Of a DNA stretch of 64,000 nucleotides, positions 1-64,000 are shown piece by piece. The stretch's first letter is position 1. Each line of letters begins with the position of its first letter. The stretch is from contig NC_005363.1 of NCBI RefSeq assembly GCF_000196175.1, positions 1,984,001 to 2,048,000 of the forward strand, read 5' to 3'. The translations under genes and the position numbers were made by a program. The notes beneath the pieces were generated by a model. The model was not told where the DNA came from and made no database searches. It saw nothing but the letters and a program-made list of their open reading frames with translations. The DNA comes from Bdellovibrio bacteriovorus HD100 (GTDB taxonomy: Bacteria > Bdellovibrionota > Bdellovibrionia > Bdellovibrionales > Bdellovibrionaceae).

Positions 1-1107
1 GAGATCCAAAGACTCAAGCTTGCCCACCAGTTCGGAAGCCGGCACCGAGGTGTCGACCTCAAAACTGACGCTGTCAGCACTGACCAGACGCTCACGGATG
101 TTTTTCACCTGAGTCAGCTGCGAACGGATTTTTTCTTTCATGCCCTCCAGAACCGGCAGCGGCTGACGCCCCTGAATGGTCAGGCGGATCATGGAAGTTC
201 CCAGAGAACCTCTTTGCCAGGCGTCCATCACCTGTACGGCCAGGTCATTGGCCGTGCCTTCCAGAACTTCACGCAGTTTTTTATCAATGGCATTTTCGAA
301 GGAACCACTGTCCGTATCAAAGCGCCGGGAGACGTCGGCAATGGCACGGCCGTTACTGACCTGCAAAGCCGTCATTTTGATTTCAATGCGGAAGTTGTTG
401 CGCTCCCCTTTGGTCAGGTTGACTTGTCCATCAACCACGACCGGGGCATTAAAGTACTGCGCAAAGAACTGAGCGTCCTCGCCACCAATTTTTTCATTCT
501 GGAAGTCCGCCGGGACACTGGCCGCCAGCCCCGCTTCAATCGGTTTGATCAGATAAAAATTATTTTTCTGGAAAGCCCCGCGCAGGGCTTCTTCCAGCAG
601 GCGGCCTTCCTTGACTAGAAACCCCTGAGGATTCTTGTCCAGCGGCAACCACCAGCGATAACTGCGACCTTCAACACGGTCCTGCCAGCTGACCAGCGGA
701 AGCACCACTGGCACCGCCTCATTTTCATTCAAAAGAGAATTATCCTGAAGCATCTGCTTCAGATCCTTCAATGACACTTTCATCGCCACGGACATCTTGA
801 ACTCATCGGCGTTTTGAGTCAGCGCCGATGGTTTTGTAAACGGGATGTAGCGTGCGGAGTTGCGGATGATTTTATTCTGGATCAGGGTTTTATTTTTCAG
901 GAAGCGGTCGTTACCGATCAGCTCCTGAATGATTTCTTCAGAGACTTTCTGGGAGGCCTCATCCTGAATGACTCTTTTCGCCACCTGCGGATTGGTTTCT
1001 TTGGAAACCCCGGAATAGGTGCGATCCACCAGTTCTGCCTGCTGGGCCAGGGCGGTGCCATTCAAGATCATCATCAACGCTGCTGCAACCACACTTACTA
1101 AACGCAT
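1..1107 (-). CDS. Exported protein of unknown function (C-terminus beyond window)
   Basis: This frame is open from an ATG at 1107 to the first base of the window, giving at least 369 residues with no stop. Residues 1-21 form a signal peptide (MRLVSVVAAALMMILNGTALA, then QQAEL), so the product should reach the periplasm or outer membrane. The rest is a mixed alpha/beta protein without a motif I recognise. A GAGGAG ribosome site lies inside the end of dnaE, 6 bases before the ATG, and the dnaE stop is only 2 bases upstream. The two genes are therefore probably co-transcribed and perhaps translationally coupled. The stretch around QSVTGRAIADVSRRF recalls envelope proteins of the LPP20/FlgT type, but this is a weak resemblance. 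Confidence 0.8.
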   Translation of the reverse strand, partial: MRLVSVVAAALMMILNGTALAQQAELVDRTYSGVSKETNPQVAKRVIQDEASQKVSEEIIQELIGNDRFLKNKTLIQNKIIRNSARYIPFTKPSALTQNADEFKMSVAMKVSLKDLKQMLQDNSLLNENEAVPVVLPLVSWQDRVEGRSYRWWLPLDKNPQGFLVKEGRLLEEALRGAFQKNNFYLIKPIEAGLAASVPADFQNEKIGGEDAQFFAQYFNAPVVVDGQVNLTKGERNNFRIEIKMTALQVSNGRAIADVSRRFDTDSGSFENAIDKKLREVLEGTANDLAVQVMDAWQRGSLGTSMIRLTIQGRQPLPVLEGMKEKIRSQLTQVKNIRERLVSADSVSFEVDTSVPASELVGKLESLDL

Positions 1108-1109
1108 TC

Positions 1110-4100
1110 CTAGCTCCTCAACTCGATAAAGTCCGTTCTTCCAAACAGGGAATGAACACCTTCAAAGAATTCATTGTTCACATTGATCCCCTGCGCCTCT
1201 TCCATCTCCATCAGGACACGACGGTTGAGCTCGCCCAACTCGATTTCCAGACTGACCGAGGTTGCTCCCGGATAGTCCTTCATCAAAGACTGCAAACGAG
1301 GGTAATCATCAGGATTAATCTTATCCAATCTTAAGACCATTCGCTTGGTTTTTTTAAGGATATCTTCCAATGGAGAGACCGTATCAACCATGATTTTGGC
1401 GGATCCTTCCTCCACTTCCAGACCACCCCCGACCAGGACCGGCCTTTCATCGCGCAACTGGGCTTCAAATCGCGCATAGGAATCCGGGAAGATCACCAGC
1501 TCGCAGCTGCCCGTCAGGTCCTCGACCTTGCCGAACGCCATGCGAGTTCCCTTTTTAGTGATCAGCTCACGAAGCTCTGTGATTAGCCCCGCCACCACGA
1601 CACGTTTTTTACCCGCATCACGGTTCTTCCAGTCTTTTTTGGCCGCCTTCAGAGCTTCCGCCTCAGGACTGCCCGGAGCCGGCATCTGCGCCGGCAGATC
1701 AATCACTTTGCACGTTGTCCAAAGCTCGGAAAGCGTGTCAAACCCCTTCAAGGGGTGATCACTCAGGTAAAAGCCCAGAACTTCCTTTTCGTAAGTCAAA
1801 GACGCCGTTCGTGCCCAGGGTTTTACTTCTTCCAAAGTCACTTTGGTTTCCGTCGATGGTCCCAGGTCAAACAACGAAGACTGCCCCATTTCACGGTCTT
1901 TTTGCAGACCGATGGCACGATCCAGATATTTCTGATAGCCGGCAACCAACTGCGCACGGTGCGCCCCGAAACCATCAAAAGCCCCGGCCTTGATCAGACA
2001 CTCGATCACTTTTTTATTCACACGACGGGTGTCGATGGAATTAAAGAATTCATCCAAAGAGTTGAATTTTTTCTCGGGCAGATTATTGCGGGCCTCAATG
2101 ATGGCCTCGACCGCATTCTGCCCCACGCCCTTGATCGCCCCCAGGCCGAAGTAAATTTCATCGCCATGAACATCAAACAGATAATCCGAGAAGTTCACGC
2201 TTGGCGAACGCACGGTCAGACCACGCTTGGTGGCATCCTTGGAGTATTTTACGATCTTTTCCGTATCCGAAAGCTCGGTACTGAGAAGAGCGGCGAAGAA
2301 TTCCGCCGGGTAATGACATTTCAGCCAGGCCGTCTGAATGGTGACGACCGAGTACGCAGCGGCGTGGGATTTATTGAAACCGTAATCGGCGAACTTGTAC
2401 ATCAGATCAAACAGATCTGATGAACGTTGTTTATCATGCCCGCGTTCAATCGCCCCTTTCATGAAGCGTTCGCGGTGCTGATCCATCTCCTCTTTGATCT
2501 TCTTACCCATCGCACGACGAAGCATATCCGCTTCACCCAGAGAGTATCCGGCAATGCGCGAGGCGATACCCATAACCTGTTCCTGATAGACCATGATCCC
2601 GTAGGTCTCGGACAGAACTTCACGGGTGTCTTCCAAAAGGTATTCCACCGGCGCCTTACCGTGTTTACGATCGGTAAAGTCCGGAATGTTCGCCATTGGA
2701 CCCGGTCGGTACAACGACGTGATCGCAGTAACATCGGCAAACGAAGAAGGACGGATTTTACGGGTGGCATCGGTGATGCCCTCACCCTCAAACTGGAACA
2801 CCCCGGCGGTATCCCCGCGGGACATCATTTCGAAGGTCGCCGCATCCGTCATTGGAATCATCTGTGACTGGATTTTTTTGCCACGGTTTTTCAAAATCAG
2901 CTTCAAAGCATGATTGATATGGGTCAGGGTCTTCAGACCCAGGAAGTCAAACTTGATCAGACCGATTTTTTCGGCGTGCTTCATGTCGTACTGAACAACC
3001 TGCTCGCCGTCAGCACCCTTATAGAGCGGAGCATGACGAACCAGCTGTCCGTCGGCGATGATAACCCCGGCGGCGTGGATACCAGCATGGCGAACCATCC
3101 CCTCCACCCGCTGCGCCAGATCCATCAGTGTGTTCACTGTTGGATTCATCTCCATCATCTCGCCAATACGAGGTTCCATTTCCATGGCCTCTTTGAGATT
3201 GATGCCAAGTTTTTCCGGAATCAGTTTTGTCACGGCATCGACTTCCGGGAAGGTCATCCCCAGAACGCGTCCCACGTCCTTGATCGCGGCACGGGCCTGC
3301 AACTTACCGTAAGTGATGATCTGGGAAACAGACTCCTGACCATACTTGCGGGTTACATACTGAATCACCTCCTGGCGACGATCCTGACAGAAGTCGATAT
3401 CGAAGTCGGGCATCGAGATACGTTCTGGATTCAGGAAACGCTCAAACAGAAGGAAATTAGGAAGCGGATCCAAATCCGTAATACGCAAAACATAAGCAAC
3501 CAGAGAGCCGGCACCGGAACCCCGCCCCGGCCCCACCGGAATGTCATTCACCTTCGCCCAGTTGATGAAGTCTTGGACGATCAGGAAGTAACCGTTAAAA
3601 CCCATACGATCGATAATACCCAACTCATATTCCAGACGCTTGTCGTACTCTGGAATTTTGTCTTCCGGTATCATCTCGCCACGCGCGGCGGCCTCTTCAA
3701 AGCGCACCAAAAGGCCTGCTTTGGCTTTGCGGGCGATGTCTTCCTTCAACGACAAACCATCGTCTGTCGGGAATGTTGGAAGGTGATAGATCGGTTTTCC
3801 CTGATCATCTTTCAGCTTGAATTTAACATCGCAGCGTTCAGCGATTTGCAGAGTGTTGGCGATTGCTTCCGGCACATCAGCAAAAAGCTCGGTCATCTGC
3901 TCTGGCTTTTTTAAATAAAACTCATCCGTGCCCAGACGGAAACGGGATTCGTCACTTAAAGTTTTATTCGACCCGATACAGATCAAAACTTCCTGAGCCA
4001 TCTGATCATCCTGAGTCATGTAGTGCACGTCATTGGACGCCACGACAGGAACTCCGGTGATCTTGGAAGCTTCCAGCAGGAATGGATTCAGACGATCCCA

Positions 4101-4649
4101 TTCCGCAACACCGGTGCGGCACATTTCAAGATACAGACGATCGTTGAAGATTTCTTTCAGCTGACGAATTTTCGCCAACGCCGCATCCGGACCTTCACGC
4201 AGGAAGGACTCTGCAACTTCACCGCGCAAGCCGCCCGTCAAACAGATCAGATTTTCGTTGTACTGCTGAATGACTTCGTAATCGATACGAGGCTTCCAGT
4301 AAAAGCCCTCTTGGTAGCCGATGGAAGAAAGTTTACACAGATTACGATAACCATCATTGTTCTGCGCCAGAAACACCAAGCGGCGTGGCCCGGTGTTGAC
4401 CTGATCACGATCCTGCTTTTTTTCAAGACGAGAACCTGGCGCGATGTACGCATCCAAACCCAGAATTGGTTTTACGTTGTTATCCTTACAGGCAAAGAAA
4501 AATTCAACAGCACCGAACATGTTGCCGTTGTCAGTAAGGGCCACCGCGGGCATCTGCATGGCCGCTGCTTTTTTGGCAATGGCTTTAACCCGGCATGCGG
4601 CTTCCAAAAGGGAATATTCTGAGTGGACGTGTAGATGAACAAAAGACAT
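1110..4649 (-). CDS. dnaE: DNA polymerase III alpha subunit (DnaE)
   Basis: Catalytic subunit of the replicative polymerase, acting with the clamp and clamp loader at the fork. At 1179 residues it has the usual DnaE1 length. The order of parts is typical: N-terminal PHP domain starting FVHLHVHSEYSLLEA (residues 3-17), palm with GPGRGSGAGSLVAY (373-386) and the metal-binding PDFDIDF (414-420), the further catalytic region KFDFLGLKTL, a helix-hairpin-helix at GVGQNAVEAI, and an OB fold near residues 985-1060 (VVVAGLITELRELITKKGTR). The start at 4649 fits the family N-terminus exactly. The only strong purine-rich site (GGGGG) is about 18 bases upstream, inside a hairpin arm. Downstream it runs into the exported-protein gene with a 2-base gap. 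Confidence 0.98.
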   Translation of the reverse strand: MSFVHLHVHSEYSLLEAACRVKAIAKKAAAMQMPAVALTDNGNMFGAVEFFFACKDNNVKPILGLDAYIAPGSRLEKKQDRDQVNTGPRRLVFLAQNNDGYRNLCKLSSIGYQEGFYWKPRIDYEVIQQYNENLICLTGGLRGEVAESFLREGPDAALAKIRQLKEIFNDRLYLEMCRTGVAEWDRLNPFLLEASKITGVPVVASNDVHYMTQDDQMAQEVLICIGSNKTLSDESRFRLGTDEFYLKKPEQMTELFADVPEAIANTLQIAERCDVKFKLKDDQGKPIYHLPTFPTDDGLSLKEDIARKAKAGLLVRFEEAAARGEMIPEDKIPEYDKRLEYELGIIDRMGFNGYFLIVQDFINWAKVNDIPVGPGRGSGAGSLVAYVLRITDLDPLPNFLLFERFLNPERISMPDFDIDFCQDRRQEVIQYVTRKYGQESVSQIITYGKLQARAAIKDVGRVLGMTFPEVDAVTKLIPEKLGINLKEAMEMEPRIGEMMEMNPTVNTLMDLAQRVEGMVRHAGIHAAGVIIADGQLVRHAPLYKGADGEQVVQYDMKHAEKIGLIKFDFLGLKTLTHINHALKLILKNRGKKIQSQMIPMTDAATFEMMSRGDTAGVFQFEGEGITDATRKIRPSSFADVTAITSLYRPGPMANIPDFTDRKHGKAPVEYLLEDTREVLSETYGIMVYQEQVMGIASRIAGYSLGEADMLRRAMGKKIKEEMDQHRERFMKGAIERGHDKQRSSDLFDLMYKFADYGFNKSHAAAYSVVTIQTAWLKCHYPAEFFAALLSTELSDTEKIVKYSKDATKRGLTVRSPSVNFSDYLFDVHGDEIYFGLGAIKGVGQNAVEAIIEARNNLPEKKFNSLDEFFNSIDTRRVNKKVIECLIKAGAFDGFGAHRAQLVAGYQKYLDRAIGLQKDREMGQSSLFDLGPSTETKVTLEEVKPWARTASLTYEKEVLGFYLSDHPLKGFDTLSELWTTCKVIDLPAQMPAPGSPEAEALKAAKKDWKNRDAGKKRVVVAGLITELRELITKKGTRMAFGKVEDLTGSCELVIFPDSYARFEAQLRDERPVLVGGGLEVEEGSAKIMVDTVSPLEDILKKTKRMVLRLDKINPDDYPRLQSLMKDYPGATSVSLEIELGELNRRVLMEMEEAQGINVNNEFFEGVHSLFGRTDFIELRS

Positions 4650-4667
4650 GACAATTTCATATCTTAG

Positions 4668-4694
4668 CCCCCTTTTTGTTTCAATAAAAGGGGG
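4668..4694 (-). promoter_or_regulatory. 9-bp hairpin in the dnaE leader
   Basis: A perfect 9-bp stem (CCCCCTTTT paired with AAAAGGGGG, 9-base loop) lies 28 bases after the stop of the upstream minus-strand gene and 18 bases before the dnaE ATG. On the minus strand its 3' arm holds the only strong Shine-Dalgarno-like purine run. No U tract follows, so it is a poor intrinsic terminator. It may instead limit dnaE translation or protect an mRNA end (inference). Confidence 0.45.
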
Positions 4695-4721
4695 TGTTTA
4701 GGTCACACTTCTCTCGGCGCG

Positions 4722-5690
4722 TTAAAAGACCCCAAGTTGCACCAAAGGTTGAATGGAAACTCCGCCCGGAATTTGAGCAGACCCCAGATCCAATCTGTCG
4801 TTTTTAACGGGAATTTTGATGGTTTTTGAGCCCAGACCTGCATCAATCGTGACTGTGAGAATAACTCCAGAAACCTGCGCCGGATGGGTCGCCCCATCGA
4901 TATTCCAAAGTGTCGCCTGATCGTCGCGGAATTCGATTTTATCACTGTTCGGAGCTGCCGGGTCTTTTTCAAGTTTTACATCCAAAACACTGGCCGCATA
5001 CCCATCAGCCACTTCCATGTCCACCTGCAACTTTTGACGAAGCATTTCGTTGGCGTACTTGATCAACAAAACCGCACTTTTCCCAGGAGCTGGCGCCACA
5101 AAGTCACGATCGCGGGTGCTGTCTTGAGAAAGCAAACCGAAGTAACGAATGGCCAGATCCGAGTTAGGAACCTCCAAAGAAAAGGGCTGAGTCACTTTCT
5201 GGCGATACTTGAAATCATTGAAGGACATCAGCAGGCGTCCATCTTCAAGATTGAACAACCTATACCCCGTCATCTCGGCACAACAACCTCCCAAGCCTGA
5301 AACCAGCACAGGATAACTATCATGCACATTCAACTCGGTGGCCGCTTCTGTTTTACCCCACAAAACCCGCTCCAGACGCTCGCCTTTACGAACACTCCAG
5401 GAAATGCTTCCGGAAATACCTTCCGCATTCAAATATTCCTCGGTGTTTTTTGCGCTGCCAATCAGATACAGCTGATCCCCATCCACTTCCGAATAAGAGC
5501 GATAAGTCTGATAGTCTTGAGAAGTGCGCTGAATCACACGACTGCCGTCTTCGGCCTGCTTCAATTTAAAACTGGAGATGCCCGAGCTTTCATAAAGAAT
5601 CTGCCCCGCCGCCGCGAGCGCCGCCATACAGGAAAGAACAATAAGTAAAGTAATACCCTTGGAAATTTTATGGATGTGTTTTGTTTTCAT
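4722..5690 (-). CDS. Exported or membrane-anchored protein of unknown function
   Basis: The ATG at 5690 gives 322 residues starting MKTKHIHKISKGITLLIVL. A 20-residue hydrophobic segment follows (signal peptide or N-anchor, ending around AALAAAG). A TTG 30 bases upstream is also in frame but has no better ribosome site. The remaining ~290 residues look globular and mostly beta, with a paired Cys in GLGGCCAEMTGYRL. I do not recognise the family. The gene sits between guaA and dnaE on the same strand. The 29-bp inverted repeat after guaA separates it from guaA, so it probably has its own promoter in 5691-5751. Confidence 0.75.
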   Translation of the reverse strand: MKTKHIHKISKGITLLIVLSCMAALAAAGQILYESSGISSFKLKQAEDGSRVIQRTSQDYQTYRSYSEVDGDQLYLIGSAKNTEEYLNAEGISGSISWSVRKGERLERVLWGKTEAATELNVHDSYPVLVSGLGGCCAEMTGYRLFNLEDGRLLMSFNDFKYRQKVTQPFSLEVPNSDLAIRYFGLLSQDSTRDRDFVAPAPGKSAVLLIKYANEMLRQKLQVDMEVADGYAASVLDVKLEKDPAAPNSDKIEFRDDQATLWNIDGATHPAQVSGVILTVTIDAGLGSKTIKIPVKNDRLDLGSAQIPGGVSIQPLVQLGVF

Positions 5691-5751
5691 CCAAAGAAGG
5701 CTAACAAAACCAATCCCCAATCAGGAGTTACACAAAAATCATGACAAACAA

Positions 5752-5826
5752 AAAAGGTACCTGCTTACTTTTTCCGAAGCAGCGCATCTAGCACAGCGCT
5801 TCGGAAAAAGTAAGCAGGTACCTTTT
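5752..5826. repeat. 29-bp perfect inverted repeat after guaA
   Basis: Left arm 5752-5780 and right arm 5798-5826 are perfect reverse complements over 29 bases, with a 17-base loop. The outer ends read AAAAGGTACC and GGTACCTTTT. It begins 3 bases past the guaA stop. Each strand ends in a T4 run, so it could terminate guaA transcription. A perfect 29-bp stem is far longer than an ordinary intrinsic terminator, so a dispersed palindromic repeat used as a terminator is also plausible. No second copy is evident in this window. Confidence 0.85.
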
Positions 5827-5828
5827 GG

Positions 5829-7349
5829 TTATTCCCACTCGATGGTGCCGGGGGGTTTGCTGGTGACGTCGTAGACGACGCGGTTGACGCCTTTGACTTT
5901 GTTAGTGATCAGATTGGAGACCTCACGCAGGAACTGGAATTCGAAAGGATACCAGTCTGCGGTCATGCCGTCACTGGAGGTGACTGCACGCAAGGCCAGA
6001 ACGTGATCGTAAGTTCTGGAGTCCCCCTGCACGCCCACGGTTTTTACCGGAAGCAAAACACAGAACGCCTGCCAGATTTTTTCGTAAAGGCCGCGGCGGC
6101 GAAGTTCTGAAATATAAACATCATCTGCTTCTTTAAGAATTTGCAGTTTTTCTTTCGTCACTTCACCCAACACACGAATTGCCAAGCCCGGCCCCGGGAA
6201 CGGATGACGCCACAGCATTTCTTTTGGAAGTCCAAGCTGTGCCCCCAGAGCGCGCACTTCATCTTTGAACAATTCGCGAACTGGCTCCACCAGACCCAAT
6301 TTCATTTTTTCCGGCAGACCACCCACATTGTGGTGCGACTTGATGGTCACACTGCCGCCCACTGACGACACACTTTCAATCACATCCGGATAAAGTGTTC
6401 CTTGCGCCAGCCATTTGATCGGAAGTTTGTGATCATAGCTTTTATCAAAGACTTCAATAAACACACGTCCGATGGTTTTACGCTTGTCTTCAGGATCAGA
6501 CTTTCCTTGAAGGGCTGAAAGAAACTCTTCAGAAGCATCCACACCGCGCACATTCAGCCCAATGCGATGATAAGACTCAAGCACTGCTTCGTACTCGTTT
6601 TTACGCAAAAGACCGTTATCAACAAACACGCAGTGAACACGCTCAGCACCCAAAGCCTTGGTCAGCAGAGTCGCCACCACCGTGGAATCAACGCCGCCAC
6701 TTAAACCCACCAGAACATGATCCGTAGGTCCGACTTTGTCTTGCGCTTCCTTGATCAAAATATCCTTGATGTGAGGAGCATCCCAGTCCGCCGGAGCTTT
6801 ACACATGCCTTGCGCGAAATATTTCAACAGATCCATTCCGTGATCGGTGTGCGCCACCTCGGGATGGAACTGCACCGCCAAAACGCCGGGACCCTGCATG
6901 GCTGCGGGATGATGGCCGTCGGAATTTGCGATGATTTTAAAACCCTCGGGGGCTTTTTCAACCACGTCGCCGTGACTCATCCAAACTTTTTGTCTTTCAG
7001 GAACACCCTGGACCGGACTGGACCATGTTACATAATTCAGACCATACTCACGGTGTTCAGCGCGAGTCACCTTGCCGCCTAACTGGTGAGTCAAAAGCTG
7101 CATTCCATAACAAACGCCCATCACAGGACTTATGTTACGAAGTTCAGCCACATTTCTTTGCGGTGAACCGGCTTCATAAACTGAATTCGGACCGCCGCTT
7201 AAGATGATGCCGTAAGGATTTTTCTTACGGATTTCTTCCGTGGGATATTCGAAGGAATGAATTTCTGAATAAAAACCCATCTCGCGCAGACGACGGGCAA
7301 TCAATTGTGTGAACTGGGAACCAAAATCAAGAATGACAAAACCACGCAT
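5829..7349 (-). CDS. guaA: GMP synthase (glutamine-hydrolysing)
   Basis: Converts XMP to GMP using glutamine and ATP, the last step of GMP synthesis in the cytoplasm. The 506-residue protein has the standard layout. The class I glutamine amidotransferase domain carries nucleophile Cys80 in GVCYGMQLL and His162/Glu164 in QFHPEVAH. The ATP pyrophosphatase domain has the P-loop SGGVDS (217-222). The dimerisation domain ends in the family terminus TSKPPGTIEWE. The ATG is 2 bases after the guaB stop and has no clear ribosome site, suggesting translational coupling to guaB. The long inverted repeat immediately downstream probably ends the transcript. Confidence 0.98.
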   Translation of the reverse strand: MRGFVILDFGSQFTQLIARRLREMGFYSEIHSFEYPTEEIRKKNPYGIILSGGPNSVYEAGSPQRNVAELRNISPVMGVCYGMQLLTHQLGGKVTRAEHREYGLNYVTWSSPVQGVPERQKVWMSHGDVVEKAPEGFKIIANSDGHHPAAMQGPGVLAVQFHPEVAHTDHGMDLLKYFAQGMCKAPADWDAPHIKDILIKEAQDKVGPTDHVLVGLSGGVDSTVVATLLTKALGAERVHCVFVDNGLLRKNEYEAVLESYHRIGLNVRGVDASEEFLSALQGKSDPEDKRKTIGRVFIEVFDKSYDHKLPIKWLAQGTLYPDVIESVSSVGGSVTIKSHHNVGGLPEKMKLGLVEPVRELFKDEVRALGAQLGLPKEMLWRHPFPGPGLAIRVLGEVTKEKLQILKEADDVYISELRRRGLYEKIWQAFCVLLPVKTVGVQGDSRTYDHVLALRAVTSSDGMTADWYPFEFQFLREVSNLITNKVKGVNRVVYDVTSKPPGTIEWE

Positions 7350-7351
7350 AA

Positions 7352-8815
7352 TTATGACTCAATTCGATAGTTAGGTGCTTCTTTGGTGATGCTGACATCA
7401 TGCACGTGGGATTCACGAAGACCCATGGCAGAAATCTGCACGAACTTCGCCTTGCTCTGCAGCTCATCTATATTGCGGGCGCCGACATAACCCATTCCGG
7501 ATTTCAAGCCACCGATCAATTGATGAATGACTCCGGAAGCAGATCCTTTGTAAGCGACCTTGCCTTCGATGCCCTCTGGAACAAGCTTGTCATTTTCTTC
7601 GACGTCCATTTGGCCATAACGGTCTTTGGAACCTTTGGACATCGCCCCCAGACTGCCCATCCCGCGATAGACTTTGTATGTACGACCCTGGAACAAGATT
7701 GTTTCGCCCGGTGATTCTTCAGCCCCCGCCAGCAGGTTTCCGATCATCACGGAATTTGCACCCAAAGCCAGCGCCTTGGTGATGTCGCCAGAGAATTTGA
7801 TACCGCCGTCAGCAATAATTGTTTTACCGCGGGAACGCGCAACCTTCGCACATTCCATCACCGCAGAAATCTGCGGCATCCCGACACCGGCCACCACACG
7901 CGTGGTGCAAATACTTCCAGGTCCCACACCAACTTTGACAACTTCAGCACCGGCGTCCAGCAAGGCTTGCGTGCCATCAGCCGTCACGACGTTTCCAGCC
8001 ACAACAATCACATCTTTATGTTTCTGGGAAATATACTTTACCATTTCGATCACGTTTTTAGAGTGACCATGGGCTGTGTCGACACAAAGAACGTCGACAT
8101 CCGCCGCCACCAACGCCTCCACGCGGTCACGGGAATCAGGCCCCACGCCCACCGCAGCCCCGACAAACAGACGACCATGTTCGTCCTTGGTGGCTTGAGG
8201 ATAATTTTTAGCCTTTTCAATATCCTTGATCGTGATCAGACCTTTTAGTTTGCCTTTGGAATCCACCACCGGCAGCTTTTCAATGCGGTGTTTTTGCAGA
8301 ATCTTTTTTGCTTCATCCAAAGTTGTGCCCATTTTCGCAGTGACCAGATTTTCTTTGGTCATCAGATTGCGAATCGGCTGATTGAAGTTTTCCTCAAAGC
8401 GCAGATCGCGATTGGTCAGAATTCCGACCAGCTCACCATTGACTGTGACTGGAACACCGCTGATGGAATATTTTTCCATCAGGGCCACAGCTTCTTCCAC
8501 CAGATGATCCGGCCCCAGAGTGATGGGATCCATGATCATGCCGCTTTCATATTTTTTTACCTTTTCAACTTCCAGGGCCTGTTTGTCGATATCCATATTT
8601 TTATGAATGATCCCCAAACCACCATGTTGAGCCATGACCCGCGCAACGCGGTTTTCAGTCACCGTGTCCATCGCCGCGGAAATGATCGGCGTGTTCAGAT
8701 ATTTACCACGGGCAAATACAGAACGAGGTACAACATCCGTGGGAGTGATTTCAGAGTATTGGGGAAGAAGAAGAATATCGTCAAACGTCAGTGCGTAAGG
8801 GACTTCACGATCCAT
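7352..8815 (-). CDS. guaB: IMP dehydrogenase
   Basis: Oxidises IMP to XMP with NAD, the committed step to guanine nucleotides, and feeds the adjacent guaA. At 487 residues it has the full family layout: a TIM barrel interrupted by two CBS domains (about residues 92-205), which bind regulatory nucleotides in relatives. The catalytic loop is GPGSICTTR with Cys303, and the flap region contains [13 protein letters not shown]. An AGGAG site lies 7 bases before the ATG. The leader at 8816-8892 shows no riboswitch fold that I can identify. Function is certain from sequence; the guaBA operon is inferred from the 2-base gap. Confidence 0.98.
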
Positions 8816-8892
8816 AACAAAGCTCCTAGAGGCAGGTTTTTGTTATTCTGAGCGGAAATCCCTTTGAGTTCAAGCAAAACAAGGGCGATTAT

Positions 8893-9402
8893 TTAGTACC
8901 AGGTCTTGTAGAGAAGATAGTTGTCAGCGGACTTTTCAAGCAATGCCACCTCTTCATCCGTCAGCGCCCGCTTGACCTTGCCCGGGCGCCCAACAACCAG
9001 ACTGCGTGGTGGAATTTCAGTTCCTTCAGTGATCAGGGTTCCTGCACCAATCAAACAATGCTCGCCGACTTTGCAGCCATCCATGATAATAGAACCCATA
9101 CCGACCAGAGTGCCGCGACCAATCTCACAGCCATGCAGCATCACCAAATGCCCAATAGTCACGCGGTCATGGAGCGTTGTTCCCCATTTTTCATAGGTTC
9201 CATGAATGACGGAACCATCCTGAACATTGACCTCTTTGCCAATTCGAATCGGCATCACGTCACCGCGAATCACAACATTGTACCAGATTGATGAGCCGTC
9301 GCCAATTTCCACATTGCTGATAATGCGGGCGTTGTCCGCCACAAATACTTTTTCACCAATCACCGGAGACATGCCGCGTGCATTCACTAACCTGTTGCTC
9401 AT
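8893..9402 (-). CDS. Gamma-carbonic-anhydrase-like hexapeptide protein
   Basis: A 169-residue left-handed beta-helix protein built of hexapeptide repeats (for example IGRGTLVGMGSIIMDG). The three metal-ligand histidines of the gamma-CA/YrdA/PaaY family are present: His67 in VIHGT, and His85 and His90 in IGHLVMLHGC. It is likely a trimeric cytoplasmic Zn or Fe enzyme. Whether it hydrates CO2 or acts on thioesters cannot be told, because many family members are inactive as anhydrases. The ATG at 9402 is preferred over an in-frame GTG at 9417 because AGAGGTG sits 6 bases before it. It follows the patatin-like gene by 19 bases and is probably in the same transcript. Confidence 0.88.
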   Translation of the reverse strand: MSNRLVNARGMSPVIGEKVFVADNARIISNVEIGDGSSIWYNVVIRGDVMPIRIGKEVNVQDGSVIHGTYEKWGTTLHDRVTIGHLVMLHGCEIGRGTLVGMGSIIMDGCKVGEHCLIGAGTLITEGTEIPPRSLVVGRPGKVKRALTDEEVALLEKSADNYLLYKTWY

Positions 9403-9421
9403 AGAACACCTCTGCACTAAG

Positions 9422-10591
9422 CTAAAGTTTCGCCCCTAAAGAATCAACCTCTTCGTTGGCGCGCGCAAAAAAATCGGCAATTTTTTCCTTTTCTTTCATC
9501 CCATCTGAAAAACCGATATCAATCAACTGACGACAATAAGTGGGCGTGAACATCAGGTAACTGAGCATCTCTGCTGATTCATCCAACGACCCTGGCCCCC
9601 GTAACAGATAACGGATGATGCGGGGAAGCTCATTGCCCTTCTTTTTCGCCAATTCGGAAAAATCGACCGACGGGGAAATCCACAACGCCTCCAGCTCATG
9701 CCAGCTCGAGCGACGGCGCTCCTCGCTGGAAAGTCCCCGCAATCCTTCATTGATCTGCTGAATGCGCTGAATGTCTGCTTCCAGCCCATCCATCATCACC
9801 GCGTTCATCAGCACATTCGCTACCCGGGCCACGGTGGGCATTTCTCCGCCACTGGCGTGATGATAACTGTAGAACGTGTCCTGCCTGCGACGAACTCCAA
9901 TGGCCAGCAATCGACTGGCTCCCAGATAAATCGCCGGGCCACAAGGTGACTGATTGCGGATGCAGCCGTCACCATAGTAGCGGTCCTGAATTTTTACCGG
10001 TGGAAACAACATGGGGATCGCGGAAGAAGCCATGATATGTTCAACCGACAGCTCCACCTTTTCACTGCGATGCATACCCCGCTCCCAGGTTTTCAACTCG
10101 GGAAGACCTTGAAAAAAACTGACAGTTGAAACCGAGTCATAATCAAGCGCTGACACCGAAACCGCCCGCAAAACCCCACTGTTGATTTTTTTCTGAATCT
10201 CACCGAACTGACATTTACCCAGGATAAAGTTATGCAGCGGGTGCGTGGACAATAGCGAACGAAGTCCTGAATCCTTTTTGCTCCCCCCAAGGGAAAACTC
10301 CGTCATCCATTGCAGTCCACCCCGGGATAGCGCCATCAAATCCGCATAAAAAACATTGTCACTGTCGATCTTCGACCACAGATTCACCAGATTGTTGCTG
10401 CTTTCAATAAACGACGATGGATTCCCGGCCAGCAGAGCCACATTGATGGCACCAGCACTGACTCCGGAATACACTTGAAAAGGATCGTCCAGCCTTTGAC
10501 GGGAGCAAATATGGGCGATCGCCGCAAGCACACCGGCTTGATAGGCCCCGCGGGCGCCACCCCCGGAAAGCACAAGACCCAGTGTTGGCAT
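9422..10591 (-). CDS. Patatin-like phospholipase
   Basis: Predicted lipid acyl hydrolase of 389 residues. It has the patatin oxyanion-hole motif GGGARG (10-15), the nucleophile elbow GVSAG with Ser45, and the catalytic Asp208 in YGDG, so the Ser-Asp dyad is complete. No signal peptide is visible. Patatin-like proteins in bacteria can be cytosolic or exported without a classical signal, and a role in prey lipid turnover is only an inference. The ATG at 10591 has GGGAGG 6 bases upstream and is preferred over a GTG two codons earlier. It lies upstream of the hexapeptide protein and downstream of the antiporter gene on the same strand. Confidence 0.92.
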   Translation of the reverse strand: MPTLGLVLSGGGARGAYQAGVLAAIAHICSRQRLDDPFQVYSGVSAGAINVALLAGNPSSFIESSNNLVNLWSKIDSDNVFYADLMALSRGGLQWMTEFSLGGSKKDSGLRSLLSTHPLHNFILGKCQFGEIQKKINSGVLRAVSVSALDYDSVSTVSFFQGLPELKTWERGMHRSEKVELSVEHIMASSAIPMLFPPVKIQDRYYGDGCIRNQSPCGPAIYLGASRLLAIGVRRRQDTFYSYHHASGGEMPTVARVANVLMNAVMMDGLEADIQRIQQINEGLRGLSSEERRRSSWHELEALWISPSVDFSELAKKKGNELPRIIRYLLRGPGSLDESAEMLSYLMFTPTYCRQLIDIGFSDGMKEKEKIADFFARANEEVDSLGAKL

Positions 10592-10649
10592 AAACACCCT
10601 CCCGAGTGTTCATGCTAGCTTTAGCCAACGAAGAGGTAAAGCAGTGCGA

Positions 10650-12890
10650 TTAAACTGTCACCTGACTTTGCTTTTTATCAGAAACAACCCAGACAAGGTC
10701 GTTCTCCCGCAAAGTGAAACTGGCCCGCGGACCCAAAATACGCTGCGGTCCACGCTCGATTCCCACGACCATGCCATGATAGGATTCACGGATACCGCTT
10801 TCACGGATCGTTTTATCTTTGAACTTTGAATCATCCAACACAACAAAAGAGGAAAGACGATAATCATCCTGGCGAGTGGTCATCTCCGGCTCAAGCACCT
10901 GCGCGGCCTTTTCTCCTTCCAGGAAGGTATGGAAACTTTGCAGTTCTTCTTCACTTCCGAAACAAATCAGTTTGTCATGAGGCCACAATACGAACTCCCC
11001 ATCCGGGGCAAAATAGCGTTTGGCACCCCGGAAGACCGCCGCCACCGTGACCCCATAGTTTTCCTTGAACGACAGATCCCGCAAAGTCCGGCCCACCAGC
11101 GACGATTCCGCCGCAATGTCGTAGTTCCCCAGCGTGGTTTCCCATGGCAGGAAGTTTTTTGCGACAGAACTGCTGACCAGTTCTTTGCGCTCTTTTTCTG
11201 TAAGGTTTTTCTGGAAATTCTTTTCTATAAACTGATACAGCCGCTGAACCCACAACTGACCAGCCAAAGCCGCAACCCCAATAACAGCCACAATCACACC
11301 GGAAGCGACTTTCAAAGTCGCAAACTGACTGACCAAAACCCCCAACAAAATCACTGCCAGCGCCAGGCGTCCGACAAAAAGTCCCGCCTGAAGTCCGCGC
11401 AGTTTTTGCAGCTCTTCAAGTTCGCGCTGGGCACGCAAGGACGGACCACTCATCACGATCCCCCAGATAAAGGGCGCTGAGATCAGCAGACAGATAAACA
11501 TGGAAATTCCACCAGCCCATGGACTTTCCTGCAGATACTTTTGAATCTCCAGATTCACAACCGCTTTGAAAGCCGCCATAATGGCGATCACCATCACAGT
11601 GTTCAACAGGATTTTCATCCCGTAAGTTTTCATTATAAGAGTTCCGGCTTTCTGTTCCCCGGCCTGACTAAAGGACGCATGGTACTGATCTAGATTGCGC
11701 TTCACACCCTCTGGAAGCCTTGCCTCGACCCAACGATAAAAAGGGTCCGCCACTTTTATCAGGTATGGAGTTGTAAAGGTCGTCACAGCAGACACCGCAA
11801 TAGCCAGCGGATACAGGAAGTCACTGGTGACTTTCAGACTGACCCCCAGGGCCGCGATGATGAACGAAAACTCTCCGATTTGCGCGAGACTCATCCCCGA
11901 CTGGAAGGCCTGCTTGCGGCCCTGCCCCGACAAAACCGCCCCCAGGAAGGTGCTCACAAACTTTCCAACGATAGTCACCAGGGTCACCAGAATCACCAGG
12001 TCCCAGCGTTCAATAATGACCTTCGGATCAATCATCATCCCCACAGAGACAAAGAAGATCGCGGCAAAAAGATTTTTCACCGGCTGAAGCACATGCTCCA
12101 TCTGGTGACCCTCCGGGGTCTCAGCCAGCAAAGATCCCATCACGAAAGCCCCCAGGGCCGGGGAAAACCCCACACCCGCTGCGATCATGACCATCATAAA
12201 ACACAAACCGATGGACACCAGCAGCAGGGTCTCGTCTTCCAGAAGACTGCGGATCTTGCGCAGAAAAATCGGAATCAGGAAAATCCCGACAACAAACCAA
12301 AGGGCAATAAAGAACAACAAACGAAGGCCCGAAAATGCCAGCTCTGCGGTTGAGAACGTGTCTGAGCTGGCGATCGCCGTCAGCAGAACCAAAAGCAAAA
12401 TGGCGACGATGTCCTCAACCACCAGGATTCCGAAAACAAGTTCAACGAACTTTTTACCCTTCATCCCCAGTTCCTGGAAGGCCCGCACAATGATCGTGGT
12501 GGAGGAAACAGAAAGAATCCCGCCAAAGAACAAACTGTCGATATTGTTCCAGCCCAGCAAGTGCCCCACCAGATATCCGAGAGCCACCATGAATACGACT
12601 TCAAAGACCGCGGTAAAACTTGCCGACCCGCCAACTTTAAAAAGCTTTTTGAAACTGAATTCCAAACCCAGACTGAAAAGCAGAAAGATCACACCGATCT
12701 CAGACCAGACCTGAATGCTGACCTTGTCAGTGACAGTGGGTAAAAATGGGACGTGCGGACTGACTAAAAAACCTGCAATCAGATACCCCAGCACCTGAGG
12801 CTGACCAAGTTTTTTGAAAAGCAGCGTGGAAAGCGCTGCGATCATAAGAATAAAACCAAGATCCGTAATCAAATGAGGCAGATGATGCAT
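10650..12890 (-). CDS. CPA2-family cation/proton antiporter with RCK_C domains
   Basis: A 746-residue inner-membrane antiporter of the KefB/RosB/GerN type. The first ~400 residues hold about 12 hydrophobic segments with family motifs such as LGYLIAGFLVSPHVPF and VGFSPALGAFVMGSLLAE. A second hydrophobic block (about residues 430-560) is an extra membrane region that KefB does not have. The C-terminus carries two TrkA-C-like domains (near SLVGRTLRDLSFKENYG and RESGIRESYHGMVVGIERG). No full Rossmann NAD-binding domain is seen, so this is not a canonical KefB/KefC. K+ or Na+ specificity cannot be read from sequence. The gene lies 18 bases after the bifunctional-nuclease-family gene, probably in one operon with miaB. 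Confidence 0.9.
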   Translation of the reverse strand: MHHLPHLITDLGFILMIAALSTLLFKKLGQPQVLGYLIAGFLVSPHVPFLPTVTDKVSIQVWSEIGVIFLLFSLGLEFSFKKLFKVGGSASFTAVFEVVFMVALGYLVGHLLGWNNIDSLFFGGILSVSSTTIIVRAFQELGMKGKKFVELVFGILVVEDIVAILLLVLLTAIASSDTFSTAELAFSGLRLLFFIALWFVVGIFLIPIFLRKIRSLLEDETLLLVSIGLCFMMVMIAAGVGFSPALGAFVMGSLLAETPEGHQMEHVLQPVKNLFAAIFFVSVGMMIDPKVIIERWDLVILVTLVTIVGKFVSTFLGAVLSGQGRKQAFQSGMSLAQIGEFSFIIAALGVSLKVTSDFLYPLAIAVSAVTTFTTPYLIKVADPFYRWVEARLPEGVKRNLDQYHASFSQAGEQKAGTLIMKTYGMKILLNTVMVIAIMAAFKAVVNLEIQKYLQESPWAGGISMFICLLISAPFIWGIVMSGPSLRAQRELEELQKLRGLQAGLFVGRLALAVILLGVLVSQFATLKVASGVIVAVIGVAALAGQLWVQRLYQFIEKNFQKNLTEKERKELVSSSVAKNFLPWETTLGNYDIAAESSLVGRTLRDLSFKENYGVTVAAVFRGAKRYFAPDGEFVLWPHDKLICFGSEEELQSFHTFLEGEKAAQVLEPEMTTRQDDYRLSSFVVLDDSKFKDKTIRESGIRESYHGMVVGIERGPQRILGPRASFTLRENDLVWVVSDKKQSQVTV

Positions 12891-12908
12891 GCCTCATAGT
12901 TACAAAAA

Positions 12909-13466
12909 CTAGTTCAAATATCCAGAGCCTTTATCCATGAGACCGAAATTCTGGAAATTTTGTGCGCCGCCCTCGACTTCAGCATTCATCACACGGGAAC
13001 GTCCAATAAAGCTCTTCGTCGCAAACAGAGGCACTCCCAGATACAGACACAGGGACATCGCCTCATCGGCGCGCAACTTCAACGAGTTGGTCTGCGGATG
13101 ACCGCTGATGTAAAGTCGCAGATACTGATGGGCGCCTTTGATTTCGACAAAAACCGCCTGTTTTATTTCGATGCCCAAAGAATCCAGCATCAGCGCGGTG
13201 AACTTGTGCGGTGACGACTCCAGAATCATTTTGTTACTTTGAGACAGCGCCACCCCCGCATCAATGGCACTGACGGCCACAGGCAAAGTGTACTGATGAG
13301 CCTCGTCCTTCAAAAGCAAAAACGGGCGCGTCGCATCGGTGGTCACCGACAGCCCATAAGGGAACAGTTGCACCAGTTCTTTTTGATGGAAGGTTTCCTC
13401 TTCCCGGGATTCATTTGAAAACACGATTTGTGCTTTAAGTGAGTTGAAATTCTGGATGTCTTTCAT
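12909..13466 (-). CDS. Bifunctional nuclease family protein (DUF151)
   Basis: A 185-residue soluble protein matching the DUF151/BFN family. The core is LPVAVSAIDAGVALSQSN, then HKFTALMLDSLGIEIKQAVF, and a C-terminal part with the acidic LRADEAMSLCLYLGVPLFA. The family is named for a plant homologue with RNase and DNase activity; the bacterial role is unresolved. In many genomes it neighbours tRNA thiomethyltransferase genes, and here it starts 2 bases after the miaB stop, so it is probably co-expressed with miaB. The C-terminal tail (after SFIGRSRVM) is short and variable. Confidence 0.88.
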   Translation of the reverse strand: MKDIQNFNSLKAQIVFSNESREEETFHQKELVQLFPYGLSVTTDATRPFLLLKDEAHQYTLPVAVSAIDAGVALSQSNKMILESSPHKFTALMLDSLGIEIKQAVFVEIKGAHQYLRLYISGHPQTNSLKLRADEAMSLCLYLGVPLFATKSFIGRSRVMNAEVEGGAQNFQNFGLMDKGSGYLN

Positions 13467-13468
13467 GA

Positions 13469-14830
13469 TTAAATCATTTCCCCTCTAAACACTGCCGGGA
13501 ACGCCTTGGTGATTTTCACATCGACCGTTTTACCGATCAAATCCGCGGTTCCCAGGAAGTGCACCAGCTTGTTACCAGTGCTTCTGCCTTGCATTTTTCC
13601 GTGATCCCGGTCCACGTTTTCAACCAGGACCTTCATGGTGGTGCCTTCGTAGCGCTTTACGCGCTCAAAGGCCATGGCCTCATGCACATCAAACAGACGA
13701 TTCAAACGCTCATTCTTCACATCTTCCGGCAGCTGATCTTCAAACTTTGCCGCCTTGGTGAACGGACGCGGTGAATAGCTGAACGCAAAGATGGTTTCAA
13801 AGCCGACTTCAGTCACCATGTTCAATGTGTCCTGGAAGTCCTCTTCAGTCTCACCTGGGAAGCCAACGATGATGTCCGTTGAAAAGCAGACATTCGGCAG
13901 CCCCTTTTGAATCATCGCAATGCGCTCCAGATACTCTTCGCGCGTATAGTTGCGGTTCATGCGCTCCAGCACCTTGGTGCTGCCCGCCTGAAACGGCAGA
14001 TGGATGTATTCCATGATCTTGTTGGAGTGTTCGGCCATCACATCGACCAGCTTCTGATTAAAGTCCTTGGGGTGTGAAGTCGTGTAGCGGATGCGCTCAA
14101 CGTCGGTTTCTTTGGCGACCTTCGCCAGCAGATCAGCAAAGTCGATGCCTTCGTCACCCTGGTAAGAGTTTACATTCTGTCCCAGCAAAGTGACTTCTTT
14201 CACGCCGCGTTTTACCAGATGTCGGATGTCGGTCAGGATGTGCTGAACCGGGCGCGATTTTTCACGCCCGCGTGTGTAAGGCACCACACAGAATGTACAG
14301 AAATTGTCGCAGCCCTTGGTGATGTTCACATAAGTGGCCACACCAGGATTGCGCACCAAAGTTTCAATGTGATAAGGCGAACGGTGTTCAAAGCGGGAGT
14401 TCACCAGCCTGCGTTCCCCGGCAAAAGACTTCGCCACCAGCTGCGGCAGACTGTCGATCTGATCCGTGCCGAAAACAAAGTCGATCATTGGCTGGGTCTT
14501 CATCAGATTTTCTTTTTCCTGCTGACCCACGCAGCCCCCAACGCCGATTTTCAGTTCAGGGTTTTTGCGTTTCATGTATTTGTAGGTGCCAACTTCGGAA
14601 TAAACCTTGTGAACAGGTTTTTCACGCACACTGCAGGAATTGATAATAATCAGCGAAGCCTTTTTAGGATCCGTCACCGGCACAAAGTTCTGCATCTCAA
14701 GCAAAGCATACATTCGCTCGGTGTCGTTCACATTCATCTGACAACCATAGGTTGAAATATAGACGCCACGACCCATCCCGATATCGGGATTTTTCTCAAC
14801 ACTTTCAAGATTTTGGGTGATGTCATCCAC
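13469..14830 (-). CDS. miaB: tRNA-2-methylthio-N6-dimethylallyladenosine synthase (MiaB)
   Basis: Radical-SAM methylthiotransferase that adds a methylthio group to i6A37 of tRNAs reading UNN codons. The 453-residue protein has the N-terminal UPF0004 domain with cluster ligands Cys30 (YGCQMN), Cys66 (NSCSVRE) and Cys100 (GGCVGQ). The radical-SAM motif follows with Cys174, Cys178 and Cys181 (KGCDNFCTFC), and the protein ends in a TRAM RNA-binding domain (about 385-453). NSYQGDEG and other MiaB signatures favour MiaB over MtaB or RimO. It heads a minus-strand operon with the DUF151 gene and the antiporter. The first 17 residues before RGVYISTYG are variable, so the exact start is less certain. 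Confidence 0.97.
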   Translation of the reverse strand: MDDITQNLESVEKNPDIGMGRGVYISTYGCQMNVNDTERMYALLEMQNFVPVTDPKKASLIIINSCSVREKPVHKVYSEVGTYKYMKRKNPELKIGVGGCVGQQEKENLMKTQPMIDFVFGTDQIDSLPQLVAKSFAGERRLVNSRFEHRSPYHIETLVRNPGVATYVNITKGCDNFCTFCVVPYTRGREKSRPVQHILTDIRHLVKRGVKEVTLLGQNVNSYQGDEGIDFADLLAKVAKETDVERIRYTTSHPKDFNQKLVDVMAEHSNKIMEYIHLPFQAGSTKVLERMNRNYTREEYLERIAMIQKGLPNVCFSTDIIVGFPGETEEDFQDTLNMVTEVGFETIFAFSYSPRPFTKAAKFEDQLPEDVKNERLNRLFDVHEAMAFERVKRYEGTTMKVLVENVDRDHGKMQGRSTGNKLVHFLGTADLIGKTVDVKITKAFPAVFRGEMI

Positions 14831-14924
14831 GAGCTCTTACCTCTTGTGTCATTAGGGAAAGTGAGTTATAGAGGACCGTCTTAAGAATGTCAAAAAAAGC
14901 CCGAACCTGATGGAGGCCTTCGTC

Positions 14925-15551
14925 ATGATCCCAAGACTGAAAAGTTCAAAAAAATGGACATCCTTTCCCAAAGAATACTCAGATCAGATTCAGGCTGTTT
15001 TTAAAGAAAATTTCGCCCAGTATCTGGACAACGCACAGTTGATCATTGAAGGCCGCATCTATCAGGAAGAAATTGTGCTGCGCGTTGGTTATCTGGAAGA
15101 GGGCCGCCTGGCCCAAGCCAATTTCGAAGTTTCCATGAGCTATTCCCAAGAGCAACAAGACGCTGTTTCCCGCATTCATAACTGCGTGGATGCCGCGGCC
15201 AGCATGATGCTGGAGTTCCTGGAAAACGAAGGTGAAGTGGACTTCCCGTACACCTGGAAGGAAGTTCCGTTCCAGGGCAAAAAAGTCTATCTGAAATTCT
15301 CTACCGAAAATTCCAATCTGGAGGCGGAAGCCAACAAACTTCTGGGGTTGAGTGAAGATGACATGCTTCACGACACTGACGAAGAAGCGGATGAAGACGC
15401 CTTGAGCCGCGCGGAACAGAGTGAAGAACTGTCACCTCCTCGCGATGACGAGGACTATTCCGAGGACGAAGTTTCCGATGAATCCGAGGAAGACTCCGAG
15501 GATAAAGGGCCAAAGATGTTCGGTGGCAAAGGGAAAAAGCAGCTTCACTAG
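14925..15551 (+). CDS. Protein of unknown function with acidic tail
   Basis: A 208-residue cytoplasmic protein without signal peptide or membrane segment. Residues 1-145 look like a folded domain of alternating strands and helices (motifs IIEGRIYQEEIVLRVGYLEE and FPYTWKEVPFQGKKVYLKF). Residues about 146-195 are a run of Glu, Asp and Ser, and the end is basic (KMFGGKGKKQLH). An earlier in-frame ATG at 14910 exists, but GGAGG lies 8 bases before the ATG at 14925, so the latter is chosen. It is divergent from miaB and has its own promoter region. I do not recognise the family. An acidic tail like this is seen on some nucleic-acid-binding or chaperone-like proteins (inference only). Confidence 0.8.
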   Translation: MIPRLKSSKKWTSFPKEYSDQIQAVFKENFAQYLDNAQLIIEGRIYQEEIVLRVGYLEEGRLAQANFEVSMSYSQEQQDAVSRIHNCVDAAASMMLEFLENEGEVDFPYTWKEVPFQGKKVYLKFSTENSNLEAEANKLLGLSEDDMLHDTDEEADEDALSRAEQSEELSPPRDDEDYSEDEVSDESEEDSEDKGPKMFGGKGKKQLH

Positions 15552-15567
15552 CTTTTCTCTTCCGTCT

Positions 15568-15613
15568 GGGGGATTTGGTCTCACTTTGAGACGCCCCCTT
15601 CATTAAAATTTTT
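15568..15613 (+). terminator. Probable terminator after the acidic-tail gene
   Basis: GGGGG at 15568-15572 can pair with CCCCC at 15594-15598, with an inner stem GTCTC/GAGAC. A T5 run follows only at 15609-15613, so this is a two-part hairpin with a distant T tract and its strength is uncertain. Confidence 0.45.
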
Positions 15614-15668
15614 CCAGATAAATCAAACAGATGTCCTTAAAAGGCGAGTTCTTACCGATAAGTTGAGT

Positions 15669-18600
15669 ATGAAAACTCGCAAATACGGTACGTTGATTGT
15701 TGGTGTTTTAACAGCCTCTTTGTTGCTCGCTATTTCAGCATCAGCAACACCAAACTCTCTCACCTATCAGGGACGGATTTTGAAGGCTGACGGCACCCCA
15801 CTGGAGCACAGTAACGTCAGTTTTCAATTTGAAATCACCAATCCCAATGGCCAGTGCATCATCTATCGCGAGCAAGTCGATCACATTGATCTGACCAACT
15901 CTGGCGGAGTGTTCGATGTACCCATCGGCACGGGATCACAGAGCCATCCGACCGCAGGCACCTTCAGTCTGCTTGATTCATTTAAAAACACCGGCAGCCT
16001 TTCCTGTGATGGTGGTGCCACGTACAATCCAGCGGCAAACGACCAGCGCCGCCTGCGCGTCAGATTCCATGACGGTTCTGGCTGGAAGACAATTTCCCCG
16101 GACAACGAAATCCGCTCTGTACCCTATGCCGCCTATTCCCTGTCAGCGCAAAAGCTGGGCTCTTATCAGTCCTCGGATTTTGTCTTGAAAAACACCGTCA
16201 CCGCCTGTCCCGCAAACAACTTCCTGACCTTTGATGGCACCAGCTTCACTTGTGCACCAGTGACTGGCGCGGCTGGCGGTACCGTGACGGAGGTCACCTC
16301 GGCCAACAACTATCTGACTGTCGCCACTGGCGACTCCACACCGCAGCTGACCGTGAACGTTGGCACCACCGCCAACACCGTGGCCGCTGGTAACGACGCC
16401 CGCTTCAGTGATGCCCGCATTCCTACAGGAAATGCTGGTGGCGACCTGAGTGGCACTTACCCAAATCCTTCTGTAGCAAAAATTCAGGGCGTGGCTGTTT
16501 CCAACTCTGCCCCGACCTCAGGGTATTTCATGAAGTTTTCCGGCACCGAGTGGGCCAGCGCTGCAATCGCCATCGGTGATGTGACAAATCTGACAAGCAC
16601 CTTAAGTGGACTCCTGACCACCGCCTCCTTCAACACCGCTGTGGGCAGCGCCAACTGTGCGGCCTACGAAACTGCTTACTGGAGCTCCGTTGCCGGAAAA
16701 TTTCTATGTCAGGCCATCAATGTGTCGGTGGCCGGTGATATCAGCGGCTCCATCGGCGCTGTGAGTGTGGATAAAATCAAAGGCGTCAGTGTCGATGCCA
16801 CAGCCCCAACATCGGGCCAGGTGCTCAAATACGACGGAGCCAAATGGGCGCCGGCGACAGAAGTCAACGGACCCATCGCCGCTGCTGATATCCCAGCTCT
16901 GGACTGGAGCAAAATCACAACTGGTAAACCGACGACGGTGTCAGGTTATGGAATCACCATCACCTCAAGTGATCTTCCGACCATACCGGTCAATAAGGGC
17001 GGAACGGGCCAGACCAGTTTCATCAATGGTGAGTTGTTGATTGGTAACTCGACTGGAAACACTTTGAGCAAAGCCACTTTGACAGCCGGGTCTGGAATCT
17101 CGATCACCAATGGCAACGGCAGCATTTCAATTTCCGCCACGGGATCTGCGCCCACCGGCAACGCTGGCGGAGACCTTGGCAGCACTTATCCCAATCCGAC
17201 CGTGGCAAAGATTCAGGGATATGAAATTGCTTCGACGGCTCCGACGGCCAATGCCTATTTGAAATGGGACAACGGCACCAGCAAATGGACTCCGGGTTTT
17301 GTGAAACTGAGTGAACTGCAAAACCTGACTGGCGGAAGCGCCTTCAATGCCGCCGGCTGTACAGCAGCTCAGACTTTGAACTGGAGTTCGATCACTGATA
17401 AATTTGAGTGTCAGAACATCTCTATCGCCAACACACAAGTCACAGGCCTTGGCACAGCCTCCACAAGAGCGGCCGGAACCGCCGCCAACGAGGTGCTGTT
17501 GCTTGATGGCAGTGGAAAACTGCCAGCCAGTGCCCTGCCGTCCACTTTGGGACAATGGCAGGTTTCAGGGACAAAGTTGTACTACGATGACGGAGTCATC
17601 GTCGCCGGTGGTGTCGGCACCACCTACACAGGCACAGAGCATCCATTCATTGTAAAGGGAGACCCTGGCGTTTTTGCGCGATTCTTACTGGATCGTGGTG
17701 GCAACATGACAACCATGTATACGAATGGTGTCAGCTTTAACATGGGGAAATGCACAAACACAGCCTGCACCGGCACCAATGACTTTCTGGCCATGGACTT
17801 TGCGACCAACCGAACGGATCTGGGTACAGGTGGATCCAACAACGAGCTGAGTGTTACCAACGGCGGCTATGTCGGCATTGGCTCCAATTCCCCTTCCTAC
17901 AGACTTGACATCCAAACTTCAGATGCGTTCCAGCAGCGCCTGTTCCATGCTTCAGACGCCGATTATAACGGAGCCGCACTGATGTTGACACGAACCCGCG
18001 GGACCATCGCATCCGGCACTGCAGTCAATTCCGGAAATACCATCGGTGGTCTGTACTTCCGCGCCCACGATGGATCCGGCACCGGAACCACCAACGCCGC
18101 CATCGAAGTCAGTGCTTCGGAAACACAAAGCACCACCAATCGCGGCAGCAAAATGATTTTTGAAACCACAACAACCGGATCTGCCACACGCACAGAAAAA
18201 ATGCGCATAGATGGCTCTGGAAAAGTCGGCATCGGAACCACGTCTCCAAGTTATAATTTGCAGGTTAATGGCACTGGTGATTCAATTGTCGGCGCCTTTG
18301 GCGCAGATGCCAATCAGAGTGGTTACACCATGGGCGGCAGCACCACCAACCGCTGGGCGATCGTACAAGACACATCCGCCAACAACAGAACCTTGAATAT
18401 CTGGCGCGACCATTCTGGCGTCAGCGGCAGCACCGGCAATGTGATGTCCATGCACTCCAGTGGAAATGTCTCTATCGGTGAATTCGGAGCAGACTCGCAC
18501 CGCCTGAACGTCACCGGGCCTGCAACTGCTTCTGGTGTTCGCATTTCAAATGGCAGTTATGCCGGTTACCTGACGACCCCAACCAGCTCTCCGGGACTGA

Positions 18601-19439
18601 TCCTTTCCGGGGGCACCAAATACACAGGATCAGCCTGGATCGCGGAAAGCACCACCGCCTCGGCATTGGCAATCAGTCCGAGTGGGATTGTGTTTTATGG
18701 ATCCAACGGACTGACCCCCGGAAGCCCCAACACCAACACCCTGCGCATGATTGTGGGTCAGAACGGACAAGTCTCTATCGGCGCTTCGGGCACAGCCTTT
18801 CAAAGCGGTCTGCTGACCATGGGGGATTACAGCCACGATCAGGGAATATTCACCTTGCGCAGGTCCGCGGCCAGCGCCAACCTGGATGTGTATGTTCCGT
18901 ACGAAGGCTCTGATGGCGGCAAGTATTTCGGTTATGGCTATCAGGCCAGCACCGGCATGTTCCGCTTCTGGGACAGCACCGCCGGTCAGCGCATGAACTT
19001 CACGAATTCTTCCGGAAACATGTGGATCGCAGGAACCTATTCCAACGGTTCGGACCGTCGTTTCAAAACTGACATCGAAGTGATTCCGGATGCTCTGAAT
19101 AAAGCCCTGCAGATTCAGGGTGTGACCTATCACTGGAAGCCCGGAGTAAATCCGGACCCAAGCCAGCAAATCGGGGTGATCGCACAGGAAGTGGAAACAG
19201 TCTTCCCGCAGGCTGTCAAAACAGATGCGGATGGCTACAAGTCGGTGACTTACGGAAATCTGGTGGCACCGCTATTCAATGCCTTGAAAGAATTCTACGA
19301 AATGTGGAGCAAGGACTCACAAAACACCCACAGAGAAATCGCCTCACTGAAAGAGGAAGTTCAAACATTGAAGCAGCAAAATGAGCTGTTCAAAAAATTT
19401 GTCTGCGAAAAAGAACCACAAAATCCAATCTGCAAATAG
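15669..19439 (+). CDS. Giant exported fibre protein with S74 chaperone domain
   Basis: A 1256-residue secreted fibre. The ATG at 15669 is chosen over an in-frame TTG at 15663. A signal peptide (residues 1 to about 26, ending SASA) precedes a conserved head starting TPNSLTYQGRI, which is shared with the second fibre at 54.6 kb. The long shaft repeats modules such as GNAGGDLSGTYPNPSVAKIQ (twice) and VGIGTTSPSYNLQV, as in trimeric phage fibres. The C-terminus is a Peptidase_S74 intramolecular chaperone (GSDRRFKTDIEVIPDALNKA), followed by a coiled coil and a Cys-containing end. In relatives this chaperone trimerises the fibre and cuts itself off before the conserved Ser. The layout matches the mosaic adhesive trimeric (MAT) fibres reported in Bdellovibrio for prey recognition. 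Flanking terminators make it a single-gene unit. Confidence 0.93.
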   Translation: MKTRKYGTLIVGVLTASLLLAISASATPNSLTYQGRILKADGTPLEHSNVSFQFEITNPNGQCIIYREQVDHIDLTNSGGVFDVPIGTGSQSHPTAGTFSLLDSFKNTGSLSCDGGATYNPAANDQRRLRVRFHDGSGWKTISPDNEIRSVPYAAYSLSAQKLGSYQSSDFVLKNTVTACPANNFLTFDGTSFTCAPVTGAAGGTVTEVTSANNYLTVATGDSTPQLTVNVGTTANTVAAGNDARFSDARIPTGNAGGDLSGTYPNPSVAKIQGVAVSNSAPTSGYFMKFSGTEWASAAIAIGDVTNLTSTLSGLLTTASFNTAVGSANCAAYETAYWSSVAGKFLCQAINVSVAGDISGSIGAVSVDKIKGVSVDATAPTSGQVLKYDGAKWAPATEVNGPIAAADIPALDWSKITTGKPTTVSGYGITITSSDLPTIPVNKGGTGQTSFINGELLIGNSTGNTLSKATLTAGSGISITNGNGSISISATGSAPTGNAGGDLGSTYPNPTVAKIQGYEIASTAPTANAYLKWDNGTSKWTPGFVKLSELQNLTGGSAFNAAGCTAAQTLNWSSITDKFECQNISIANTQVTGLGTASTRAAGTAANEVLLLDGSGKLPASALPSTLGQWQVSGTKLYYDDGVIVAGGVGTTYTGTEHPFIVKGDPGVFARFLLDRGGNMTTMYTNGVSFNMGKCTNTACTGTNDFLAMDFATNRTDLGTGGSNNELSVTNGGYVGIGSNSPSYRLDIQTSDAFQQRLFHASDADYNGAALMLTRTRGTIASGTAVNSGNTIGGLYFRAHDGSGTGTTNAAIEVSASETQSTTNRGSKMIFETTTTGSATRTEKMRIDGSGKVGIGTTSPSYNLQVNGTGDSIVGAFGADANQSGYTMGGSTTNRWAIVQDTSANNRTLNIWRDHSGVSGSTGNVMSMHSSGNVSIGEFGADSHRLNVTGPATASGVRISNGSYAGYLTTPTSSPGLILSGGTKYTGSAWIAESTTASALAISPSGIVFYGSNGLTPGSPNTNTLRMIVGQNGQVSIGASGTAFQSGLLTMGDYSHDQGIFTLRRSAASANLDVYVPYEGSDGGKYFGYGYQASTGMFRFWDSTAGQRMNFTNSSGNMWIAGTYSNGSDRRFKTDIEVIPDALNKALQIQGVTYHWKPGVNPDPSQQIGVIAQEVETVFPQAVKTDADGYKSVTYGNLVAPLFNALKEFYEMWSKDSQNTHREIASLKEEVQTLKQQNELFKKFVCEKEPQNPICK

Positions 19440-19448
19440 ACAACATTG

Positions 19449-19478
19449 GCCGCGGAATTTTTATTCTGCGGCTTTTTT
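19449..19478 (+). terminator. Intrinsic terminator of the S74 fibre gene
   Basis: The stem GCCGCGGAAT / ATTCTGCGGC has one mismatch and a T4 loop. T6 follows directly, 9 bases after the fibre stop codon. Confidence 0.9.
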
Positions 19479-19535
19479 AGTTAGCACACACGCAGCTAAT
19501 CGCGATAATGAAAGAAGATGTTTGAAGGACTCAGG

Positions 19536-20291
19536 ATGCTGCAATTACTTCTAATACTGACACTCACCTGTTCCGGGAGTTTCGCCCTTGCCACAACCAT
19601 TGTTATCAATGGCGAGGATGACTGGGCCCCGTACTCATCGGCATCAGCCGACTATAAAGACGTCATCGGCCTTGCTCCGGAAATAGTGAAAGCCGCATTT
19701 AAAAGCCAGGGCATCACTGTCATCACCCGCCCCGTCCCCTTTGCCCGCTGTATTTATGAAGTCGAAAAAGGAAAGTCTTTGGGATGCTTTGACACCATCA
19801 TCAACCAGGACACCAAAGATAAATACATCTTTCACAAAACACCGATGTTTGAAGCAGAAATGGTGGTCTATGGTCGCATCCGCGACGGCAAACAGAACGT
19901 GACTTTGAAAGACATGGAAAACAAAGTCGTCGGCACCACGAATGGCTACACTTATCCGACAGATTTTTTACAGAACAAAAAGATTCTGCATTCGCCCAGC
20001 CCTACCGAAAAATCACAACTGGAAAAACTGGCCAGTGAACGGATTGACTATGCCGTTGTGTGGGGGCTGACCGGAGAGCATCTGCTAAAAATTCATCCTG
20101 AACTGTCCAGGAAAGTCCGCCCTGTGGGTCGCCTTTCAAAAGACGGTCTTTACCTGAACTTTTCAAAGTCCCACAAAGACGGAGCCCACTATGCCGAGGT
20201 TTTTGAAAAGGGCCTGCAGACCATTCGTGCGGATGGCACCTACGACCGGATCACGAACCGTTTCCACAACATTCATCCGGTCGACCCTTAA
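19536..20291 (+). CDS. Periplasmic solute-binding protein, family 3 (orphan)
   Basis: A 251-residue exported protein of the SBP_bac_3 fold. The signal peptide is MLQLLLILTLTCSGSFALA. The mature start TTIVINGEDDWAPYSS is the usual first strand of amino-acid-binding proteins. Later blocks include GLAPEIVKAAFKSQGI and a C-terminal AEVFEKGLQTIRADGTYDRI, also typical. No ABC permease or ATPase is adjacent, so it may serve a distant transporter or act as a sensor or scavenger. The ATG at 19536 is preferred over one at 19518 because AAGGA sits 6 bases before it. Ligand cannot be assigned from sequence. Confidence 0.88.
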   Translation: MLQLLLILTLTCSGSFALATTIVINGEDDWAPYSSASADYKDVIGLAPEIVKAAFKSQGITVITRPVPFARCIYEVEKGKSLGCFDTIINQDTKDKYIFHKTPMFEAEMVVYGRIRDGKQNVTLKDMENKVVGTTNGYTYPTDFLQNKKILHSPSPTEKSQLEKLASERIDYAVVWGLTGEHLLKIHPELSRKVRPVGRLSKDGLYLNFSKSHKDGAHYAEVFEKGLQTIRADGTYDRITNRFHNIHPVDP

Positions 20292-20295
20292 AACG

Positions 20296-20326
20296 AAAAA
20301 AGCCCGTGCCTTATTCAGACACGGGC
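20296..20326 (-). terminator. Intrinsic terminator of the HNH nuclease gene
   Basis: On the minus strand GCCCGTG pairs with CACGGGC and is followed by T6 (A6 at 20296-20301 on the plus strand). It lies about 35 bases past the nuclease stop and just after the convergent binding-protein gene. Confidence 0.85.
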
Positions 20327-20361
20327 ACCCCTCGACAGAGAGAAGAATTTTATTTCGGATC

Positions 20362-20841
20362 TTACAACTCGCGAACGCGAGCTTCGATTTCTGGAACTTC
20401 ATTCAGGTGATTTTTCGCCTGGATGATGATCTCAACAGCGTCTTTCTGAAGCAAACGGCCGGCAGCCATTTTTTCACAGATCAGAGCTTCCAACTTGTCA
20501 GTGATTTCGTAAACAGATTCATGCTGTGGCCACAGATTTTTAGCATCGTTGCTGCCACCGGCACAAAGCGGGATGTAGTGATCGATCTTGAACGCCTGAC
20601 GCTTCATAGAGCGCGTTCGGTAACCGATCTGGTCGTATTTTTGGAAGATGCCAGCCTTCTGGGAAGAAGACACATCACGTTCACAGTATTTAATTTTTTC
20701 TGGGTAACGGTATTCAGAAGGACGGTTGCAAAGTGCCCCCGGTGTCAGGGAAGCATCTGGTCCCTTGGGGAAGGCTTCGTAAGCCTGGGACATGGAAACA
20801 GAGAACAAAAGAACAACAAAGAGAACTGCGCTCTTCAACAT
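20362..20841 (-). CDS. Secreted HNH-type nuclease
   Basis: A 159-residue exported protein: the signal peptide MLKSAVLFVVLLFSVSMSQA is followed by a mature domain of about 139 residues. The HNH-like core reads FKIDHYIPLCAGGSNDAKNL then WPQ, with Asp87-His88 as the catalytic pair and Asn102 and His107 as further candidates. The pattern IDHxxPL-GGSN-NLWPQ is known from a family of small bacterial HNH endonucleases. Four cysteines (38, 53, 93, 122) could form disulphides outside the cytoplasm. Export of a DNase past the inner membrane fits digestion of prey DNA by a predatory bacterium, but that role is inferred. It has its own promoter region and a strong terminator. Confidence 0.88.
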   Translation of the reverse strand: MLKSAVLFVVLLFSVSMSQAYEAFPKGPDASLTPGALCNRPSEYRYPEKIKYCERDVSSSQKAGIFQKYDQIGYRTRSMKRQAFKIDHYIPLCAGGSNDAKNLWPQHESVYEITDKLEALICEKMAAGRLLQKDAVEIIIQAKNHLNEVPEIEARVREL

Positions 20842-21001
20842 ATATTCGCTCCAAATAGACTGCCCTTTACGGTGGCAGGTAGAAACGTCAGACCCTATCT
20901 CCGACTTATATTTGTGTAACCGCGGTTAGTAGTAACGGCGAGATTTCCTCTTTGCAATAAAAAACTAAGGCCCCTAACGCACCCAGCCTATGTCCCCACA
21001 C

Positions 21002-21036
21002 AAAAAAAAAGACCCACCCTCATCAGGCAGGTCTTT
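21002..21036 (-). terminator. Intrinsic terminator for the histone-like gene transcript
   Basis: On the minus strand AAAGACC pairs with GGTCTTT, extended by two G-U pairs, and T9 follows (A9 at 21002-21010). It lies about 155 bases beyond the stop codon, which would give the mRNA a long structured 3' region. Confidence 0.75.
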
Positions 21037-21065
21037 CTAAAAATTCTATTCAAGAACAACTTTAA

Positions 21066-21188
21066 GGCCGTTCAAAAGGGTTCAGCCGCAAGGCGGAGGC
21101 CCCTTTTCGCAACGGAGGCGTGCTCCAAGCACGTCGGAGAGAAGAAAAGGGGCCGACAACGCAGTCGGATGGGCCCTTTTCAACGGCC
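21066..21188 (-). other. Nested-stem element in the 3' region of the histone-like gene
   Basis: A 123-base element of nested and side stems, starting 2 bases past the stop codon at 21191. Outer stem: 21066-21080 with 21174-21188 (14 of 15 pairs). Inner stem: 21098-21108 with 21144-21154 (11 of 11). Side hairpins: 21086-21089 with 21093-21096, 21119-21124 with 21128-21133, and 21153-21157 with 21164-21168; the last overlaps the inner stem by 2 bases. It reads like a multibranched RNA or a composite palindromic repeat. I do not recognise a known RNA family. Confidence 0.6.
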
Positions 21189-21190
21189 GA

Positions 21191-22087
21191 CTAGTACTCG
21201 TCGTCTTCGACTCCGGAGCCGGATCCTTCGCCCATTCCTCTTACTTCTTCGATGAACGCGCTATTATCCTCTTCAAAGTCATTGTCGCTCGCTGATTCGT
21301 CGATTTCCAGCTCTTGGATGGCAGCCAGGAAGTCTTTTTCGGTGCGCAAATCACGGCGGATCATTTCCAGGAATTTGTCCGGATAACGAGAGGTTAGCTC
21401 TTCCACATAACGCTCAAGTTTACCATCCTGAAGGATCTTCTTACGAACTTGGATTTTCTTCCAGAACATCAGGTAGTGGTAACGGCAGTAAGCATCCACG
21501 GCAGCGATCTGATCGCAATCGCGGGCACGGCAGTAACGGCGGCCTTCGGCATCCGTCAGAACCACTTCTTCGTCAGACTTGGCTTTTTCCTCGGCAACCC
21601 ACTCTTCATCAACCTCGATCTCCTCTTCGGATTCCTCGACGGCTTTGAGTTCTTCCTCGTACTCGCCAATTTCATCACCCATCAGGTCGTCATCGGCGAT
21701 AAAATCGTCTTCCAGCTCGCTTTCGTCCTTTTCCTTCTTCGCTTTGCCTTTTTTAGGGGCTTTTGCCTCTTTTTTAGGCGCAGCTTTTTCAGGAGCAGGT
21801 TGCGGGGCTGCCTTTTTCTCGGCTTTTTTGGCCGCTTCGACCTTGGTTTCTTTAACCTCTTTGGTCTCTTTGGCTGCTTTAACCGGGGCTTTAGCCGGTT
21901 TTACTTCCGGCTTTTTCTTCGCCTCAGGCTTTTTAGCCGCCTTAACAGGGGCTTTATCGGCCTTTTTCTTTACAACAGCCTTCGGAGCCGGCTTTTTTGG
22001 AGCTGGCTTTGCGGCTTTTGCGGGCGCTTTTTTAGCTGGTTTTGCAGCGGCTTTCGCCGCGGGCTTCTTTTTAACGATTTTTGCCAT
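21191..22087 (-). CDS. Histone-H1-like Lys/Ala/Pro-rich protein with Cys/His domain
   Basis: A 298-residue protein in three parts. Residues 1-120 are almost only Lys, Ala and Pro (KKPAAKAAAKPAKKAPAKAA), like histone H1 tails and bacterial H1-like proteins, so DNA or RNA binding is likely. Residues 121-178 are strongly acidic. Residues 179-270 form a compact domain with a zinc-type pattern C-x4-C-x9-C-x2-H (Cys186, Cys191, Cys201, His204), then a basic helix (WKKIQVRKKILQDGKLERY). The tail is again acidic and Gly/Ser-rich. The low-complexity start resembles many H1-like proteins, but I cannot name the C-terminal domain family. Long open frames on the opposite strand are by-products of the biased codons. 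Confidence 0.85.
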   Translation of the reverse strand: MAKIVKKKPAAKAAAKPAKKAPAKAAKPAPKKPAPKAVVKKKADKAPVKAAKKPEAKKKPEVKPAKAPVKAAKETKEVKETKVEAAKKAEKKAAPQPAPEKAAPKKEAKAPKKGKAKKEKDESELEDDFIADDDLMGDEIGEYEEELKAVEESEEEIEVDEEWVAEEKAKSDEEVVLTDAEGRRYCRARDCDQIAAVDAYCRYHYLMFWKKIQVRKKILQDGKLERYVEELTSRYPDKFLEMIRRDLRTEKDFLAAIQELEIDESASDNDFEEDNSAFIEEVRGMGEGSGSGVEDDEY

Positions 22088-22152
22088 AGTTCTACCTGGT
22101 AGTGCTTTAGATGATCATTTCATCTGTCAGACATTTGAGAAAAGCTGTCAAC

Positions 22153-23133
22153 TCATTTCACTGAAATAGTGCCATCTTGACTGCGCACAAAAATGCTTCC
22201 TCTAGGTGCGTCGCCACGAAGACGCCCACGCACACTTTTTTCCGCACTGAGCTTCGTCACACGAAGTTCCGAAGGAACAACAATTTCGCCTTCCACCGTC
22301 ATCAAATTCAAAGAAGCTCCCGAACCCGGAGGCGTCTGAATGCTGACTTTGCCGGACTTGGACTTCACATCCACTTCAGAATCCAGAGTCATGCCGATAG
22401 TGATGGCAGCATCCTGATTCTGACCTTCGATGCGCCCCTGGAAGCCCTGAATATTCAGACTGCCTTTGCCGCTTTCAAACTGAATAGTCCCGTTGCTTTG
22501 GTTGACCTTGGCGGCCGACTGCTGCGCCGACACGGTCAGGAAACCACGCACTTTTTCAATGTTCATCTGACCCGAGAACAGGGACGCTTCCACATCCCCC
22601 TGGATGTTCTTCAACGTCATACTGCCAGAGTAAGAGTCCGCCTCCACCTTGCCCAGATGATCAGACACGGAGACGTCGCCTTTTTGCACGTAGACCTGCA
22701 ACGTCCCTGCGCCGTTAAGTGCCGCAACGCGGCCTTGAGTCAGGCTCACTTTAAGGTCTTTATTCCACTTCTGCGCCACGACGGATCCGCCGCGCAACTG
22801 CACTTCTGTAGGCATTGCCGGGCCGGTGATTTCGATTTTTTTCAGTTGTGTATTCGCTTTTGGCAAGATGTTCAGCCAGGTTCTTTTCCCGCTGTATTCA
22901 TTCATGCGCACTTCGATGATATTATTTTTCTTTTCGACGATGAACATGCCTTCGGCGCCGGACTGCTCCACTCCGGAAACCCGCAACGCGGCACCCGGCT
23001 GCGCCACCATCTGAACCTGAGCCTCAAGTCCTTTGAGGACCAGACGATCCCCCTCAGAGACTGGCACGTCGAAAGTCGCCGCCATCACTGGCTGAAATAC
23101 GAGGTGGGCAAGAATGAAACTAATCGCTGACAT
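22153..23133 (-). CDS. DUF4097-like exported beta-repeat protein
   Basis: A 326-residue exported protein. MSAISFILAHLVFQPVMA is a signal peptide, followed by short repeating beta strands of the DUF4097 (putative adhesin) type: VEADSYSGSMTLKNIQGDVE, SLFSGQMNIEKV, and GSLNIQGFQGRIE. Such proteins fold as a right-handed beta solenoid. Biochemical function is unknown. The ATG at 23133 has GGGGAG 7 bases upstream and is preferred over an alternative start seven codons earlier. It lies 65 bases upstream of the histone-like gene on the same strand and is divergent from the thiolase gene. Confidence 0.82.
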   Translation of the reverse strand: MSAISFILAHLVFQPVMAATFDVPVSEGDRLVLKGLEAQVQMVAQPGAALRVSGVEQSGAEGMFIVEKKNNIIEVRMNEYSGKRTWLNILPKANTQLKKIEITGPAMPTEVQLRGGSVVAQKWNKDLKVSLTQGRVAALNGAGTLQVYVQKGDVSVSDHLGKVEADSYSGSMTLKNIQGDVEASLFSGQMNIEKVRGFLTVSAQQSAAKVNQSNGTIQFESGKGSLNIQGFQGRIEGQNQDAAITIGMTLDSEVDVKSKSGKVSIQTPPGSGASLNLMTVEGEIVVPSELRVTKLSAEKSVRGRLRGDAPRGSIFVRSQDGTISVK

Positions 23134-23266
23134 GCGTTGACTCCCCTGCCCCATCCCGGGGGCTATTGACTCTGTTCCTAAAATATAAAAAAGTATCCGG
23201 GCATTTACAATAAGGTATTTATAAAGCTTCGGGCGGAATGCGCCCCAAGACTAATTGAGGTGAAAA

Positions 23267-24442
23267 ATGGAAAATGTCGTAATTGTGAGCAGCGTAAGAA
23301 CCCCTGTAGCTTCTTTCCAAGGAGGCTTTGCCTCTGTTCCTGCACCAAAACTGGGTGCAGCAGCCATCAAAGAAGCCATCACTCGCGCAGGTGTTTCTGC
23401 TGACGAAATCGATGAGTGCATCATGGGCGAAGTCCTGACTGCAGGTGTCGGCCAGGCTCCAGCGCGTCAAGCGGCGTTGGGTGCAGGTTTGAAAAACTCC
23501 ACTCCGTGCATGACCATCAACAAAGTGTGCGGCTCCGGCCTTAAATCCGTGATGCTGGCAGCAGACTCTATCGCTTTGGGACACACTAAAATTGCAGTGG
23601 CAGGCGGTCAGGAAAACATGACTTTGGCTCCACACTTGCTTGAAAACTCCCGCTCCGGTTACCGCATGGGTCCAACGCAAATGACCGACTCCATGATCAA
23701 AGACGGCCTTTGGGATCCATACAACAACTTCCACATGGGTAATGCAGCGGAAATCTGCGTGAAAGAGCACAACTTCACTCGTGAAGAACAAGACGCTTTC
23801 GCGATTGATTCCTACAAAAAAGCTCAGGACGCGTGGGCGAAAAACGTTTTCAAAAACGAAATCGCCCCGGTTGTGGTTGAAGGCCGCAAAGGTGCTGTGA
23901 CCGTGGATAAAGACGAAGAGCCGTTCAACACGAACTTCGACAAAATCCCGGGTCTGAAACCTGCATTCGACAAAGCCGGCACCATCACGGCGGCCAATGC
24001 TTCCAAAATCAACGACGGTGCTGCAGCGCACGTTTTGATGTCTGAGTCTGAAGCGAAAAAACGCGGCATCAAACCTCTGGCGAAAATCGTGGCACACGCT
24101 ACATTCGCTCACGAGCCAAAATACTTCACAACTGCTCCAGTGGGCGCGATCAAAGCCGCTCTGAACAAAGCCAACCTGAAAGTGGGCGATGTGGATCTTT
24201 GGGAAATCAACGAAGCCTTCGCCGTTGTGACTCAAGTGGCGATGAAAGAGCTTGAAATCCCGGCTTCCAAAGTAAACATCCACGGTGGTGCTGTGGCTAT
24301 CGGTCACCCGATCGGCGCTTCTGGCGCGCGTATCCTGGCGACCTTGGTTCACGCTTTGCACACTCACAACAAACGCTACGGCCTTGCCACTTTGTGCATC
24401 GGTGGCGGCGAAGCGGTGGCACTGATCATCGAGAAAGCGTAA
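23267..24442 (+). CDS. Acetyl-CoA acetyltransferase (thiolase)
   Basis: Type II thiolase of 391 residues that joins or splits acetoacetyl-CoA and acetyl-CoA. The nucleophile is Cys88 in NKVCGSGLKSVMLA. The C-terminal motifs HGGAVAIGHPIGASGARIL and LCIGGGEAVALI carry the catalytic His and second Cys. The ribosome site GAGGTG lies 6 bases before the ATG. The next gene starts 5 bases after the stop and encodes the CoA-transferase A subunit. Together with the B subunit this makes a three-gene unit that turns acetoacetate into two acetyl-CoA via acetoacetyl-CoA, suiting growth on prey-derived lipids and amino acids (inference). Confidence 0.97.
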   Translation: MENVVIVSSVRTPVASFQGGFASVPAPKLGAAAIKEAITRAGVSADEIDECIMGEVLTAGVGQAPARQAALGAGLKNSTPCMTINKVCGSGLKSVMLAADSIALGHTKIAVAGGQENMTLAPHLLENSRSGYRMGPTQMTDSMIKDGLWDPYNNFHMGNAAEICVKEHNFTREEQDAFAIDSYKKAQDAWAKNVFKNEIAPVVVEGRKGAVTVDKDEEPFNTNFDKIPGLKPAFDKAGTITAANASKINDGAAAHVLMSESEAKKRGIKPLAKIVAHATFAHEPKYFTTAPVGAIKAALNKANLKVGDVDLWEINEAFAVVTQVAMKELEIPASKVNIHGGAVAIGHPIGASGARILATLVHALHTHNKRYGLATLCIGGGEAVALIIEKA

Positions 24443-24447
24443 TCATC

Positions 24448-25146
24448 ATGAGCAAAAAGGTGTTTAAAGACGCCAAGAGCGCGCTCTTTGACGTCAAGGA
24501 CAACATGACTCTGGTGCTGGGAGGCTTCGGCCTTTGCGGCATCCCGGAAAACTGCATCACTGTTTTGAATGAAATGGGTGTGAAAAATCTGACCTGCGTT
24601 TCTAATAACGCGGGCGTGGATGATTTCGGCCTGGGTTTGCTTTTGCAAAAGCGCCAGATCAAAAAAATGATTTCTTCCTATGTCGGCGAAAACGCTTTGT
24701 TTGAAAAGCTTTACATGAGCGGCGAACTGGAATTGGAATTCTGCCCACAAGGCACTTTGGCTGAACGCATTCGTGCGGGAGGCGCAGGGATCGCTGGTTT
24801 CTACACTCCGACAGGAGTGGGCACACTGGTGGCTGAAGGCAAAGAGATCAAACAATTCGACGGACGCGACTATGTTCTGGAAAAAGGCATCAAAGGTGAT
24901 TTCGCCTTTGTGAAAGCGTGGAAGGGTGACAAGTTCGGCAATCTGATCTTCAGAAAAACCGCACGCAACTTCAATCCGATGGCGGCAACAGCCGGGAAAA
25001 TCACCGTGGCTGAAGTTGAAGAACTGGTCGAGATCGGCGAACTGGATCCGGATCAGATTCATACTCCAGGTGTGTACGTTCAGCGTATCTTCCAGGGCAC
25101 TGACTATCAAAAACGCATCGAACAAAAAACAGTTTCCAAGGGATAG
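24448..25146 (+). CDS. scoA: 3-oxoacid CoA-transferase subunit A
   Basis: Alpha subunit (232 residues) of succinyl-CoA:3-ketoacid CoA-transferase, which moves CoA from succinyl-CoA to acetoacetate. It carries the family CoA-binding start GGFGLCGIPENCI and the blocks NNAGVDDFGLGLLL, SGELELEFCPQGTLAERIRA and ARNFNPMAATAGK, very like the N-terminal half of animal SCOT. The ATG at 24448 starts 5 bases after the thiolase stop. An earlier in-frame start at 24394 would overlap the thiolase gene and is rejected. The B subunit follows after 9 bases. Confidence 0.95.
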   Translation: MSKKVFKDAKSALFDVKDNMTLVLGGFGLCGIPENCITVLNEMGVKNLTCVSNNAGVDDFGLGLLLQKRQIKKMISSYVGENALFEKLYMSGELELEFCPQGTLAERIRAGGAGIAGFYTPTGVGTLVAEGKEIKQFDGRDYVLEKGIKGDFAFVKAWKGDKFGNLIFRKTARNFNPMAATAGKITVAEVEELVEIGELDPDQIHTPGVYVQRIFQGTDYQKRIEQKTVSKG

Positions 25147-25155
25147 GAGAGCAAA

Positions 25156-25812
25156 ATGCCATTAACAAGAGAGCAAATTGCTCAACGTATCGCTCAGGAA
25201 GTTGAAGACGGCTATTGCGTGAATCTGGGTATCGGTATTCCCACTTTGGTGGCGAACTACATCCCTCGGGATAAATTCGTTATGTTACAGAGTGAAAACG
25301 GTCTTTTGGGTATGGGTCCATTCCCAAAAGAGGCTGATATCGATGCGGACCTGATCAACGCCGGCAAACAAACTGTGACGGCACTTCCGGGCGCCAGCTT
25401 CTTTTCCAGCGCTGACAGCTTTGCGATGATTCGCGGCGGTCACGTGGACCTGACAGTATTGGGTGCGATGGAGGTTGATGAAACCGGCAGTATCGCAAAC
25501 TGGATGGTGCCAGGCAAAATGGTTAAGGGCATGGGCGGCGCAATGGATCTGGTTGCGGGCGCACGAAATGTGATCGTGGCCATGCAACACACGGACAAGG
25601 AAGGCAATTCCAAACTTCGCACCAAGTGCACGCTGCCTTTGACGGGTGTTAAGTGCATCAAGAAAATCGTCAGCGATTTCGGCGTGATCGAAATCACACC
25701 TGAAGGTTTCGTTTTGAAAGAATATGCTCCGGATCTTACGCCGGAAAAGGTTCTAGCAGCCACTGAGGGCAAAATGAAAATCGCCCCAGACTGCAAAGCG
25801 ATGACATTCTAA
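25156..25812 (+). CDS. scoB: 3-oxoacid CoA-transferase subunit B
   Basis: Beta subunit (218 residues) of the same CoA-transferase. It carries the catalytic glutamate in the SENGLLGMGP motif (Glu47), where a glutamyl-CoA intermediate forms in the family. Other signatures are NLGIGIPTLVANYIP and GGHVDLTVLGAMEVDE. A GGAGA site lies before the ATG. A clean terminator at 25822-25855 closes the three-gene unit with thiolase and scoA. Confidence 0.95.
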   Translation: MPLTREQIAQRIAQEVEDGYCVNLGIGIPTLVANYIPRDKFVMLQSENGLLGMGPFPKEADIDADLINAGKQTVTALPGASFFSSADSFAMIRGGHVDLTVLGAMEVDETGSIANWMVPGKMVKGMGGAMDLVAGARNVIVAMQHTDKEGNSKLRTKCTLPLTGVKCIKKIVSDFGVIEITPEGFVLKEYAPDLTPEKVLAATEGKMKIAPDCKAMTF

Positions 25813-25821
25813 CTTCACTTC

Positions 25822-25855
25822 AAGACGGCTTCCCACAAGAAGCCGTCTTAGTTTT
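25822..25855 (+). terminator. Terminator of the thiolase-scoAB unit
   Basis: AAGACGGCTTC (25822-25832) pairs perfectly with GAAGCCGTCTT (25839-25849) and is followed by AGTTTT, 10 bases past the scoB stop. Confidence 0.85.
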
Positions 25856-25957
25856 AGACACTTCCCGTTCGCACACCCACCAAGGTCTAGCACCTCATTG
25901 CTCTGTCTGAAAATCCCATAGATAATAAATCTTCACGTACTTGCGAGTGGGGTTTTC

Positions 25958-26941
25958 GTGGCAGAAGCAAAAAAAGTGGCAAAAGACACCTATCTATTCA
26001 GAGATGGGGACGCTCCGGATGCCATGTATATCGTTAAGACCGGTGGTTTTGCCATCACCAAAAGCAAAGGCAACACAGAAGTTGTCATCGCAGAAATCCA
26101 GCCTGGCGCGATGGTCGGCGAAATGGCTTTGTTCGACAAAAAACCCCGCAGCGCCAATGTGAAAGCCACCAAAGATTCTGAAGTGATCGCACTTCCCTAT
26201 GACTCTTTGAACAAACAGATGGACCAGCTGCCGGTGTGGGTTCGCGCCATCATGAAAACGCTGAATGAAAAACTGCGTGATGCAAACCAGAAAATCCGCC
26301 TGCTTGAAAACACCAATCCCGATGAAGAGCGCTTCCCGCCTCACATCGTGAACAAGTACATTTCCATTCTGAATCTGGTTGGAAACAAGTATGGAAAACC
26401 GGAAGAAGGCGGGGGCTTGAGCTTCTCGTCTGTTCTGATTCGCAATTACACAATTCAGATCTTTCAGGAAGCCACCAATAAAATGCAAAGCATCACCAAC
26501 GCATTAACAGATCTGGGCTATCTGACTCAGGAAGACCGTGGCGACGGCACACAGAAAATCACCAACCTGAAACCACAGGAGCTGTTTGGCTTTGTCGACT
26601 GGTACAACGAATGGCTGTTCAAACAGGACAAAGACCGCCTGCCGGCTTTAACTGAAGCTGAGGTCAACATTCTAAACGGCATCCTGCTATTTGCCCGCCG
26701 TGCCCAGCCGAACCACAAGGGCTTGTACAAAGTCGATCTGACCGATGTGCAGAACGAATCCATGAAAGAGCTGGGTCAACTGATCCGCGCGGACGATGTG
26801 AATTCTTTGATTGAGAAAAAATATCTGACGGAAAAAATCATGGATGAAAAAGGCGTCTACATCATGGTGGAACTGCCTTACGTTGAACCTTTGGCGCGCA
26901 ATTGGACCATCGTGAACAATCTAAAAAAGAAACTTCGCTAG
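25958..26941 (+). CDS. Cyclic-nucleotide-binding-domain protein
   Basis: A 327-residue cytoplasmic protein with a GTG start. Residues about 10-90 form a cNMP-binding beta barrel with the phosphate-binding cassette PGAMVGEMALFDKKPRSANV (a GEMALF...RSA core as in CRP-like regulators). The remaining ~230 residues are mostly helical. They resemble winged-helix-like blocks (ITNALTDLGYLTQEDRGDGT), but I see no canonical CRP helix-turn-helix. It could be a cyclic-nucleotide-responsive regulator of protein partners or of DNA. It has its own leader after the scoB terminator and shares a bidirectional terminator with the convergent pyk gene. Confidence 0.85.
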   Translation: MAEAKKVAKDTYLFRDGDAPDAMYIVKTGGFAITKSKGNTEVVIAEIQPGAMVGEMALFDKKPRSANVKATKDSEVIALPYDSLNKQMDQLPVWVRAIMKTLNEKLRDANQKIRLLENTNPDEERFPPHIVNKYISILNLVGNKYGKPEEGGGLSFSSVLIRNYTIQIFQEATNKMQSITNALTDLGYLTQEDRGDGTQKITNLKPQELFGFVDWYNEWLFKQDKDRLPALTEAEVNILNGILLFARRAQPNHKGLYKVDLTDVQNESMKELGQLIRADDVNSLIEKKYLTEKIMDEKGVYIMVELPYVEPLARNWTIVNNLKKKLR

Positions 26942-26953
26942 AACGCGGAAAAT

Positions 26954-26985
26954 AAAAAAAGCCAGGGAGTCCCTGGCTTTTTTTT
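26954..26985. terminator. Bidirectional terminator between the cNMP-binding gene and pyk
   Basis: GCCAGGG (26961-26967) pairs with CCCTGGC (26971-26977), with A7 on the left and T8 on the right. It can therefore end both convergent transcripts. Confidence 0.92.
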
Positions 26986-27006
26986 ACTTCATTTTCTCAA
27001 AGAAAC

Positions 27007-28494
27007 TTATTCAACAACCGGCTCTTCCTGACAACGCAGAGGCAACTTGTCATTAGGAAGCTTCGCCACGTTTTCCCCGCCCACTGTGTGCACATAGATC
27101 GAATTGGTTTTTGCACCACAAGCAATCGGCTGACCCAATGTCAGAATCACACGGTCCCCGGTTTTACCCAAGCCATGGGACACCAACAACAGATCCACTT
27201 CACGCAGGATATCTTCCATCGTCTTATATGGCTTGATCGCGTGGGTCTGAATACCCCAGCCCAATTCCATGCCATTCAAAACATCCAGATGCTGAGTCAC
27301 GGAAATAATGCGCGCCTTCGGACGGAAGGCCGAAATGATATTTGCCGTTTTACCGGAAGTCGTCAGACAGATGATCGCGGTTGCATTCAGCTTCAGCGCA
27401 CTCAGTGAAGCACTGGCGGCGATAGACGCCGGCGTGCTCAGAAACTCGTTTTCAAGAGAGATTTTATAATACTCTTCTTCGTTGCGTTCCACCTCAGTGA
27501 TGATCTCGTGCATAGTGCGGATACACTTGAACGGATATTTGCCGCTGGCAGATTCCGCCGACAGCATCAAAGCATCAGTTCCATCCAAAACGGCATTGGC
27601 CACATCCGTGATCTCAGCTCGGGTCGGACGAGGGTTTTCAACCATGCTGTCCAGCATCTGAGTCGCCGTGATCACCGGCTTACCCAGTTGATTGCATACA
27701 GAAATAATACGCTTCTGATAGCCCGGCAGACGGCTTTGACCGACTTCCACTGCCAAATCCCCGCGCGCCACCATGACAGCGTCACTCAGGCGGCAGATTT
27801 CTTCCAGATTTTCGATCGCTTCCACCATCTCGATTTTGGCTACGATCTTCGCATTGGAGTTCCCGGCCTCGATCAATTCACGCAGCTTGCGGATATCACG
27901 GGCATGACGAACAAAACTCAAAGCAATATAATCAACTTTATTGGCAATACCGAACTGCAAATCCTCCAGATCTTTTGGAGTCATGCAGTCCACAGGCAGA
28001 TTTACACCCGGAAGATTCATGCCTTTGCGGTCTTTCAGAATACCGCCATAGACAACTTCCACGTCGATTTCCTCACCGCGAACCTGCAAAACCTTCACTT
28101 CCATCAGGCCGTCATCCAGAAGGATGCGCGTGCCCGGCACGCAGGCCAAAGGCAGCTCTTGGAAGTCGGACGGAACCAATCCTGGTTTCCCCAGAACTTT
28201 TGCCGTCGTTACCACCAGTTTTTCGCCAGGTTTAATTTCGATGGAGCCATTTTCAAACTTACCAACGCGGATCTTCGGCCCCTGAAGATCTTGAAGAATC
28301 GCCACCGGAGCCTGAAGCTCTTTAGAGAGCTTGCGCAGGGAATGAACCACCTTCAGGTGGTCTTCATGACTTCCGTGCGAAAAGTTAAGGCGAGCCACGT
28401 TCATGCCCGCCTTTATTGCTTTTTCCAGATTTTTCTCATCACGTGTCGCTGGCCCAATAGTGGCCACAATCTTCGCTCGACGATCTGCTAACAT
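27007..28494 (-). CDS. pyk: Pyruvate kinase
   Basis: Last step of glycolysis: phosphoenolpyruvate plus ADP to pyruvate plus ATP, in the cytoplasm. The 495-residue protein has the family blocks VARLNFSHGSHEDH, ILQDLQGPKIRVG, the active-site strand VAKIEMVEAIENLEEI with the Mg-binding glutamate, ARGDLAVEVG, and TATQMLDSMVENPRPTRAE. A C-terminal allosteric domain follows. The ATG lies 5 bases after the stop of the coiled-coil gene. Its ribosome site AGGAAGG lies within the end of that gene, so the two are probably translationally coupled. Confidence 0.97.
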   Translation of the reverse strand: MLADRRAKIVATIGPATRDEKNLEKAIKAGMNVARLNFSHGSHEDHLKVVHSLRKLSKELQAPVAILQDLQGPKIRVGKFENGSIEIKPGEKLVVTTAKVLGKPGLVPSDFQELPLACVPGTRILLDDGLMEVKVLQVRGEEIDVEVVYGGILKDRKGMNLPGVNLPVDCMTPKDLEDLQFGIANKVDYIALSFVRHARDIRKLRELIEAGNSNAKIVAKIEMVEAIENLEEICRLSDAVMVARGDLAVEVGQSRLPGYQKRIISVCNQLGKPVITATQMLDSMVENPRPTRAEITDVANAVLDGTDALMLSAESASGKYPFKCIRTMHEIITEVERNEEEYYKISLENEFLSTPASIAASASLSALKLNATAIICLTTSGKTANIISAFRPKARIISVTQHLDVLNGMELGWGIQTHAIKPYKTMEDILREVDLLLVSHGLGKTGDRVILTLGQPIACGAKTNSIYVHTVGGENVAKLPNDKLPLRCQEEPVVE

Positions 28495-28499
28495 TTGAA

Positions 28500-30176
28500 C
28501 TACGCCTTCCTGCTATATGAACTCATCTTCACAGACAAGTTTTGCATATCTTCCTGATGGCGTCTATTCATTCTATCAAGTTGATCTTGATGCGAATTGT
28601 TCAATTGAGCTATCTTAGCCTCGTACTTCATTTGCATGGATTCTTTTTCCATTTTACCGGACTTATCCCGCTCATCCACACGAGTTGCGTACATTTTCTC
28701 GATGCGCTTCAATTCACGATCCTGACTGTCTTTCAGGGCAGCCAAGCGATCTTCATAAGTCTTAACAGTCTGCTCCAACTTGGAGTTGAAGCTGGCTTCC
28801 ATAGTTCTGAAGCGCTCCGTCATGTTTTTATTCAAGGCCAGATGATCCGCGCTGTTTTTCTCGCGCACCACGTCCATACGTTCCATGTAGTTCGACTTCA
28901 TGACATCCAGAGAATCATTGTAATAGCGCCCCAGCTGATCCTGATTTTTGTTGGTCAGATCGATCACTTTCTTAACCCGTGCTTCGGCGTTATTCGCCAC
29001 CTGGGTGACCTGATCCTTATGGGCTGTCAGCAGGTTTTCTCTTTCCTCGCGATGACGAGTGTTCATGATGCTGACCTGGGATTTATTTTCGCGGTCCGTG
29101 TTACGCAATAGCTTCTGATTTTCAGTCAGAACTTTGCCAATGCGCTCGTCATTGATCTCTTTCATCCGGTCCACCGCGTTTTCACGCTGTTCCTCGGAAA
29201 GACCCAAACGCTTTTCATAGGCCTGCGTCAGATTGCGGCGCTCAATACCACGCAGACGTTGATTTTTGGAAATTTCATTATTGAACTGACTGTTCAAACG
29301 CTGAATCTGACTGTCGCGGGAGCGAATCTGGCTGTTAATTCGCCCATTCACAGAATCGCGGAAGTTCTGATTCTGTTCATCCATCAGATTGGATTTTTGA
29401 GCCAGGGTGTTTTCGTATTTGTCGCGAACGGCCACACGCTCCTGATCCATGATTTCCTGCTTCATTTGCAGGTTGTCGCCGAACTCTTCCTTGCTGTTGG
29501 TCACATAATCAGAGTACTTCTGGGACCAGCGGGAATTATCCGCCTCACGCTGACGCTCGGTTTGTTTCAGACGAGCCTCATAGGACTTGCGCATCTCACG
29601 CTCATTGCGATCTTTTGAACGCAATGTCTCGTCGTGACTGCTTAAAATGGCATCTCTTTCGCGCTCGTGGGCTTCATTCAGCTTGCGAGCGTTTTCATGA
29701 ATGGCTTTTTGCGATTTGGTGCGATTTTCCTCGATGGCCGTGACAAAACGCTCATCACGATTGCCAATTTCAGAATTCAACTGACCCACCAGATTTTGTT
29801 TCTGGGACTCATTGATTTCTTTTTGCTTTTTTATGGTGCTTTCGTAAGCTGCTTTTTGCTCTTCCCGGGCATTGTAAGCCTCTTCGGTTTTATTGCGCAA
29901 AGACTCACGATAAGTCTGACGGACTTCATCGATCTTCTTGGAGTTTTCATAGTCACGCTCACTCAAAGACTCGCGGCTGCGGTCTTTCAATTCAGCGATA
30001 CGACCTTCATATTCATCAGTGATATTCTTGATTTCTTCGTGATGACGCTGCTCAAGCCGCTTCAGCTCTGCATTACGGCGTTTGGCATTTTCGCTTTCGC
30101 GATTCTCATACTCTTCCCGAGTCTTACGAATTTTTTCGTCCTGACGCGCACGATCCGATGATGAAATAGAAGACAT
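28500..30176 (-). CDS. Full-length coiled-coil protein (Ccp-like, filament candidate)
   Basis: A 558-residue, highly charged protein with almost no Pro, Gly or Trp. It is predicted to be coiled coil from about residue 10 to 545 (for example EQRHHEEIKNITDEYEGRI and QREADNSRWSQKYSDYV), with no signal peptide or membrane segment. This architecture is that of bacterial intermediate-filament-like proteins. B. bacteriovorus has a described coiled-coil repeat protein of this kind, Ccp, which helps keep cell shape, and this gene may be it. I cannot confirm identity by alignment. It sits 86 bases after an exported-protein gene and 5 bases before pyk, an unusual pairing of structural and glycolytic genes. 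Confidence 0.85.
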   Translation of the reverse strand: MSSISSSDRARQDEKIRKTREEYENRESENAKRRNAELKRLEQRHHEEIKNITDEYEGRIAELKDRSRESLSERDYENSKKIDEVRQTYRESLRNKTEEAYNAREEQKAAYESTIKKQKEINESQKQNLVGQLNSEIGNRDERFVTAIEENRTKSQKAIHENARKLNEAHERERDAILSSHDETLRSKDRNEREMRKSYEARLKQTERQREADNSRWSQKYSDYVTNSKEEFGDNLQMKQEIMDQERVAVRDKYENTLAQKSNLMDEQNQNFRDSVNGRINSQIRSRDSQIQRLNSQFNNEISKNQRLRGIERRNLTQAYEKRLGLSEEQRENAVDRMKEINDERIGKVLTENQKLLRNTDRENKSQVSIMNTRHREERENLLTAHKDQVTQVANNAEARVKKVIDLTNKNQDQLGRYYNDSLDVMKSNYMERMDVVREKNSADHLALNKNMTERFRTMEASFNSKLEQTVKTYEDRLAALKDSQDRELKRIEKMYATRVDERDKSGKMEKESMQMKYEAKIAQLNNSHQDQLDRMNRRHQEDMQNLSVKMSSYSRKA

Positions 30177-30262
30177 CCTATCCTCCCAGACCTCAGATTA
30201 ACATGAGGCATGGGAAGAAACTTCAAATGACATGGAATGCAAATTAAAATCAGGACCAGAGT

Positions 30263-31000
30263 CTAGCGCTCAAAGACACGCTGACGATAAAGCTCTTTCA
30301 TTCGCTGCAGTTCCGCGGCTTTGCGCTGGCGGCGGGCTTCTTCGGCCTTTTCCTGAGCCTCAACAGAGGCGATCTTTCTGTCCGTCAAAGTCTGATAGAG
30401 TTGACTGGTTTTCTGGGCCAGATCACCCCAGTTGTCACGGTACAGGCGCACCTCTTTTACAAACTCCTCTTTAGTGCCGCGATACAAAGAGTTCCACATC
30501 GGCAGATGCTCTTTCATATCAATTGGCTGAATCATTCCGTACTCGGTCTTGCCCTGGGAATTCAGCCCGGAAACCCAGACCTCGAAACCCTCGGGAATCT
30601 CCAGCGTTTTACCATCACGAAGAGTCACCTTCAGGGAGGCATTCATATTGCGAATCAAAATGCGGGAGTCCTGAAAAATCACCCAGTACTCACCCATGGA
30701 CGCCTTCGTGCTGGCATAAAGACTTTCCACCTGCAGGTTCTTCCCTGCTTCCACCCAGACAGCCCCTTTCACCAGGCGCCACTGATCCGGCGTCAGACGA
30801 ACCAATGCCGAGCCCGCGGTGGCATGCAGTTGTTTGTTGTCCTTTTCAAAATGAAAAGCCGATCCGGTCACCTGAATCGCGCAGCTTTCCTGGGATTTCA
30901 GACAGGCCGAAGGCTGCTCAATCAGATCCCCGGCGGCCCGCACCCGGACCTCCATCTGGAATGCCATCAAGAACAACATCAAGCGCACGATTTTCTTCAT
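30263..31000 (-). CDS. Exported FecR-like protein with helical tail
   Basis: The ATG at 31000 (245 residues) is chosen because the longer frame starting at 31117 would overlap the preceding gene by over 100 bases. A signal peptide (KKIVRLMLFLMAFQMEVRVRA) leads into beta-rich residues 40-160 that resemble the FecR fold: VTGSAFHF, ATAGSALVRLTPDQWRLVKG, and TLRDGKTLEIPEGFEVWVSG. The last 80 residues are a charged helix rich in Arg, Glu and Gln. It starts 1 base after the stop of the TPR protein gene, so the two are co-translated. A periplasmic envelope role is inferred; no enzyme motif is seen. Confidence 0.8.
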   Translation of the reverse strand: MKKIVRLMLFLMAFQMEVRVRAAGDLIEQPSACLKSQESCAIQVTGSAFHFEKDNKQLHATAGSALVRLTPDQWRLVKGAVWVEAGKNLQVESLYASTKASMGEYWVIFQDSRILIRNMNASLKVTLRDGKTLEIPEGFEVWVSGLNSQGKTEYGMIQPIDMKEHLPMWNSLYRGTKEEFVKEVRLYRDNWGDLAQKTSQLYQTLTDRKIASVEAQEKAEEARRQRKAAELQRMKELYRQRVFER

Positions 31001-31001
31001 A

Positions 31002-31676
31002 CTACTCAACACTTTGCGCCAGTTTGCGCGCCTGTTTTTTAAGGTTTTCATTCTTGAAGTTTTTAGCAACGGTTTTATAGATTTCCGCCGCCTCTTCTGT
31101 CTGACTGTTGATTTCACTGATTTGCCCCATGCGAAGCAAAATGAAACCCGTCAGATCATGCTGTGGATACTGGGTCACCATTTCGTCAATCTGCCCCAGG
31201 CTGCTGCGATAGTCTTTTTTCAGGAAGTAACTTTCGGCAATAAAGAAACGCGCCTCAACACTGTGTTGGGACAACGGGTACTTTTCCAGAAGCTGGCCAA
31301 ATTCACGGATAGCACGATCATACTGCTGACCGTTAAAGTAACGCTTTCCCTTTTCATAAATCGCACCGGAAAGGTCTAAAGTCTCTTCACTGGCCGGAGC
31401 CCGAACCACAGCCGAAAGATTGTGAAGTTCATACTTGGCTTGAAGTTTTTTGTCATTCGGAAGAACCTGCGCCACCGTTTGCTGGAAGTCCTTCAACTGA
31501 TAACTTAAAAGAGAGTTGTTGAATTTCTCTTTTTCCACCTGTTTTTGCAGGGATGCCAGACGCATTTCATACTCTTCATGACCATTGAAATGCGCCACGA
31601 ATGTGGCATACACTCCCATGAACCCGACAGCCAGGCACAGGCAGAAGACGACGAATAAAGAGTTCTGATTTTTCAT
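31002..31676 (-). CDS. Membrane-anchored TPR protein
   Basis: A 224-residue protein with an N-terminal anchor (NSLFVVFCLCLAVGFMGVYA), then a coiled-coil stretch (residues 35-70). Tetratricopeptide-like repeats begin at YEKGKRYFNGQQYDRAIREF and continue through HSVEARFFIAESYFLKKDYR and GFILLRMGQISEINSQTEEA. The layout resembles CpoB/YbgF-type periplasmic TPR proteins, but no Tol-Pal genes are near. It is followed after 1 base by the FecR-like gene and preceded 41 bases upstream by another exported protein, so the three may act together in the envelope. Confidence 0.85.
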   Translation of the reverse strand: MKNQNSLFVVFCLCLAVGFMGVYATFVAHFNGHEEYEMRLASLQKQVEKEKFNNSLLSYQLKDFQQTVAQVLPNDKKLQAKYELHNLSAVVRAPASEETLDLSGAIYEKGKRYFNGQQYDRAIREFGQLLEKYPLSQHSVEARFFIAESYFLKKDYRSSLGQIDEMVTQYPQHDLTGFILLRMGQISEINSQTEEAAEIYKTVAKNFKNENLKKQARKLAQSVE

Positions 31677-31717
31677 GTCTCACTTATCGGCAAAAACCGA
31701 TAAATATTGAGACTGTC

Positions 31718-32431
31718 TTATTTCGAGACGGACTTCTGGTCGTAGGTATAGACGATCTCAGCGTCCAGATCCTTCCACTTGCCATCCTTCTGAATTTTCG
31801 GCGCCACACGCCCCTTCATGACCTGCAGCTTTTTGTCCGCCTGGGAATACCAAAGATGGATTGGATCGACGATGGCAGCGATGATGAAACTTGTGGGCTT
31901 CATACGAAGCTCCATCCACTTTCCTGTGGCCGTGTCTTTTTCGCCGACCTTTTGCAAAGTGAAACCGACCGTCTCCAGGCGATCCCAAACTGCGAAGCGA
32001 ACATCCAAAGGTTTGCCAGCAGCCAGAGCATCCCAGCTTTTTTCAACAAAGGCGTTGAAATTAGGAGTGCTCAACACAAAGCCGCTCAACTTTTCATCCG
32101 CACTTTTCTTTTTTCCACCCGGGCCCTCGTATTCAAAATAAATACGGCCGTCGCGAACCTGGAAGCGGCCCTTTTCACCCGTTTGCTTGCGGTCAATTTC
32201 ATAAGAAAGCACATCGGCTTCTTTGATCAGACCCTTTTCACTCACAACAACCTTGCCCTCGGTATCACGGAACTCCGTTAGCGTCTGCAACCCATCGGTC
32301 TGGGGGGCAAGATCCACATTCAGAGTAAAAAGAGTTTTTTGGCGATTTGATTTCAAATCATACAGAGTTGCGGAAGAATACGTTTGCGCAAATCCAAAAA
32401 CCGGAAACAAAAGTGCAAGAACGAATACCAT
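31718..32431 (-). CDS. Exported protein, DUF3108-like
   Basis: The ATG at 32431 has GGGGG 4 bases upstream and gives 237 residues; a longer frame from 32485 lacks such a site. The signal peptide is MVFVLALLFPVFGFAQ. The mature part is a beta-sheet protein with repeated antiparallel strands (LSYEIDRKQTGEKGRFQVRD, RIYFEYEGPGGKKKSADEKL, VGFTLQKVGEKDTATGKWME) and the end KKLQVMKGRVAPKIQKDGKW. The layout is like DUF3108 periplasmic proteins, but this is a resemblance, not a firm match. First gene of a run that continues through the TPR, FecR-like, coiled-coil and pyk genes. Confidence 0.78.
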   Translation of the reverse strand: MVFVLALLFPVFGFAQTYSSATLYDLKSNRQKTLFTLNVDLAPQTDGLQTLTEFRDTEGKVVVSEKGLIKEADVLSYEIDRKQTGEKGRFQVRDGRIYFEYEGPGGKKKSADEKLSGFVLSTPNFNAFVEKSWDALAAGKPLDVRFAVWDRLETVGFTLQKVGEKDTATGKWMELRMKPTSFIIAAIVDPIHLWYSQADKKLQVMKGRVAPKIQKDGKWKDLDAEIVYTYDQKSVSK

Positions 32432-32543
32432 AAAACCCCCGATCGAAAGTCCATAGTACCCAATAGATAAGAAAATAAAAAGCATGACACTTAACAGCCA
32501 TTATTTTCTGCAATACATCCTGGACCGAAAAATTTCATTTAAC

Positions 32544-32572
32544 TTGACCATCCCGACCATGAAAATTAGGGT
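32544..32572 (+). promoter_or_regulatory. Sigma-70-like promoter for the HU gene
   Basis: TTGACC at 32544-32549, a 17-base spacer, then TAGGGT at 32567-32572. The -35 box is strong and the -10 box moderate, about 30 bases before the HU start codon. Confidence 0.55.
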
Positions 32573-32602
32573 AAGTTCCTTCGGGATGAGGATTGAAAAG
32601 CT

Positions 32603-32875
32603 ATGAATAAAGCCCAATTGGTGGAACTGGTCGCAGAAAAAACAAAGACAACCAAAAGTCAATCCGAACTGATTCTCGACGCCACTCTGGAAGCCATTCA
32701 GGAAGCTCTCAAAGACGGTGATGAGGTCAAACTGGTTGGCTTTGGCACTTTCTCCAGAAGCTCCCGCAAAGCCCGCCAGGGACGCAATCCCAAAACAGGC
32801 GAAACGGTCAAAATTCCCAGCGCCTACATCCCCAAGTTCAAACCGGGCAAAGACTTAAAAGACGCCCTTAACTAA
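32603..32875 (+). CDS. hup: HU-family DNA-binding protein
   Basis: A 90-residue nucleoid protein of normal HU length. It has the N-terminal dimer helices (MNKAQLVELVAEKTKTTKSQ), the signature GFGTFSRSSRKARQGRNPKT, and the DNA-contacting arm RNPKTGETVKIPSAYIPKFK. It bends and compacts DNA non-specifically. The end overlaps the convergent GYF-like gene by 8 bases. HU rather than IHF is favoured by sequence around the arm, but this is not certain. Confidence 0.95.
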   Translation: MNKAQLVELVAEKTKTTKSQSELILDATLEAIQEALKDGDEVKLVGFGTFSRSSRKARQGRNPKTGETVKIPSAYIPKFKPGKDLKDALN

Positions 32876-33272
32876 ACTCTGGGCGATCCAAAATTCGCGA
32901 CCAACCACTCATTCCGGATTTCCAGATATAATTCTGAGCGCTGACTCGCTGACTGCGCAAAGATTCTTGTATCTCGCGCACAGAATAAGGCCCTTCTTGC
33001 ACCATGGCCTTGCCGTCATCTGAAGCTACCAAAAGCACCCACTCTTTATCATCTGCCGCGATATCCATCCCCTGCACATACCCTTGCGTGGCCGGAAACA
33101 GACTGCGATCAAATCCCCACTCCCAAGCGGACTTCCAACTGCCGTCCGCATCACAAGAAATCAGGTCATGAGGTCCGATATCACCCTTTAGTATGAGCTG
33201 ACGGATTTCCTCAACACCAACGGGCCCCTGGGGCTTCAAATTTTTATTGTAGTACCAACGGTCATTTTTCAT
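32868..33272 (-). CDS. GYF_2-like domain protein
   Basis: A small 134-residue protein with two related domains. The first (WYYNKNLKPQGPVGVEEIRQ, then LILKGDIGPHDLI) matches the GYF_2 pattern, a module that binds proline-rich peptides. The second (VQEGPYSVREIQESLRSQRV, then WKSGMSGWSRI) is a diverged copy. No signal peptide is seen. Its ATG overlaps the stop of the ChaN-like gene by 4 bases (ATGA), so it is translated from the same mRNA. Its convergent end overlaps HU by 8 bases. A partner cannot be named from the sequence. Confidence 0.8.
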   Translation of the reverse strand: MKNDRWYYNKNLKPQGPVGVEEIRQLILKGDIGPHDLISCDADGSWKSAWEWGFDRSLFPATQGYVQGMDIAADDKEWVLLVASDDGKAMVQEGPYSVREIQESLRSQRVSAQNYIWKSGMSGWSRILDRPEFS

Positions 33273-34903
33273 AGCTTTTCCTTTTTACTCAGGAACGGTG
33301 CCGGCAAGGACTCGATCACTTCCAACGCTTCATAGTAAACCACATCAAAATGCGGATTGCCCAACGGCTTTTTCAGGAAGGTCGCCAAAGTGGCCGCCTT
33401 AATCAGTTTTTTCTGATATCCGCCAAACAAACGCTCTCCCATCATCCCACCCAACAAAGACGCTGCCAGAACATAGCTCCACTTTTTACGCGGACGCGCC
33501 TGCAGACGATGTCCAGGGACACCTGTGATCACCATCAATTCATGCATTTTCTGAGCGAGCGCCAGCTGCAAGGCCTCTTTCCCCAAATCCGAAGGCCCGC
33601 GCGTGGCCAGACTGGCCTTGATATCCGCAATGGTGTCGGTCTTGCGCTTGTGGTTGATGATTTTGGAACCAAAATAGGCCACCGCCTGCTTCCAAATCAG
33701 ACGCAGAAAATCTGCCGGAACATCCATGGGGATCTGCTTCTCGCCACTGACCTGGGCATGCACGAAGTGCATCGCCAACGAGGCCGCGTGATTCACGGTT
33801 CCCCGCGCCAGATAGGCTGCGCCGATCTCTGGTAAATAGAAAGAATTCTCATCTGCAATCATCAGCTCAATCCAGCGCAATTTTTTGGGGTCATAGTGCT
33901 CGCGCACCTGACTCCAGAAAGAGCTGTCCCGGGCCGTGTACACCGACAGATTGGAGGTTGAAACAGTCAATCCCAGCTCCTCGGAGATGATCTTCACATA
34001 GCGGCCGACGTGATCCGTATAATCCAGCAGATCCTCGTCGTCGTCGTCGTCGTCATCATCGTGCAAACCCAAATCGTAAGTCTGCTCCAGATACATCAGA
34101 TAGTTTTGCCACTTCACCCACGGCGGAACACTCATCAGGCAGAAAATGTTCTGAGACAGGCGCACCAGATCCGTGCTGGCTTCCAGTTCCCGATTCAGCA
34201 ACTGGAAATAGATCTTTTCAGAGTTCTGGAAGATGCGCAGGATGCGTTTTGCAAATGGAGCCCCCAGAATGCGGACGATCTCAGCGGGAATATGCTCTGC
34301 TGCCAAATGCAAATCCCCGTAGATAACGAAAACCAAATGATCAGGATGGGCCTTCACCAATTCAGCAATCTTTTTGCCAGCAAAGACATCCCGCGACTTT
34401 AAAGTCGTCGCATTGCGCTTTTTATAGCTGCGATTGATGCCGCGGACAGCGACTTTGTTTTTTTGCGCCCAGCGCAACAAAGGACGATAGTACTCCCATG
34501 GAAAACCCCACTTGGTCTGCCATTGCACTGACTTAAGAAAATCACGCTCTGACATCTTACCGGACATATAGCGGTCGATTTTCTCCTGATCTGCAGCCTC
34601 AAGAAACTCGACTGCCAGGATGGTTTTGCGGTCCTTTGGAATATGACGAAGGATGCGGGCCTGGGCTTTTTGCGACTGGTGAAGGGCGTGAAAATCCCCG
34701 ACCATAACGACCTGAGAATGGCTCATCTGTTCCCAGAGAGCTTCTTTGGTGGAGGCCGTCCATTTCTTGGCGAACTCCTTTTCATAGACCTTTTGATAGC
34801 GCATCAGCTCAGGAGTGTCCCGCCCCAACCGATGCCGCACCTGCTTTTCCATCTGCAAGTACAGGTCTTTCCGAATACGTATCCATTTTTGTAGGTCGTT
34901 CAA
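33269..34903 (-). CDS. ChaN/Tiki-like family protein
   Basis: A 544-residue protein if the TTG at 34903 is used; AAGGA lies 8 bases upstream. Longer in-frame starts reach 34987 and 35038 but would overlap the divergent VKOR-DsbA gene. Residues about 70-230 match the ChaN (haem-binding, Tiki/EreA-like) fold: VVMVGDFHALHQSQKAQ, ILAVEFLEAADQEKIDRYM, and VFVIYGDLHLAAEHIP. The C-terminal half is helical and unrecognised. An Asp run (8 consecutive Asp) lies in the middle, encoded by a GAC/GAT repeat near 34034-34060. There is no clear signal peptide, so a cytoplasmic location is likely. It is coupled to the GYF-like gene. Confidence 0.75.
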   Translation of the reverse strand: MNDLQKWIRIRKDLYLQMEKQVRHRLGRDTPELMRYQKVYEKEFAKKWTASTKEALWEQMSHSQVVMVGDFHALHQSQKAQARILRHIPKDRKTILAVEFLEAADQEKIDRYMSGKMSERDFLKSVQWQTKWGFPWEYYRPLLRWAQKNKVAVRGINRSYKKRNATTLKSRDVFAGKKIAELVKAHPDHLVFVIYGDLHLAAEHIPAEIVRILGAPFAKRILRIFQNSEKIYFQLLNRELEASTDLVRLSQNIFCLMSVPPWVKWQNYLMYLEQTYDLGLHDDDDDDDDEDLLDYTDHVGRYVKIISEELGLTVSTSNLSVYTARDSSFWSQVREHYDPKKLRWIELMIADENSFYLPEIGAAYLARGTVNHAASLAMHFVHAQVSGEKQIPMDVPADFLRLIWKQAVAYFGSKIINHKRKTDTIADIKASLATRGPSDLGKEALQLALAQKMHELMVITGVPGHRLQARPRKKWSYVLAASLLGGMMGERLFGGYQKKLIKAATLATFLKKPLGNPHFDVVYYEALEVIESLPAPFLSKKEKL

Positions 34904-34985
34904 GCTGTCTTCCTTGAGAGCATTCCAAAGTATTTTTACATAATTTCGATTGATTTCAAACACGATTCTAAGATTCAATGAGGTC

Positions 34986-36194
34986 ATGAAAAACACAGTC
35001 AGCAAATCCAAGTTCCTGCTTATCGCGATGATTGCCACCCTGATCGGCGTGGGTGTTCACATCTATTTGACCCTGCACTACTATGACATCAAATTTGGCC
35101 TGTCCGCGGGCGACTCCATGTGCAATATCAACGAAGTGCTGAACTGTGATGCTGTGACTGCCAGCAAATTCTCTGCATTGCTGGGAGTACCAATCGCACT
35201 TTGGGGTGTTATGACCAATCTGGTGCTGGTGTACTTCCTGGGTGTCACCCGCTTCAACTTGGTGCAGGATCCGGATCGCACGTCCCGCTACGCTTTGTTG
35301 CTGTCCGGCGTGACAGTTCTGGCCTCCGTGGTGATGGGATTGATCTCGGTCACGGCGATGAGCAATCTTTGCATCTTCTGCATCAGCGCTTACGTGCTTT
35401 CCCTGGTTGGCTTCATCTTCACATGGATGGGCGCCGAAGACGTGACTGCTGAAAACATCAGCAATGACATCAAAGACATCTTCACCTCCGAAAGATGGGT
35501 TGCCGGATTCCTGCTGGCGATTCCCGCCTTCGCTTTCCTTGCAAATATTATGTATCTGGAAAGCCATGGCCTTTCTGACATGGAAAAAATGGCCAAAGAA
35601 AAAGTGGCTTATTGGCAAGTGGCTCCTCAGCAGAACTTTGACCTGACAAAGGGTCTGAGCATGCAAAAAGGAACTGACGAACCCGTGATGACCATCGTGG
35701 AGTTTGCTGACTTCCGCTGTGGCCACTGCAAACACGCAGCCGCTCCTTTGCACAGCTTCACCAAAAACCACCCGGATGTGCGTTTGATTTACAAACCATT
35801 CCCTCTGGATGGCACGTGCAATGAGGCGATGAAAGGTGGCGGCGGAGACGGCATCTCTTGCGGTCTGGCATTTGCGACATTGTGCTCTGAAAAAATCGCC
35901 CAAAAAGGCTGGGTGGCGCACGATTATATCTTCGACAACCAGGAAGAAATCACGCGCATGATGAACCTGGATAAGAATCTTGAATCCATCGCAAAAGCAA
36001 CCGGCATCCAACTGGAAGAACTGAAAACCTGTGTGAAGGGAACTGAGATTCCTGAAATCGTGCGCAACACCGCCAAAGAAGGCGAAGTGGCACAGATCCG
36101 CGGGACTCCGGCGATCTTTGTAAATGGCAAGCTGCTGGACGGCGGCCAACTGATCCCGGTCCTTGAAGCTGCTTATAAAACATTGAAAAAGTAA
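34986..36194 (+). CDS. VKOR-DsbA fusion, disulphide-forming membrane protein
   Basis: A 402-residue fusion of both halves of a disulphide-forming pathway. Residues 1-150 form a vitamin K epoxide reductase-type quinone reductase with four or five membrane segments, loop cysteines Cys46 and Cys54, and the CxxC Cys129-Ile-Phe-Cys132. Another membrane segment at about 172-190 leads to a periplasmic DsbA-like thioredoxin domain with CGHC at 245-248 (FADFRCGHCKHAA) and the cis-proline loop RGTPAIFVNG. VKOR would re-oxidise the thioredoxin domain using quinone. GAGGT lies before the ATG at 34986; an upstream in-frame start at 34950 is less likely. The fusion replaces DsbB plus DsbA in many bacteria. 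Confidence 0.93.
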   Translation: MKNTVSKSKFLLIAMIATLIGVGVHIYLTLHYYDIKFGLSAGDSMCNINEVLNCDAVTASKFSALLGVPIALWGVMTNLVLVYFLGVTRFNLVQDPDRTSRYALLLSGVTVLASVVMGLISVTAMSNLCIFCISAYVLSLVGFIFTWMGAEDVTAENISNDIKDIFTSERWVAGFLLAIPAFAFLANIMYLESHGLSDMEKMAKEKVAYWQVAPQQNFDLTKGLSMQKGTDEPVMTIVEFADFRCGHCKHAAAPLHSFTKNHPDVRLIYKPFPLDGTCNEAMKGGGGDGISCGLAFATLCSEKIAQKGWVAHDYIFDNQEEITRMMNLDKNLESIAKATGIQLEELKTCVKGTEIPEIVRNTAKEGEVAQIRGTPAIFVNGKLLDGGQLIPVLEAAYKTLKK

Positions 36195-36198
36195 GATG

Positions 36199-36230
36199 AA
36201 AAACGGCCTCCAAGAGGCCGTTTTCTTTTT
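36199..36230. terminator. Shared terminator after the VKOR-DsbA gene
   Basis: AAAACGGCCTC and GAGGCCGTTTT form an 11-bp stem with a 3-base loop, followed by CTTTTT on the plus strand and TTC-rich sequence on the minus strand. It touches the stop of the convergent gene at 36229. Confidence 0.88.
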
Positions 36231-36819
36231 AGAATCCGATCATCTCTGCCAGCACATTGGCGAGTTTTCCAAAGCCGTCATCAAACACCAGCACACTGGT
36301 TTTTGCCAGGCCATTGACGATATCCAGCCAGAACGCCAGAATGATCACAGCCAGCGAGGCGAACCACGCAGCCTTCACCACATAGATGGTGGAACGAACA
36401 TCCTGAATGCGCAAATCGCCCTGAACTTTCTCAACAATCTTCAGAACATACTGAAGTTCACGGAAGTGTTCTTTGAATTTCTCGCGAAGCTCCTGCTGTT
36501 TCGCACGCGTCAGGGAGTTGATCCCCGGAAAGCTTCTTTTGGCTTTAATTGCATAGATCAAATCGATGGAATGATTGATGTATCGAGTGACTTTATCCTG
36601 AAAGTTCGGATACTCGGAAGGCTTTTCCAGGAAGTCTTTCAGCTCTTCGATGGCGCGATCGTATCGCTCATCCAAAACCCAAGTCAGGATGTTGTAACGC
36701 AAAGACTCAGGCCGGCCCAAGTCCGACTTGTCGACATTCATATCGAAGAAGGCACCATCTTCCCTCTTCTTGCTTGGATCCGCGCCATTGGCAGCGTCTT
36801 TTAATGCAGGTACTGACAT
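36229..36819 (-). CDS. Helical protein with one membrane segment, unknown function
   Basis: A 196-residue protein. Residues 1-150 are soluble and mostly helical (RYNILTWVLDERYDRAIEEL, REKFKEHFRELQYVLKIVEK), and one membrane helix (WFASLAVIILAFWLDIV) lies near residues 153-172. A short tail (GKLANVLAEMIGF) ends the protein. No family recognised. It is divergent from the coiled-coil gene at 36961, and the 140 bases between hold a cluster of ACCTAGG-like motifs that could control both. Confidence 0.75.
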   Translation of the reverse strand: MSVPALKDAANGADPSKKREDGAFFDMNVDKSDLGRPESLRYNILTWVLDERYDRAIEELKDFLEKPSEYPNFQDKVTRYINHSIDLIYAIKAKRSFPGINSLTRAKQQELREKFKEHFRELQYVLKIVEKVQGDLRIQDVRSTIYVVKAAWFASLAVIILAFWLDIVNGLAKTSVLVFDDGFGKLANVLAEMIGF

Positions 36820-36867
36820 GAGTATCTTTTCGGCTGTTTGGTGGCGATATTAAGGTCTTTTGTTACT

Positions 36868-36943
36868 ACCTAGGTCCAGTCTTAGTACCTTGGTTTGACT
36901 AATTATGTCTCATCCTGAGAACATGGACCTAGGGCGACCTAGA
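36868..36943. promoter_or_regulatory. Phased ACCTAGG-like motifs in a divergent promoter
   Basis: Four copies of ACCTWGG or ACCTAGA occur on the plus strand at 36868, 36887, 36927 and 36937. The first extends to ACCTAGGTCC and the third to GGACCTAGG, which are mutual reverse complements apart from the ends. The spacings of 19, 40 and 10 bases are close to whole helical turns. The layout suggests a cooperative operator for the genes at 36229 and 36961, but no regulator is known. Confidence 0.45.
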
Positions 36944-36960
36944 CTTCATGGAGGAGGGCT

Positions 36961-38094
36961 ATGGAAACCGAATCTTTCCAGACCGCGAAACTTGGACATT
37001 TAGACTTTGATTCACCCCGGGAAAACCAGCCGGTGGGCAAGATCCCATTGCCTGACGAACTGCCCCGCCAGAATGATTTCAGCCATCTCCCAAAAGAGAT
37101 CCTGAAGTCCTCCACTGTTGAAAATCTGATTTCACAAAATGAAGACCTGATGGCCCGCCTGAAGGTGACTTTGCGCCGCTTGTCCCTTTTGGAAACTGAA
37201 AATCAGAAGTTCAGCGAAGAAGCCAACAAGGCCCGCCTGTCCCAATCCTCTGTGACTGATCAAATTCTGGTCTGGAAGGAAAAGGACAATCTGTGGAGAC
37301 AAAAAGTCGACCAACTGGAAAGAGAAAAAGAAATCCAGTCTGAAAAACTGCGCGCACTGACCGAAAAAACACAACACATGGCCACCGAACTGGCGCGCCA
37401 TGAAAAATATCATGAGCGCATCAAGACCCAGGTGAAGCCTTATATCTCGGAACTGAAAGAGTACTCCCGCACCCAGGATTTGCGCCTGCAGGAGCTGGAA
37501 AATGCCTCCAGCCACAAAGAAGCCCAGCTGCGCGATCTGCGTCATCAAATCATCGAGGTGACCAAGAATTCCCGCTATCAAGTGGAAGCTTCCGAGAAAA
37601 AAGCTCAAGAGATGGTTCACTTCTATGAAGAACAGATTGAACGTCTGACCAAGGAAGTCGCACAGCTGCATCAGATTCAGGAAGAACTTGAAGTAAAATC
37701 CATCAAACTGCACAGCGCTTTGGAGCGCCAGGACACTTTGGAAAACGAAGTTGTCACCCTTCGTCGCAGCAAAGAAGAGCTCAAAGACCGCTATGAGCAG
37801 GAAATCTCCCGCCAGCAGGAACGCATCAGCGAGCTGACCCGCCAGAATCAAAAACTGGGTGTCGAGCATGCTGATTTACAAATCCGCGTGGTGGAAGATC
37901 AGGAGAAAATCCAAAGACTTGAAAAAGACCACTATCAGGCCCAGGAACAACTGGAAAGCCTGAGATATATGTGGACTGCCAAGAATGAGGAAAACGAAAA
38001 ACTCAAGGTTGCAGCCGCTGCTTTGGAGCGTTTGAACCTTGAGCTAAGTCAGAAACTCAACGAATTGCGTAAACAGGACGGGCCCACAGCTTAA
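36961..38094 (+). CDS. Coiled-coil protein of unknown function
   Basis: A 377-residue soluble protein. The first 50 residues are Pro-rich and non-helical (FDSPRENQPVGKIPLPDELP), then residues 55-370 are one long coiled coil with heptads such as LRRLSLLETENQKFSEEANK and RYEQEISRQQERISELTRQN. There is no signal peptide or membrane segment, so it should be cytoplasmic: a scaffold, cytoskeletal or division protein is possible. GGAGGAGG lies just before the ATG. It ends with a 4-base overlap with the convergent STAS gene. Confidence 0.85.
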   Translation: METESFQTAKLGHLDFDSPRENQPVGKIPLPDELPRQNDFSHLPKEILKSSTVENLISQNEDLMARLKVTLRRLSLLETENQKFSEEANKARLSQSSVTDQILVWKEKDNLWRQKVDQLEREKEIQSEKLRALTEKTQHMATELARHEKYHERIKTQVKPYISELKEYSRTQDLRLQELENASSHKEAQLRDLRHQIIEVTKNSRYQVEASEKKAQEMVHFYEEQIERLTKEVAQLHQIQEELEVKSIKLHSALERQDTLENEVVTLRRSKEELKDRYEQEISRQQERISELTRQNQKLGVEHADLQIRVVEDQEKIQRLEKDHYQAQEQLESLRYMWTAKNEENEKLKVAAAALERLNLELSQKLNELRKQDGPTA

Positions 38095-38417
38095 AAGCTT
38101 TGCAGGGCCCCTTCGATACTCTCGTGCACTTCCAGACTGGCACACTCAGAGAACGAGAAAAGACGCTGGAAGTCCGGAGTCAAACCCGCGATCTTCACAC
38201 TCATGCGGCTCCCCGCATTCAATTCATTCAAGACACCAAAGAAAGACTGAATCCCGGAAGACCCCACAAAATGCAGGTTTTTCATGCAGAATACGACTTT
38301 GCGGTCGGAGAAATTCTGCAGGCAGGCTTTTTTAAAGGACTGAGTTTTTTCGATTTCAATGCGACCGCTCAAAGACACAACAGTGATGTCACCGTCGAGC
38401 ACGAGTTTGACTTCCAT
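38091..38417 (-). CDS. STAS-domain anti-sigma-factor-antagonist-like protein
   Basis: A 108-residue single STAS domain (SpoIIAA/RsbV type). It has the strand start MEVKLVLDGDITVVSLSGRI and the switch loop MKNLHFVGSSGIQSFFGVL with a Ser-Ser-Gly where relatives are phosphorylated by an anti-sigma kinase. Partner kinase genes are not nearby. It is convergent to the coiled-coil gene (4-base overlap) and divergent from lptD across a 121-bp region that contains an inverted repeat. Confidence 0.9.
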   Translation of the reverse strand: MEVKLVLDGDITVVSLSGRIEIEKTQSFKKACLQNFSDRKVVFCMKNLHFVGSSGIQSFFGVLNELNAGSRMSVKIAGLTPDFQRLFSFSECASLEVHESIEGALQSF

Positions 38418-38435
38418 GTTAAAACCTCTTCAACC

Positions 38436-38458
38436 TAAGTTAAGTGTTCTAACTTAAC
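38436..38458. promoter_or_regulatory. Inverted repeat in the STAS-lptD divergent region
   Basis: TAAGTTA (38436-38442) and TAACTTA (38450-38456) form a 7-7-7 inverted repeat; GTTAAG and CTTAAC give an overlapping second register. It lies 19 bases before the STAS start codon and could be an operator. Confidence 0.4.
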
Positions 38459-38538
38459 GGCCAAAATCTATGACATTTTGAGTCCAAAAAGAGACTAGTT
38501 TCACCTCGACAAAGGCCCTAAAGCATCCCTAGAATACT

Positions 38539-40950
38539 TTGGTGCTTCGAAGCTGGATCGTCTTGATTTCATTTTTGCTGGTGACAGTGATGTCATCTTC
38601 TTTTGCCCTGGGTGCAGAACCCATGGCGAAGATCCATGATATGTTGATCAACGCCGACAGCATGTACCGCGACACCGAAAAAGAAGTCGTGGAGCTGGAA
38701 GGCAACATCCAGATCGTCTACAAAGGCCAGCACATCAAAGCCGACAAAGCCATCACCTCGCTGCGCTCCCGCCAGGTGGAACTGTACGGCAATGTCGAAA
38801 TCATGGACGCCAAAAACACCATCGTGGGTGATCAGGTGTTCCTGGATTATGAAAACAACACTGGCATGATCTATAACGGTTCGGTGCAATCCGGTCCGAT
38901 CATGTTCTCGGGCGACGTTTTACAGAAAACCGGCGAATCCGAATTTGTTGTGAGTTCTGCTGATTACACTGCCTGCACCAACTGCCCGGCATCCTGGAGT
39001 TTCTCCGGCACCACCGTGCGCGCCGAACTGGGTGGCTATGCTTACATCAAAAATGCCGTTCTGCGCTTTGGCCATGTTCCGGTTTTCTGGATGCCTTATC
39101 TGATTGTCCCGCTGAAAAGTGACCGTCAGTCCGGCCTTCTGACTCCGACCTTCGAAGTTTCCGACAAAGGGGGCTTTGCGATCTCCCAACCTTACTTCTG
39201 GGCGATTTCCCGCAGCACCGATGCGACACTCGAAGTAAAAGACTATGCCAAGCGGGGCCTTAAAGGTCTGGTTGAATATCGCTACATGCTGAATGAAAGT
39301 TCGGGTGGCACGATGAACTTCGGCACCATCTTTGACCAGGCGTTTGCACAAGATGATCGTTTGAATTTATACCGCCCGGCCACAGAAAAAGGCGATCCTC
39401 TGGAACGCTGGTTCCTGCGCTATGACCACTATTATGACATGCCCGATGGCATCGTTCACCGCGCCCAATTGAACTTGGCCAGCGACCTGCAATATCCGAA
39501 GGACTTCCCGACTGAGACCATGAACCATGGTGACTCGGCGATGGAAAACCGCATGTCTTTCACCAAGAACACTCTGGATCAGCACTACAGTGTCGATTCA
39601 TCGTACTATGTGAACATGCTGCACGGAAACCCACAGGAGGGAAATGAAGACGCCGTTCACCGCATTCCTGAACTGCGCTTCTCGCAGACCCAGGAAAACA
39701 TTGGCGAGACCAATTTCATTTATTCCCTGAATTTAACCTATGTGAATTTCACCCGTGCCGGTCAAGCCTATGACGACATGACCGAACAAACCATCAATGG
39801 GAACAAGATCCGCTTCCCGACTAACACCTGCAACGACCCGCGCTGGGAGGATAATCCCAACTGCCGTCGTGTGTATGATGGATCTTACAATCCGGGTCTG
39901 GATCAAATCCGCACCGGCCAGCGTCTGGATTTCATGCCGGCCCTTTACTACCCGATTAAGTTTGGCGAAGGCCTGGATGTGATTCCGGCAGTCAGCTATC
40001 GCGAAACCCATTATGGATTCAACATCGACGAAGACCAGTACCTGGCTCGCCGCTATATCCGCACAGAAATCGGCGCACGCACAAACCTGAGCCGCATCTA
40101 TGGCGACACTGTCAACTCCAAGGCCACCCGCTATAAACACGAAATCATCCCGGAAGTGACCTACACGCGCCTGCCGTGGGTTTCTCAGGATGACAACCCT
40201 TTCTTTGGCACGGGCTCGATCTCGGATGCGCCCTATACGGCCCGCGACAGTATCACGGATCTGGATATCGCCAGCGACTATGGCGTACAGTTTGACTATT
40301 ACGACCGGGTCTATGACAGAAATCTGGTGACCCTGGCTCTGATCAACAAAATCACCGAAAAGCGCTGGATTGGCGAACGCCCCGAATACCGCCAGGTGGG
40401 CTATCTGAAGCTGGCACAATCCTATGACGGCACCCAGGAAAACAAAGTCGGGGTAAAAGAACCCTGGTCCGATCTAACCGCCACACTGGATGTGCGCCTG
40501 GATCGCTTCCAGACTTATTCCATCTTCAATTACTTCCCCTATCAGAACGTGACCAATGCGTCTTCGCGTGTGCGCTTGCTGAACGATATGGGGCAGTTCT
40601 TCCAGGTGCAGCTGACCCGTCAATATAAAATCTCTCCGGGGCAAGCTGTGAATACCAGTGATCGCCAGGAAGATTACACATTCTCGGCGGGCTTTACTTC
40701 CAGATTCATCAACTTAATGGGCAAGTTCGTATACGACGCCAACTGGGCTGAATCCACCACGCGCGACCAAGTAAAGTCCTGGGCCTACATTGCGCAATTC
40801 AAACCACCAGGTGATTGCATGATGATCACCTTCATTCACGATCAGGTGACCGGTGGTGACACGAATTTCAAATTGAATTTCGAATTCACATTCGATGGAA
40901 ATCCAAAACCGGCCCTGCCGCCGGAAGCTTTGGATTCATACGGATTCTAA
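38539..40950 (+). CDS. lptD: LPS-assembly outer-membrane protein LptD
   Basis: Outer-membrane beta barrel that places lipopolysaccharide in the outer leaflet, with partner LptE. The 803-residue protein starts with a signal peptide (about residues 1-25) and the OstA/LptA-like beta-jellyroll (INADSMYRDTEKEVVELEGN, ELYGNVEIMDAK), followed by the barrel (PVFWMPYLIVPLKSDRQSGL and GFAISQPYFWAISRSTDATL). Two cysteines in ADYTACTNCPAS may form a disulphide, although the pattern is not that of E. coli LptD. Start is uncertain: TTG 38539 or GTG 38542, neither with a clear ribosome site. LptE is not adjacent. Confidence 0.95.
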   Translation: MVLRSWIVLISFLLVTVMSSSFALGAEPMAKIHDMLINADSMYRDTEKEVVELEGNIQIVYKGQHIKADKAITSLRSRQVELYGNVEIMDAKNTIVGDQVFLDYENNTGMIYNGSVQSGPIMFSGDVLQKTGESEFVVSSADYTACTNCPASWSFSGTTVRAELGGYAYIKNAVLRFGHVPVFWMPYLIVPLKSDRQSGLLTPTFEVSDKGGFAISQPYFWAISRSTDATLEVKDYAKRGLKGLVEYRYMLNESSGGTMNFGTIFDQAFAQDDRLNLYRPATEKGDPLERWFLRYDHYYDMPDGIVHRAQLNLASDLQYPKDFPTETMNHGDSAMENRMSFTKNTLDQHYSVDSSYYVNMLHGNPQEGNEDAVHRIPELRFSQTQENIGETNFIYSLNLTYVNFTRAGQAYDDMTEQTINGNKIRFPTNTCNDPRWEDNPNCRRVYDGSYNPGLDQIRTGQRLDFMPALYYPIKFGEGLDVIPAVSYRETHYGFNIDEDQYLARRYIRTEIGARTNLSRIYGDTVNSKATRYKHEIIPEVTYTRLPWVSQDDNPFFGTGSISDAPYTARDSITDLDIASDYGVQFDYYDRVYDRNLVTLALINKITEKRWIGERPEYRQVGYLKLAQSYDGTQENKVGVKEPWSDLTATLDVRLDRFQTYSIFNYFPYQNVTNASSRVRLLNDMGQFFQVQLTRQYKISPGQAVNTSDRQEDYTFSAGFTSRFINLMGKFVYDANWAESTTRDQVKSWAYIAQFKPPGDCMMITFIHDQVTGGDTNFKLNFEFTFDGNPKPALPPEALDSYGF

Positions 40951-41285
40951 AAGTCCAGAACTGTGGCAAAAACTTGAGCACCCTCAAGCTGACCTTTTTC
41001 AAAAGTCGGCGCGATGGCAAAGTCCGGCTGCTGAGACAAATCCGGCTGTTTGTTCATAGAGTAAACCCCGTAAGCGACTCCCGCATACAGACCCAATGAA
41101 GCTCCGCGAGCCACGTTGTTCCAGCTCTGGCTAGGCTTGTCTTCAACCGCCAGACTGACGACACCGACTGCCGCCCCACCCAGCGTTCCCCACGCACAAC
41201 TGGTCAGGAAGCGCTTCAGGCTTTGCGCCTGGACGGATTGAGTTTGAAGCAGAACCAGAATCAAAAGTGGCAGGATTTTTCTCAT
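40947..41285 (-). CDS. Small exported protein of unknown function
   Basis: The ATG at 41285 gives 112 residues, with GGGGGA about 9 bases upstream; a start at 41321 would overlap the yraN end. MRKILPLLILVLLQTQSVQAQ is a signal peptide, and a Gly/Ala-rich amphipathic stretch follows (CAWGTLGGAAVGVVSLAVED, GASLGLYAGVAYGVYSM), of the kind seen in small outer-membrane-associated proteins. It follows yraN by 32 bases and its end overlaps lptD's convergent end by 4 bases. Confidence 0.75.
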   Translation of the reverse strand: MRKILPLLILVLLQTQSVQAQSLKRFLTSCAWGTLGGAAVGVVSLAVEDKPSQSWNNVARGASLGLYAGVAYGVYSMNKQPDLSQQPDFAIAPTFEKGQLEGAQVFATVLDF

Positions 41286-41317
41286 AAGACATTGTCCCCC
41301 GAAAGCGGGGTTTTCAG

Positions 41318-41785
41318 TCAATCACTGATATCTTCAAAGACCGTGATCTCACCGTCTTTTGTGACAAAGGCCCAGTGAATTTCAACCAGCACATCCCAGC
41401 GCGCCGCCAGAAAGAGCATCGCGCGCACCAAGCGGGCTTTTTGTTTTTTGGTGATTCGGAAAGGCTGAAAATCAGACAGGTTCGTGGTTTTAACCTCCAC
41501 CATCAGCAAAGTCTGCCGGGGAGTTTTAAAAAGCAGATCCACTTCAGCAAAAGGAGTCTTCACCCTCTGTCCAAGCAAATGACAGCATTTAAGCTGATAG
41601 TATTTGATCACCAGGGCTTCAGAATAAAGTCCCCGTTCATGCGCCCAGTACGTCGGACGCCCGGAGCTGTTAAACGTATTCTTTGACGCCCGCGAAGGAT
41701 CTGCGGTGAGCGATACACGGCCCGTGGTCGACGATGCTTTGTTTGTGAACCGGCGTGGAGTAGCCTTTGTGAATTTCGAATCCAT
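41318..41785 (-). CDS. yraN: YraN-family (UPF0102) nuclease-like protein with unusual N-terminal tail
   Basis: The family domain starts near residue 51 ([14 protein letters not shown]). It holds the conserved E-V-D and V-E-V-K core ([24 protein letters not shown]) of the restriction-endonuclease-like fold. The first 44 residues are extra ([20 protein letters not shown] and more), Lys/Thr/Ser-rich. Their coding sequence overlaps the end of rnhB by 116 bases in another frame. I find no ATG, GTG or TTG in frame between the rnhB stop and the domain, so a shorter start would have to be non-standard. YraN function in bacteria is not settled. Confidence 0.85.
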
Positions 41786-42287
41786 AGTGCGGATACTTCA
41801 CTCCCAGATCTTTCATCAGACGATCCCGGGTCACTTTCGCAACAATGGAGGCCGCCGAAATTGGCGCCACTCGCAAATCACCTTTCACAATGGTGCTTTG
41901 CTCAAAACCTTTTAGATTCGGAATCTTTTTGTTGCCGTCCACCAGGACGTGACCGCTCTTCACTCCCAACTTTTCCACCGCGCGTTTCATCGCCAGCAGT
42001 GAGGCATTGAGAATGTTGATTTCGTCGATCTCTTCCACAGAAGCAGAACCGATGCCAACAATGTGTTCTTTTAAAATCAGATCCGCCAGCTCTTCCCGGC
42101 GTTTTTCGGACAGAAGTTTTGAATCCGTGACCAGATCATTCAAAGCATCAGACTTGAAGATGACTGCTGCCGCATAAACAGGTCCCGCCAAGCAACCGCG
42201 CCCCACTTCATCCACACCAATAATCGGAGCCGGAGAAAAGTCGCGCCATTCAATTTTTGGGAACTCTATTTTTTCTTTTTTTGCCAT
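41670..42287 (-). CDS. rnhB: Ribonuclease HII
   Basis: Removes single ribonucleotides and RNA-DNA hybrids from DNA. The 205-residue protein has the motif [20 protein letters not shown] with the catalytic Asp-Glu pair, the next acidic residue in [11 protein letters not shown], and the C-terminal [16 protein letters not shown]. The ATG at 42287 has GAGG 7 bases upstream and is preferred over the longer frame from 42335. It follows rplS in a common bacterial order, but a terminator at 42390-42421 suggests partly separate expression. It overlaps yraN. Confidence 0.96.
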
Positions 42288-42389
42288 GCGGATGCCTCGA
42301 TGCTTAAGGCCTGCAATGATAGAGGGAAACAGCAAGACTGGTCACTCAAGATTTGAGTGCGTCAGACGCTGATACTGTTCAGAAAAAAC

Positions 42390-42421
42390 AAAAGACCCGG
42401 AATCGTAAAATCCCAGGTCTT
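42390..42421 (-). terminator. Terminator after rplS
   Basis: On the minus strand AAGACCTGGGAT pairs with ATTCCGGGTCTT (few mismatches), followed by TTTGTTTTTTC, 30-60 bases past the rplS stop. Confidence 0.8.
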
Positions 42422-42451
42422 GTGCATAAAGCTGTATTTAGTTTTAAAAAA

Positions 42452-42823
42452 CTACTCTGCTTTGGAGGAAACCAGCTCAGATTCAATCTTAGCTGCTTTA
42501 CCTTTAAGAGCGCGAAGGTAGTAAAGTTTAGAACGACGTACTTTACCTACGTTTACGATCTCAACTTTATCCAAAGCTGGAGATGCGAACGGGAAAGTTC
42601 TTTCCACGCCAACACCAGCGGACATTTTACGAACTGTGAAAGACTTCGCAGCACCAGATCCTTGGATCTTAGTTACGATACCTTTGTAAAGCTGAACACG
42701 CTCTTTCTCACCCTCTTTTACTTTAACGAATACGTTAACAGTATCACCAGAGTTGAAGGACTGAATGTTTTTGTTAGCAGCTTTAACACTAACGCGACGA
42801 ACGAGGTTTGTTTCTTTAGCCAT
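42452..42823 (-). CDS. rplS: 50S ribosomal protein L19
   Basis: A 123-residue ribosomal protein, slightly longer than E. coli L19. It has the family core FNSGDTVNVFVKVKEGEKER, VQLYKGIVTKIQGSGAAKSF, GVGVERTFPFASPALDKVEI and VNVGKVRRSKLYYLRALKGK. It belongs to the ffh-rpsP-rimM-trmD operon and sits at the 30S-50S interface of the ribosome in relatives. A terminator follows 30 bases downstream. Confidence 0.98.
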   Translation of the reverse strand: MAKETNLVRRVSVKAANKNIQSFNSGDTVNVFVKVKEGEKERVQLYKGIVTKIQGSGAAKSFTVRKMSAGVGVERTFPFASPALDKVEIVNVGKVRRSKLYYLRALKGKAAKIESELVSSKAE

Positions 42824-42873
42824 TGCTTAAAATCCTTATAGCAGTCAATTTTCACAAAAAGTAAAACAAGGGT

Positions 42874-43458
42874 CTACCATGGACCCATGACACGGTCAAG
42901 ACAGATACTTACGGCAGATCTTACTGAAAGATGCCGATAATCTTTGGGGGGAGCACCCCTAATGCTCTCCAGAACCCCTGACGAGGATCTGATGAGGTCT
43001 TCCGTCAAACCGAAGCCTGTTCCAAATAACATAAAAACTGGCTTTTTGGCCACATGCATTTCGTTGCGCAGCTCGGCAAACGAGTACTTATGCTTCGCCC
43101 ACTCCGTACGGGCCGTTGTCGCGATCGTCAGAGCTTCCGGGACATTCCAGTCCTCAAACGCTTTTTCGACGCTCTCAACCGCCTTTACGTTCCCCAGGGC
43201 GGTCTTTCTCATGGGGTTGAACTTCGACCCCTGGCCGGTGCGCCAGTGATCCAGAACACGATCCACGAACATCAGCTGCTCTTTCATGGGATGGATGATG
43301 TAATATTTTTCCACTCCGAAGACAGTCGCCGCCCGGGCGATGTCATGGATATCGAAATTGGTGATATTGGTGGCCACCGTTTTTTGTTTGCTGTCGCGGA
43401 CCGGATAGTGAACCAGTCCAATCGCCAAACGGGGCACGTAAGGTGTTTCTTCAGCCAT
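42874..43458 (-). CDS. SPOUT-type RNA methyltransferase (COG4752-like)
   Basis: A 194-residue predicted SAM-dependent RNA methyltransferase of the SPOUT class. It begins [20 protein letters not shown] and continues [20 protein letters not shown]. The C-terminal knot region is [14 protein letters not shown] followed by [17 protein letters not shown]. The position between trmD and rplS is shared with a Thermotoga homologue of this family. The target RNA is unknown. The ATG at 43458 overlaps the trmD stop by 8 bases, implying coupled translation. Confidence 0.85.
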
Positions 43459-44278
43459 TGAAGCTTTCCTCATTCAGATCCTCAAGACCCAAAACTTCGC
43501 GATCCTGAGGGGATAGTTGCTGCCAGAACTTAAAGAGCTCCTTCAGGGGCTCTGCCGTTTTTTTCTTTTTTAGGGCGCGGTATTTTTCCCGTTCTTCCGC
43601 CAGATAGATGATGAACAGATCCGGGCGTTTTTTTAACGTCACCAGCGCCGAAACTTTTTCTTTCCAATCAGCGATCAACTTGTGATTGCCGCTCAAAAGA
43701 ACTTCGGGAACATCCTGTCCTAAGTACTCGCGAGGACGGGTGAAATTGGGATGCTCCAGAAGACCTTCTGAAAAACTGTCTTTGTCCGCTGAATCCACAT
43801 GCCCCAGCACACCCGGAATAAAACGCGACAGCGCATCGATCACCACCAACGCCCCCAGCTCCCCGCCGGAAAGCACATAATCCCCGATGGAGATCTCTTC
43901 ATCGACATAGGTGTTGATGATTCGCTGATCGATTCCGCCGTAGCGGCCACAGATCAAAACCAGATGCTCTGCCTGGGACAATTCTCGGGCCTTGTCATCA
44001 GTAAGGACTGAGCCCTGCGGAGACAGGTAGATGACTTTGGAATTCTTATGTTGCACTTTTTGAATGGATTTTTCGAGGGTCTCAGACAACATGATCATGC
44101 CGTCACCACCACCGAAGGGACGATCATCCACAGTGCGGTGCTTGTCGGAGGCAAACTCGCGCGGGGTGTGCGCCTGCACCGACAAAAGATCACCCTTTAA
44201 TGCCTGCCCCAGGACGCCGTGAGACACCGCGCCCTGGATCATCTCAGGGAAAAGAGTGATCACGTCGATTTTAAGCAT
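43451..44278 (-). CDS. trmD: tRNA (guanine-N1-)-methyltransferase TrmD
   Basis: Methylates G37 of tRNAs to prevent +1 frameshifting. The 275-residue protein has the trefoil-knot cofactor site [20 protein letters not shown] followed by [18 protein letters not shown], and the dimer interface block [20 protein letters not shown]. The start ATG at 44278 overlaps rimM's end by 8 bases, and its end overlaps the extra SPOUT gene by 8 bases. The C-terminal ~30 residues after the knot domain are longer than in E. coli TrmD (255 aa). Confidence 0.98.
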
Positions 44279-44789
44279 TTTCGATATCAAAAAGCCCTTC
44301 AGGCAAATCCATCACGACAGCCTGATGTTTGAAGTCGATTTTTTTGATGAAAGCATCCACGAACGGAACTTCCGCAGTTTTGCCATCAGTCGTTTCAACC
44401 ACCAGCAAATCCTGAACACCGTTAGAGGAAAAACCAACGATTTCGCCCAGTACGGTTTGTTCTGGGTTCTTCAACTTGAAGTTTTTAATCTCAGACAGGA
44501 AGATGGTTTCACCTGGTTTGGACACCATCAGTTCGTCGTCGATGAAGAACTCCATGTGCTCCAGACCTTCAGCGGCAGTGCGATCCGCCACTTCAGCGGC
44601 TTTCACGATCAGACCTTTTTTGAAAGGCTTGGTGCGCTCAACAGTGAAAGTTTTGATTTCATCTGAATCCTTGGCTTTTAGACCGAAGGTTTTCATGCGT
44701 TTTGCCCAGGCAATTTCACCAGAGAAGACCAATACATAAAGGTCTCCTTTAAGGCCGTGAGCTTCGCGGATTTTTCCTACCAATTTCAT
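44271..44789 (-). CDS. rimM: Ribosome maturation factor RimM
   Basis: Assembly factor for the 30S head that binds S19. The 172-residue protein has the N-terminal RimM barrel ([20 protein letters not shown]) and the C-terminal PRC-barrel ([20 protein letters not shown] then [20 protein letters not shown]). The ATG at 44789 starts the family N-terminus; an upstream start at 44804 adds five residues. It is separated from khpA by a hairpin that may act as a partial terminator, and it is coupled to trmD by overlap. Confidence 0.96.
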
Positions 44790-44830
44790 TTTTGACTCCA
44801 GCAAGACAGACTTAAGTCTGTCAGCACAAA

Positions 44831-44862
44831 TAAGAAAGGGGTCACCTGATTGGTAACCCCTT
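44831..44862 (-). terminator. Hairpin between khpA and rimM
   Basis: AAGGGGTTACC pairs with GGTGACCCCTT (one mismatch; 44836-44846 with 44852-44862), followed by TCTTATTTG. It may reduce expression of downstream genes rather than stop it fully, since the gene order is a single operon. Confidence 0.55.
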
Positions 44863-44897
44863 CCATGAGAATTAACTCTAAATTTACTTAAACCAAA

Positions 44898-45137
44898 CTA
44901 TTCAACGATATCCAGGTGATAACGCTTGTTAAGCTTGGTGCCAGCTGCGCGGATGATAGTTCTCATTGCAGCAGCAGTTTTACCTTGCTTACCAATCACT
45001 TTACCAAGGTCTTCTTTATCAACCTTTAAAGCAAGAAGTGTGGTTTGCTGACCAGGGATTTCATCAACTTCGACATTTTCAGGTTTGTCCACCAGGGACT
45101 TCGCCATGAACTCAACGAGGTCTTTCAAGCTATCCAT
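44898..45137 (-). CDS. khpA: KH-domain RNA-binding protein KhpA
   Basis: A 79-residue single type II KH domain. It has the GxxG loop in GKVIGKQGKTAAAMRTIIRA and the strand TTLLALKVDKEDL. Found beside rpsP in many bacteria, it binds RNA, often with KhpB/Jag. The ATG at 45137 gives the usual family start; four extra codons upstream are possible. An 8-residue tail (NKRYHLDIVE) ends the protein. Confidence 0.95.
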   Translation of the reverse strand: MDSLKDLVEFMAKSLVDKPENVEVDEIPGQQTTLLALKVDKEDLGKVIGKQGKTAAAMRTIIRAAGTKLNKRYHLDIVE

Positions 45138-45201
45138 ATTTACCCCCACAGATAGTACCTACCTGATCTAGTTTAGCAAAACCAAGTAGGAAGCCAACAA
45201 C

Positions 45202-45450
45202 TTATTTAGCTTGAGCCAATTTGATCACGTGTTTTACGCGATCTGTAGGTTGAGCACCTTTTTTGATCCACTCTTCAACTTTAGCCAGATCAAGCTCAAT
45301 CTTTTTGTCGTTACCTTTTGGAGATGGAATGTAAGTTCCAAGAATATCAAGGAATTTACCAGTCACATAACGACGGGAATCCGCTACAGTAACGCGGTAT
45401 TTAGGTTCATGCTTAGCGCCCATACGAGCCAAACGAATTACAACTGCCAT
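45202..45450 (-). CDS. rpsP: 30S ribosomal protein S16
   Basis: An 82-residue ribosomal protein of normal length. It has the signatures VVIRLARMGAKHEPKYRVTV, ADSRRYVTGKFLDILGTYIP, and EWIKKGAQPTDRVKHVIKLA. It follows ffh by 68 bases and precedes khpA by 64 bases in the classical ffh-rpsP-khpA-rimM-trmD-rplS order. Confidence 0.98.
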   Translation of the reverse strand: MAVVIRLARMGAKHEPKYRVTVADSRRYVTGKFLDILGTYIPSPKGNDKKIELDLAKVEEWIKKGAQPTDRVKHVIKLAQAK

Positions 45451-45518
45451 TTCTAAACCTCATGTATCAAAAACAGTAAGTCCAAGTTTGTACTTGGATC
45501 GTGGTTAAATATCAAGCC

Positions 45519-46850
45519 CTAAAATGGAAACTTCATTCCGCCCCGGCCCATACCCATTTTCATCATACCGCCCATCATCTTTTTTGCATCCTCAAACTGC
45601 TTTATAAGCTTGTTCACGTCCTGAACTTGAGTTCCGCTCCCCTTCGCGATCCTTTGACGACGCGAAGCGTTTAAAATCTTATGGTTATGACGTTCCTGGT
45701 AGGTCATGGAGCGAATGATCGCTTCAATCTTTTTCATTTCTGCATCCGGAGGGGTCATATTTTTCAGCTGTTTGCTGAGCTCCCCCATGCCCGGTAAAAA
45801 TTTCAAAATACTTTCAAAGCCGCCCATCTTCTTGAGCTGCTGGATCTGAGTCAGGAAATCCTCCAAAGTGAACTCATTCTTCATGAGTTTCTTCGCGGAA
45901 TCACGCGCAGACTTTTCATCGATGACTTCCTGGGCTTTCTCAACCAAAGACAGGACGTCGCCCATATCCAGGATACGGCCGGCCAGACGGTCCGGGTGGA
46001 AGACTTCCAACGCCGTGACTTTTTCACCGATACCCAGGAATTTAATCGGAATCCCGGTGACTTCGCGGATCGACAACGCCGCACCACCGCGCGCATCCCC
46101 GTCCACCTTGGTCAGAACCAAACCGGTCAGATTCAAGCGCTTGTGGAAGCCCTCAGCCACATTCACGGACTGCTGACCCAGCATCGCATCGGCCACCAAC
46201 AGAATTTCCTGCGGAGTCCAGATCTCTTTCAAACGGCCCAGCTCGCCCATCAGGTCTTCATCGATCTGCAGGCGTCCCGCGGTATCGACGATAACCACCT
46301 CGACCATATTGTCGCGGGCCCATTGTTTGGCCTTTTCCAGAATTTCTTCAGGCTTCATGCCCACTTGGGTTGGGAAAGTCGGAATGTTGTTCTGCTTACC
46401 CAAAACCTGCAACTGGTCGATCGCCGCCGGACGATAGATGTCGGCCGGAACCAGACCCGGTTTTTTATTCAGCTTCTGACGGATATATAGAGACAATTTC
46501 GCAGCAGACGTGGTTTTACCCGCCCCCTGCAAACCCACCAGGAAGATCACGCTGGGATTTTCACGGACATTGATATCAACCGCGCCGCCACCAAGAACGT
46601 TCACCAGTTCGTCATGGACGATCTTTACGAACATCTGGCCGGGATTGACGTTGGTCAGAACATCCTGACCCAGGGCTTTTTCCTTCACCTTGTCGATAAA
46701 GGTTTTCACCACTTTGAAGTTCACGTCGGCTTCAAGAAGACTCAGACGGATTTCCTTGATGACTTCCTCAATATTGGCTTCGCTGATCTTATGCTGACCG
46801 CGGACCTTTTTAAGGCTTGTCATGATTTTATCTGATAGATTCTCAAACAT
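45519..46850 (-). CDS. ffh: Signal recognition particle protein Ffh
   Basis: GTPase that binds signal sequences of membrane proteins together with 4.5S RNA and docks at FtsY. The 443-residue protein has an N domain, G domain with P-loop GLQGAGKTTSAAKL, DTAGR and TKVDGDARGG, and a Met-rich M domain. The end is notably short and Gly/Met-rich (KMMGGMMKMGMGRGGMKFPF). The ATG at 46850 begins the family start MFENLSDKI. It heads the operon; a promoter is expected in the 230 bases upstream. Confidence 0.97.
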   Translation of the reverse strand: MFENLSDKIMTSLKKVRGQHKISEANIEEVIKEIRLSLLEADVNFKVVKTFIDKVKEKALGQDVLTNVNPGQMFVKIVHDELVNVLGGGAVDINVRENPSVIFLVGLQGAGKTTSAAKLSLYIRQKLNKKPGLVPADIYRPAAIDQLQVLGKQNNIPTFPTQVGMKPEEILEKAKQWARDNMVEVVIVDTAGRLQIDEDLMGELGRLKEIWTPQEILLVADAMLGQQSVNVAEGFHKRLNLTGLVLTKVDGDARGGAALSIREVTGIPIKFLGIGEKVTALEVFHPDRLAGRILDMGDVLSLVEKAQEVIDEKSARDSAKKLMKNEFTLEDFLTQIQQLKKMGGFESILKFLPGMGELSKQLKNMTPPDAEMKKIEAIIRSMTYQERHNHKILNASRRQRIAKGSGTQVQDVNKLIKQFEDAKKMMGGMMKMGMGRGGMKFPF

Positions 46851-47080
46851 GTGAAACTCCTGAAGGATCATTCTTTATAACAAGTCCGGCGGAATGACAA
46901 AGAACCACACTTAACGCGGCGCGCCCCGAGTGCGGGTTTACAACTTGAAATACTGACGCCCCATCGCCAGAAAAAACAACCAGGCACCTTTTCTAACTGG
47001 GAATAATATACTCCGGCGGAGCGTCAATCCATTCTTTCTCCATGCTTTGTGTGTATGAGAGTTCGCAAAGGGGCACTTTT

Positions 47081-47350
47081 ATGAAAAAAATTGTACTTGT
47101 TTCTGTATTGGGGACTGCTGCAATCGCAAATGCGCAGACAGGACTAAGAACGACTCACTCTACGACAATGGAAGGTCTTCGCGACGCCCGCAAACAAATG
47201 GAAGTTCAGACTGAAAATTCCATCTTGGAAAAACTGGAAGCACAACGCATGGAAGACGAAAAGAAACGTTTCCGCGAATTCGACTCTTTGAACTTCAGCG
47301 TGGTGAACGACGACACACAAACGTCCGCACCGACGACTTCATCCTTCTAA
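47081..47350 (+). CDS. Small exported protein of unknown function
   Basis: An 89-residue protein. The ATG at 47081 has AAGGGG 8 bases upstream and is preferred over an upstream frame start. MKKIVLVSVLGTAAIANAQ is a signal peptide; the mature 70 residues are charged and probably helical (ARKQMEVQTENSILEKLEAQ, RMEDEKKRFREFD) with a Ser/Thr-rich tail. No family recognised. Confidence 0.75.
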   Translation: MKKIVLVSVLGTAAIANAQTGLRTTHSTTMEGLRDARKQMEVQTENSILEKLEAQRMEDEKKRFREFDSLNFSVVNDDTQTSAPTTSSF

Positions 47351-47699
47351 AAAACCGGATTTTCGCGGATTTTTTCGAAACACTTCCTGCGCATTTTTGC
47401 CAAACGATTGTTTCACAAAATCCCGCGACTGCGATCTCGATTTAACTGAAAAATGGGCGTAAAACTTGCGCCCATTTTTTATTTCTTTTTTGAACCTCTA
47501 CACGTTTGAAATGGTTTTTTTGTTGGAATTCTGTGGATACACACGGAAAGCCACGGTTTTTTCGTGTCAGTTGCCAATTACATTTTTGTATTTAGACCGT
47601 TCCACGAATTTCTTACTAGGTTTTGTCGTGCGCTTTTGGAGTGTTTTGCTCCTTTTGCGAAACAAACAATAACCACACCAATTTTGGTAAGGAGTTCCA
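47351..47699 (+). other. 349-bp gene-free region with terminator and long leader
   Basis: It holds a strong terminator (47449-47486) for the small gene before it, then about 215 bases of AT-rich sequence before the next start codon. Short stems are seen (ACACG/CGTGT near 47538-47565 and GGAG/CTCC near 47640-47652). The ribosome site is strong (AAGGAG, 5 bases before the ATG). I see no open frame worth calling. The leader may carry regulation, but no known riboswitch is apparent. Confidence 0.75.
47449..47486 (+). terminator. Intrinsic terminator before the Cys-rich exported gene
   Basis: AAAAATGGGCG (47449-47459) pairs with CGCCCATTTTT (47469-47479), followed by TATTTC and further T-rich sequence. 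Confidence 0.9.
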
Positions 47700-48203
47700 A
47701 TGAAAAAGGTTCTATTCACGATGGCCGCAATGCTGGTTTCTGTCAGTGCTCACGCCGTTCACCAGGGCAGTTCCTGGTCTGAAATCTTTGCGTCCCGTCA
47801 CGCGGTTGTGACCCACGGATATGCATTGGGCGGCATCAAGCTTGAAAATGCCTGTATGACTGACACTGAAATCCGCTCCATCACACCAACACGTGAGTGC
47901 GCAGAACTGGTGCCTCGCCAGGTGGGCAATCCAAACAGTGAGCAAGGTGGCTACACTGAGTGGGTTTGCGCCCGCTATGAAACTACAACCTTGGCTGTTT
48001 CCCGCAGCTACGAGCAACCGGTGTGTGAAGAGTTCACTTCTGCCAACGGTGAGCAAACTCCAGAGTGCACCCGTTTTGGTTCCAAAATCGTGACAGTGCC
48101 ACGCACTATCGACACCCAAGTAATCATCACTCGCGGTGAAGCGGACCAGTCTTTCTGGAAGCGTTTCACCTTCCCTACTTGTGAAGGCGTTTATCCTCAC
48201 TAA
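47700..48203 (+). CDS. Cys-containing exported protein of unknown function
   Basis: A 167-residue exported protein. MKKVLFTMAAMLVSVSAHA is a signal peptide, and the mature part has six Cys (in KLENACMTD, TRECAELV, TEWVCARYE, EQPVCEEFT, TPECTRFG, FPTCEGVY) that could form three disulphides. It is rich in beta-forming residues. Cysteine spacing is unlike any small-protein family I can name. The strong ribosome site and own terminator suggest a single-gene unit with high expression. Confidence 0.8.
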   Translation: MKKVLFTMAAMLVSVSAHAVHQGSSWSEIFASRHAVVTHGYALGGIKLENACMTDTEIRSITPTRECAELVPRQVGNPNSEQGGYTEWVCARYETTTLAVSRSYEQPVCEEFTSANGEQTPECTRFGSKIVTVPRTIDTQVIITRGEADQSFWKRFTFPTCEGVYPH

Positions 48204-48208
48204 AAAAC

Positions 48209-48238
48209 AAAAAGCCCTGAAGTTTCGTCAGGGCTTTT
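48209..48238. terminator. Bidirectional terminator
   Basis: AAAAGCCCTGA and TCAGGGCTTTT form a perfect 11-bp stem with a 7-base loop, ending both the Cys-rich exported gene and the convergent Tudor-like gene. Confidence 0.92.
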
Positions 48239-48257
48239 CCAGTTTCCAAGGGTCGAT

Positions 48258-48512
48258 TTAATTGTCCGCAAAAATCTTGAATGGACCCTTGGTTTTCTTA
48301 AGAGGTTGCAGTTCGGTATGCAGCTTCAGGGCCTCATTACCCGCGTCGGACTTAACAAGATAAGCCGGCTTTTCCGGACTGCCATGGCGGGTGATTTTTT
48401 TGCCTTTAATGGTCCGGGTGACTGATTCCAGATACACTTCTTCAACTGTACCTGTAATGGCTCTGCCGAGCCACTGCCATTGAATTTTGTCGTGCACTTT
48501 AAAGGGCTTCAT
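48258..48512 (-). CDS. DUF2945 (HVA1-like, Tudor-fold) protein
   Basis: An 84-residue cytoplasmic protein that fits the DUF2945/hypervirulence-associated HVA1 family: KVHDKIQWQWLGRAITGTVE, TRTIKGKKITRHGSPEKPAY, and LKLHTELQPLKKT. The family is named from a fungal protein, and no bacterial function is established. The ATG at 48512 is 6 bases after the stop of the ABC permease gene, in the same operon. Confidence 0.85.
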   Translation of the reverse strand: MKPFKVHDKIQWQWLGRAITGTVEEVYLESVTRTIKGKKITRHGSPEKPAYLVKSDAGNEALKLHTELQPLKKTKGPFKIFADN

Positions 48513-48518
48513 AAACAC

Positions 48519-49292
48519 CTACCAGCGCTGGAAAGAGCCTTTGCGCAAAGAAACCAAAGCCACCGCATAGAACACACCAAATCCGATCAGTGAAATCACG
48601 GCGGCTGTCCAGACATTCACATCACTCACGCCCAGTATCCCGTAACGAAGTCCATTGATCAAATATAACAACGGATTCGCCTTGGAAACAGTCTGCCAGA
48701 AGGGATGCAGATGTTCGATAGAAAGGAATACTCCCCCAAGATATGTCAGCGGCAGCAAAATGAAGGCCGAAAATGCCGAAAGCTGATCAAAGGTGTTCGC
48801 CCAAAACGCGATGCTGATCCCGATCATGCCAAAGATAAGTCCCGCCAGAACAACAAAGAACAAAGCCGCCAAAGGATGGGCCACCAGCAGCCATTCACCC
48901 TGCTGATAGTACATGAACAGTGAACCCACCCCATAGGTGATCACTGCCACAATACTGCCGCGAACCAAGGCCCCCAGACTCATGGCCCAGATGATCTCCT
49001 GATCTGTGATCGGCGCCACACGCAGATCCTCCAGATCGCCAGAGAATTTCGAAGACACTATCGACGAGGATGAGTTCTGAAAGGCGTTATTGATTAACCC
49101 CATCATCATCAGACCCGGGATCAGGAAACTCAAATAGCTGACACCCTGATGGGAGGCCATCTGCTGGCCCAAAGACACACCAAAGATCAAAAGGTACAGG
49201 AACGACGAAATAAACGGCGTGATCACCGTCTGCACCAGAACCTTCAAGAAACGCGCGATCTCGCGCTGAAAAATAGTCACAAATCCGGTCAT
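48519..49292 (-). CDS. ABC-2 type transporter permease
   Basis: A 257-residue inner-membrane protein with six hydrophobic segments of the ABC-2 exporter type (for example ITPFISSFLYLLIFGVSLGQ and AFILLPLTYLGGVFLSIEHL). The conserved C-terminal motif of multidrug or polysaccharide exporters is near WQTVSKANPLLYLINGLRYG. It pairs with the ATPase gene upstream, whose stop it overlaps by 4 bases. The substrate cannot be told; the family also includes drug, lipid and sugar exporters. Confidence 0.92.
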   Translation of the reverse strand: MTGFVTIFQREIARFLKVLVQTVITPFISSFLYLLIFGVSLGQQMASHQGVSYLSFLIPGLMMMGLINNAFQNSSSSIVSSKFSGDLEDLRVAPITDQEIIWAMSLGALVRGSIVAVITYGVGSLFMYYQQGEWLLVAHPLAALFFVVLAGLIFGMIGISIAFWANTFDQLSAFSAFILLPLTYLGGVFLSIEHLHPFWQTVSKANPLLYLINGLRYGILGVSDVNVWTAAVISLIGFGVFYAVALVSLRKGSFQRW

Positions 49293-50206
49293 GGCGACAC
49301 CTGCGGTTCTTTTTTCGCAACAAGTTTCAGGAAGGCATCTTCAAGACTGCCCTCCTCGATCTGAATATCAGCAATCTGGGCCGTGGGAATGCTGACTTCG
49401 TTCAGGAACTGCCCCACCGTTTTATTCTGCGGCACTACGAAACAGTATTCCTTTCCGTCAACCTCGACCAGATAGTCGGATTGAATCGGTTGTTTTTCAG
49501 TCAATAGCACACGGATTTTTTTATGCGTGTATTCACGAATGATCGCTTTGGTGTCCCCCAGGACCACCAACGAGCCCAGATTGATGATTCCGACGCGGTC
49601 ACAAAGCTGCTGGGCTTCTTCCAGATAATGCGTTGTCAGCAGAATGGACATACCTTCGTTGCGCAGCTCCTGCACAAACTTCCACAGGTCCTCGCGCAAA
49701 CGGATATCCACACCAGCTGTCGGCTCATCCAAAAGCAAAAGTTTGGGATTGTGCACGAGCGCTTTAGCAATCATCAGACGGCGCTTCATGCCCCCGGACA
49801 ACTGCTTCACTTTTTTATGGCGGTGTTCATACAAAGACAGCTTTTCAAGAAGAAAATGAATGCGTTCTTTATTGTTGCGCAGACCATAGTATCCGGAATG
49901 GAAGGTCAGAATTTCTTCCACATCAAAGAATCCGGAATTGATGATTTCCTGGTGCACGACACCGATTTGTCTTTTGGTGAACATCGGGTCTTTAGCCACA
50001 TCCACACCAAACACCTTCACCGTGCCGGAACTTGGCTTTTCAAGAGTGGTGATGGTCGAGATGATCGTGGTTTTTCCCGCCCCGTTCGGACCGAGAAGTC
50101 CAAAGATCTCTCCCGGTTTTACGGTGAAGGACATTCCTTTCACCGCTTCCACCGTGCCGCCTCGGTAGGTTTTTCTTAGATCTGTAATCTCTAATGGCAA
50201 AATCAT
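49289..50206 (-). CDS. ABC transporter ATP-binding protein
   Basis: A 305-residue ATPase of the DrrA/NatA-like type. Walker A is GPNGAGKTT (39-47), the signature LSGGMKRRLMIAKAL, and Walker B LLLLDEPTAGVD. It has an extended C-terminal domain (after about residue 220), common in ABC-2 exporters. Its ATG shares a base with the prfC stop (TAATG), so it is translationally coupled to prfC. It works with the permease encoded next. Confidence 0.94.
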   Translation of the reverse strand: MILPLEITDLRKTYRGGTVEAVKGMSFTVKPGEIFGLLGPNGAGKTTIISTITTLEKPSSGTVKVFGVDVAKDPMFTKRQIGVVHQEIINSGFFDVEEILTFHSGYYGLRNNKERIHFLLEKLSLYEHRHKKVKQLSGGMKRRLMIAKALVHNPKLLLLDEPTAGVDIRLREDLWKFVQELRNEGMSILLTTHYLEEAQQLCDRVGIINLGSLVVLGDTKAIIREYTHKKIRVLLTEKQPIQSDYLVEVDGKEYCFVVPQNKTVGQFLNEVSIPTAQIADIQIEEGSLEDAFLKLVAKKEPQVSP

Positions 50207-51813
50207 TATCTAGCTCTCGATATGCTAGTGTGGAATTCAACTGTTGGGTTTTCGCGTTTTAGCCAGTTCAAGTCCCATTCCTGATTTACCAGAACAACCG
50301 GGTTGTCCTGCAGGTCACGGAACATGTTGGCGCCGCCCTTAAGATCCGTAACTGGTTTTCCGTCTTCAGTGCGCGGCCAGCGGGCCACACCGTATGGCAG
50401 ACGGCTCAACTTCACTTCCAGGTTGTATTCATCCTGCAGGCGACGGATCAAAACTTCGAACTGAAGTTCACCGACCGCGCCGATGATCGGATCCTGATGA
50501 CCAACGATAGGATCGATAAACAACTGAATCGCACCCTCTTCAGACAAGTGATTCAGGGCCTCGTTCATCTTCTGACGTTTCAAGGCATCACGCACGGACA
50601 GTTTGCCGAACAGTTCCGGTGCAAACTTGGGAATGTCTTCGAAATGAACTTTACCAGAAGCATACACACAGTCCCCGATGGCAAAGTTTCCTGTGTCACC
50701 CACCCCGACGATATCGCCCGCGTAGGCATCATCCACGGTTTCTTTATCAGCGGCGACGAACTGACTGGCGTAAGAAAGTCTAAGTTCTTTGTCATGACGG
50801 GAGTGTTTCACCTTCATGCCACGCTCAAATTTACCAGAACAGATACGGATAAAGGCAATACGGTCGCGGTGACGCTTGTCCATATTGGCCTGAATTTTAA
50901 AGACAAAACCCGAGAAGTTCGCGTCACATGGATCCATGTCCTTACCGTCCTTCAAATGGCGCGGCTGGGGACCTGGAGCGTACTTGGTGAAGAACTGCAG
51001 GAATGTATCCACCCCGAAGTTCTGTTTGGCAGAACCAAAGGTCACCGGCGAGATCGTGCCGTTCAGGAATTCGTTCACATCAAATGGCGGCAACGCACTT
51101 TCAATCAGATCCAGCTCTTCCAGGACCTGGTCCGCGGATTCCTTGTCCAGATAGTCGTAAAGGATTTGATCGTCTTTGCCTTTTTCAAATGGAATGATTT
51201 TGTAGTCTTCCACTTCTTCACGGCGCTGATCGTAGATCCAGATTTCTTTGGTCAGACGGTTGTAAATACCACGGAAACGCTGACCGATACCCAGAGGCCA
51301 GGTCACCGGATAACATTGCATGTTCAAAGTCTTTTCAACTTCATCAATCAAAGTCAGAGGATCTTTCCCCTCACGATCGAGTTTGTTTACGAATGTGAAA
51401 ATCGGAATCTTGCGCAGGCGGCAGACTTCGTAAAGTTTTTTGGTACGTTCTTCCACACCCTTGGCAACGTCGATCAGCATGCAGGCGGATTCCACGGCCA
51501 TCAAGACTCGATAAGTATCTTCAGAGAAGTCTTTGTGCCCCGGTGTATCCAACAGGTTCACACGCAAACCATCGAAATCAAAAGTCATCACGGACGATGT
51601 GATAGAGATCCCTTTTTCGCGCTCCATGGCCATCCAGTCCGATGTCACAGCCTTGGTCCCCTGCTTGCCCTTTACTTCCCCGGTTTCGTGGATCACGCCC
51701 CCGTGATAAAGCAATTTTTCTGTCAGCGTGGTCTTACCCGCATCCGGGTGAGAGATGATCGCAAACGTGCGGCGACGCTGAATTTCTTTTTGGATCTGAG
51801 GAGTGACTTGCAT
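50206..51813 (-). CDS. prfC: Peptide chain release factor 3
   Basis: GTPase that releases RF1 and RF2 from the ribosome after stop-codon reading. The 535-residue protein has the G-domain motifs HPDAGKTTL, DTPGHKDF and NKLDRE, with RF3 rather than EF-G features (for example QKEIQRRRTFAIISHPDAGK). Its stop shares a base with the ABC ATPase start. The 300 bp upstream is a divergent promoter region shared with trhO. The coupling of prfC to an exporter is unusual. Confidence 0.97.
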   Translation of the reverse strand: MQVTPQIQKEIQRRRTFAIISHPDAGKTTLTEKLLYHGGVIHETGEVKGKQGTKAVTSDWMAMEREKGISITSSVMTFDFDGLRVNLLDTPGHKDFSEDTYRVLMAVESACMLIDVAKGVEERTKKLYEVCRLRKIPIFTFVNKLDREGKDPLTLIDEVEKTLNMQCYPVTWPLGIGQRFRGIYNRLTKEIWIYDQRREEVEDYKIIPFEKGKDDQILYDYLDKESADQVLEELDLIESALPPFDVNEFLNGTISPVTFGSAKQNFGVDTFLQFFTKYAPGPQPRHLKDGKDMDPCDANFSGFVFKIQANMDKRHRDRIAFIRICSGKFERGMKVKHSRHDKELRLSYASQFVAADKETVDDAYAGDIVGVGDTGNFAIGDCVYASGKVHFEDIPKFAPELFGKLSVRDALKRQKMNEALNHLSEEGAIQLFIDPIVGHQDPIIGAVGELQFEVLIRRLQDEYNLEVKLSRLPYGVARWPRTEDGKPVTDLKGGANMFRDLQDNPVVLVNQEWDLNWLKRENPTVEFHTSISRAR

Positions 51814-52114
51814 TGTGGAATCTTTCCTTTGAAAACTCCTTTTTACGGGGAAATCCGACGGGTTACAAGCATTTGCCGCACTGCCCTTGGCGCTAGAAAC
51901 CCTCCTTGGGTGGATTTGGGCCCAACCTGACGGCGATCATGCCCAAAACCGGGCAATTCATACAGACTTCTCCTCGTTTTCCGGACGGATTGCAGAGGCC
52001 CCCTTGCGCCAAACCGCAAAAGCCCTTATAACCGTCCGACTACTTTGAACTCCCCTTGGTTTGGAGCCAAGCTACCCGGACGCTCGCGCGCCGGCAGGAC
52101 ACGAAGGTGACACA
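51814..52114. other. 301-bp divergent intergenic region between prfC and trhO
   Basis: Contains the promoters of both genes. A small hairpin (CTTGG 52055-52059 with CCAAG 52067-52071) lies about 45 bases before the trhO start, and GCCC/GGGC repeats lie near 51930-51955. I see no open frame, and no promoter box pair that I can support. Confidence 0.7.
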
Positions 52115-53167
52115 ATGTCTGAATCGCTGAACTATTATGTTACGGCCTATTATCGTTTTACTAAACTGGCGGATCTGCCAGCCATCCAAAAAGCTCTGGA
52201 AGACAAAGCTGAAGAACTTAACGTCAAAGGACTCGTGATCCTGGGCGATGAGGGCTACAACTCCACATGCGCAGCTTCTTCGATCGAATCCTTCGAAGCC
52301 TGGAAAACCTTTATCCGCGAGTACTTCAATTCTCCGGATCAGTTCTTCAAAGATTCAGAATCCACGAAGTCTCCGTTCCGTCGCTTCAAGGTCAAAGTCC
52401 GCAATGAAATCGTGACCACGGGTATTCCTGGCGTGATGCCTCCGGAAGGTGTGAATCATCACCTGTCCCCGACAGAGTGGAACAAGGTCATGAAAGAAGA
52501 AACTGATTACGTCATGATCGACACGCGCAACTGGTACGAGTACAAAATCGGCACCTTCAAGGGCGCGCTGAATCCGAACATTGAAAAGTTCACCGAATTC
52601 CCGCAATACATCGAGGCCCAGGGCATCCCTAAAGACAAAAAGATGCTGATTTTCTGCACCGGCGGTATTCGTTGTGAAAAAGGCATTTTGGAACTTCAGG
52701 ACAAGGGCTACAACAACGTCTTCCAATTGGACGGCGGTATTCTGAATTACATGAAAGAGTACCCGAACGATCAGTTCGAGGGTGAGTGCTTCGTCTTTGA
52801 TCATCGCGTGGCGGTGGATCAGAACCTGCAACCGACCACCAAATTCGGCTTGTGCCCGCACTGCGGCCAGCCTTCCACGATCAAGATCGAATGCAAACGC
52901 TGTGATGCCCATGAATTGATCTGCGAAGACTGCATCAAAGTCGAATATGCCAAGGACACGTGCTCCAAGAACTGTGCTTACCAGTTGGAAAAACATCCGG
53001 CCCGCAAAGGTCAAAAACAACTGGTGCCTTTTGAAATCGAAAAAATGAAGGCTGAAGGCAAGGACACGGGAAGCATTCCTCAGATCCGTGTCACTCGCAC
53101 AAAGTATATTTCACTGAACAAAAACGGCGAAGCGGAAACCCGCTCCACCAAAGAAACTGCTGAGTAG
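52115..53167 (+). CDS. trhO: tRNA uridine(34) hydroxylase TrhO (rhodanese-related)
   Basis: Oxidises U34 of tRNAs to 5-hydroxyuridine using O2. The 350-residue protein matches the TrhO/YceA architecture: an N-terminal domain (VKGLVILGDEGYNSTCAASS), a rhodanese domain with catalytic Cys181 in FCTGGIRCEKG, and a C-terminal Cys-rich zinc-type region (LCPHCGQPSTIKIECKRC, ICEDCI, DTCSKNC). The ATG at 52115 has GAAGG 7 bases upstream and is preferred over a start at 52061. Confidence 0.95.
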   Translation: MSESLNYYVTAYYRFTKLADLPAIQKALEDKAEELNVKGLVILGDEGYNSTCAASSIESFEAWKTFIREYFNSPDQFFKDSESTKSPFRRFKVKVRNEIVTTGIPGVMPPEGVNHHLSPTEWNKVMKEETDYVMIDTRNWYEYKIGTFKGALNPNIEKFTEFPQYIEAQGIPKDKKMLIFCTGGIRCEKGILELQDKGYNNVFQLDGGILNYMKEYPNDQFEGECFVFDHRVAVDQNLQPTTKFGLCPHCGQPSTIKIECKRCDAHELICEDCIKVEYAKDTCSKNCAYQLEKHPARKGQKQLVPFEIEKMKAEGKDTGSIPQIRVTRTKYISLNKNGEAETRSTKETAE

Positions 53168-53232
53168 GCGCCAGCCACAGTGCTGCAGCGGCGGTAGCAG
53201 GCGACAGCCACAGTGCTGTAGCGACGGCAGTC
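53167..53232. repeat. 33-bp imperfect tandem duplication after trhO
   Basis: Two copies (53167-53199 and 53200-53232) share GGCG-CAGCCACAGTGCTG-AGCG, with a few changes. It starts in the last base of the trhO stop codon and ends about 20 bp before the end of the next, convergent gene. Confidence 0.75.
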
Positions 53233-53252
53233 GCGAAAGCTGAAGTAGCTAT

Positions 53253-54224
53253 CTATTTTCCTGAGGGGGCTTTCTGAGCCCTCTCAATATCCCGCGCAAA
53301 CAAACTGACAACCCAGGAATCATTCACACCCACACGGGTGCTGTTGAACTGCACTTTCACCTTGGAGCGATAAGCGGGGTCATAACCGATCGCCTTGGCA
53401 TCAAGACCTGCGCTATTTAAGAACTTGGACATCTCTGAAGCCGCTTCGTCAGCGTTGAACTCGCCCCCGGCATTGATGTTTTTTTCCATCTGATCACAGA
53501 AATCCAACGTCGCCGAATCGCGAGCCAGCTCAGGTTTCGCAGCCACGGCGCGCGCCAGATAGTGCATGTTGTAGCTTTTTTGCAGAATCTGATCCATGTC
53601 GGCCGTGTGCTTTTGCAGGTAATCTCCGGCGCGATAGATCTCGTAATAGAACTCTGCTTTTTTCAGCAGACCTTGATCATTTTGTGCATCTGCATTCATG
53701 ATCTGCTCCACCACCTGTTCCATTCCCGGCGCGCGGAAGATAAAACGCAGGATCGGCGCAGCCGTTTCAACCATCGGGTCATGATTCCCATCCGACAAAC
53801 TGCTGAAGAAGTATTTCGCCGAAGCATTCTGCGGATCACGCAAAAGACCGCTTTGCGCTGCTTTTTCAAGGTTGCGACAGCCATCTACCAAAGGTTTGCG
53901 CGGGTCCGCAAAGTCCTTCAACAAAACATCCACGGTGTCTTGTGCCAGCTTTTGTCGTGCATTCAAGGCTGGTGTGGCAGCTGGTAAGGCTGCCGCTGCT
54001 TCTGCCACGTCAGCAGAGTTGTCGGAATAGCCTGCGACTGTGGACTTCCCAGGCTCATTGCTGCTTGCATGAGCAGTTTTTTGCAGAGCCGGCGGAGTCA
54101 GGGCTTTTTTAAGATCAGAAGCTGAGGGAAGTTTGGAAAGACCCCAGAACAAGAAGCCCAACAGACCCACTGCTGAAATCACAAAGCTGATACCCAGAAC
54201 TTTTAACAAGTTTTTCGCATTCAT
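53253..54224 (-). CDS. Membrane-anchored protein of unknown function
   Basis: A 323-residue protein. The ATG at 54224 has AGGAGG 7 bases upstream. One membrane helix (LLKVLGISFVISAVGLLGFL) is followed by a disordered Ala/Pro/Ser region (about 40-80) and a helical domain (100-323) that continues LAQDTVDVLLKDFADPRKPL and YFFSSLSDGNHDPMVETAAP. There are no recognisable catalytic motifs. It is divergent from the tRNA and fibre genes and lies in a region whose end has a tandem repeat. Confidence 0.75.
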   Translation of the reverse strand: MNAKNLLKVLGISFVISAVGLLGFLFWGLSKLPSASDLKKALTPPALQKTAHASSNEPGKSTVAGYSDNSADVAEAAAALPAATPALNARQKLAQDTVDVLLKDFADPRKPLVDGCRNLEKAAQSGLLRDPQNASAKYFFSSLSDGNHDPMVETAAPILRFIFRAPGMEQVVEQIMNADAQNDQGLLKKAEFYYEIYRAGDYLQKHTADMDQILQKSYNMHYLARAVAAKPELARDSATLDFCDQMEKNINAGGEFNADEAASEMSKFLNSAGLDAKAIGYDPAYRSKVKVQFNSTRVGVNDSWVVSLFARDIERAQKAPSGK

Positions 54225-54319
54225 ATTTACGCCTCCTGCAACACAATCGAACTGAATCATGAAATGCGAGCACTGACAATGATACGTGGTGCTATATTAG
54301 AATTATTAATAATGAGGGG

Positions 54320-54348
54320 TTGACCCCTCGGCGCTTTGCACCTATACC
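54320..54348 (+). promoter_or_regulatory. Sigma-70-like promoter of the initiator tRNA gene
   Basis: TTGACC at 54320-54325, a 17-base spacer, and TATACC at 54343-54348. The expected transcription start is about 54355, seven bases before the tRNA 5' end. Confidence 0.8.
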
Positions 54349-54361
54349 TATGTTTCCTTGT

Positions 54362-54438
<77 letters not shown>

Positions 54439-54440
54439 AT

Positions 54441-54472
54441 AAAGGCTCGATGGTAAACCATCGGGCCTTTTC
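54441..54472 (+). terminator. Terminator of the initiator tRNA gene
   Basis: AAAGGCTCGATGG (54441-54453) pairs with CCATCGGGCCTTT (54458-54470) with one G-U pair, followed by T4. Confidence 0.85.
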
Positions 54473-54591
54473 CATTTCTGGGTCTCACTCTGAAACAATC
54501 CCGCTCCGACCATGAGACAGACTCGAGATAAGCACCCTTAATATCACAATTGCCACTTCATCTTTGCTGACCTTTTACCGAAAAGGACAGC

Positions 54592-57500
54592 ATGAGGCCC
54601 TTGAACGTACCATTTGCCTTCATACTCCTCGCTTTCTTTGCGACCGGATTTGCGCATGCAACACCGGGCACTTTGACGTATCAAGGACGCATCAAAAACA
54701 CACAAGGCTCTCCGCTGGAATACAATGGTGTGATCTTTGAATTTTCCATCACAAATCCTCAAGGCACCTGTGTCATGTACCGCGAAACCTCCCCCGCTCT
54801 GGATATGCGCAATTCCGCGGGGGTGTTCGATGTTCCCATTGGTGCCGGAACTAAAATCTTCCCTGCCATTCCCGCCTTTAAATTACTGGATGTTTTTGAA
54901 AACAGCGGCTCTTTCAATTGCGAGGGCGGAGGCTCCTACGCACCGGTCGCAGATGATAAAAGACTTCTGCGAGTGCAATTTTATGATGGTGTTGGCTGGC
55001 GCCTGATCACTCCGGATGCCGACATCCGCTCGGTCCCCTTTGCCGCTCAGGCGAAGGTGGCCCAGTCGGCCCACAAACTGGGGACTCTGCTGCCGGGTGA
55101 TGTTCTGGAAAAAGCCAGTCTACCACTGTGTCCCGCTGGCCAATATCTTCGTCACGTCGCTCCTGCTGGGACTTTCCTGTGCGAAACGGCCGTGGTCTCC
55201 GGCGCGAATGTAACCGGCAATATCCCGGGCACTGCCGCTGGATTCAGTGGCAGTTTGGCGGGGGATGTGACCGGAGCGCAGAGTGCCACCTCCGTGGATC
55301 GCATCAAGGGAACTCCCGTTCTTAACTCCGGCCTGGCCGCGGGTAAAGTGCTAAAATACGACGGAACCAACTGGGCACCGGCCGATGACAATTCCGGCAC
55401 CGCGAACGCGATCACTGCCATGACTGGTGATGTGTCGTCTGCGGGCAATCCGACGGCAACTGTCACACTCAACAGCAATGCAGTCACGACAGCCAAAATT
55501 CAAGACGGAGCGGTCAACTCCGCCAAGATTGCAGATGGTAGTATTGTTAATGATGACATCTCTGCAGGGGCTGCAATTTCAGACTCGAAACTTGCCACGA
55601 TCACGACCTCTGGCAAGGTGTCTGGAGATGCCATCACAACTGGCACCATCGGAGGCTCCACCGCTATCAACACCAGCGGTCTTATCCGCACCTCGGGTGG
55701 TCTGCGGCTGTATTCTGGCACAAACTATATCGAGCTGAAGGCTCCGACCCTTGTTCAGAACAGCAGCTATGAACTCCCCACTGCAGATGGCGGCAATGGT
55801 CAGGTGCTCACCACAGACGGGACCGGCAAGCTGTCCTGGACAACGATCGTCAACTCCGGCGGCACAGTCACAGGTGTGACCGCAAACGCCCCCTTGGCAA
55901 GTACTGGAGGGACTGCGCCCGTGATCTCTCTGAATGATTCCGGCGTGGGCGCAGGCACTTACTCTAAAGTCACCGTTAACAGCAAAGGCCTGGTCACCGG
56001 TGGAAGCAATCTGACAGCAACAGAACTTCCCAATCTCGCGGGTGATGTGACATCCACCGCGGGACTGAGCAACAGCAAAGTTGAAAAGATTCAGGGTGTT
56101 TCTGTGGCGTCGACGACACCGGTCATAGGGCAGGTGTTGATGCATGATTCCAGCAAGTGGAACGTGCAGTACTTCGGCTTTGGGCAACTGCGTTCCACAG
56201 TCACAGGCAATCCACAGATGCCCGCAACCTGCGCCACAAACAACAAAACATTAAACTGGAGCGCAATCACAGACACCTTCACGTGTGTGGATATCGCCAT
56301 TGCCAACACCCAGGTGAGCGGATTGGGAACAGCTTCCACTAAAAACTTTGGTGCCGCTGCCGGCAATCTGGTCGAACTGGATGGTTCAGGAAAAATCCCG
56401 GCCTCGCTCCTGCCCGCTTCAGCCTTTGCTGATGATCTTGGAAATCATACGGCGACGACACACTTGAATTTGGCCACCTTCAATATCACCGGAGCAGGCA
56501 AAGTCTTTCTATCGGATGGCGCCGCGAATTCTCCATCGCTGACATTCACCGGCAGCCCCTTGACAGGATTCTTTAATTCCTCAGGAGCTCTGGGCTTAAG
56601 CACTTCCGGCTCGGAACGGATGCGGATTGATACCAGCGGCAATCTGGGGCTGGGGACCGCGGCCCCAACTTCCGCTTTACACGTCGAAAGAACTCAGGAT
56701 GCAGACACAACCGTCCAAGTCCGCAACACCCATGACACCGGAACTGCGGCGGGAGCACGGTTCATTGCGAGCAACGAAAAAAGTGGCATTTGGTTTGGTA
56801 TCTCTGGAACCTCCAACACCAATACGGGATTGGGCAGCCCGGGAGATGCTTACATCTATAATGCCGCAGGCACAGCGACTGGGAAGAACCTGAATGTTAT
56901 TAACAATCAAACCGGCAACATTCATTTCTTTGCCGGATCAACAGCAACCGGCACACCCCGGATGACCATCACGAACACGGGCCTTGTGGGAATCAACACT
57001 GCGGCTCCCCTGCAGAAATTGCATGTTGAAAATGGAAATATGGTGATCACAGGAACCGCGCCTGCGTATCAGTTGAAAGAAAACGACACCACGGACCAGA
57101 ACTGGCAGATGGGCATCAATAACGGCAACCTGCGTTTCGCGACCCAAAATGATGCTCTGAACTCTTCATCGGACAAAGTGGTCATTTCACAGGCTGGAAA
57201 TGTCGGTATAGGCGCCACGGCTCCGACCGCAAAATTGGAAGTCGCGGGAACCATTCATTCCACTTCCGGCGGAATTAAATTTCCAGATGGTTCCGTGCAA
57301 ACAACAGCAGCCTCTGGCGCCGCCACGTGGACAAGCTTGGGACTGACCAGTTTGGGTGCCGTTTCCATGACCACCACCACTGAGCAAAGTTTCACGCTCC
57401 CCGTTGCGGCCCAAACCGCCTCACAAATTCTGGTGTATCTGCGCTGTCACAGCGGAAATGCCTCAACAACCGGAGCGGACGACATTCGGATTTACACCAA

Positions 57501-57687
57501 AGAAGGGGCTGCAACTTACGATCACTATCTGCTGATGTTCCCTTATGCGGGACAAGGGGCTGTCGGTTACAATTCAGATTCATTTTGGCTTCCCAAAACG
57601 TCCGACAACAAAATCTATCTAGCTCATTCCATGGCGCCCGGCTCCGCGAATAGCGGCTGCAACTTTTATATCACCGGATACAAATAA
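54592..57687 (+). CDS. Second giant exported fibre protein, different C-terminal tip
   Basis: A 1031-residue exported fibre. The signal peptide is MRPLNVPFAFILLAFFATGF followed by AHA. The head TPGTLTYQGRIKNTQGSPLE is clearly homologous to the fibre at 15.7 kb, as are VFDVPIGAGTKIFP and RLLRVQFYDGVGWR. Shaft repeats include AGDVTSTAGLSNSKVEKIQG and MRIDTSGNLGLGTAAPTSAL. Unlike the first fibre it lacks the S74 chaperone and ends in its own ~130-residue domain (beginning about WTSLGLTSLGAVSMTTTTEQ, ending CNFYITGYK) with two Cys. This is consistent with a MAT-type fibre whose tip gives target specificity. It starts about 120 bases after the tRNA terminator. Confidence 0.92.
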   Translation: MRPLNVPFAFILLAFFATGFAHATPGTLTYQGRIKNTQGSPLEYNGVIFEFSITNPQGTCVMYRETSPALDMRNSAGVFDVPIGAGTKIFPAIPAFKLLDVFENSGSFNCEGGGSYAPVADDKRLLRVQFYDGVGWRLITPDADIRSVPFAAQAKVAQSAHKLGTLLPGDVLEKASLPLCPAGQYLRHVAPAGTFLCETAVVSGANVTGNIPGTAAGFSGSLAGDVTGAQSATSVDRIKGTPVLNSGLAAGKVLKYDGTNWAPADDNSGTANAITAMTGDVSSAGNPTATVTLNSNAVTTAKIQDGAVNSAKIADGSIVNDDISAGAAISDSKLATITTSGKVSGDAITTGTIGGSTAINTSGLIRTSGGLRLYSGTNYIELKAPTLVQNSSYELPTADGGNGQVLTTDGTGKLSWTTIVNSGGTVTGVTANAPLASTGGTAPVISLNDSGVGAGTYSKVTVNSKGLVTGGSNLTATELPNLAGDVTSTAGLSNSKVEKIQGVSVASTTPVIGQVLMHDSSKWNVQYFGFGQLRSTVTGNPQMPATCATNNKTLNWSAITDTFTCVDIAIANTQVSGLGTASTKNFGAAAGNLVELDGSGKIPASLLPASAFADDLGNHTATTHLNLATFNITGAGKVFLSDGAANSPSLTFTGSPLTGFFNSSGALGLSTSGSERMRIDTSGNLGLGTAAPTSALHVERTQDADTTVQVRNTHDTGTAAGARFIASNEKSGIWFGISGTSNTNTGLGSPGDAYIYNAAGTATGKNLNVINNQTGNIHFFAGSTATGTPRMTITNTGLVGINTAAPLQKLHVENGNMVITGTAPAYQLKENDTTDQNWQMGINNGNLRFATQNDALNSSSDKVVISQAGNVGIGATAPTAKLEVAGTIHSTSGGIKFPDGSVQTTAASGAATWTSLGLTSLGAVSMTTTTEQSFTLPVAAQTASQILVYLRCHSGNASTTGADDIRIYTKEGAATYDHYLLMFPYAGQGAVGYNSDSFWLPKTSDNKIYLAHSMAPGSANSGCNFYITGYK

Positions 57688-57691
57688 ATGC

Positions 57692-57988
57692 CTAGTTTCT
57701 GGCGCGTCTCCATAAAACATGATTCAACAGCTTGAAACGCTCCACGACACCTTGGCTTTCTAGACATTGCAAGGCCACCTCAGTGATTTGAATGGACTCT
57801 TGCTGGGCCCCCCAGCGGATCCAATACATATGAACGCCTTCAAGGGTGTCTGCTGCCTGGGGATTGCGCTGAAGGGTCTGAGTGATTTCACTCATTGGAA
57901 AACGCAGCATGCTGTGACTGCAATCCACGGCCATTGCGTTTCCCGCAAACCCAAAAAACACCACCAAAACCAAGAACATCTGCTTCAT
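57692..57988 (-). CDS. Small exported protein of unknown function
   Basis: A 98-residue exported protein. The ATG at 57988 has TAGGAG 6 bases upstream. MKQMFLVLVVFFGFAGNAMA is the signal peptide; mature residues about 21-98 carry two Cys (DCSHS, LQCLESQG) and are probably helical. It is convergent to the fibre gene with a 4-base gap, and about 225 bases of promoter region separate it from chaA. No family recognised. Confidence 0.75.
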   Translation of the reverse strand: MKQMFLVLVVFFGFAGNAMAVDCSHSMLRFPMSEITQTLQRNPQAADTLEGVHMYWIRWGAQQESIQITEVALQCLESQGVVERFKLLNHVLWRRARN

Positions 57989-58213
57989 ACAAACTCCTAA
58001 GTAAATGATTTCGTGGATTTCATGATTTTGGTCAATATCGTTTTCATTTTTTAGTAAATCTCTCACTATTTATCCAGCCTGGAGATATCTGCCTATCGTG
58101 TGGGCATTATTGTTCTCAAATAGTTAATTTCTTGGATTATTTTGGATTTATACTTGCGCTAAAGGACCCTCCCGTTCTAAGCCTTTTATTCAACCCTTCA
58201 CAGGAGGACATCT

Positions 58214-59329
58214 ATGATCGTGAGCGCAGCCCAATTCATCCGCAAAGGATTGGAACCCCAGCATTTGATTTCCTCGTTAAGTTTCGTGGTATTTCTGCTT
58301 TCCAGTGTTTTTGGTTCGGACAATCTGTGGATGTCCATCACCGCATCCGTGTTTCTGGGGGTGGCTGTGATGTCTTCCGTGCACCATGCCGAAGTCATTG
58401 CCCACAAAATCGGCGAAGGCCTGGGGACCCTGGTGCTGGCCCTTTGCGTGACGATCATTGAAGTCGGACTGATTGTGTCACTGATGAACCAGTCCACCGT
58501 CAGCGCAGATTCTGCCGTATTGGCTCGTGACACAGTGTTTGCGGCGGTGATGATTATCACCAACGGGATGGTGGCCCTGTGCCTGATTCTGGGGGGAATG
58601 AAGTACAAAGAGCAAGAGTTCCAGGTTCAAGGCTCAAAAAGTCTGATGGTCGTTTTAATGACCCTGGCCCTTTTGGTGTTCGTGCTTCCAAACTTCACCA
58701 CCACAACTGCAGCAGGCACCTACAATCCCCCACAAATGATCTTCATCGGTATCATCTGCGTGGTCTTGTATCTTTTGTTTATTCTTTTCCAGACCACCAC
58801 ACACAAAACATACTTCGAGGCCGTGGACACCAAAAGTGATATTTCCCCGATTGAGTCCACCCATGAAATCACCAAGACCGATGCGTGGCTGAGTTTCATT
58901 TCCCTGTCTGTCAGCCTGATTGCGGTGATTGGTCTGGCGAAAATGATTTCACCTTTGATCGAACAGGGGGTGGATTATGTCGGGGCTCCGAAATCGATGG
59001 TGGGTCTTCTGATTGCGGGTATTGTGCTTTTGCCTGAGACCTGGGCCGCCATCAACGCCGCCCGTGCCAATCGTCTGCAAACAAGCTTGAATCTGGCGCT
59101 GGGTTCCGGTATCGCCAGTATTGCGCTGACGATCCCGACGGTGATCGCTTTCTGCCTGTACACAAACCAGACGCTGATGCTGGGTCTTGACCCTAAAAAC
59201 ATGGTCTTCCTGATCATGACTTTCATGGCGGGCACAATCACTCTGGGAACAGGCAAGGCCACCCTGCTTCAGGGCGCTGTTCACGGTGTAATTCTATTAA
59301 CTTATTTTGTGATGTCCTTCATCCCTTGA
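58214..59329 (+). CDS. Calcium/proton antiporter (ChaA-type)
   Basis: A 371-residue membrane protein with about 11 hydrophobic segments. It carries the family motif HHAEVIAHKIGEGLGTLVLA (residues about 57-76), which contains acidic residues used in cation exchange. The second inverted-repeat half (VLLPETWAAINAARANRLQT) is similar. ChaA exports Ca2+, Na+ or K+ in exchange for protons. The ribosome site AGGAGG lies 6 bases before the ATG. slyX follows 9 bases after the stop in the same direction. Confidence 0.92.
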   Translation: MIVSAAQFIRKGLEPQHLISSLSFVVFLLSSVFGSDNLWMSITASVFLGVAVMSSVHHAEVIAHKIGEGLGTLVLALCVTIIEVGLIVSLMNQSTVSADSAVLARDTVFAAVMIITNGMVALCLILGGMKYKEQEFQVQGSKSLMVVLMTLALLVFVLPNFTTTTAAGTYNPPQMIFIGIICVVLYLLFILFQTTTHKTYFEAVDTKSDISPIESTHEITKTDAWLSFISLSVSLIAVIGLAKMISPLIEQGVDYVGAPKSMVGLLIAGIVLLPETWAAINAARANRLQTSLNLALGSGIASIALTIPTVIAFCLYTNQTLMLGLDPKNMVFLIMTFMAGTITLGTGKATLLQGAVHGVILLTYFVMSFIP

Positions 59330-59338
59330 GAGGCAATT

Positions 59339-59545
59339 ATGAGCGAAGACAGATTCGTGGATATTGAAATCAAATTGACCCATCAGGAACAAAAACTGGA
59401 AGAGCTGAACCAGGTGCTTTATGAACAACAAAAGACCATCGACAAACTGGAGACCCTGCTGCAGGGCCTGACCAGTCGATTGAAAGAAGTTCTGGGATCA
59501 GAAGGTGACGAGATTCGCGGCAACGAAAAGCCGCCTCATTACTAA
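59339..59545 (+). CDS. slyX: SlyX-family protein
   Basis: A 68-residue coiled-coil protein of SlyX type: DIEIKLTHQEQKLEELNQVL, YEQQKTIDKLETLLQGLTSR, then the family end with PPHY. No enzymatic role is established. It follows chaA by 9 bases, and its end overlaps the convergent lipoprotein gene by 4 bases. Confidence 0.92.
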   Translation: MSEDRFVDIEIKLTHQEQKLEELNQVLYEQQKTIDKLETLLQGLTSRLKEVLGSEGDEIRGNEKPPHY

Positions 59546-60039
59546 ATATCTTTTTCAGAAGCCTGATAAAGCGGCAGAGCCGGAAGAACAACCCCCTGCT
59601 GCTTCAACAGCTCCGGATCACGCAGCTGGATTTTGATGGAATTAAATCCATGACGGTCGATAAAACGAATCACGGTTTCATCACCTTCAGCCTGCGCCCC
59701 GGACACAAACAGGTGCATATCAAACAGCGGGCGCACGGCTCTTAGACGCAAAACTCCGTCAGAGACATCCCAAAGCCCCTGCCCGTCGCCCAGCTTGTCC
59801 ACTTGATAATAGAACTTGCCATTGGCGAAAAGCGCCATGCGCATTGGATATTCGGAACCGGTTTCAAGAAGCTTTACCTGATCCAGTTTCTCTGCGGCAC
59901 TGGACATTTGGTCCGACTGATTCACAAAGCGGCCATAAAATTCCGCATCACGTTTATTTGCTGTCATGGAGCTCATCGGAGAACACGCCGCAAACAGAGT
60001 ACACAAAGACAACGCCAGGAAGATTTTGAATTTAAGCAT
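59542..60039 (-). CDS. Lipoprotein of unknown function
   Basis: A 165-residue protein. The start ATG at 60039 gives a signal peptide with lipobox LFAAC (Cys at about residue 19), so it should be lipid-anchored at the inner or outer membrane. The mature part is beta-rich (LFANGKFYYQVDKLGDGQGL, VLRLRAVRPLFDMHLFVSGA). I cannot assign a family. It is convergent to slyX with a 4-base overlap. Confidence 0.82.
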   Translation of the reverse strand: MLKFKIFLALSLCTLFAACSPMSSMTANKRDAEFYGRFVNQSDQMSSAAEKLDQVKLLETGSEYPMRMALFANGKFYYQVDKLGDGQGLWDVSDGVLRLRAVRPLFDMHLFVSGAQAEGDETVIRFIDRHGFNSIKIQLRDPELLKQQGVVLPALPLYQASEKDI

Positions 60040-60075
60040 GAAATAATGATGACCTTCAGCAGGGTTCAAGTCAAC

Positions 60076-60570
60076 TCAGGACCCAGACCGCGCCCGAACA
60101 CAAAGCACGTCACATCGTTCGTTGTGCTTAATTCCTGAGTGCGCCTTCACCCATTTCCACTGAACCTTCCGCACGGTCAGCAACTGATCCAGCTGTTTCA
60201 GTTGATTCACCTGAGGAATCGGCTGACCGCGGGACTTCACCCAACCCAGCCCTTTCCATTCAGGGACCTTTTGCAGCGTTTCGATCAGGACACGTGAATC
60301 TGTGTAAAGCACAATGCGGGATTTTTCCGGCAAAGAAGACAGAGCTTCAATGGCTGCCTGAAACTCCATTTGGTTGCTGGTGGGTCTTGTCTGCACCCCG
60401 CTGGCTTCGCGAAGCACCCGATTACGACGGACAACCACATAAGCCCAGGCCCCCCGGCCGTTCTTAACGCTGCCATCTGTGTACACTTCAAAGCGCGGCA
60501 GAAAAAAACTGCGCACCTTAAGAAATAATGACTGAATTGATATTAGGATAAGCCCTGCTTTGTCACCCAC
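60076..60570 (-). CDS. Ribonuclease HI-family protein
   Basis: A 164-residue RNase H. The catalytic set is complete: Asp32 in VYTDGSVKNG, Glu69 in QMEFQAAIEAL, Asp91 in LYTDSRVLIE, and Asp154 in HNERCDVL. The motif HSGIKHNERCD is like E. coli RNase HI. The start is uncertain: the GTG at 60570 overlaps the response regulator by 28 bases and adds about 25 hydrophobic residues before the domain, while a GTG at codon 19 is a possible shorter start. The C-terminus is short. It lies downstream of the regulator on the same strand. Confidence 0.88.
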   Translation of the reverse strand: MGDKAGLILISIQSLFLKVRSFFLPRFEVYTDGSVKNGRGAWAYVVVRRNRVLREASGVQTRPTSNQMEFQAAIEALSSLPEKSRIVLYTDSRVLIETLQKVPEWKGLGWVKSRGQPIPQVNQLKQLDQLLTVRKVQWKWVKAHSGIKHNERCDVLCVRARSGS

Positions 60571-61157
60571 ATGGCGACTTCCACGGAAGTATTCACTCCC
60601 AACTTGGTCATGATATTGGTCTTGTGGGTTTTGATTGTCTGATCAGAACAACCCAGCACTTCGGCAATCTCTTTATTCGAGCGACCTGTGGCAATCATTC
60701 TTGCCACTTCGATTTCTCTTTTAGTCAGAACCTCGACACCGGCTTTATCGATAGCCTCGCGAATATTGGCAGAAAGAAAGCGCTCTCCTCTTTTCAGAGC
60801 CAGAAGCGCTTTGGGCACATCCTCAAGCAGAGATCCTTTGCTGACAATCGCCACCACCGGAGAGTTCCAGTAAGTTTTCAAAATGGCAGACTCCAAAGAC
60901 TGCGTAAAAACCATCACACGAATGGAGGCATTAAACTTGCGGATAAAATCCAAAACTTCAAAACCGCTGGACCCCCGAAGAAGATGATCCAGCAAAACCA
61001 CCGAAGGGTTTTCGGCTTGTATCATCTGCAGCGCGTGCGCCGCGTCCTCCGCCTCGCCCACCACCGTAAAAGCGTCAGAAAGACGCTCCACTTCAGTTTT
61101 TAAGCCAGCGCGGACTATCGGATGATCATCAATAATCAAAACTTTTTCCAAACTCAT
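60543..61157 (-). CDS. NarL/FixJ-type response regulator
   Basis: A 204-residue two-component regulator. The receiver domain has Asp10-Asp11 (IIDDHP), phosphoacceptor Asp57 (VVLLDHLLRG) and conserved Lys in VSKGS. The LuxR-type DNA-binding domain (about 138-204) starts LTKREIEVARMIATGRSNKE and continues LGCSDQTIKTHKTNI. It should bind DNA when phosphorylated. A partner kinase is not adjacent on this strand; the broken kinase at 62.3 kb lies in the opposite direction. It overlaps the RNase H start. Confidence 0.92.
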   Translation of the reverse strand: MSLEKVLIIDDHPIVRAGLKTEVERLSDAFTVVGEAEDAAHALQMIQAENPSVVLLDHLLRGSSGFEVLDFIRKFNASIRVMVFTQSLESAILKTYWNSPVVAIVSKGSLLEDVPKALLALKRGERFLSANIREAIDKAGVEVLTKREIEVARMIATGRSNKEIAEVLGCSDQTIKTHKTNIMTKLGVNTSVEVAMWVTKQGLS

Positions 61158-61296
61158 AATAAAATTGTTTACGCCCAGCCCAAAAAAGTCAATTCAGGGT
61201 CCCTCCGTTTTTCGCCGCATCGCTTCGCCACAGGTGCCCCGTGACAATTGGAATCAGCCCCTTCTAAGATAGGCGCGATTTTAAAGGAGTTGTCCC

Positions 61297-62184
61297 TTGG
61301 CATTTCGTTGGATCGGCAAATCAGCAGACGGTAAATCAGTTACTCTCAAACACCTTGAGGAGTGCAAACTAAACACCCCCCCTTATGCCACCACAAGCTG
61401 GGTTCGGGACAATGCCGACATCGTTCGTGTTGCCGCCATCCTGGATGTTGAAACCACAGGTCTAAACCAGACCGAGGACACCATAATCGAAATCGGTATT
61501 CGCCAGTTCCTTTTCAACAAAAACTCGGGCGAAGTCCTGGCCGTCACCAAGTCTTACTCCAGCTTCCAGGACCCGGGCAAACCCATCAGCCCCGAAATTC
61601 AGGCCCTGACCGGGATCACCGATGAAATGGTCGCGGGCAAGCAGATCGACTGGACTGCCGTGGATGCTCTTTTAAATGAATGCCAGTTGATCATCGCTCA
61701 CAACGCGAAGTTTGACCGCCCGTTCATCGATCGCAGATCCAAAACATCCCCTGAACGTGTGTGGGCTTGTTCGTTTAAACAGGTTGAATGGTCCGACAAA
61801 GGATTCACCAGCCCAAAGCTGGAACTTTTGAATATCTACCACGGATTCTTTACAGATTCCCACCGGGCGATCAACGACGTGGACGCTCTGCTTTACTTGT
61901 TAAGCCTTCCTGATGCTGAAACCCAGAAGCCTTATCTTTTTGAACTGATCAGCAATGCCCGTCGTCCCATGACTCATGTCATTGCGACATCCGCGCCGTT
62001 TGAATCCAAAGACCACCTGAAGGGTCGCGGCTACAACTGGGACAGCATCAATCGTTTCTGGTCCAAGATCATTTTCAAAGACGAAGTCGCGGACGAAACC
62101 AAATGGCTGGAAGAGACCGTGTATTGTGGCCCCTTCGGCGGCATGACCCGCGACATTGCCCTGGTGGATGGGTTTAAAAGTTAG
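61297..62184 (+). CDS. DnaQ-like DEDDh 3'-5' exonuclease
   Basis: A 295-residue protein starting at a TTG with AAGGAG 7 bases upstream. Residues 44-215 form a DEDDh exonuclease: Asp50 and Glu52 in LDVETTG, Asp in HNAKFDRPF, and His-Asp in SHRAINDVDA. The 43 residues before the domain and the C-terminal 75 residues (with LKGRGYNWDSINRFWSK) are not part of replicative epsilon, so this is more likely a repair or RNA-processing exonuclease. It has its own promoter region. Confidence 0.88.
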   Translation: MAFRWIGKSADGKSVTLKHLEECKLNTPPYATTSWVRDNADIVRVAAILDVETTGLNQTEDTIIEIGIRQFLFNKNSGEVLAVTKSYSSFQDPGKPISPEIQALTGITDEMVAGKQIDWTAVDALLNECQLIIAHNAKFDRPFIDRRSKTSPERVWACSFKQVEWSDKGFTSPKLELLNIYHGFFTDSHRAINDVDALLYLLSLPDAETQKPYLFELISNARRPMTHVIATSAPFESKDHLKGRGYNWDSINRFWSKIIFKDEVADETKWLEETVYCGPFGGMTRDIALVDGFKS

Positions 62185-62324
62185 CTAGCGCCAAAGATCG
62201 CGGGACGAACGTGTGAAACCTTAGCGCAAAGAGCGTACTGTCCGTAAATCCGGAAAAGATCATGACTTTTAACAAGCGTGCAGACCAAAACGATCTTTCC
62301 CATACCAGAGTGATAAAATAGTGA

Positions 62325-62339
62325 AGCTGGGGGCCAGCT
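62325..62339 (+). promoter_or_regulatory. Hairpin that holds the kinase ribosome site
   Basis: AGCTGG and CCAGCT form a 6-bp stem around a GGG loop, ending on the base before the kinase ATG at 62340. The Shine-Dalgarno run GGGGG is therefore partly in the stem and partly in the loop, which could limit translation. Confidence 0.5.
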
Positions 62340-63681
62340 ATGGAAAACAACACACTTCAATCTTTGGAGGTCATCAAGGACATCTACAATGTCGATCAGT
62401 TGCTTTCCGGTAAAGAGTACATCCGCGAGCTTGTGCACCGACTTGCTTCTGCCCTCGACGTGAAATACGTGATGGTGGGCCATGCCATTGAACCCGAGCG
62501 CAAAGCCATCCAGACCGACTTTTTGTGGGCGAATCAGGGATTTGCTGACAATGTCGTCTATAGCCTGGAAGACACCCCTTGCACCCAGGTTCTTTGTGGA
62601 ACCCGAGTTGCCTGCTTCACTACGAATGTCCAACAAATGTTCCCGAAAGATCAAATGCTGAGGGATATGAATGTACAGTCCTATCTGGGAGCCCCTTTTT
62701 TACACACCGACGGGCGTCTGATTGGCTTGCTGGTCATTATGGACGACAAACCGTTTAAGAACTTGGAGTTACAAACGGCCATCGTCGAATTCTTCGCCGC
62801 ACGCATCAGCACCGAATACCGCCGGTTGACCGCAGAGGATTCCTTAAAAAGAATCAACGAAAGTCTTGAGCGACTGGTCAACGAACGAACCAGTGAGCTG
62901 CAAAAGGCCTTTGCCTCGTTACAAGCGACCCAAAAACAACTGATCTCCCAGGAAAAGCTTGCGACCATCGGACGAATCACCTTCGGTATAGCCCACGAAC
63001 TGAAAAACCCACTGAACATCATCATCAATGCCTCTGAACTTCTTCTGGATGACGACTTGGATAAAGAATCCCATACGCGCGCAGTTGAAATGATCCAGCA
63101 CCACAGTGTGCGCGCCAGCGAAATCATCACCAACATGCTAAGACAGGCGCGGCAGGACACCAGTCAAGAACCAGAATGGGTTAACTTTTCAGTTCTGGTG
63201 GAGCGGGCATTGGATATGTTCTTGCGCTCGATCACTGACATTGACCTGAAAACCGCACTGGTAAAAAAAAATAAAAATCGAACCTGATATACAGGCACGC
63301 CTTGTGGACGCCCCGGCCATGGAAAGGGTCTTTATCAACATTATCGACAACGCCCTATATGCCCTGAATGAAAAATTTCAGAAAAACCGCGCCACCTTTA
63401 TTCCAGAACTGCAAGTCGAGCTTCTGCCAGGCAAGACGTTGTGCCGCCTTTCGGTTCGCGACAATGGCACCGGCATCCCGCAAAACCACCTGCCCAACGT
63501 CTGTGATGAATTTTACACCACAAAACCTCCGGGTGAAGGCACCGGCCTGGGACTTTGGATAGCCAAACAAAATGTTGAAAAAAACCGCGGTTCATTCCGT
63601 ATTCTGAGCAAAGAAAACGAGTTCACCCAAATCACGATAGAGCTTCCCAGCGCCCCCCGCACTGTGGAGGTCAGTTTATGA
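62340..63681 (+). pseudogene. GAF-domain sensor histidine kinase with a one-base frameshift
   Basis: The first frame (62340-63287, 315 residues) has a GAF domain (about 25-165), a coiled coil, and the HisKA H-box with His219 in FGIAHELKNPLNII. It then stops after a run of nine A (63263-63271). The +1 frame continues without a break as an HATPase_c domain: N-box INIIDNALYAL, then DNGTGIP, then EFYTTKPPGEGTGLGL. With eight A the reading is continuous (LVKKIKIEPDIQARLVDAPA). So either one A has been inserted in this genome or assembly, or slippage on the A9 run makes full-length kinase. The gene overlaps the next response regulator (ATGA), its likely partner. Confidence 0.9.
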
Positions 63682-64000
63682 ATGCTCCAGCACCTCTGGA
63701 TGTCGTTGTGGTCGATGATGAAAGCAGCGTCGGCGCTTTGTGCGAAATGAAGTTCAGAAAACCGATTGAAAAAGGAAACATTCGCTTTCACTTTTTCGAA
63801 GACGCCCAATCCTGCCTGAACTATCTGGAAAACTCCCAAAGAAATCCGGGCTCCGAAGTTTTATTTACTGACATTAATATGCCGAATGTGTCCGGCTTTG
63901 AACTGCTTACCAAGGTCAAGCAACGGTTCCCGGATATTGATGTCTATATGATGAGCGCCTATGACGACGAACTCAGCATTAGAAAATCCCTCAACCTTGG
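63678..64000 (+). CDS. Response regulator receiver protein (C-terminus beyond window)
   Basis: The ATG overlaps the kinase stop by 4 bases (ATGA), giving at least 107 residues to the window end. It is a receiver domain: acidic pair in VVVVDDESSVG, phosphoacceptor Asp in VLFTDINMPNVSGFELL, and the conserved switch residue in YMMSAYDD. No output domain is seen before the edge. It is surely the partner of the upstream histidine kinase. Its intact frame argues that the pair is still under selection. Confidence 0.92.
   Translation, partial: MNAPAPLDVVVVDDESSVGALCEMKFRKPIEKGNIRFHFFEDAQSCLNYLENSQRNPGSEVLFTDINMPNVSGFELLTKVKQRFPDIDVYMMSAYDDELSIRKSLNL

Follow-up and report, generated by a model that had tools for sequence, protein, structure and literature searches.

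The structure that directly follows a histone-like gene of Bdellovibrio bacteriovorus HD100, in the window studied here (a stretch of 64,000 nucleotides, positions 1,984,001 to 2,048,000 of contig NC_005363.1), is one copy of a previously unnamed family of dispersed repeats, each about 127 bp long. The reading that we prefer, with a probability of roughly 55%, is that this copy belongs to a non-autonomous, dispersed, folded-strand mobile element lodged at the 3' ends of genes. The parts of the copy and its immediate surroundings are collected in Table 1.

Table 1. Features of the window copy and of the adjoining DNA (positions in the window)
Feature	Position	Strand	Basis
Whole element (model positions 1–127)	21064–21190	+	Covariance-model match, 150.4 bits, E 2e-30; fold
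Outer stem, 5' arm (7 + 11 bp, C·C mismatch at 21073)	21066–21084	+	
Conserved core, internal loop 1, 5' side: GCAAGGCGGAG	21088–21098	+	Near-invariant A1 columns; kept across phyla
Inner stem, 5' arm (sequence freely exchangeable)	21098–21108	+	Perfect 11 bp with 21144–21154
Conserved tip hairpin: GGCGTGCT/CCA/AGCACGTC	21117–21135	+	
Inner stem, 3' arm	21144–21154	+	
Conserved core, internal loop 1, 3' side: GACAACGCAGT	21155–21165	+	Near-invariant A1 columns; kept across phyla
Outer stem, 3' arm	21170–21188	+	Fold, consensus
298-aa Lys/Ala-rich, acidic-tailed 'histone-like' gene; the element abuts its stop codon	21191–22087	-	ORF
Separate terminator-like hairpin with T tract, downstream of gene and element	21006–21038	-	

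On the + strand, which is the folding strand in the window and lies antisense to the histone-like gene, the copy forms an unbranched rod made up, in order, of the outer stem, a conserved asymmetric loop, the inner stem, a second loop and the tip hairpin. A sequence-only reading of this DNA had described an element at 21066–21188 with an outer stem and a perfect 11-bp inner stem, placed very close to the gene's stop codon and followed by a terminator. All of these features were recovered: the element ends 2 bases from the TAG of the minus-strand gene (21193–21191), and the terminator-like hairpin beyond it is a distinct structure. The copy holds far more structure than chance would give: the 127-nt + strand has a minimum free energy of −72.6 kcal/mol, against −44.5 kcal/mol for shuffled sequences (z = −7.7, with none of 200 shuffles as good); the complement folds less well (−61.5 kcal/mol). 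The multibranched shape with three side hairpins that had been proposed did not hold, since neither the fold of this single copy nor the consensus of 27, 70 or 112 copies contains such hairpins; all of them give the same rod, which has no branches, two internal loops and a single tip hairpin. The AAAAGGG theme noted in both the outer and the inner arms is indeed present in this copy, but the inner stems of other copies are unrelated to it, and so are the outer stems found in sister genera.

Because the 298-aa protein matched no Pfam family, the label 'histone-like' rests on its composition. On the minus strand of the same region, a purine riboswitch (RF00167, 51.7 bits) was found at 20836–20933, directly upstream of a 159-aa ORF (20362–20841, minus strand) whose product is probably secreted and looks HNH-nuclease-like by eye, with no Pfam match. 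In a predator, a purine switch that precedes a putative nuclease deserves attention.

In the HD100 genome, a single contig of 3,782,950 bp with dnaA at base 1, BLASTN matched 29 places, and a covariance model built on 27 copies (R1) gave 38 matches at about 32 loci. The copies expected in the genome and in its relatives, if the structure were a composite palindromic repeat, were therefore found, and their arms covary, so that this option of the sequence-only reading proved right. Other Bdellovibrio genomes carry from no copy (G004) up to 57, with 46 in G012. In sister genera the stems are completely different while the core is kept, roughly as GCnAGGCGGA ... GGCGTRC/GYACGTY ... CAACGnAG, and a broader model (R2) found matches in 85 of 241 genomes, representing 56 of 142 genera of the phylum. 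A pattern built on the core alone picked out 71 stretches among named GTDB genomes, the carriers including Desulfobulbaceae, Syntrophaceae and other deltaproteobacterial MAGs, as well as Rokuibacteriota, Glassbacteria and Omnitrophota; most of the stretches that were examined were confirmed by R2. The viral contigs and phage records searched held no copy, and one copy lies on a 48-kb plasmid of Bdellovibrio sp. HAGR004 (AP029178.1:32509-32619).

Rfam 15, at both gathering and permissive thresholds, gave no match at the window element, and at 18 loci from sister genera and other phyla it recognized tRNAs only, with no match at the copies. The literature searched yielded no paper on Bdellovibrio repeats and no description of the element. 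Many multicopy palindromes without a name are described in genome papers on Geobacteraceae; the consensus motifs in their main texts differ from the element, and a partial earlier sighting among these 'multicopy sequence' families, compared here through those main-text motifs alone, is possible (PMC2700814, PMC2996986, PMC3543383).

The compensating pair changes that would support a conserved fold are abundant. In an alignment of 70 copies from Bdellovibrio and sister genera (A5), 97.6% of the pair cells are standard pairs, compared with 72.9% after shuffling and about 40% when partners were slid; the covariation score is 0.66, versus 0.18 (shuffled) and at most 0.17 (slid). Double compensatory changes occur in 34 of the 38 pairs, including every one of the 21 pairs of the outer helix. 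A5 was fitted to the covariance model, which favours the model, and a MAFFT alignment of 27 copies already had double changes in 22 of the 38 pairs. Across the 112 Bdellovibrio matches, G·T cells outnumber A·C cells by 161 to 23 (columns with wobble as the rule left out), and the + strand is more stable than its complement in 109 of the 112; outside Bdellovibrio, the folded strand is the more stable one in 36 of 40 cases. The G·T excess and the greater + strand stability imply that one strand does the folding, and this would apply to RNA and single-stranded DNA alike. An excess of C-to-T changes is usual on the leading strand, and as a mutation bias it would give the opposite sign; mutation bias was considered as the source of the G·T excess and is improbable. 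As judged from the aligned sequences, then, the fold is under selection, with one strand favoured.

The copies occupy a narrowly defined site. We surveyed 112 matches, 110 of them full-length, using mechanical ORFs as gene calls, and found an antiparallel gene on the 3' side of the element in 101 copies. In 71 of the 110 the 3' end of the element falls within −3 to +3 nt of the antiparallel stop codon, a closeness reached by 0.94% of random intergenic insertion points. In 8 further copies the gene overlaps the element by 11 nt and terminates at a TGA made by the element's own TTTTCA. Distances to the gene on the 5' side are spread across hundreds of bases, and ordinary terminator-like hairpins begin at a median of 20 nt from the stop codon. 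The abutment recurs in sister genera and in other phyla. In an Omnitrophota MAG (L258, 2572–2768) the element's 3' end lies right against that of a tRNA-Arg gene running antiparallel to it, suggesting that the target may be the gene's 3' end rather than the stop of translation. The host genes are functionally mixed (PGK, FKBP/SlyD-like, Tgt, Fur and PstB, named by eye from sequence). Tandem head-to-tail copies were seen at L104, L110, L112 and L113 (all in G012), at L172 (G011) and at L244 (a Desulfobulbaceae MAG). Their spacing is 0–14 bp, reaching about 48 bp in L244, and the A/C-rich spacer of G012 resembles the usual left flank.

A second short dispersed repeat, AAAAGGTACCTGCTTA, occurs in the window at 5752–5767 (+), 5811–5826 (−) and 46977–46992 (−), where none is expected by chance. 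Longer forms of it adjoin several copies of the element and, in G002 (L186), abut a stop codon.

The orientation of the copies follows the replication fork. In HD100 all 32 of 32 loci agree: copies on replichore 1 lie without exception on the minus strand and those on replichore 2 on the plus strand, so that the folded strand is the leading-strand template. Orientation switches between 1.594 and 2.005 Mb, an interval that includes dif (1.947 Mb) and the change of sign in GC skew (between 1.90 and 1.95 Mb). Among the best-scoring copies listed for 12 genomes with mapped dnaA and dif, 154 of 160 agree with this polarity, as do 138 of 138 listed copies in the nine genomes with balanced arms; these counts include orthologues, so the copies are not all independent. 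Agreement was weaker in two genomes with unequal arms, G006 (3/7) and G015 (10/12). One more copy, in G021 (3,390,645), runs against the polarity, and so does the second copy of each of two inverted pairs (L124 and L154). Only 63% of genes are on the leading strand, so gene direction does not account for the polarity by itself, and we rejected gene-orientation bias as its sole cause.

To follow turnover, we read the orthologous sites of 12 HD100 copies in G002 and G023, two relatives with 86–98% DNA identity. Presence/absence differences of the kind that mark a dispersed mobile repeat were evident. Five of the 12 copies (L036, L038, L041, L043 and L047) are absent from both relatives; L046 is absent from G002 and cut down to CGGTTTTA in G023, and L059 is absent from G002. 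For most loci, loss in the relatives is indistinguishable from gain in HD100. L043 (3,422,459) presents a precise empty site, without visible target duplication, and is the one clean site of this kind. An AAAAGG..CCTTTT-type hairpin stands in place of the copy at L041 and L047 (both relatives), L038 (G023) and L059 (G002), and a decayed one where the copy would be at L036 in G023.

Copies that persist are also replaced. Orthologous copies beside proteins that are 95–99% identical fall into two classes, with 13 pairs at 95% identity or more, 12 pairs at 90% or less and none between; the low-identity class is closer to what random pairs show (mean 78%). At the window site itself, the protein is 99.7% identical between HD100 and G023, and the element 85%. 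At L053 (HD100 1264544–1264668; the G002 orthologue is L189), both arms of the inner stem have changed together in the G023 orthologue L178, the tip hairpin between the swapped arms and the outer parts being unchanged, which suggests an arm-templated or patchy conversion. The split identity classes, together with the joint arm changes, imply that replacement or conversion of copies takes place in situ and preserves the pairing. Such swaps at fixed sites could reflect ectopic gene conversion rather than new insertion.

This in-place swapping with pairing kept is also what one would expect if the copies were complex 3'-end elements kept by the host, as bidirectional terminators or 3'-end stabilizers, that spread by duplication and gene conversion without transposition, with position and orientation maintained for their function. 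The presence of terminators at the same sites in relatives fits this view, as does the conservation of the element's place at some genes across the genus (the FKBP-like gene in G000, G002, G023, G017 and G022). However, it does not readily accommodate the precise absences between close species or the second terminator at the window copy, and a terminator role alone explains neither the fork polarity nor the preference for folding on the antisense strand. We therefore consider it rather unlikely, even as the foremost alternative. Compared with intrinsic bidirectional terminators, the element shares the sites where relatives have AAAAGG..CCTTTT hairpins, but it is three times longer, repeated and polar, and lies 0–3 nt from the stop codon instead of a median of 20; the T tract in its stem is short (4; TTTT).

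A less probable explanation is that the copies are attC-like single-strand recombination sites of an unrecognised tyrosine-recombinase system. In integrons, too, a folded bottom strand lies just past a stop codon, antisense to the gene, with structure kept over sequence, and in sedentary integrons that strand is on the leading-strand template, an arrangement thought to limit rearrangement (PMC5371416). The copy at a tRNA 3' end could be taken in the same sense. Against this, the element has no R/L box core: the RYYYAAC...GTTRRRY motif was found at the ends of 0 of 70 copies, and on this ground we rejected membership of attC. The adjoining genes are core genes that occur without the element in relatives, which means that no cassettes move, and copies are mostly single and dispersed.

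That the + strand encodes a family of trans-acting small RNAs strikes us as similarly improbable. Strong RNA-like covariation, tolerance of G·U on one strand and invariant loop nucleotides would all suit an RNA, but no promoter-like site was found beside the window copy, the transcript would be antisense to the adjoining gene, and none of the 8 published HD100 attack-phase sRNAs overlaps any copy. Two narrower proposals of the sequence-only reading, a small RNA derived from the 3' UTR of the histone-like gene and an RNA controlling that gene, are not supported either: the fold that is selected lies on the strand antisense to the gene, copies follow many unrelated genes, and no promoter-like site was found next to the window copy.

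REP hairpins often stand near stop codons, as the element does, and they are dispersed with single-strand polarity, and HD100 has four Y1-like genes; yet a REP/REPIN-type element moved by a RAYT (TnpA_REP, Y1) transposase is very improbable, as the element is about four times longer, only 2 of 70 copies have a GTAG/GGAG tag in their first six bases, no HD100 Y1 gene is flanked by copies, and the element thrives in genomes without Y1 transposase genes (G012, with 46 copies, G016 and G007). G012 and G016 rule out such a transposase as a required partner. Two Y1_Tnp-like genes (L172 in G011, and G019:C4:566385-567096) do have their ends about 0.3 kb or less from a copy, on the copy's 5' side. A reverse transcriptase was dismissed as partner because it is absent from most carrier genomes. 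No mobiliser thus emerged among these two classes of gene, which counts against the mobile-element reading.

With ERIC/RU-1 and the MITE-like palindromes BOX, RUP, EFAR and Nezha, the element shares a length of about 127 bp, a dispersed intergenic location, a large palindrome, non-coding character, copies in the tens and the lack of a transposase of its own (PMC3733652 for the list; PMC2759123 for RU-1 length). The terminal inverted repeats typical of MITEs of the DDE type are represented by the outer stem, which is present in nearly every copy, with variable sequence. Unlike these repeats, the element has a conserved internal-loop core, fully exchangeable stems, a 3' end anchored to the ends of antiparallel genes, a polarity that follows the fork and a distribution over several phyla. 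No target duplication was seen at the single clean empty site.

Under the preferred reading, that of a folded-strand mobile element, the repeat would spread in single-stranded form, folded as a rod, with a putative protein binding its two conserved internal loops, and movement or conversion would proceed via this folded single strand. A copy would lodge where a terminator normally stands and might then serve as the gene's 3' end or as a bidirectional terminator. The polarity could arise either by insertion into single strands exposed by replication or through the loss of unstable copies that carry the fold on the lagging-strand template; we slightly favour loss, because the strong fold is on the less-exposed strand. 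It is possible, as a tentative extension, that the family represents a class of mobile elements spanning several phyla, which fold as single strands, have a conserved two-loop core and freely exchangeable stems, and are inserted in step with the fork at the 3' ends of genes by a host or trans-acting enzyme.

Small palindromic repeats are common, but for few of them is it clear what moves them or how they choose their sites. In this family, sequence is enough to show the target (within a few bases, the 3' end of a gene on the leading strand), the polarity and the strand that folds, in a model predator that can be cultured and whose close relatives offer clean empty sites, so that hypotheses on insertion, exchange and termination can be put to the test. 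The repeat can also serve directly to mark the direction of replication and stability that depends on the fork.
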